Virus record (IMG/VR): IMGVR_UViG_3300008050_000306
Location: 1 to 24,417 of that record
Origin: a virus
Direction: 5' to 3' (one strand)
DNA: 24,417 nt
Of the stretch, positions 1 to 24,417 are shown in pieces. The notes beneath the pieces were generated by a model. That model saw only the letters and a program-made list of their open reading frames with translations. It was not told the DNA's origin and did no database searches. Every line of letters starts with the position of its first letter. Within the stretch, counting starts at the first letter, position 1. The translations under genes were made by a program, and so were the position numbers.

Positions 1-3
1 ATA

Positions 4-3000
4 TTAGTGTACACAGTTATCATCACAATCACAAACCACAATTCCAGCAGCATCTTCGCTATCAACGAAGTCCCACGCATCATAATCGAATGTGGTACAC
101 TTAGCCAAGTACGCCCTCTTACTAATCTGGATTGGTGCCTCACCACTCCTTGAGTATTTTAATGATACTAATATGTAAGGTACTTTGATAGTATCTTCAT
201 CTGCCGTACCAGCCAATCTTAACCATCCAGCATATTGTACAATATCTCCAATTGTTAGAGTATCCTTATCTAATACAGAACTAAGAGTCATAACATTATC
301 ACTATCATCGATTAAAGCAGCCGTACTAGGGTAAACATCCATCTGTGTCATTGAACTACCGTTGAATACTGATAAACTCACCTTCCAATCATCTACTAAG
401 TCTAAGCCCCTAACCTTTAATCTCATCGTTTCGTCAGCTTGCCAAGCGAATTGAGTTATTACACTGTTATTAATGGTATCAACATCAGGATTAGTTACCG
501 ATGCTGGTGGTGCTGGTGTTGATGTAAGGGGTCCTGTAGCTGCATCTGCGGCTGCCGTACTACCTCCACCAGAAGGTGATGGTGTAGCAATATTTTGTGA
601 AAGATAGGCTTTAGCAGAACCATCTGGGTCAGTACCCTCAAAAACTTGTCCTGTTGCACCACTACTAGGTGTACTCTTAACAATTATGGTATCTGCCCTA
701 GGGTCGTATATCTCAGTGTTAGCAAAGAAGTTGAATGAAACCGCATTCTGTAGTTTGTTGATAGGTCCCTTCATACTTGAACCACCAATGAATGAGAATT
801 GCATATCCACGGTTGCAATCATAGGTTGAACACCCACACCCTCTGGGTTTAAATCCCAAACCAATGGTTCATACGTAAAACTCATATTATCAATCACAAT
901 TTTGGTATGATAGAAGTCACCAATCCTTAGAATACAAACTGGTGGTCTACCGAACGCAAGGTTATCTGGCTTCTCATAGTTATTGCTCAAGGTAGGTCCC
1001 TGTCTCGTACATTGCTGTAGGAAAGTCAATCTAGAGTTGAATCCTTCAGGTGTTATGGAATGGAACGCTGGGTGGAAGAAACCAATCTTCTCACTGATAC
1101 TATCGTATACAACCTTATCGTCCTGTTGTAACTTTTTGAAGAAACCTATTTCATTATAGAATCTCCCCTTAATATCATTATTTAAGTTTATTGGGTCAGG
1201 GTCAGTTTGCAATGCTGATAGGTTTTGTATCTTATCAGGATTAGCCTCTTCAGCTAACTTACTATCCCAAGTGAAGCTTACCACAACCTTTATATTCTCT
1301 TTGATACCTTTACTATCCAGTGGTACTATTGTATCAGCCAACGGAACTGGATTTTGTATTGTTAGTGTAACAGGCGTAACAGGTGCTTGAATAGTTTTGT
1401 ACCTCTTATATTTTACTGGGTCTTCCGCAGCAGGTAAGCTCCAATCATCAAGCATCATTTGTTTAAGATTAATAGCTCTGAAATTTACTGCACGTGTATT
1501 TTCTCCCGTAACACCATAAGAGGTCAAAGTGACCTTACAGCCAATACATTTTTTAAATTTTTCCTTAGCTGCATCTAATACGTCACTGGATACATCTTTA
1601 TTTAAACCAAAGTTAGTGCTATCATTTCTAGTTACACCATCAACATCAATATAGGTACCAGCATAGATGCCATTACCAAATCCAGTTGGGTTAGTTGCTG
1701 CATCAAACCCTTCACCATTCTCGTATCCTTGATTAGTAACATCAGTTAGTTCACCATCATTATAAGGGAAGTACATAACGAAATCATCTGGAACAGACAC
1801 TGGCGTAATGTTCGCTTCTACTACTGCGAAATTTCGTTTAATCTCTATTTGATTAATCTCATCTAAACTTAATTTACTTCTAACCCTATTATCCACGTCA
1901 AAGGAGCCAGCAAAGAACGCATTAATCAATTCATCACTCTCACCTTTAAGGTTATTCAAATATGATGGGTGGTCAATGATTACCTTGAACTGAAGTGTCC
2001 CAGTTCTCAAAGTATTATTATACGTGAACATTGGTTCACCTCTACCAATGAAATCAGTTGCTTCCCAATTAACACTAACATTATCATTGAAATTCATCTC
2101 ATAAGGTGGGAACCACATGATTCTACCCTTCTTACCTGTTAAGGTATCTCCTGGTCCGATTTCACTTGGTATTAGTTTGGTCGATGATACATCAGCCCAT
2201 GCCAAGTTCTCAATTGAGAACATGTAGTTCCTCATATTAACGTTATCGTTTATCTCGTCACCACCATGTTGGTCACCGTAGGGTGCAATCTTTACAAATC
2301 CATTATCACCCAATACTGAATTACCCAAATTCCCTCTAGAGTTAGTACCAGCATTTGGATTTAAACCTGAATGCTTCTGTAGGTCTTCGACACTATCATA
2401 TCTATCGTATGTCGTCCATGTCCTTGAAAACATCTTATCAGGGTCAGTCTCAGGTAGGTTACCATTGAACTTTTTAACTGCACTACCTTTGGATATTACG
2501 GCACCAGCAGCAGAATCCACGGTTGTATTCATCTCACCTTTTAATGTCTTAGCATACTTGCTTGTTGAAAGATTAACCATCTTATCAGCTTGCTGGAATA
2601 ACCGTTGGGTTTTCGCTAGAATGGTTTTCTTATCGAACGTAACATCTGTCTCAACACCCTCTTTTGGGTTATCCCATTGGAAGTCCTTTCCGACTACGAA
2701 CTCTTCATCAGAAGATTTGGTGGTAATCAAGTTCTCTAAACCTTTAAAACCAAAACCATCAGCCATATTCTGGTTATAAACAGATTGAGCTATAATGGAA
2801 TTCTCGTCACCATTCAGTAAATCAATAACACCACCTTTACCGTCACCGAATGCGTATATATTTGGGTTTATACCCCCGTCAGGGTCTCTTTCATCAACAA
2901 AACCAGGTGCATACCCACTTTTAACCTCATTTGAGTTAAGTAGACTTGCTCTTAAGTTTGCGAATAATGCCAATACTTGTCCCCTACCAGTATTCTGAAT

Positions 3001-4059
3001 CATGCTATTAGCACGTTGAATGTTTGGTACAGGGTTTTCACTTTGGAAAATGGATGACGATTGAGCTAATAAGCTTATTGGGATTTGGATACCTAGAATT
3101 CTTTCAGTAAAGTTGAAAAGCCCCCTAGTCGAACCTTTGGCTACCGTTATATTATAGTTGGGTACAATAATATCATTACCCATCATTAAACTAGTTGGAT
3201 TGAGATTAATGTTACCTAAAGTTTCTTCGTATAGGTTGGCACCTACGTTATATTGGATTGCATTGAATAAACCTTCGGATGCAGCTATACCCAATGGTGT
3301 TTCATCATCAATGTTTGAACCACCTAATAAGCCTTGAACTTCGAATACTGGATTTGGTTCAATACCAGAATTTGGTGTAGTACCACCTAATAAGTTTCCA
3401 AGGATATTTGAAGCGGAACCAACGACACTACCATCACCATTACCTACAATACCAGTCATTCTGGTCATATAGTTGGGAAGGTTTTTATCTGTAACTACTG
3501 GTATGGTTACAATATCCTTTAATATTTGAGCATCTAAATCTAAATACTTGGAAGCAACTACATTCTTAGTTCTCTCCATGATAGAAGTTTCATCTTTACC
3601 TAATCTACCTGAAGTCATACCATACTCCGTATCACTTGGAAGTAGTGGACTTCTCAGTTGGATATCTATTATTGTTTGTTCACCTAGGACATTTTTATAC
3701 TTATTATTGATGACATTCAAATCATTATATAATAGACTATTCTCAACCAAGTTAGCACTATTCACCCAATATTTACCTTCATTTTCTTCAACATTAGGTA
3801 AGTAGACTACTGATACCTTTCTAATATCTTCCAACTCACCATGATGCTTATTGTTTATCAACATAAGGTCTCGATGTAATTCACCGATGATTTCAAGGTC
3901 TTCAGAAGGATGAACATTTGGTGTATTATGTCCAATTGATACGAAATTACCAATACCATAAGTAAGAGATTCCAAACCATTATTGGATATGCTATCTGCT
4001 ATGATATTTCTACCTAGGAGAACTTCTCTAAAACTTGGTGCTGTGCTACTGATGTCCAT
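4..4059 (-). CDS. Giant baseplate/tail hub protein with CIS-tube/LysM-adaptor-like core
   Basis: A 1351-residue protein, last gene of the leftward tail block and downstream of the tape measure, so a baseplate or tail-tip role is likely. Residues near 650-720 contain WFPPYEMNFNDNVSVNWE, then FIGRGEP and RTGTLQFKVIIDHPSYL. This resembles the N-terminal domain of contractile-injection-system tube/LysM adaptor proteins (Afp7 or gp53 type). A second conserved-looking block around 990-1130 holds GFFHPAFHSITPEGFNSRL, RIGDFYHTKIVIDNMSF and LNPEGVGVQPMIATVDMQF, a pattern I associate with large phage tail proteins. The region between, near 770-790, has FPYNDGELTDV. A low-complexity linker rich in Ser, Gly, Ala, Pro and Thr (about 1150-1190) precedes a C-terminal beta-rich domain that ends in a Cys/Asp cluster, CDCDDNC. 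No signal peptide or membrane segment is evident. The start ATG is preceded by an A/T leader and a TATTTATA motif. Structural role is fairly sure, the exact baseplate position is not. Confidence 0.6.
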   Translation of the reverse strand: MDISSTAPSFREVLLGRNIIADSISNNGLESLTYGIGNFVSIGHNTPNVHPSEDLEIIGELHRDLMLINNKHHGELEDIRKVSVVYLPNVEENEGKYWVNSANLVENSLLYNDLNVINNKYKNVLGEQTIIDIQLRSPLLPSDTEYGMTSGRLGKDETSIMERTKNVVASKYLDLDAQILKDIVTIPVVTDKNLPNYMTRMTGIVGNGDGSVVGSASNILGNLLGGTTPNSGIEPNPVFEVQGLLGGSNIDDETPLGIAASEGLFNAIQYNVGANLYEETLGNINLNPTSLMMGNDIIVPNYNITVAKGSTRGLFNFTERILGIQIPISLLAQSSSIFQSENPVPNIQRANSMIQNTGRGQVLALFANLRASLLNSNEVKSGYAPGFVDERDPDGGINPNIYAFGDGKGGVIDLLNGDENSIIAQSVYNQNMADGFGFKGLENLITTKSSDEEFVVGKDFQWDNPKEGVETDVTFDKKTILAKTQRLFQQADKMVNLSTSKYAKTLKGEMNTTVDSAAGAVISKGSAVKKFNGNLPETDPDKMFSRTWTTYDRYDSVEDLQKHSGLNPNAGTNSRGNLGNSVLGDNGFVKIAPYGDQHGGDEINDNVNMRNYMFSIENLAWADVSSTKLIPSEIGPGDTLTGKKGRIMWFPPYEMNFNDNVSVNWEATDFIGRGEPMFTYNNTLRTGTLQFKVIIDHPSYLNNLKGESDELINAFFAGSFDVDNRVRSKLSLDEINQIEIKRNFAVVEANITPVSVPDDFVMYFPYNDGELTDVTNQGYENGEGFDAATNPTGFGNGIYAGTYIDVDGVTRNDSTNFGLNKDVSSDVLDAAKEKFKKCIGCKVTLTSYGVTGENTRAVNFRAINLKQMMLDDWSLPAAEDPVKYKRYKTIQAPVTPVTLTIQNPVPLADTIVPLDSKGIKENIKVVVSFTWDSKLAEEANPDKIQNLSALQTDPDPINLNNDIKGRFYNEIGFFKKLQQDDKVVYDSISEKIGFFHPAFHSITPEGFNSRLTFLQQCTRQGPTLSNNYEKPDNLAFGRPPVCILRIGDFYHTKIVIDNMSFTYEPLVWDLNPEGVGVQPMIATVDMQFSFIGGSSMKGPINKLQNAVSFNFFANTEIYDPRADTIIVKSTPSSGATGQVFEGTDPDGSAKAYLSQNIATPSPSGGGSTAAADAATGPLTSTPAPPASVTNPDVDTINNSVITQFAWQADETMRLKVRGLDLVDDWKVSLSVFNGSSMTQMDVYPSTAALIDDSDNVMTLSSVLDKDTLTIGDIVQYAGWLRLAGTADEDTIKVPYILVSLKYSRSGEAPIQISKRAYLAKCTTFDYDAWDFVDSEDAAGIVVCDCDDNCVH

Positions 4060-4078
4060 AATAGTATATACGTTTGTA

Positions 4079-4087
4079 TATAAATAC
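4079..4087 (-). promoter_or_regulatory. Late-promoter-like motif GTATTTATA
   Basis: On the minus strand this reads GTATTTATA, 19 nt before the ATG of the 1351-aa gene. It is one of nine similar sites in the window. The same bases read TATAAATA on the plus strand, the T4 late consensus, so direction is uncertain here. Confidence 0.4.
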
Positions 4088-4172
4088 TATTTTAATGGAA
4101 TTTTTCGTGAAGTAAATGATACTTTCTTCAATCTGAAGGTAGAAGTCCTGAAAATTTCTCTAATAGGACCAA

Positions 4173-4201
4173 ATATAATACATAGATATATAGTATTATA
4201 T
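4173..4201. repeat. AT-rich inverted repeat (hairpin)
   Basis: A perfect 9-bp arm, core TATAATAC paired with GTATTATA, with an 11-nt loop. It lies in the non-coding gap and could form a hairpin in a transcript of either strand. There is no T run directly after it, so it is not a standard terminator. Confidence 0.5.
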
Positions 4202-4206
4202 ATATA

Positions 4207-4242
4207 GCTTAAAGCTTATAGGCTTAAAGCCTTGTTTTTTAT
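4207..4242 (+). terminator. Terminator-like hairpin read on the plus strand
   Basis: GCTTAAAGC, a 6-nt loop TTATAG, then GCTTAAAGC pair at 8 of 9 positions with one central A-A mismatch, followed by CTTGTTTTTT on the plus strand. As an intrinsic terminator it would stop rightward transcripts, which is odd because both flanking genes are leftward. It could end a small RNA or block antisense transcription into the tape-measure gene. Confidence 0.4.
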
Positions 4243-4350
4243 AATTATTATTGTTTTTGGTTGGGCTACGCCTGACCCCCTATAATCCCCCATGATGATA
4301 CAAATAAACACAATTAAATTGGAAAAGTCAAGGGGTAAGTGAAAATAAAT

Positions 4351-6831
4351 TTACCCAACAGGGTTTGGATTTAATTTTCCACCTGAAATATTTATGCTCA
4401 ACTGTTGTTGTACCAATTGGGTCATTTCCTTAATGAAAAATGGGTCTTTCAGTAGGTTGTCATGTACGTTACCACCATTAGCATCTTTAATTACAATTTC
4501 ACCATTAAGTTTCATATCACCAAATTCCATCTTAGAATTTCCACCACCACCACCAGACTTTCCACCAATTAGGTCATCTAATTTACCTTTTTGAGTGGAC
4601 GCAATAACACCATCATCAGCTTTTAGGAATTTATCTTGAGGGTTGAATTGAACAATACCATCATTCACCATAGCACCACCAACGTCACCCAATTTATCAC
4701 CTAAGAAATCACCACCCATTCCACCTAAGATACCACCAATAATTCCACCGATTGCCGTACCAACTACTGGTACCACACTACCAATCGCTGCACCTGCGGC
4801 TGCACCACCCCAAGCACCTAGACCAGCACCAGCACCTCTAGCTACTGTTCTACCTACGTTCTCACCTGTACTCATACCTTCTTCTGCGTTTGTCGTCCAT
4901 TCGTTATAACCACTCATACCAGCAGCCAATAGCCCACCACCAATTGCACCACCACCTTTAAGGTTTCTACCGAAACCACCACCCATACCCATCTTAGTTG
5001 CTGCGCCAGAACCCACACCAGCAGCGCCAGTTGCAGTAGGTGGAACACCCTTCATACCAGGAATCCCACTACCCATAATTCCGAAACCTGCCCTAAGTGC
5101 TTTACCATTTGCATACCATTGAGCTAGATTAAAGAATACTTTCCCACCGATATAAGTCAGTGCGGTTGTAATGGGGTTATTAACAATCCATTTACCTAGA
5201 ACACCAACAATATTACCCATGGTCGTAGCGAACTCTTTAATCGAATCAATCCAACCTTCCTTTTGCATTCGTTCCTGTAAATTATTAAGAGGACCGACCA
5301 GATTTTCAGTCAAGGCTTCAATAAATGGTAATGCCATTGTTTGGAATTGAGAGACTAGGTTATTGAACGCATCGTCAAAGGTTTGTGCTTGTTTAGCACG
5401 TTCTTTAAGTGATTCTTGTTCTCTCTTATAATTTCTTAATTCACTTTGATTCATTTCACTAAGGAATTTAGTACCACCATTCATGGTTACTTCCCATTGA
5501 CCTGAATCCTTATCGAATTTAGCTAAGGACGCTATTAATTCTCTATCTTCTTTGTCTGAGACCACTGAAGGTATAAGACTTTCAATTTTATTGAACTTCG
5601 CACCAGCCCTCGCCATCTCTGACATATTCTCAACGCTTAGACCTGTTATATCAGCCAATTCACGCATTCTATCCAATTGTAGTCCGTTAATGTCGAACTC
5701 ACCTGTCTTTTCATTGAATTGTGCAAATTCAGAAGCTGCCGCACCAACATCTTTCATGAAACCTTCCATATCATTTCTAGCCTTGAACATCAAAGTGAAT
5801 GGGTCACCAAGCCTAGCCATCTGACCACCCATGGTTGCCAATCTAGCTGACATCTCAACGGCACCTTCTGGTCTGAATACTTTTTCAGCCATACTAGATA
5901 CGTTCTCCATATCCATATTCATTTTGGATGCATATGCAGCCATATCAGCCATTCCAGTCACCCCACCCTTGAAATGATACTTCTGAGCCATTTTAAGGGC
6001 TGTACCAAGCTCTTTAAGCGTCTTAGTGGCATTTGCGCCCATCTTGTAAGCCGCATCAACGGTTTCTTGAACCGCATCTCTTGAACCTTCAACGCTAAGA
6101 CCGAAGCCTTCCATCGAAGCAGCCATAGTTGCTGCACCCTCAACGCCCAATGAAGTACCTTTGGCTATTTCAGCCATAGCTTCATAACCACGTTCAGATA
6201 ACATCATACTCCTACCGATACTCTCTGAGTATTCAGCTTGAGATTTTGCCATATCCTTTATCCCGAAACCAATCTGAATAGTTGATTCGGAAGCTTTGGA
6301 CATTGTTTTAGAGAAGAACTTAGATTGATTGGATAGAATACCCATACTAAGCTCGGCTTGCTTAATCTCTTTGGACATCTCCAACGCCTTAAGGTCGGTA
6401 ACCCATCTATATGTTTTCTTGGCTAGACCTGGAATCTTATCCCAAGCTTTACCCATACCCTTATAGGCAAGGTTAGCTAAACCAACTTCTTTTACTGTTT
6501 TTTTAAGTATCTCAAGATGTTCAACGGCATCTTTAGCTGCAAGTCTATGTTGTTTTCTTAGTTTTTTATGAGCAGCAATCTGATTTTCTAGTTCTGCATA
6601 TCTTGGGTCGGCTACGGCTGTAACTGCAAGTTCAGCCCTAGCTTGAGCAATTTCATAGGTGAATAGAGCCTCTTGTTCTAATAGGGCATTAACCTGAGCT
6701 TGTTGTTTACCAAGGTCTTTTATTCCGTTTATATAGGTACCAAAGTCTTTGCCAACCTCTTTTTGGAGTTTGGCAATCTTTTCCAACATTTCATAGTGAC
6801 GCTTTGCGTCTTTTCTGCTAAACCCTGCCAT
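4351..6831 (-). CDS. Tail tape measure protein
   Basis: An 826-residue protein in the tape-measure position: after sheath, tube and gp26/gp51-like genes, before the baseplate-type gene. It would set tail length and lie inside the tube before DNA ejection. Residues 1-115 are charged and helical with likely coiled coil. Residues about 150-480 are Ala/Met/Glu/Lys-rich helices with repeated MA, MAA and AKxA patterns. A Gly/Ala-rich hydrophobic stretch at about 668-716 (AAAGAAIG, GGIIGGILGGMGGDF) looks like the membrane-active segment common in tape measures. A Gly run and a short amphipathic C-terminus follow. No lytic transglycosylase or peptidase motif is seen. The gene overlaps the upstream 448-aa gene by one base (TAATG), which suggests translational coupling. 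At the usual 0.15 nm per residue the tail would be roughly 120 nm, an inference only. Confidence 0.75.
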   Translation of the reverse strand: MAGFSRKDAKRHYEMLEKIAKLQKEVGKDFGTYINGIKDLGKQQAQVNALLEQEALFTYEIAQARAELAVTAVADPRYAELENQIAAHKKLRKQHRLAAKDAVEHLEILKKTVKEVGLANLAYKGMGKAWDKIPGLAKKTYRWVTDLKALEMSKEIKQAELSMGILSNQSKFFSKTMSKASESTIQIGFGIKDMAKSQAEYSESIGRSMMLSERGYEAMAEIAKGTSLGVEGAATMAASMEGFGLSVEGSRDAVQETVDAAYKMGANATKTLKELGTALKMAQKYHFKGGVTGMADMAAYASKMNMDMENVSSMAEKVFRPEGAVEMSARLATMGGQMARLGDPFTLMFKARNDMEGFMKDVGAAASEFAQFNEKTGEFDINGLQLDRMRELADITGLSVENMSEMARAGAKFNKIESLIPSVVSDKEDRELIASLAKFDKDSGQWEVTMNGGTKFLSEMNQSELRNYKREQESLKERAKQAQTFDDAFNNLVSQFQTMALPFIEALTENLVGPLNNLQERMQKEGWIDSIKEFATTMGNIVGVLGKWIVNNPITTALTYIGGKVFFNLAQWYANGKALRAGFGIMGSGIPGMKGVPPTATGAAGVGSGAATKMGMGGGFGRNLKGGGAIGGGLLAAGMSGYNEWTTNAEEGMSTGENVGRTVARGAGAGLGAWGGAAAGAAIGSVVPVVGTAIGGIIGGILGGMGGDFLGDKLGDVGGAMVNDGIVQFNPQDKFLKADDGVIASTQKGKLDDLIGGKSGGGGGNSKMEFGDMKLNGEIVIKDANGGNVHDNLLKDPFFIKEMTQLVQQQLSINISGGKLNPNPVG

Positions 6832-8177
6832 TACATTGCATCATAATCAATTACCCTTATGGTACCAGTTTTCCTATTAGTCTTATCCAACTTACCAGTT
6901 TCTTTATGTTGGGTAACAGCTATGAACCTAGCGGTGTACTCATCCTTACCAACTTTATCTAATATCTCCACCTCTATTCTATTCTTAGCTGTTGCACTAT
7001 TACTAAGCGTAACCTTCTTTTTACTTTTACTTATCACAATCATTGTATTTTCATCACCAACAGCCCATTTTAGTTTGGGTGCGGTTGGTACGTTTATAAC
7101 CACGTCATAATTTAGGACTTCGAATTTTACTTTCTTACGATACTTGAATTTCTTCAGGTTAACCATATTCTCATACTTATCCACCACATTGTTAACCGCA
7201 GCTATACCAGTTGGGTCACCAGCATCGAAAAGTCCAAATAATTTAGGTTGATGATGTAAAGCGGCAGCAATCTCAGGAAACTGCTGAAGATATTTTTCCA
7301 ACGTATACTTATCCTTCTTCTTTTTCTTTTTTTCGACTACTTCTTCCTCATCTCCACCATCCTCTTTACCATCGTCAGGTAGTTCACCATCATAAGCTAC
7401 GAAATCACTTATATCACTAATAGTGTTCATAACATTATTCTCACCAACAATATTTATATTGAACCAACCTGAACCCATACTAGAGAGTGTAATACTTTCT
7501 TGGTTTAACGGTACTCTGAATTTTTTACCTTTGAATTTATCGTATTTTTCACCATTAGCGCCAGTACCAGCGATTATCTGAATGGTAACCTCAACATCTT
7601 TCTTTATGGTTAGTACTTTGAAAATGATATTAGTGTTATCATCAATCTCAAATATATGGTAAGTCTGTGGTGGTAAACTATTAAATATATCAATAATATC
7701 TATGATATTCTCTTGCTTATCTTCCTCAGTATCAGCTTCATCACCAGCCCTATTTACAGCGTTAGTGTTAGTGGCTGGCAGATTGGTGTTACCTTCTGGT
7801 TCCCCAATAGTTATAGATTCCTTTTCAACGTTTGATTTATCGAATACCTTAACAGTCACCACATCTTTAATCGTGTAGTTCTGTTTGGTTTCTTTATCCT
7901 TCTTGGATATTTTTTGTAGTTTTATATCAGTGTCCTGAATAGCTTCTACTTTAGATACGATATAGTTCCAGCCAGTCTTGGTAGACTTCTGGTCTAAACT
8001 CGCTAACTTAACCGCATTACCAAGGTCATCAGTAACTTGAAAAGAATGACTACCATTTTTCTCAGTCACATAGATACTATCACCAATCTCCAAATCTTGG
8101 AAGACCAGTAATGGGTTAGTATCTTCAGTGAAAAGTCTATCAAATTGGCTTTCAGTTATTTTTATTCGTTTATCCAT
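6831..8177 (-). CDS. Two-part tail-module protein with N-terminal ITES tag
   Basis: I do not recognise the family of this 448-residue protein. It starts MDKRIKITESQFDRLF, very like the N-terminus of the 123-aa protein at 10566-10937 (MSKRIRINESQLEMLV). The body is beta-rich: a first part of about 25-120, a low-complexity Asn/Thr/Asp/Glu stretch near 120-160, a second beta part at 165-255, an acidic then lysine-rich linker at about 262-290 (EEEVVEKKKKKK), and a C-terminal part at 290-448. The lysine run contains the in-phase heptamer A AAA AAG, and a -1 shift there would stop after about five codons. The stop overlaps the tape-measure start (TAATG), so the two are co-translated and a tail role is likely. 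The C-terminal TGTIRVIDY could be a final beta strand. Virion protein or assembly factor cannot be decided. Confidence 0.55.
   Translation of the reverse strand: MDKRIKITESQFDRLFTEDTNPLLVFQDLEIGDSIYVTEKNGSHSFQVTDDLGNAVKLASLDQKSTKTGWNYIVSKVEAIQDTDIKLQKISKKDKETKQNYTIKDVVTVKVFDKSNVEKESITIGEPEGNTNLPATNTNAVNRAGDEADTEEDKQENIIDIIDIFNSLPPQTYHIFEIDDNTNIIFKVLTIKKDVEVTIQIIAGTGANGEKYDKFKGKKFRVPLNQESITLSSMGSGWFNINIVGENNVMNTISDISDFVAYDGELPDDGKEDGGDEEEVVEKKKKKKDKYTLEKYLQQFPEIAAALHHQPKLFGLFDAGDPTGIAAVNNVVDKYENMVNLKKFKYRKKVKFEVLNYDVVINVPTAPKLKWAVGDENTMIVISKSKKKVTLSNSATAKNRIEVEILDKVGKDEYTARFIAVTQHKETGKLDKTNRKTGTIRVIDYDAM
7326..7332 (-). other. Slippery heptamer A AAA AAG in the 448-aa gene
   Basis: On the minus strand the codons GAA AAA AAG place A AAA AAG in exactly the phase used for -1 frameshifting (as in dnaX). 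The -1 frame continues gaa aaa gaa gaa gga and then TAA. A shift would give a product of about 289 residues that lacks the C-terminal part. Lysine-rich linkers produce such runs by chance, so this is only a candidate. Confidence 0.3.
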
Positions 8178-8193
8178 CTCTGAGGTATATAGT

Positions 8194-8202
8194 AATAAAT
8201 AT
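8194..8202 (-). promoter_or_regulatory. Late-promoter-like motif ATATTTATT
   Basis: On the minus strand ATATTTATT lies 16 nt before the ATG of the 448-aa gene, in the 42-nt gap after the gp51-like frame. It matches the shared motif with one change at the last base. Confidence 0.35.
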
Positions 8203-8219
8203 CCTGTTGGAGTAAAACA

Positions 8220-8537
8220 TTAGCCTGTAATTTCGCCAGACCTCAACTTAGACTTTAAAGCTTCGCCAGTAACCGTGGTTGTTCTGGTTCCTTTAGCTGA
8301 AGATGCGCTCTTACTTTTCTCGTCATAATACTCTTGTCTAGCCTTATTCTCATTCATCAAAAGGTGTAATTGGAACCTTCTACTGAACGTAGGCATCTTA
8401 AGTAAATCGGTATAACTATATCCGATATGTTTAACACAGACGAAGAATTCCTCTTCTAACCAGTTACGGTACTCATGAGTTAGACCAAAAAAAGTTGAAG
8501 TTAAATGGAAGAAACGTACTAACGGACTCACCCCCAC
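8220..8537 (-). CDS. gp51-like baseplate-hub assembly / tail chaperone frame, probably made by frameshift
   Basis: This frame overlaps the end of the gp26-like gene by 65 bp and is offset +1. From about residue 17 it reads FGLTHEYRNWLEEEFFVC, then YSYTDLLKMPTFSRRFQLHLL. This matches the pattern of T4 gp51 (E-F near the start, G-(F/Y)-(T/S)-W/Y-x-(D)-(L)-Y/L-x-MP-x-x-x-R-x-F/Q). A Ser/Lys/Thr-rich tail follows (about 75-105). The only start before the conserved part is GTG at 8535-8537, without a Shine-Dalgarno sequence; the first ATG is inside the conserved MP motif. A +1 or -2 shift on the T7 run at 8487-8493 would join this frame to the upstream protein and give a fusion of about 420 residues. 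Coordinates cover the open frame from the GTG; the translated part more likely begins near 8486. Confidence 0.6.
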   Translation of the reverse strand: MGVSPLVRFFHLTSTFFGLTHEYRNWLEEEFFVCVKHIGYSYTDLLKMPTFSRRFQLHLLMNENKARQEYYDEKSKSASSAKGTRTTTVTGEALKSKLRSGEITG

Positions 8538-9489
8538 TTGTCCGTACTTCGATTTTTAAATTAACACCTGATTCGTTATCGTCATAGAACTTTCTGAAAG
8601 CTCTAATATCCCCTAATCTCATCTCATCAATGTACTTGATTAAGAATGTTGGGTCACTATTTCCGTTTGCTGTCACAATTTGTCGTTGTAACGTGTAAGA
8701 TGACCTATGATTAACTTGTGATTTAGCTTCATCATCTTTCTCAATCTGAGCTTCAATAGCTTCCTCATCTCTAACCGTAAGATAACGATACTTGATTACA
8801 TCTTTACTTTGTGGACATTCGAAGTCGAAGTACCCGTTTTCATCTGGTTCCTTCTCCATGTAGATATATTCCAAATCGTTAAGGTCATATTCAACCTCTT
8901 CGGCTACACCGTCATTACCGATTACCGTCATTGAGTACATGTTACCGAATGAGCTACCTCTCAACCATATCATAATGGCGTTTCGGTCACCCAATAGTAA
9001 ATCTTCATACTTCAAGTTTGGTTCCAATAGATTACGACTAATCAAAACTTTAAGGAAGTCACCACTCTCCAATAGATTAGCTGATGTCAGAATATTCTCA
9101 TCTGAACCAGTCATATATGCCACCTTAACATTTGCTTTAACACCTTTATAGGTTTTACCTTTTGAAGGTAGTGGTATCATGTCATAAGAAGCATCCCATT
9201 TAGGCATCATCAACGCATTGAATTCAACATCAACTGCTGGTGTTGGTATCATTGGTTGTGGTGGTGCTACTTGAGGTGGTGCTACGGTAGTTTGCGCTAT
9301 TTGTTCATAACTGTTAGCCTCTGGTGCTGGTGGAGTTTGATTAAGAAGCGCTTCATCACGAAGTCTTATTTGTTCCTCTGTGCGCCTCATCATTTCTTGT
9401 TGCGCCTCATTTAATTTGTCGTTATTTGCGTGTGGGTCACCTTGTGCCGTATTAGCAGGTGGGAAAACATTTGGTTTTTTATCAGCCAT
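8473..9489 (-). CDS. T4 gp26-family baseplate hub / tail assembly protein
   Basis: A 338-residue protein of the T4 gp26/T4_baseplate family. Residues 1-95 are a low-complexity Pro/Gln/Ala-rich leader. The family core starts at about 100: IPLPSKGKTYKG (105-116), then AYMTGSDENIL and LKVLISRNLLEP, followed by YEDLLLGDRNAIMIWLRGSSFGNMY (split here as YEDLLLGDRNAI / MIWLRGSSFGNMY, 161-185), the hallmark DLL-GDRN-R-SS-G pattern. The usual metal-binding CxxC pairs are degraded to GNDG and TSGG. The C-terminus FLPFNFNFFW is the expected family end, so the zero-frame product is complete. It ends directly after a T7 run that overlaps the gp51-like frame. It lies 11 nt downstream of the 125-aa gene and is probably co-transcribed with it. 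Position between tube and tape measure is that of tail-assembly chaperones, so a chaperone role is plausible; T4 gp26 acts in hub assembly. Confidence 0.75.
   Translation of the reverse strand: MADKKPNVFPPANTAQGDPHANNDKLNEAQQEMMRRTEEQIRLRDEALLNQTPPAPEANSYEQIAQTTVAPPQVAPPQPMIPTPAVDVEFNALMMPKWDASYDMIPLPSKGKTYKGVKANVKVAYMTGSDENILTSANLLESGDFLKVLISRNLLEPNLKYEDLLLGDRNAIMIWLRGSSFGNMYSMTVIGNDGVAEEVEYDLNDLEYIYMEKEPDENGYFDFECPQSKDVIKYRYLTVRDEEAIEAQIEKDDEAKSQVNHRSSYTLQRQIVTANGNSDPTFLIKYIDEMRLGDIRAFRKFYDDNESGVNLKIEVRTSGGESVSTFLPFNFNFFWSNS
8487..8493 (-). other. T7 run, candidate +1/-2 frameshift site
   Basis: On the minus strand the zero frame reads AAC TTT TTT TGG TCT AAC TCA TGA. A +1 slip (skip one T) or a -2 slip on the run gives TTT GGT CTA ACT CAT, which enters the gp51-like frame. 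A -1 shift would instead hit TAA within a few codons. The run is seven bases and lies 11 bases before the zero-frame stop. Confidence 0.5.
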
Positions 9490-9500
9490 TTTATTAAAAC

Positions 9501-9878
9501 TTATTTAGTGTTATTATTCTTTAAAACATTTACAATCTGCGCTAACAGGCTTGCTGGTACTTCAACGGTCTCATTGTTATCATCCGTCTGTGCTACCACA
9601 TAATTTTCATTGGTAGTGTTATTAGTTATCAGTCTATTTCGTTCAGCTTCTAACTGAGCCTCCAATAAGGCTACTTTCTTTTTGTAATCGATTTCTTCAC
9701 CATCGTATAATGATGGGTTCATATCACTTGGTACCGATTCAGATAATGGTGCATGCATACTCACGTTATCCATGTTAATCGGGTTTCTCTTATCACTATA
9801 GTTGATAAGTCTTCTTATATGAGCAACATCAAATCTCTCATATATTTGCTCAAGGGTTACTAGTTTCAATCTTTCCAT
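9501..9878 (-). CDS. Small tail-module protein, function unknown
   Basis: A 125-residue hydrophilic protein that I do not recognise. It begins MERLKLVTLEQIYERF with a helical, amphipathic look. A short charged helix with heptad-like spacing (KKKVALLEAQLEAERNRL, about 66-83) suggests a small coiled coil, followed by an Asn/Thr/Asp-rich stretch and a final helix ending in Asn repeats. It lies between the terminator after the tube gene and the gp26-like gene, 11 nt before the latter. It is probably expressed with gp26/gp51-like proteins and may aid tail assembly. No catalytic motif is seen. Confidence 0.55.
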   Translation of the reverse strand: MERLKLVTLEQIYERFDVAHIRRLINYSDKRNPINMDNVSMHAPLSESVPSDMNPSLYDGEEIDYKKKVALLEAQLEAERNRLITNNTTNENYVVAQTDDNNETVEVPASLLAQIVNVLKNNNTK

Positions 9879-9955
9879 GATTCTAATTTTACTTCAATTT
9901 ATATAATAGTAAATAGTTTAATGCAACGTTTTTCACATTTTTAACACCAAACCAT

Positions 9956-9982
9956 AAAAAAACCCCACTGTTAGGTGAGGTT
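9956..9982 (-). terminator. Intrinsic terminator after the tube gene
   Basis: On the minus strand AACCTCAC, loop CTAACA, GTGGGGTT form an 8-bp stem with one T-G pair, followed by TTTTT. It lies 23 bases after the tube stop codon, so it ends the abundant tube transcript or attenuates read-through into the assembly genes. Confidence 0.8.
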
Positions 9983-10005
9983 TAGTGAATCGTAAAAATG
10001 TGTTA

Positions 10006-10494
10006 TTAGAATAATAGGATTGCTCGGTCAAATCGCATTGTAGCAACGATATCAGCGATAGCGTCATCATCCATACTAAGCTCACCGAAGTTAACGTTAG
10101 TAAGCATAGTTCCCACAAGTGCCCATTTCTCAATTACAACGCCAGCAGGGTCAAGCATTTCAAGCTCGATATCTCTTTTATAACCAGCAGCATAACCTTG
10201 TCTACCTGTAATAGATTCAGATTGTAGTCTTACCCACTCCATAATCGCTTGCGCTGAAGAAGGACCGATTGCATCTCTGAAAGTAACGTCAATTGCTTCC
10301 CAATAGAAACGACCAACTACCCAAGTTGATGTGTTAAGGAATGGTATTTCGACCTCTCCTTGTGTAATTGAAGGTCTAGAGGCTGACGCCAACCACCATT
10401 CTTGAATTCCCAAATCTGCTGGGAAACGTAGCATCCATCTATTCTTCCTTTTCGGTTCATAGGGATTGGGCATTTTCATTAGTAAATCAGCCAT
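10006..10494 (-). CDS. Tail tube protein
   Basis: A 162-residue protein of T4 gp19 size and type, the major tail tube subunit forming hexameric rings inside the sheath. It begins with MPNPYEPKRKNRWMLRFP, a common start for phage tube proteins (basic segment followed by a first strand). Other features are VEIPFLNTSTWVVGRFYWEA, IDVTFRDAIGPSSAQAIMEW, GYKRDIELEMLDPAGVVIEKW and NVNFGELSMDDD, the usual tube pattern of an antiparallel beta sandwich with the two-helix segment in the middle. The order sheath, small gene, tube fits T4-like phages. A strong terminator follows and an ATATTTATA motif lies 40 nt before the start, so it has its own transcription unit as expected for a high-copy protein. The ATG has no Shine-Dalgarno sequence. 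Confidence 0.9.
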   Translation of the reverse strand: MADLLMKMPNPYEPKRKNRWMLRFPADLGIQEWWLASASRPSITQGEVEIPFLNTSTWVVGRFYWEAIDVTFRDAIGPSSAQAIMEWVRLQSESITGRQGYAAGYKRDIELEMLDPAGVVIEKWALVGTMLTNVNFGELSMDDDAIADIVATMRFDRAILLF

Positions 10495-10534
10495 GTGTAT
10501 ATTGTTTTAGTATTAGTTAGTTATTCTTTACGTT

Positions 10535-10543
10535 TATAAATAT
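10535..10543 (-). promoter_or_regulatory. Late-promoter-like motif ATATTTATA before the tube gene
   Basis: A full ATATTTATA match on the minus strand, 40 nt before the tube ATG and 22 nt past the end of the 123-aa gene. It lies in a 71-bp gap with no other signal. Confidence 0.5.
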
Positions 10544-10565
10544 GTCGAAGTAGAAAAAATTTCAG

Positions 10566-10937
10566 TTAGTCGCCAAGATTTATTATTAACCCACCTGATA
10601 CCCCTTCAGTATCAAAGGCAATATCATTGAATTTATTTTGAATTTTATGTGCGTCAGCCTCAAGTTTATCTTTTGCGTTAGCCATACCCTTCTCTTCAAG
10701 ACTTGTAACCAAGTCATCAATCTTTTCCGTCTCCAAATATCGTTTAATGGTGTTGAGGGTCTTAGGAGAGCTTAGAGCCTCTTTCGCCACCTTCTGGTTA
10801 AAACCAGTAAGCTTAATACCCATAAGTGAAGCAGCACCCATTAAAACGTCCATACCAGTCGATTCACGGAGTCTTGAACGGTCAGCTTTGACCAACATCT
10901 CCAGTTGACTTTCGTTTATTCTTATTCGTTTACTCAT
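10566..10937 (-). CDS. Small virion-module protein with N-terminal INES tag
   Basis: A 123-residue protein between sheath and tube, of unknown family. It starts MSKRIRINESQLEMLV, which closely matches the N-terminus of the 448-aa protein (MDKRIKITESQFDRLF) in sequence and position. The rest is mainly helical and charged (about 28-105), with a short Gly/Asn-rich beta end (GGLIINLGD). The tag has the [LI]-x-E form that T4 prohead protease gp21 cleaves and that T4 internal head proteins carry at their N-termini, so packaging into the head is one option; a tail-assembly role is the other. It has its own position between a terminator and the tube promoter, so it is transcribed separately from the sheath. 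Confidence 0.6.
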   Translation of the reverse strand: MSKRIRINESQLEMLVKADRSRLRESTGMDVLMGAASLMGIKLTGFNQKVAKEALSSPKTLNTIKRYLETEKIDDLVTSLEEKGMANAKDKLEADAHKIQNKFNDIAFDTEGVSGGLIINLGD

Positions 10938-10941
10938 TTAC

Positions 10942-10950
10942 TATAAATAT
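10942..10950 (-). promoter_or_regulatory. ATATTTATA motif next to the start of the 123-aa gene
   Basis: A full ATATTTATA match on the minus strand, but only 4 nt before the ATG. As a -10 element this would give an almost or fully leaderless mRNA. It lies just after the sheath terminator, where a promoter is expected. Confidence 0.35.
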
Positions 10951-10961
10951 ATCTCACAAAC

Positions 10962-10992
10962 AAAAAAAGCGATGCCGTAGCATCGCTTTTTA
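10962..10992 (-). terminator. Intrinsic terminator after the sheath gene
   Basis: GCGATGC, loop CGTA, GCATCGC with A runs on one side and T runs on the other gives a stem of up to 12 bp with a T run on both strands. It lies 18 bases past the sheath stop and could act in both directions. Confidence 0.9.
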
Positions 10993-11010
10993 ATAGATAA
11001 TCAATTGATA

Positions 11011-13878
11011 TTAAACATCATCGAAAGATGCTCCTGTGTTCAAAATGTTGAACTCAACACAAATAAACTCAAGTGCTCTTGTTGGCTTGATGAATATTCG
11101 ACCACACAATTCGTTTCTATCTCTAGATTCTGGTGTGTCATCCAATTCAACTCGGAAGTCTGAAAGACCTCTTTCTGACCTGATGTTATCCAATATCGGG
11201 TTAACTAATCCTAAGAACTGGTTTCTAACGATGTCATCATTCTGCTCGAACAATAGTCTGATAGATACAGCAGAGATTAGTTTTCTTGCTTGTAACAACA
11301 ATCTTCTAACGTTGATTCTATCAAGTGCAGTTTCCTTAACTTGAAGAGTCTTGTTACCCCAGATTTTGATACCTTCACTTGCGAATGTGGTTACTGGGTT
11401 AATTCTTGCTTCATACAATGTATCTCTATTGGTTTGTGTCAACTTAAGTCTCGCTTGTATCGCTGCCACGTCACCTCTTTGGATACCTGCAACCGCATAC
11501 CAAGGGAATGCAATGTTGTCAGTCAAGGCTGCGTTTCTTACCCAGTCTCTCGTTGGTGGTAACCAAATATATACGTTATTTTCAGTGTCATTTACTTGTA
11601 CCCATGGGAAGAACGTTGCAGTATAACTGCTATCGTACATACCATCTAGGTCACTTGCAATGTCCTCTGGTGTTAGATTATCTCCACCTGAATCAACATC
11701 TGGAAGTGTCATAATATACAATGAATCGGCTCTATCTTGCTCAATCATCTCAATCGTTTCCTCTACCAATCCTGTATTTTCCAGACCGTCAATACCTGGA
11801 GTTGCAAATAAGTTAATGTTAACTGATTCTGGGTTGTTGAATGTCCAGATAGCCTCTAAGTAAGCGTAGTAATCAGATGTAATACCAGCGTCACCGTTGG
11901 TTAATGCTCTGTTTTGGAATACTTCACTTTGTAGACCTGCGATACCTTTAGCACCGTTAATTCGGTAAGTATCCTCATTGGTTCTACGGTCTCTATAAAC
12001 GTCCCATCCATCATAACCACCATAAGGTGCGAATGTGAATTTACGTGCGTAAATCTTCTCGTAAGCTGTTCCGTCTATGTCAGAATCAGTTTGGAATGGG
12101 CAACATCCTGTGTCAAATAGGAATACTGGTGAATATGTGTCACCTGAAGAGTTGTAAACAACCTCCACACCATCGATAGTTGCGCCAGTAGCAGCAATAT
12201 CCATGTGGAATCCTTTTGTTAATCCAGTCCACATTGACAACTCATTGTCGTCTGGTACACCTTTGTAGTCCAAGAAATCTTGGTCAATACCCACCGTGTC
12301 TGAAAGACCTAAGTAGAACTTTCTCTTATTCTCGTAAGTACCATAAGTTTGCTTGTAGCAAATTGTTGGGAATGTAACTCCTGAGTTAGCATCTAAATGG
12401 TAATCTCTCACTGGAACACCAATCATACCTGCTGGGAATGCATCGCTAGTATCAGTTGTATCATCCAACTCTACCAATACATATGATGAAATTGAAGGGT
12501 AGTTACCATCCAATGTACCAATCTTCTTAGCAATGTAGTTGTTTGATGTTGGGTTCATACTAAGTTTTGCAAACTTCTCTAGAACCACTTTGTTAGCATC
12601 AGTATCACTCCAAGCTCTAACTTCAAGGTCAAAGACCTTATCATCTGGCTTGATGTTTGTAATGGAGAACTTAACCGCATGGTTAGCAGCGTTACCATCA
12701 GCAATTGTCCATAGTCTGAACAATCTTAATAGATTTGTACCTCTAAGTTCCGATACCACGTATGGTGAAACAGCAGGTGCATATTCTTGTTCGTAATCTT
12801 TAAATGGTAAACCAGTAACATAGTCAACAAGTGAAAGGTTAATACCTCTTACTTTATCGTCATTAATAGCTTTATCCATCATATTTTGGTACAATTCTTC
12901 AACGAACACAGATGTCTTACCATCTTTTTCGCCTCTACCCAGAACCTTACCAATGTAATTTCTCTTACGTGTATCAAATGATAGGTTGTAATCGAATACG
13001 TCCAACGTTGTTGCAATACCACTCAATGAGAAATTACCCAATGGGTCGGTCAACGCATCAGTTGGTGTTGAACCAAATACGATATAAGTATCATCAGATG
13101 TTGTGTAACCTGAAACTTCAGGTACCAACATTTCATCTCCATCATATTCACCTCTTGAACGAAGTAATGCAACGATTTGGTTCTCAACATCAGAATATGA
13201 TGTACCTGAACAAACAGTCGTAACACCAGATGTGTAACCTGTCGTGTCACCACTTAAACCTGTTGTAATATCAGTTACATATAGGTTGAATGATGCCCCG
13301 AAGAAGTCATCACCTATCTTAATGTAAGTACAAGGTATGTTAGCTGTTGCTCCTGTAAGCGCAGTTTCTAAGAACGCTAATTCTGTGGTTAATTCACCAA
13401 GAATTGCAGTAACAGCTAAGTCGTTACTTGAATATGTTAATGTACCAGCACTAGTTGTTTGGTACTCAATTAAGTAATCACTTGAGAATCCTGTATAGGT
13501 TGTCCCCGTAGTGGTTGCCACTGTTGATGGGTCTAATGCCGCATCAATGGTGATACCCCATGCTTCACCAGCATCATAACCTGAGAATCCTAAGACTCTG
13601 GTCACAAATAATTGGTTTGATTGTGTTAAATACGATTTTGCTATATATGGTAGCTCATATTTTGGGTACCCAGTATCTTTGAATTTTGTAGCGTCTTGCC
13701 CTCCGAAGAAAGTTTGAAACTCATCATAATTTGATATGAATACAGGTTGAAATGCGGGTCCTTTTACGGTTTCTCCCGCCAAACCTAACGTGGTTACACC
13801 AACTTGTCGTGTAACAAAACTTAAATCTCTTTCGGATGTGTAAACCCCAGGACTAACGAATACTCTATTTTCAGCCAT
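11011..13878 (-). CDS. Contractile tail sheath protein
   Basis: A 955-residue tail sheath subunit (T4 gp18 family), longer than the 659 residues of T4 gp18. The N-terminus FVSPGVYTSERDLSF and QVGVTTLGLAGETVKGPAFQ is the classic sheath opening (PGVY followed by VGVTTLGLAGE). Residues 35-60 hold FISNYDEFQTFFGG. The middle, roughly 110-560, is Thr/Ser/Asp/Gly-rich and beta-like and probably contains the extra protruding domains. The conserved C-terminal part has FPWYAVAGIQRGDV, an INPVTTFASEGIKIWGNKTL segment, NVRRLLLQARKLISAV and the final ELCGRIFIKPTRALEFICV strands that make the inter-subunit mesh. It is followed by a strong terminator and has an ATATTTATA motif 50 nt upstream. Abundant structural protein; confidence is high. 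The size of the insert is the only odd point. Confidence 0.95.
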   Translation of the reverse strand: MAENRVFVSPGVYTSERDLSFVTRQVGVTTLGLAGETVKGPAFQPVFISNYDEFQTFFGGQDATKFKDTGYPKYELPYIAKSYLTQSNQLFVTRVLGFSGYDAGEAWGITIDAALDPSTVATTTGTTYTGFSSDYLIEYQTTSAGTLTYSSNDLAVTAILGELTTELAFLETALTGATANIPCTYIKIGDDFFGASFNLYVTDITTGLSGDTTGYTSGVTTVCSGTSYSDVENQIVALLRSRGEYDGDEMLVPEVSGYTTSDDTYIVFGSTPTDALTDPLGNFSLSGIATTLDVFDYNLSFDTRKRNYIGKVLGRGEKDGKTSVFVEELYQNMMDKAINDDKVRGINLSLVDYVTGLPFKDYEQEYAPAVSPYVVSELRGTNLLRLFRLWTIADGNAANHAVKFSITNIKPDDKVFDLEVRAWSDTDANKVVLEKFAKLSMNPTSNNYIAKKIGTLDGNYPSISSYVLVELDDTTDTSDAFPAGMIGVPVRDYHLDANSGVTFPTICYKQTYGTYENKRKFYLGLSDTVGIDQDFLDYKGVPDDNELSMWTGLTKGFHMDIAATGATIDGVEVVYNSSGDTYSPVFLFDTGCCPFQTDSDIDGTAYEKIYARKFTFAPYGGYDGWDVYRDRRTNEDTYRINGAKGIAGLQSEVFQNRALTNGDAGITSDYYAYLEAIWTFNNPESVNINLFATPGIDGLENTGLVEETIEMIEQDRADSLYIMTLPDVDSGGDNLTPEDIASDLDGMYDSSYTATFFPWVQVNDTENNVYIWLPPTRDWVRNAALTDNIAFPWYAVAGIQRGDVAAIQARLKLTQTNRDTLYEARINPVTTFASEGIKIWGNKTLQVKETALDRINVRRLLLQARKLISAVSIRLLFEQNDDIVRNQFLGLVNPILDNIRSERGLSDFRVELDDTPESRDRNELCGRIFIKPTRALEFICVEFNILNTGASFDDV

Positions 13879-13928
13879 TTAACTTTATTTTTTGTGTTTG
13901 CTTATTATAATATCTTGATTATCTACTT

Positions 13929-13937
13929 TATAAATAT
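13929..13937 (-). promoter_or_regulatory. Late-promoter-like motif ATATTTATA before the sheath gene
   Basis: A full match on the minus strand, 50 nt before the sheath ATG, in the 116-bp gap after the tail-completion gene. The leader between is A/T-rich and lacks a Shine-Dalgarno sequence. Confidence 0.5.
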
Positions 13938-13994
13938 GAAGGAAAAGCCAAAAGACTTAGGTATGTTATCTAATTCCCTATTTAACTCTATTTG

Positions 13995-14759
13995 TTATTT
14001 TCTAGTATCTTTGTTGGGGTCTATCTCTATCTCATTCATTATCATAGTTCTGTTGATACTAGGTTCAACCACGAAATCCTCTTCGTCCAGAATATATCCA
14101 GCCAATAACATCTCAAAGGTTTGAACGTAGAAACGTCTATTTTCGAAATCCTCAATATTACTCTCATCACTGATAGTAGGAAGTGTTACTGGCATGAAAT
14201 GTCCTTTAGGATAAATATAAGCCTGTATTGCGTTGAACGTTCGTTGAACCTTATTGTGAATCACATTCACATCAGACATTTTATTACTGAAGAATCTAAC
14301 CTCATAGGTGATATCCACAGACGTTGGTTGTGGTATCTTATATATGTCCATTCCTAACCTAGCACCATCATTTGTTGGTACCTTATAGTATGACCAATGG
14401 TGGTGTCCTGGAATATTACCTAATCCAGCATAGTTGGTTCCTTTCTGAATGTCAGGGTTTCTAACAACGGTGATGAAAGGCATCTTAATGTTCTTGTAGT
14501 CATCCGTGAACTTCCAAGTCTTGGTGAAGTCGGCATATCTTTGAATGGTAAGGAAAATAACTGGTACCGTCTCACCATCAATTTCAATCTTCAACTCATC
14601 CTTAACAAACTCAACGAAGGATGCATCCATATCTTTAATATGGACACCTTGAGGTAGGAAACCGTTATCATCAGAAATATTATGTAACAATTCCTCTCTA
14701 CGACTCACTCCCACCTTCTGTGAAGTTAATTTAAGTTGTTTTCTAAATCCTTTTGGCAT
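13995..14759 (-). CDS. Putative tail completion / sheath-stabiliser protein (gp15-like)
   Basis: A 254-residue protein directly upstream of the sheath gene, where T4-like phages place gp15 (tail sheath stabiliser). It starts MPKGFRKQLKLTSQK. A strand-rich middle has VDITYEVRFFSNKMSDVN and IHNKVQRTFNAIQAYIYPKGHFMPV. The pattern of beta strand, DxN, long helix and a GHxxPV segment is typical of tail terminator or completion proteins that cap the tail ring. The end (LLAGYILDEEDFVVEPSIN) is also of that type. Its ATG overlaps the stop of the preceding gene by one base (TAATG), so the two are coupled. Family assignment rests on position and pattern only. Confidence 0.5.
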   Translation of the reverse strand: MPKGFRKQLKLTSQKVGVSRREELLHNISDDNGFLPQGVHIKDMDASFVEFVKDELKIEIDGETVPVIFLTIQRYADFTKTWKFTDDYKNIKMPFITVVRNPDIQKGTNYAGLGNIPGHHHWSYYKVPTNDGARLGMDIYKIPQPTSVDITYEVRFFSNKMSDVNVIHNKVQRTFNAIQAYIYPKGHFMPVTLPTISDESNIEDFENRRFYVQTFEMLLAGYILDEEDFVVEPSINRTMIMNEIEIDPNKDTRK

Positions 14760-15283
14760 TATTCAGAAGTAAATTCATTTTCGTCTACTGGTGCACAAGT
14801 AACCACTTGATATACACCTTTGTATCCCATTATTGTATGCTCATTATCATAATTCTTAATACCATCATTAGCAATGCTGAAGAACCTAACTTCGGTCTCA
14901 GTAACTGGGTAACCAATATAGTCACCAAAGGTAAGCTCAACATCTAGTTCTTTCAAGTGTGCCTGATAGATAACGAATTTCAAGTTACCATCCTGTAGGT
15001 CTCTCAATGAACCAGCACCAGAATTGAAAGTCATATTCTCAGCCTCATCAATAATAGGCATCACGCTCAGTTCAACTGGAACTTTGTATACGACCTCACC
15101 TTTCCTAGCTTCACCATATTGGTCAGTAACGGTCAACTCTCTATCTACCCTGTAAAGGATAACTATGAAGTTACCATCACCTTCAAGGGATTCTCTACCC
15201 ATCTCAATTTCCAACTCGAAATCCTCTTGTGAGAAAAACTTGTTGATTCTATTTATAGGTACAATCTTGTTAGGTTTAGCCAT
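14759..15283 (-). CDS. Putative neck / head-completion protein
   Basis: A 174-residue beta-rich protein, first gene of the leftward tail block and coupled by TAATG to the tail-completion gene. In T4-like phages genes 13-15 (neck and tail completion) precede the sheath gene, so a neck role fits. The C-terminal part has FGDYIGYPVTETEVRFFSI and HTIMGYKGVYQVVTCAPV, a GD-Y...F pattern seen in connector proteins. No catalytic residues are seen. The start ATG lies 10 nt after an ATATTTATA motif. I cannot tie it to a named T4 gene, and the neck call is inferred from position. Confidence 0.45.
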   Translation of the reverse strand: MAKPNKIVPINRINKFFSQEDFELEIEMGRESLEGDGNFIVILYRVDRELTVTDQYGEARKGEVVYKVPVELSVMPIIDEAENMTFNSGAGSLRDLQDGNLKFVIYQAHLKELDVELTFGDYIGYPVTETEVRFFSIANDGIKNYDNEHTIMGYKGVYQVVTCAPVDENEFTSE

Positions 15284-15293
15284 GATGTTTTCT

Positions 15294-15302
15294 TATAAAT
15301 AT
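15294..15302 (-). promoter_or_regulatory. Late-promoter-like motif ATATTTATA before the neck-type gene
   Basis: A full match on the minus strand, 10 nt before the start. It shares the 85-bp divergent region with the helicase gene, which has its own copy in the opposite orientation at 15340-15348. Confidence 0.45.
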
Positions 15303-15339
15303 GATAGCACCACTTAAATAGGCAAAACACTTGATTTTT

Positions 15340-15348
15340 ATATTTATT
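15340..15348 (+). promoter_or_regulatory. ATATTTATT motif before the helicase gene
   Basis: Plus-strand ATATTTATT, 20 nt before the helicase ATG, in the divergent region. Confidence 0.35.
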
Positions 15349-15368
15349 TTCGTTATATTTAACTCATT

Positions 15369-17198
15369 ATGATAGACTTAGAGAACATCAAGGGAAGAAA
15401 AGCTTTAATCCGATTGGGGTTATATGATGGACGTAACCCGTACCTCATTAAACTTAAAGCGGAATATAAGAAGAAAGGGAAGATTACTCTTAGCAATACT
15501 CAAGAAGCTTACATACTTAACAATTTCGATAAAGACCCCGTAAAGGTGGATAGAGTGGTAACACTATCTGAATATATAGGTGAGGAACTTAAGGAGAAGT
15601 ATTCCATGTCTTTCGTTCCTGTAAGAATGTATTTCGGGTTCATATTGGCGCAGACTGATAAGTCTTACCACGTTTACGGTAAGCTTAAACAAAATCAAAA
15701 GGATAACGCCATGTACTGGATTCCTAAGACGCAAGTTATGGAAGACCCATTCTTTGCCCCTGTGGATATTGATATGGACTTCACCAGATACTTGGAGCTT
15801 GATACCAAAAGTAGAACACCATTCCAACACCAAGAAGAAGGTATTAAATTCCTATTGAGTAGAGATGGATGTATCCTAGCTGACGATATGGGATTGGGTA
15901 AAACCTACCAAGCAATCGTTGCTGCTCTGGAAACTGGCGCTGAAAATGTATTAATCGTATGCCCAGCATCTACCAAAATTAACTGGAAAAGAGAGATTGA
16001 GATGTTCGGTGAAACTGACATTGCAATTATCAATAGTTACCAATGGGAATCTGCCAAGTGGACAATCATAAATTATGACATCCTTAAGAATTTCCACACC
16101 ATCACACCTAAGACCAAGAAGGAACGGGAAGCTGTTGAATTCTGGGATAGAGATATCATGGAAGAGAACTTTGATATCATGATTGTGGATGAAGCTCATA
16201 AGGTTAAAGACCCTAAGAGTAATAGAGGTGCTATCGTTGGTGAGTTGTCTAAGAACCCAGCAACGAAGTGTACGTGGCTCTTAACTGGTACGCCTGTCGC
16301 CAATAGACCTAAAGACTTTTTCAACCTCTTAAAAATCATTAAAAGCCCTCTGGCTGATAACTATCCGTTCTTTATGAAGAGGTATTGTGATGCTAAGACA
16401 TTATATAAGAAATTACCAAGCGGTGGCACCAGAAAGATATTGATTGCTAATGGTGAATCCAACTTGGATGAACTGTCAATCAAATCAAGGAACTACGTTA
16501 TGCGTAGACTTAAGGAGGATGTATTGGATATGCCTGATAAGATTGTTACACCGACTCACCACGAGTTAACCGAAGCTCAAGTACGTGAGTATGATTTCCT
16601 ATGGGAAGAATATTTGGAAGAAAGAAAAGCAAAGAAGAAAAAAGGTACGCCTGATAAAGACTTGGTGGAGATTATTCTACTGAGGAAATTCATTGCCAAA
16701 TCTGCGATAGAGAAGACAATTGAAATGGCTGAGACCGCTATTGAGGATAACCAAAAAGTTGTCATCTTCACGACATTTAATGAGGAACAAAATGAACTGG
16801 CTGAATACTTCGGTAGTAAGTGTGTTCGACATAATGGTTCAATGAATGATGCCGAGAAGCAAAAATCTGTTGATAAATTCCAGAAGAATAAAGGTACGAA
16901 GGTATTCATAGGGAATATCATATCTGCTGGTGTTGGTATAACATTGACGGAAGGTACCGTTGTGATATTCAATTCCTTTGACTGGGTTCCAGGTAATAAT
17001 GAACAAGCTGAAGATAGGTGTTACAGAATTGGACAGGAGAATACGGTTAACGTATACTACCAGTTATTTGAAGATACTATCACCACCAGAATGTGGTATA
17101 CCGTATTAAGAAAGAGAGGTATCATTGACCAGATTATCGGTACTAATACCTCTGGAATGTCAGAAGATGTGATTGATTATTTAACGGAAGAGGATTGA
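15369..17198 (+). CDS. SNF2-family DNA-dependent ATPase/helicase
   Basis: A 609-residue superfamily 2 SNF2-like translocase. Motifs in order: Q motif FQHQEEGIKFLL (152-163), Walker A DDMGLGKT (172-179), motif Ia LIVCPAST, DEAH box at 274-277, motif III LLTGTP (304-309), motif IV VVIFTTF near 464, motif V ISAGVGITLT (518-527), motif VI QAEDRCYRIGQ (546-556). The DRxxRIGQ form and the compact size resemble SMARCAL1/ZRANB3-type fork-remodelling ATPases. The first 150 residues have no clear domain and may carry substrate binding. In T4 the SF2 helicase UvsW remodels forks and recombination intermediates; this protein could play a similar role, which is inference. All catalytic residues are present. 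Its end overlaps the convergent 306-aa gene by 22 bp. It lies between structural genes rather than with the other replication genes. Confidence 0.9.
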   Translation: MIDLENIKGRKALIRLGLYDGRNPYLIKLKAEYKKKGKITLSNTQEAYILNNFDKDPVKVDRVVTLSEYIGEELKEKYSMSFVPVRMYFGFILAQTDKSYHVYGKLKQNQKDNAMYWIPKTQVMEDPFFAPVDIDMDFTRYLELDTKSRTPFQHQEEGIKFLLSRDGCILADDMGLGKTYQAIVAALETGAENVLIVCPASTKINWKREIEMFGETDIAIINSYQWESAKWTIINYDILKNFHTITPKTKKEREAVEFWDRDIMEENFDIMIVDEAHKVKDPKSNRGAIVGELSKNPATKCTWLLTGTPVANRPKDFFNLLKIIKSPLADNYPFFMKRYCDAKTLYKKLPSGGTRKILIANGESNLDELSIKSRNYVMRRLKEDVLDMPDKIVTPTHHELTEAQVREYDFLWEEYLEERKAKKKKGTPDKDLVEIILLRKFIAKSAIEKTIEMAETAIEDNQKVVIFTTFNEEQNELAEYFGSKCVRHNGSMNDAEKQKSVDKFQKNKGTKVFIGNIISAGVGITLTEGTVVIFNSFDWVPGNNEQAEDRCYRIGQENTVNVYYQLFEDTITTRMWYTVLRKRGIIDQIIGTNTSGMSEDVIDYLTEED

Positions 17199-18097
17199 GT
17201 TAAATCCTTTGCAATCAAGTCCCTTAAATAATCAGATTGACTCATATCTAAGGCTAGTAAACGCTCACCCAACATATCGTAGACACTATTATGTATCCTC
17301 ACTTGCACAACTTTATCCTTAGCAGGCTTAGTATATTTTATTGGTGACTGTAAGAATTCAGCATGTAATTCCTGTCTTATCTTCCTACTATCATTATTAA
17401 AGGCGCAACACATATTCTTGTACCACTCATCATTATATTTAGAACTTACCGTACATGGTAGGTATAGTGATACATAAGGATTGGTACTATTTATTGAACC
17501 TTCATAGATATAATGGAAATACTCCATACCGTTTGGTGTTGAGGCTATAATTATCTGACTTTCCTTATCCATGTATCGCTCAAGATACTCAACAAGGGAA
17601 TCCATTTGATATATGTAAGCCCCTTCATCGAATACTACAGCCCTAATCGTATCAAATCTAATATGATGCACATTATGAAGTCTATCTAATGACCTCACTT
17701 CTGAAGCGCACACAAATAATCTGTTACCATTGTATAGGTGAAGGTCACGACTATTATTAGTTCTGGTCATATCGTTTAAATCCAATTTGTTGACTTCACA
17801 ATAATGTCTCAATATGGTTTTAACTCGCTTAACAAAACGTGTGGAGAGTGCAAACTTATTCGAAAAATATAAGAACACCTTACAATCATCCTTATTGGTT
17901 AGAAGCTGCCAAGCATAGTAAGCGGCTAACATATGTGTTGCATGCATCTGTCTGCTCTTTCTAATAATTGCGAATTGATTATTTTCTATAAGGTCAAAAA
18001 ATTCATGCTGGTAATCATCCAACTCAAACACCTCATTAACACCCTTAATTAGATTAAAACCGTAGTAGTAGTCTCTTATAAAATCTTTAAACCCCAT
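17177..18097 (-). CDS. Terminase-like ATPase domain with dead Walker A and a C-terminal ribbon-helix-helix domain
   Basis: A 306-residue protein with the T4 gp17-type terminase ATPase scaffold: Q motif LDDYQHEFF (26-34), IIRKSRQ (44-50), Walker B AVVFDEGAYI (153-162), coupling motif IIIASTPNG (182-190), and IRQELHAEFLQS (240-251), which normally marks the end of the ATPase domain. The Walker A, usually SRQxGK(S/T), reads SRQMHATHM: Gly and Lys are replaced by His and Ala, so ATP hydrolysis is unlikely. The nuclease domain is absent. Residues 262-300 read VVQVRIHNSVYDMLGERLLA then DMSQSDYLRDLIAKDL, the strand-helix-helix pattern of ribbon-helix-helix (CopG/Arc) DNA-binding domains. I infer a catalytically inactive terminase paralogue recruited for DNA binding: a packaging modulator or a repressor. 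The frame is clean and no decay is visible. It is opposite in strand to its neighbours and overlaps the helicase gene end by 22 bp. Confidence 0.75.
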   Translation of the reverse strand: MGFKDFIRDYYYGFNLIKGVNEVFELDDYQHEFFDLIENNQFAIIRKSRQMHATHMLAAYYAWQLLTNKDDCKVFLYFSNKFALSTRFVKRVKTILRHYCEVNKLDLNDMTRTNNSRDLHLYNGNRLFVCASEVRSLDRLHNVHHIRFDTIRAVVFDEGAYIYQMDSLVEYLERYMDKESQIIIASTPNGMEYFHYIYEGSINSTNPYVSLYLPCTVSSKYNDEWYKNMCCAFNNDSRKIRQELHAEFLQSPIKYTKPAKDKVVQVRIHNSVYDMLGERLLALDMSQSDYLRDLIAKDLTQSSSVK

Positions 18098-18148
18098 TTG
18101 TATTACACTTTAAAACTTTTGTTATACAAATAAGTATCAGGCTAGAAG

Positions 18149-18179
18149 TGGAAAGTCTTGACTATGGAAAGTATTTCCA
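18149..18179. promoter_or_regulatory. TGGAAAGT direct repeats and TGGAAA/TTTCCA dyad, candidate operator
   Basis: TGGAAAGT occurs at 18149-18156 and 18165-18172, 16 bases apart. The second copy forms a perfect dyad with TTTCCA at 18174-18179, spacing 3. The site lies between the divergent starts of the ribbon-helix-helix gene (18097) and the glutaredoxin gene (18194), just before the ATATTTATT motif. Ribbon-helix-helix proteins often bind such short repeats near their own promoter; that this one does so is inference. Confidence 0.4.
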
Positions 18180-18181
18180 GT

Positions 18182-18190
18182 ATATTTATT
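18182..18190 (+). promoter_or_regulatory. ATATTTATT motif just before the glutaredoxin start
   Basis: Plus-strand ATATTTATT ending 3 nt before the chosen ATG. As a -10 element it would give a leaderless mRNA, so its role here is doubtful. Confidence 0.25.
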
Positions 18191-18193
18191 TAC

Positions 18194-18451
18194 ATGGTAC
18201 GATTATATACAATGAAGAAGTGTCCTTTCTGCGATGAGATGAAGAACTATCTTATCGAAGATAAGATTCCATTTATGGATATAGACATCGAAGAAGATGG
18301 TAACAAGCGGGAATTCAATAAGATATGTGAGGTCAGCAAGGCTGACAGCGTACCAATCCTGTTGGTGAAGAACAAGATACTGGTACCAGAACGTTCCTTC
18401 AAGACCATCAAGGAAGGTTTTGAAATTACTAAAAAGCTCTTGAGTGAGTAA
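18194..18451 (+). CDS. Glutaredoxin (NrdC-like)
   Basis: An 85-residue glutaredoxin, near the usual size (T4 NrdC is 87). The N-terminal strand VRLYTM leads into the active site CPFC (Cys10 and Cys13), followed by DEMKNYLIEDKIPF, and the cis-proline motif SVPILLV at about 53-59. This fold reduces disulfides, and in phages often serves ribonucleotide reductase; no reductase gene lies in the window. I chose the ATG at 18194 because the family starts directly at this strand; an in-frame ATG at 18158 would add twelve residues without family support and would include the dyad and the ATATTTATT motif in the coding region. It is followed after 44 nt by the 385-aa gene. Confidence 0.85.
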   Translation: MVRLYTMKKCPFCDEMKNYLIEDKIPFMDIDIEEDGNKREFNKICEVSKADSVPILLVKNKILVPERSFKTIKEGFEITKKLLSE

Positions 18452-18469
18452 TGTTTTATCTGTAGGTAG

Positions 18470-18478
18470 ATATTTATA
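18470..18478 (+). promoter_or_regulatory. Late-promoter-like motif ATATTTATA before the 385-aa gene
   Basis: A full match on the plus strand, 17 nt before the ATG, in the gap after the glutaredoxin gene. Confidence 0.45.
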
Positions 18479-18495
18479 GAGAAACACTACCTAAT

Positions 18496-19653
18496 ATGGC
18501 AGTAGCACAAGAAGAAAAATCAAGAATATTCAACCAATTCAGAGCGTCCATGGGTGCTCCGATAAGGAACATCGAACTTAAAGATGAGACCTTATGTACC
18601 CTATTGGAGATAGCCATAGAGGATTACGCACAATATGTTCAAGAATGGTTGATTGAGCATCAATGGCAATCGCTGTTGGGTGAGAACGTATCAACAACTG
18701 ACATGGCATTCGCTATGAGCGTTAGGTCATTTGACTTGATGACGCAATATACATATGCGTACTCAAAACAAATTGGTCACCAAGCTAGAGGTCCTTGGGA
18801 ATTAAAGAAGGATTATGTTGAGCTTGAGGCAGGTAGACAGGTTTATCAAATACCAGCAGGTAGAGAGATAAACGAAGTTCTATGGATTACCCCTCCCACA
18901 ACACAAATGGCACTATTCGCTAACTTTGCTGGAATCGATTACGGTTTCGGTGGCGGTTATGGACAAATTGGTTCTGGTGGCGCTGGTGGTATGGGCGGTG
19001 GTGGTGGTGCTGGTTCTGGTGGTTATTACATCGCACCAGCGTATGATATCCTATTAACAGCACAAGACTTTAACCTTAAGAATAGAATTCTAAGAAGTGA
19101 ATTGGTATATAAAATTACTGCTGGTCCTGATGGGACTAGACTACTTCACCTAATGTCAACACCTGGTTCTAGGATGTCATTTGGTGGTGGAATTGGTCAT
19201 GGTGGTGTAGGTGGTTCTGTTAATATGACTGGTTGTCACGTATGGTATCACTATTACGATACTACACCTGAAAACGTAGATGAATGTCGATTGGATAACC
19301 CTGACATCATCAAACTACCAAATGAGGTGCCATTGGCTAAGTTGGATTTCAATGACTTTAATGAACCTACTAAGACGTTAGTTCGTCAGTTATTCGTAGC
19401 TGAAGCTAAACGTGCTTTGGGTAGAACCAGAGGTAAATTCGGTGGTATTGTAGGTCCGCCAGAGGCTGAACGTACAATGGATTACGAAACGTTGGTTTCT
19501 GAAGGTAACGATGAACGTACAGCAATTCTAGAACGTCTTGATGAGAGGTTACAAAGGTTGTCATCTACTGCTCAAATAGAAAGAGCAGCAAATGAATCTG
19601 AGAACCTTAATAAGCATCTAGGGTATCGACCACTAGGATTCTGGGTATATTAA
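18496..19653 (+). CDS. Putative virion neck / head-tail connector protein
   Basis: A 385-residue protein with no catalytic motif. It opens with a helical region including LLEIAIEDYAQYVQEWLIE (about 36-54), a DY-containing amphipathic helix reminiscent of head-tail connector proteins. A central beta region is interrupted by a Gly-rich stretch at about 150-177 and a second at about 226-237, both likely flexible loops. The C-terminal half has KTLVRQLFVAEAKRALGRTRGKFGG followed by helices to FWVY. The ATATTTATA motif upstream groups it with the late structural genes although it is on the opposite strand. It overlaps the convergent DNA polymerase gene by 4 bp. Structural role is moderately supported; the connector label is inferred from pattern. 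Confidence 0.45.
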   Translation: MAVAQEEKSRIFNQFRASMGAPIRNIELKDETLCTLLEIAIEDYAQYVQEWLIEHQWQSLLGENVSTTDMAFAMSVRSFDLMTQYTYAYSKQIGHQARGPWELKKDYVELEAGRQVYQIPAGREINEVLWITPPTTQMALFANFAGIDYGFGGGYGQIGSGGAGGMGGGGGAGSGGYYIAPAYDILLTAQDFNLKNRILRSELVYKITAGPDGTRLLHLMSTPGSRMSFGGGIGHGGVGGSVNMTGCHVWYHYYDTTPENVDECRLDNPDIIKLPNEVPLAKLDFNDFNEPTKTLVRQLFVAEAKRALGRTRGKFGGIVGPPEAERTMDYETLVSEGNDERTAILERLDERLQRLSSTAQIERAANESENLNKHLGYRPLGFWVY

Positions 19654-22600
19654 AACCCCCACTCATCTTCTTCACCGAAGACATTATCTTGCTCCATTTC
19701 GGCTTGAGCTTCTTCCTCTTGCTTCATTACTTCTTGCTCCATTTCGTGAGGGTTATCTTCGGTACTTCTAATGCTTGGGAATCGTTCTTCACATGCTAAC
19801 CAGTGATTGTACAATACGTCTGGTTCCAAGTTCATTAGCTCGTCATAACCTAAGTCTTTGGCTACATCAATCCAGTAGTTCTGAATGTCATGGTTCTTAT
19901 CTATACCCTCAAATCTAACATCTTCGATAAACTCACTAAACTCTCCCCAGTATGTAAGGGGTGTAATCTCTTTATCTCTGGTCAGATATAATAGGGCTTC
20001 TCTGTAGAACCTATCACGTATCTCAGCATCTTTCTTATAGTCGAATAGAACGCTAAGGTCTGTTAATGATACATCCCATTGGTTAGACCTGAACTTACGT
20101 GCCGTAGCATCGATATTAGCTATCTTAAGTATTTCTTTAGGTAACTTACCATATTGTTCAAGATTGTTCAAATCCTTCAACTCTAACGCCTTACAGACGG
20201 CATGTATCTCTGCAATCTCCGCATTAATACTATCTCTCCTTCTAATACGCTCACGTTCTTGATAGTCATGAAGAAGGACATTCCATTCGGTCTCCCCCAT
20301 TAAGTGAGGTACCTCATTCACACTGTGCCAGAACTTGATTTCCTTATCCTCCATTAACAAGAGTTTTGTTTCAAGGTCATCTTGGTCTTTCTCTGCGATA
20401 GGTTGATTACTCACCAATTTACATTGGTTATCGGTGAACATACCCCTTTCCGTAAGGACATACTCTTTGATTTTCCTATCCATAACCGTATTGATAAGAA
20501 TCTGGTCACGTATCTCTCTATCGAAACAAACCAGTAAAGGTGCAACTTTCTTATTCAAAGCGTTGATATACCGTGGAGCATTATATTCCTCGGTTGTCAA
20601 GTTAGGGTCAGATTCTAACATACTCGTAGGAATATGCTTACAATTCAAGTTAACCGTTCGTATGTCGGTCTTCTTATCAGTTATAACGGAAACGTCACCT
20701 TTTGATTTAGTTTTAGCGGTATTCACATAGTAAATCACGTCACCCATATTAGGCGTAAGATTATGAGCTTTAACAAGCTCCATATGAGCCTTTCTAGCCT
20801 TAAAGTTACCAGCTTTGGTCTTAGTCTTACAAGCTCTATCATAAGCTTCCATAGTCTCATTAACTTTACCTTTAGAGGCAATCTTAACAATAGGAATCTC
20901 ATAGTTGTATATCTCATCAACTTTCTTGTAGTATTCAGTAATAAACTCGGAACCCTTACCATCCAATAATAAAGGTATACCTATGTTAATGAATTCCTCA
21001 ATATAGGTTGGCATTGCTTTAGACTTAATGGAGTTACCCACCAATTTAACTTTACCATCAATAAGGTTAACGTAGTTCTTTCTCTTGAAGTTGATGGTGG
21101 CAGTACAAATGTCATCCACATCCAGACCCATCCATCCTATCATGTGAAGTTCATTGTATTCAGCTACCGCAGCATCTATACCACTTAGCTCACCCTTACC
21201 TTCATATTTTTCAGTCGTCCAGTGTTTACACGTAGGTGTGTATTTGTAATCATCCACAGTATCACCCACAGCAAAGTTGAAACCATCCGTATCACCAACT
21301 AGTGGTCGGAAGTCTCTTTCTCGGAAGAAGCTGACCATACCTCTAAGGTGTTGCCTTGACATACAGGTAATCCTCTCAGCCGATGGCATATCTCCCCATG
21401 GGAAAATATGTGGCGCACCATAAGAACCAAAGAAGGAGTTCGCCAATATCTTAAGTGGTAACTGCTTCTTATCCGCATCAGAACCTAACTTACTAACTCT
21501 AATTATTTCATCCTTAATGGTCTGATAATCAGGGGAGTTAGGGTCTAGACTCTTAAGTGTTTCTTTAAGCTTTTTGGCTTCTCGTTTGTATTTACCCGCT
21601 AGGAACTTGTACTTATCTCTTGTTGATACGATGTAGGTCAATAGACCTTTCATAACGTGAGAGATATCCAAGTCTGGGAATATATCCCAAGTAAGAGTTG
21701 TTTTAGGGTAGAATGCTGAAAAGTCAAGCTTGACCACTCTAGTTGCGTACCCTGTTTCAAGTAGTCGTGAAAGACCACCAGTGAAGTCTACTTTCTCTGT
21801 GTGTTCTGGAATAGCTAGACCATTCTCATAAGACCATGCCGCCAATAGAAGTGTCCATTGCCCTGCTGTACCCATTGTAGAGCTACGCATGTACCCAGTA
21901 GGTAATATCTTTGATAGAAGGAAAGCCGCTTGATTGAAAATGGTGTCAATCTTATCAGTTTCCCAAAGGTCATCCTTAAGATATCGCTCAACAATATAAG
22001 CCCCAGTAGTGACTATCCTGTCACCTTCCATCTTGGTTTCATCGTTGATTATTCCCCAAGAACCATCAGTATCGGAGAACCAGTAATCATTATCTGTATC
22101 CTGTGCGGTGGTATATATCTTATCACCAGGAACATACACACGATTAACCTTATCTACCTCAGCGAATTTGGTGATATACTTCAGGTTCCAGAGCTTAATA
22201 TCTGAATTGATTTCCATCGCTCTCCTTACTGGATGAGAGATATCCATAATATTAAATCCCCATAGGTAGGTTTGAATATATTTCTCACTTTTCTGTCCTA
22301 GCTTGATTGTAGATTCTCTACGCTTGATTTTATCCTTACCGTTTAAACAGATGGCTAAATCTTCCATAGGTATACCTAATCGCTTACATCTTCTATCGAT
22401 GAAGTCCCAGTCAAAGTTTTCGGAGTTATAACCTGATACCGTGTCTGGTCTATGTCTTATAATCTCCTTGAAGAATTCCTGAATATTAAGTCGTTCTGAA
22501 TGTCTACGGTCTTGTAGCGTGTCACCTTTGGTAGTTAGAATCTTAGTCCAACCTTGATTGTCACGCATACCGATTTGAAATATCTCATCAGTTTCAGGTA

Positions 22601-23135
22601 CCAATCCAGCAGTTTCAAGGTCAAATTGGAAACGATGTATATCATCGTAATCGTCCATACCTTTGAATAGTCGCTTACCAGTCTGAATCATGAATTGTTC
22701 AGTTGGTGAGAATGCTTGGAACATTCGATTGTGGTTAGGGTCGTTATAAACCTTTATTCCACCTTTTTCGAAGAACTCTAGTAATTTGCTGTAACTCTGG
22801 TCTGTAGAGGCTATATACCTATAACCATTTTCCATTCTAGCTGGTGTGAAACCAGTTTCATCATTAACCTTAAGTTCTTTAATTTTGACACCATAGTCAA
22901 CCATGGCACGTTTTAATAGAACTCGATTACCACCGTATATGATTCCAGCTACGCTCTTCCTCATCCATACGAATGGTCTGAACTTATGTTTCTCTATTGA
23001 TTTCCCTCTTTCAGGGTGATTGATAACTAAAGAAGCCTCATTTGAATAATAAGGTGTTTCAATTGCTACGATGTACGGTTGTGGGTCTTTACCTGCGAGA
23101 AATTTCTCGATGGTTTCACTGCCAATGTTTGCCAT
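19650..23135 (-). CDS. Family B DNA polymerase with 3'-5' exonuclease (gp43-like)
   Basis: An 1161-residue replicative polymerase. Exonuclease motifs: ExoI FDLETAG (D172, E174), ExoII NSENFDWDF (about 237-245) and ExoIII YLKDD (385-389). Polymerase motifs: A DFSAFYPKT (D471), B KILANSFFGSYG (K562 to G573) and C GDTDGF (D615, D617). All catalytic acids are present. Motif C has Gly where most relatives have Ser, and motif A has AFYPK rather than SLYPS. T4 gp43 has 898 residues; here about 280 extra residues follow the thumb region, after about residue 880, ending in an acidic Glu/Gln-rich tail and EEDEWGF. Clamp-binding peptides sit at polymerase C-termini in T4-like phages, so the end may have that role. 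Spacing between motifs is normal and I see no intein. No ATATTTATA motif precedes the start, in keeping with early or middle expression. Confidence 0.95.
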   Translation of the reverse strand: MANIGSETIEKFLAGKDPQPYIVAIETPYYSNEASLVINHPERGKSIEKHKFRPFVWMRKSVAGIIYGGNRVLLKRAMVDYGVKIKELKVNDETGFTPARMENGYRYIASTDQSYSKLLEFFEKGGIKVYNDPNHNRMFQAFSPTEQFMIQTGKRLFKGMDDYDDIHRFQFDLETAGLVPETDEIFQIGMRDNQGWTKILTTKGDTLQDRRHSERLNIQEFFKEIIRHRPDTVSGYNSENFDWDFIDRRCKRLGIPMEDLAICLNGKDKIKRRESTIKLGQKSEKYIQTYLWGFNIMDISHPVRRAMEINSDIKLWNLKYITKFAEVDKVNRVYVPGDKIYTTAQDTDNDYWFSDTDGSWGIINDETKMEGDRIVTTGAYIVERYLKDDLWETDKIDTIFNQAAFLLSKILPTGYMRSSTMGTAGQWTLLLAAWSYENGLAIPEHTEKVDFTGGLSRLLETGYATRVVKLDFSAFYPKTTLTWDIFPDLDISHVMKGLLTYIVSTRDKYKFLAGKYKREAKKLKETLKSLDPNSPDYQTIKDEIIRVSKLGSDADKKQLPLKILANSFFGSYGAPHIFPWGDMPSAERITCMSRQHLRGMVSFFRERDFRPLVGDTDGFNFAVGDTVDDYKYTPTCKHWTTEKYEGKGELSGIDAAVAEYNELHMIGWMGLDVDDICTATINFKRKNYVNLIDGKVKLVGNSIKSKAMPTYIEEFINIGIPLLLDGKGSEFITEYYKKVDEIYNYEIPIVKIASKGKVNETMEAYDRACKTKTKAGNFKARKAHMELVKAHNLTPNMGDVIYYVNTAKTKSKGDVSVITDKKTDIRTVNLNCKHIPTSMLESDPNLTTEEYNAPRYINALNKKVAPLLVCFDREIRDQILINTVMDRKIKEYVLTERGMFTDNQCKLVSNQPIAEKDQDDLETKLLLMEDKEIKFWHSVNEVPHLMGETEWNVLLHDYQERERIRRRDSINAEIAEIHAVCKALELKDLNNLEQYGKLPKEILKIANIDATARKFRSNQWDVSLTDLSVLFDYKKDAEIRDRFYREALLYLTRDKEITPLTYWGEFSEFIEDVRFEGIDKNHDIQNYWIDVAKDLGYDELMNLEPDVLYNHWLACEERFPSIRSTEDNPHEMEQEVMKQEEEAQAEMEQDNVFGEEDEWGF

Positions 23136-23210
23136 GCTTGTTGTTTATAATTTGTTCTTCGAACACTTAACCAACATAGTTAAGGTCGTAAAATTATAAG
23201 ACGAACATAC

Positions 23211-23245
23211 AGAAAAAAAGTGAGATAGTCAACCCCTATGGACTT
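23211..23245 (-). terminator. Weak terminator-like hairpin after the 127-aa gene
   Basis: On the minus strand AAGT, CC, ATAG, a 7-nt loop, CTAT, CTC, ACTT give two 4-bp stems with a small internal loop, followed by a run of T bases. It begins at the stop of the 127-aa gene and lies upstream of the polymerase gene. Confidence 0.35.
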
Positions 23246-23627
23246 ATTTCTTGATTGACCCACCAATAACATTGATGCGTAGTTCCTCACGCAGAGGTAC
23301 AATTAGAGTACCAGAACCATCATCGAATTCGATAATGAATTTACCAATATAAACACCTTCTTTGTTTGTATCTCTGGCTGTGAACGTATACGATAGGTAA
23401 TACTCTTCACCAAGACAATCATCACAATCTGGACAATCCTCTTTCAGCAATGCTGTGGTAACTTTCTTACCTATCTTTTTGACACCAGTATTCAAGTCAG
23501 ACATGGTGAAGTATATCGTGGAATTCTGAAGCTTAGTGAAAAAGCTATTCCAATCATATCTACCATCCTGAATCAGTTCCATTCTTAGAACTGGCAATGT
23601 TGCACCTTTATTTATAAAATAATCCAT
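23244..23627 (-). CDS. BppU-like beta-sandwich virion protein
   Basis: A 127-residue protein downstream of the fibre gene by 5 nt. It starts MDYFINKGATLPVLRMEL and contains STIYFTMSDLNTGVKKIGKK, YYLSYTFTARDTNKEGVYIGKF, and FIIEFDDGSGTLIVPLREEL then INVIGG at the end. This is the pattern of BppU N-terminal-type domains (strand, STIxFxM, DTxxxGxYxxxFxI, IxVxx), which attach fibres or receptor-binding proteins to phage baseplates. A short Cys/Asp cluster CPDCDDC in a loop at about 66-72 could bind a metal. Close spacing implies co-transcription with the fibre gene, and a fibre accessory role is likely. Function is inferred from pattern and context. Confidence 0.5.
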   Translation of the reverse strand: MDYFINKGATLPVLRMELIQDGRYDWNSFFTKLQNSTIYFTMSDLNTGVKKIGKKVTTALLKEDCPDCDDCLGEEYYLSYTFTARDTNKEGVYIGKFIIEFDDGSGTLIVPLREELRINVIGGSIKK

Positions 23628-23632
23628 ATTTT

Positions 23633-24417
23633 TTATATTACAATGTGTAATGTGGTACCACTACGCCATATAGACCCTGAAGGTAATGTACCAGCACTTG
23701 TTGGAATATCCATCAGAGACAAGTTATTCATGAATGTAGTACAAACTCTATTGGCGGTTATATTATTACCGATTACGAATGCACATCCACACCCACCGTC
23801 ATTATTACCACTACCACCTAAGATACCAGAATAATTACCTGATGCAGTATTCTGACTACCACCAGCAATCGATGTATAATCGCCTCCAGCAATATTGGCT
23901 CTACCACCACCTACGGCACTCGTGTGACCAGACGCCACGTTAACGGTACCACCAGCAATGGTTGATATGTCACAAGCTTGATTATTAATACCACCACCTA
24001 TGAATGCGTGATAACCAGAAGCAGTATTATATCTACCACCACCAATCGTTGAACAATCACCACCAGCGTTATTACCAGCACCACCAGCAATTGTGGCTGA
24101 ATTACCAGAAGCGATATTATAACAACCACCAGCTACTGTTGTATAGTAATTAGATGCTGTGTTGGTAAATCCACCACCGATTGTTGAGTCACGATAAGTT
24201 ACATTATGACACCTACCACCACCAATGGCTGAGTATTGAGCCGTTGCGTGGTTACATTGACCACCAGCTACGGTTGAGTAATCATTACAAGTGATATTCT
24301 CTCTACCACCACCAATTGTTGAACACGCACCATTAGCATGATTAGTACACCCACCACCGATGGTTGATGTATTACCTGTTGCGACATTCAGCCTACCACC
24401 ACCAATTGTTGAACACG
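23633..24417 (-). CDS. Repetitive tail-fibre/adhesin-type protein, 5' end beyond the window
   Basis: The frame stays open from the stop at 23633 to the right edge, so about 260 C-terminal residues are visible. Fourteen copies of a 15-residue unit, STIGGGRxNxASGxx-like (variants STVAGG, SAIGGG, ATIAGG), make up the body, each encoded by 45 bp. The STIxGGxxN pattern is that of YadA-head/left-handed beta-roll repeats in trimeric adhesins and phage fibres. After the repeats the end is CAFVIGNNITANRVCTTFM, then NNLSLMDIPTSAGTLPSG and WRSGTTLHIV, a C-terminal tip domain that I associate with phage structural proteins. The repeats carry an unusual number of Cys at variable positions. A GTG at 23936-23938 is only an internal codon, not the start. 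It probably binds the host surface, as a trimer. Confidence 0.7.
   Translation of the reverse strand, partial: CSTIGGGRLNVATGNTSTIGGGCTNHANGACSTIGGGRENITCNDYSTVAGGQCNHATAQYSAIGGGRCHNVTYRDSTIGGGFTNTASNYYTTVAGGCYNIASGNSATIAGGAGNNAGGDCSTIGGGRYNTASGYHAFIGGGINNQACDISTIAGGTVNVASGHTSAVGGGRANIAGGDYTSIAGGSQNTASGNYSGILGGSGNNDGGCGCAFVIGNNITANRVCTTFMNNLSLMDIPTSAGTLPSGSIWRSGTTLHIVI

Follow-up and report, generated by a model that had tools for sequence, protein, structure and literature searches.

The window, by which we mean the whole stretch of DNA analyzed (24,417 bases), is an IMG/VR fragment from a contractile-tailed phage, the sheath, tube, and polymerase genes of which match tail-sheath, tail-tube, and DNA-polymerase families; contigs carrying relatives of its polymerase and helicase reach up to 369 kb. 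The gene considered here is designated TERX, as is its family. It is flanked by SNF2 helicase and glutaredoxin (grx) genes, is antisense to both, and is a single gene that forms no operon with an adjacent toxin gene; on these grounds, a type II toxin–antitoxin system was rejected. The features of the locus are as follows:

17177–18097, minus strand: TERX gene, 306 aa; nuclease-less terminase ATPase with a predicted ribbon-helix-helix (RHH) tail
17345–18097, minus strand: T4 gp17-type terminase ATPase domain, residues 1–251 (phrog_2 match; Foldseek 2o0h)
17936–17959, minus strand: variant Walker A, residues 47–54, KSRQMHAT; relocated Lys K47, P-loop Gly replaced by H52 (from motif counts)
17624–17629, minus strand: Walker B Asp157 and catalytic Glu158 (88/88 in terminases; E158 in 11/15 of the family)
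17528–17542, minus strand: motif III, STPNG, residues 186–190
17186–17311, minus strand: predicted RHH domain, residues 263–304 (R267, S288, Y290, R292, and L294 invariant, 15/15)
18119–18129, minus strand: putative operator box 1, TTGTATAACAA
18098–18108, minus strand: putative operator box 2, GTGTAATACAA, adjoining the start codon
18130–18136, minus strand: promoter-like element TACTTAT, directly before box 1 (promoter function judged from the sequence only)

Other genes of the window and its relatives also had distinctive features. Degenerate repeats of about 14 residues (STIGGGxxNxASG), resembling the head repeats of trimeric adhesins, were found at 23633–24415 (minus strand), which is probably part of a tail-fibre gene that continues beyond the contig end. 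At 8220–9489 (minus strand), upstream of a tape-measure-like gene, two ORFs (338 and 105 aa) in different frames share 65 bases; they could be a tail-assembly chaperone pair expressed by programmed frameshifting. In relatives, an intein-like insert of about 370–385 aa follows the GLGK of Walker A in the SNF2 helicase (L135, 1216–4167; L087, 8357–11293; L266, 2579–5560, minus strand), and the window copy is without this insert. In L264, which also carries TERX, a primary-sigma-factor-like gene (3683–4621, minus strand) starts with MRQLKITKSITNR; we take it to resemble Bacteroidota RpoD, which hints at Bacteroidota hosts for this phage.

The terminase ATPase domain and its catalytic residues

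A preliminary description of the locus had reported that the order of terminase ATPase motifs is kept, and all five (LDDYQ, SRQMHATHM, VVFDE, STPNG, and RQELHAEFLQS) were indeed found in that order, on the minus strand. The terminase fold suggested for the N-terminal part was recovered by each comparison: residues 18–251 match the phrog_2 terminase large subunit (E-value = 1.1e-15), residues 19–224 match T4 gp17 in a search of PDB sequences (E-value = 9.5e-6), and the best solved match of the predicted fold (pLDDT 85.7) is the gp17 ATPase domain 2o0h (Foldseek, E-value = 8e-15, TM 0.66). Terminase_6N (Pfam) was matched by all 10 TERX members scanned. Home-built nuclease HMMs were used in place of Pfam Terminase_6C, which also misses true terminases, and gave values of 1e-67 to 1e-124 for real terminases as positive controls. 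With these models, built from the nuclease halves of 88 real terminases, no nuclease half was found in any frame of the window or at the other family loci tested; a nuclease in a neighbouring frame, which the preliminary description had named as grounds for abandoning its reading, was thus sought in all frames and none was found.

TERX shares with T4 gp17-type large terminases (PHROG 2, Terminase_6N) the ATPase fold, the Walker B Asp with the catalytic Glu, motif III, the conserved Arg, and the relocated Walker A Lys, whereas it has no RNase H-fold nuclease domain, carries a replaced P-loop Gly and an RHH tail, and lies outside the packaging block, adjoining SNF2/grx or polymerase genes and not the portal gene. 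TERX cannot cut DNA by itself, and genome packaging by the window protein is improbable. Because the nuclease and the P-loop Gly were both looked for and are absent, it should not be classified as a terminase.

It had also been described that the Walker A GK is replaced by HA, and the G-K of gp17 SRQLGKTT does align on H52-A53; however, the conclusion that the ATPase is dead for want of the Walker A Lys did not stand. The controls were 88 full-length homologues, ordinary terminases obtained in a search with a 5-row TERX alignment. Only 10 of these have the canonical Lys (window position 53); in the other 78, a Lys is found at position 47, two residues ahead of the Arg; the two positions are mutually exclusive, with both or neither occupied in 0/88. 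The position-47 set includes packaging terminases of the same phage group, and window TERX keeps this Lys together with R49, T54, D157, E158, and STPNG. Relocated or deviant Walker A motifs in terminases were already known, according to the citation of Mitchell and Rao 2004 in PMC5727402, and TERX shares with those enzymes, as cited there, the Lys ahead of the Arg. The homologues studied here, unlike TERX, keep the P-loop Gly (88/88) and the nuclease.

The real oddity of window TERX is therefore the loss of the P-loop Gly and not that of the Walker A Lys. Gly occupies position 52 in all full-length terminases versus 1/15 TERX sequences, the others having His (9), Phe (2), Asn (2), or Tyr (1), and the adenine-side Gln (position 30) is present in 88/88 terminases versus 5/15 TERX sequences. 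In L302, L303, L306, and L304, K47 is replaced by His and E158 by Asn, always together, and the tree needs at least two events for this joint change; E158 is thus lost in 4/15 members and kept in the window. The coupled loss speaks for K47 as the functional Lys and indicates that some TERX lineages may do without catalysis. For the close pair L303/L306, which is of this type, dN/dS was 0.15 (ATPase part, 0.19; tail, 0.05), so that the ATPase domain, even without its Glu, is still needed for something. In the window, the ATPase would probably still bind nucleotide through K47, R49, T54, D157, and E158, and perhaps hydrolyse it, in a pocket presumably altered by H52.

The C-terminal tail and the palindromic boxes

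The tail was modelled as an extended strand-like segment containing R267, followed by two helices with S288, Y290, R292, and L294; the strand itself is not formed in the monomer model. The nearest solved structures to the 50-aa model include Arc, TacA1, AmrZ, CopG, MatP, and ParD/ParD2, with E-values of about 1 and above because the piece is only 50 aa long. The Pfam RHH_1 cut-off was passed in the orthologue L266 (21.0 versus 20.5 bits), window TERX scoring below it and other members weakly, and an RHH profile run against PDB sequences gave no RHH match. The RHH part is closer than the ATPase half in 86 of 104 TERX pairs. Two features of RHH_1/CopG proteins were found, namely, a beta-alpha-alpha fold with conserved positions and short palindromic repeats at the promoter. 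The RHH C-terminus proposed in the preliminary description is therefore upheld by the tail model, the five invariant residues, and the RHH_1 match of L266, the window sequence itself lying below the threshold.

To that description, the present analysis adds the boxes. Directly before every TERX start codon stand two 11-bp inverted repeats, TTGTAnnACAA, 19–23 bp apart, in which the GTA and AC positions are unchanged in 30/30 boxes; the promoter-like element in most relatives is TATATTTAT or TATTTAT. The longest ORFs of L267, L307, and L262 begin within the boxes, and the family start corresponds in these to the next Met downstream. The pattern TGTANNACA-N10-15-TGTANNACA was matched a single time within the window (chance 0.02). 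In 20 phage records (3.1 Mb), the two-box pattern was found only before TERX, in 9 of the 11 TERX records and with one base different in the other two, and it was found in none of nine related TERX-less records (2.4 Mb), the reversed-pattern control also giving 0. A DNA-only search of 2.9 million viral contigs for the TATTTATTTGTA element with the boxes returned 14 contigs, in all of which the match sits before a TERX gene (seven of them new, one frameshifted). It should be noted that three TERX members share homologous flanks, and part of the box conservation in these could be due to descent. The lone palindrome showed no enrichment across whole genomes, and hence no wider regulon is claimed; no second target site was found in the genomes searched.

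A related conserved element, ATATTTAT, is located 11–59 bases before the window SNF2, grx, g385, g174, sheath, g123, tube, and g448 genes and looks like the phage promoter, because it stands upstream of so many other genes of the window; in reverse complement, it is similar to the T4 late promoter TATAAATA.

With box 1 abutting the promoter-like element and box 2 abutting the start codon, the arrangement would be a suitable place for an autorepressor. Binding of the boxes by the RHH domain is highly probable, and negative autoregulation of TERX is likely; the protein is very probably both DNA-binding and self-regulating. The earlier suggestion of a DNA-binding paralogue or repressor is supported for DNA binding, in line with the boxes, and its repressor part is narrowed by the operator evidence to autoregulation. 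Tandem palindromic boxes between a promoter-like element and the start, together with an RHH-like C-terminus, are shared with the Arc/CopG/ParD repressors; in TERX, however, the RHH ends a terminase ATPase domain of 250 residues, and there is no toxin or plasmid-copy partner gene.

Family, distribution, and coexisting terminases

The family comprises 15 intact sequences including that of the window (250–328 aa), the other 14 being from IMG/VR contigs and all having the same tail; the family and its architecture are virtually certain to be real, judging from these comparisons. The first orthologues came from loci retrieved through the neighbouring polymerase and helicase, identity to window TERX being 42% for L135, 35% for L003, and ~28–30% for L101 and L161. 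Further members were L262 and L264–L267, found with a DNA pattern of the P-loop signature, and L302–L308, found in the search for the element and boxes (TERX of L305 is frameshifted). The search for orthologues proposed in the preliminary description thus yielded 14 more members, with His at position 52 in 9/15 of the family. The P-loop pattern, which covers only members of the KxRQMH type, matched seven IMG/VR contigs, all with short RHH-tailed members, and nothing in 84,980 bacterial and archaeal genomes. A single-sequence search of IMG/VR gave no relative of window TERX, and tblastn of three TERX members against cultured phages gave only ordinary terminases among the matches listed, the full lists running to thousands of records.

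TERX is located between SNF2 and glutaredoxin in the window, L135, L003, and L266, between g127 and the polymerase in L101, L161, L265, L267, L302, and L307, and in unrelated surroundings in L262, L264, L303, and L304. It is missing at the SNF2/glutaredoxin spot in six close relatives and is antisense to its phage-core neighbours in syntenic phages; this distribution, in some relatives of giant phages, is an accessory-gene pattern. Divergence is fast, with 35–42% identity (L003, L135) versus 64–89% for most neighbouring genes. In the tree, TERX forms one side of a branch with support 55 and long branches, and a single origin appears likely. HNH endonuclease genes overlap the 3′ end of TERX in two different phage types, L266 (2079–2582) on the one hand and L304 and L308 (3084–3752 and 2702–3370, respectively) on the other.

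Intact terminases were found elsewhere in at least two TERX-carrying contigs. G026 (340 kb) has TERX at 188 kb and a 588-aa terminase beside the portal gene at 239 kb, and G036 (197 kb) has TERX at 86 kb and a 621-aa terminase beside the portal gene at 30 kb; the separate terminase anticipated in the preliminary description is therefore present in related contigs, the window being a 24 kb fragment. A closer relative, G001 (39.6 kb), carries a terminase of another kind (446 aa, GGSLSSGKS) together with a small-subunit-like gene; this is a weaker link than G026 and G036, because no other tested record of the group had that terminase. Secondary phrog_2 matches in G003 and G022 were rejected as terminases, since they lie on ORFs that we read as PhoH-like. 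Another short nuclease-less terminase-like protein, L282 (295 aa, 2879–3766; contig G012, 195 kb), resembles TERX in that its contig also carries a full terminase, whereas its P-loop Gly is kept and no RHH tail was seen.

The TERX architecture was not found in Pfam, NCBIfam, PHROGs, PADLOC, the PDB, or open-access papers, nor among the cultured-phage matches listed, in agreement with the earlier statement that no such protein had been described. Both halves are of known kinds; their combination with an operator of its own is, to our knowledge, new.

Proposed role and alternative explanations

On balance, TERX is probably an accessory protein that binds DNA, regulates its own gene, and derives from a terminase motor domain. 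It would be a moron-like protein in which a terminase ATPase domain lost its nuclease and gained an RHH. Dimers of the RHH would likely bind the two boxes, about two helical turns apart, and would likely repress TERX transcription, thereby fixing the protein level, while the ATPase domain may, with less certainty, be the effector. The ATPase half would most likely act by docking, with hydrolysis not always needed: it would assemble with the partners of real terminases (TerL, portal, or DNA, of its own or a rival phage) or compete for them. Docking is favoured over motor action because the fold is kept while the catalytic residues can be lost. The leading ideas for this half are a packaging competitor and a nucleotide sensor; packaging-related competition or modulation is possible, and we propose it with some doubt.

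The sensor idea can be carried further, to an autoregulated transcription factor with no packaging link, in which the ATPase would sense ATP or the state of the DNA and alter RHH binding. The gene-specific operator, the joint loss of Glu and Lys at least twice while the RHH and boxes stay, and the purifying selection on the ATPase part of the Glu-less pair (dN/dS 0.19) would all suit such a factor; yet, as no second target site was found in the searched genomes, it would regulate only itself, and we regard it as rather unlikely. Iterated palindromes beside a gene for an RHH–ATPase protein also recall partition, and, instead of an operator, the boxes could form a partition-like or tethering site, bound by RHH and NTPase in the ParG/ParR manner within one polypeptide. 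However, the ATPase is of terminase and not ParA/ParM type, the catalytic residues are dispensable in some members, and there are only two boxes, so that a partition or tethering role is very improbable.

Other explanations start from the spread of the gene or from its resemblance to a terminase. The patchy presence at several positions and the HNH genes overlapping TERX in L266 and L304/L308 would be expected of a mobile homing cassette, travelling with free-standing HNH endonucleases and persisting mainly by its own spread, but most members, the window included, have no adjacent HNH gene, and the TERX protein itself is under purifying selection; we consider this unlikely. About as improbable is a decoy for bacterial terminase sensors (Avs/AVAST), in which a look-alike with an altered active site would bind the sensor but leave it untriggered: the large terminase subunit or the portal is what Avs1-4 recognise (PMC12931631), and fast divergence and accessory distribution would fit, whereas no relation was found in PADLOC and a decoy needs neither an RHH nor an operator. 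Short terminase ORFs occur in other phages and L305 is frameshifted, which might indicate a terminase gene that is split or interrupted by an intron, TERX being one half, or a pseudogene in decay. As a general explanation, this is refuted by the fixed architecture (15 sequences of similar length that share the tail), the absence of a nuclease piece in any frame, the intact terminases in the same contigs, the conserved operator, and the selection (dN/dS 0.15), and it is hardly credible.

The large terminase is regarded as a phage hallmark that is universal and has a single purpose, and it is in wide use as a marker for trees and annotation. In TERX, its ATPase domain has been reused, alongside the real enzyme, in a probably self-regulated DNA-binding protein; short terminase matches can therefore mislead annotation. 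The natural series from loss of the Gly to joint loss of the Lys and Glu offers variants for studying the ATPase domain without translocation, and the operator makes autoregulation simply testable. Tentatively, TERX may represent a new class of protein, in which a former packaging motor domain, anchored by an RHH to a two-box site, would serve as a regulated switch or competitor in packaging or defence, with catalysis kept in some lineages and dropped at least twice.
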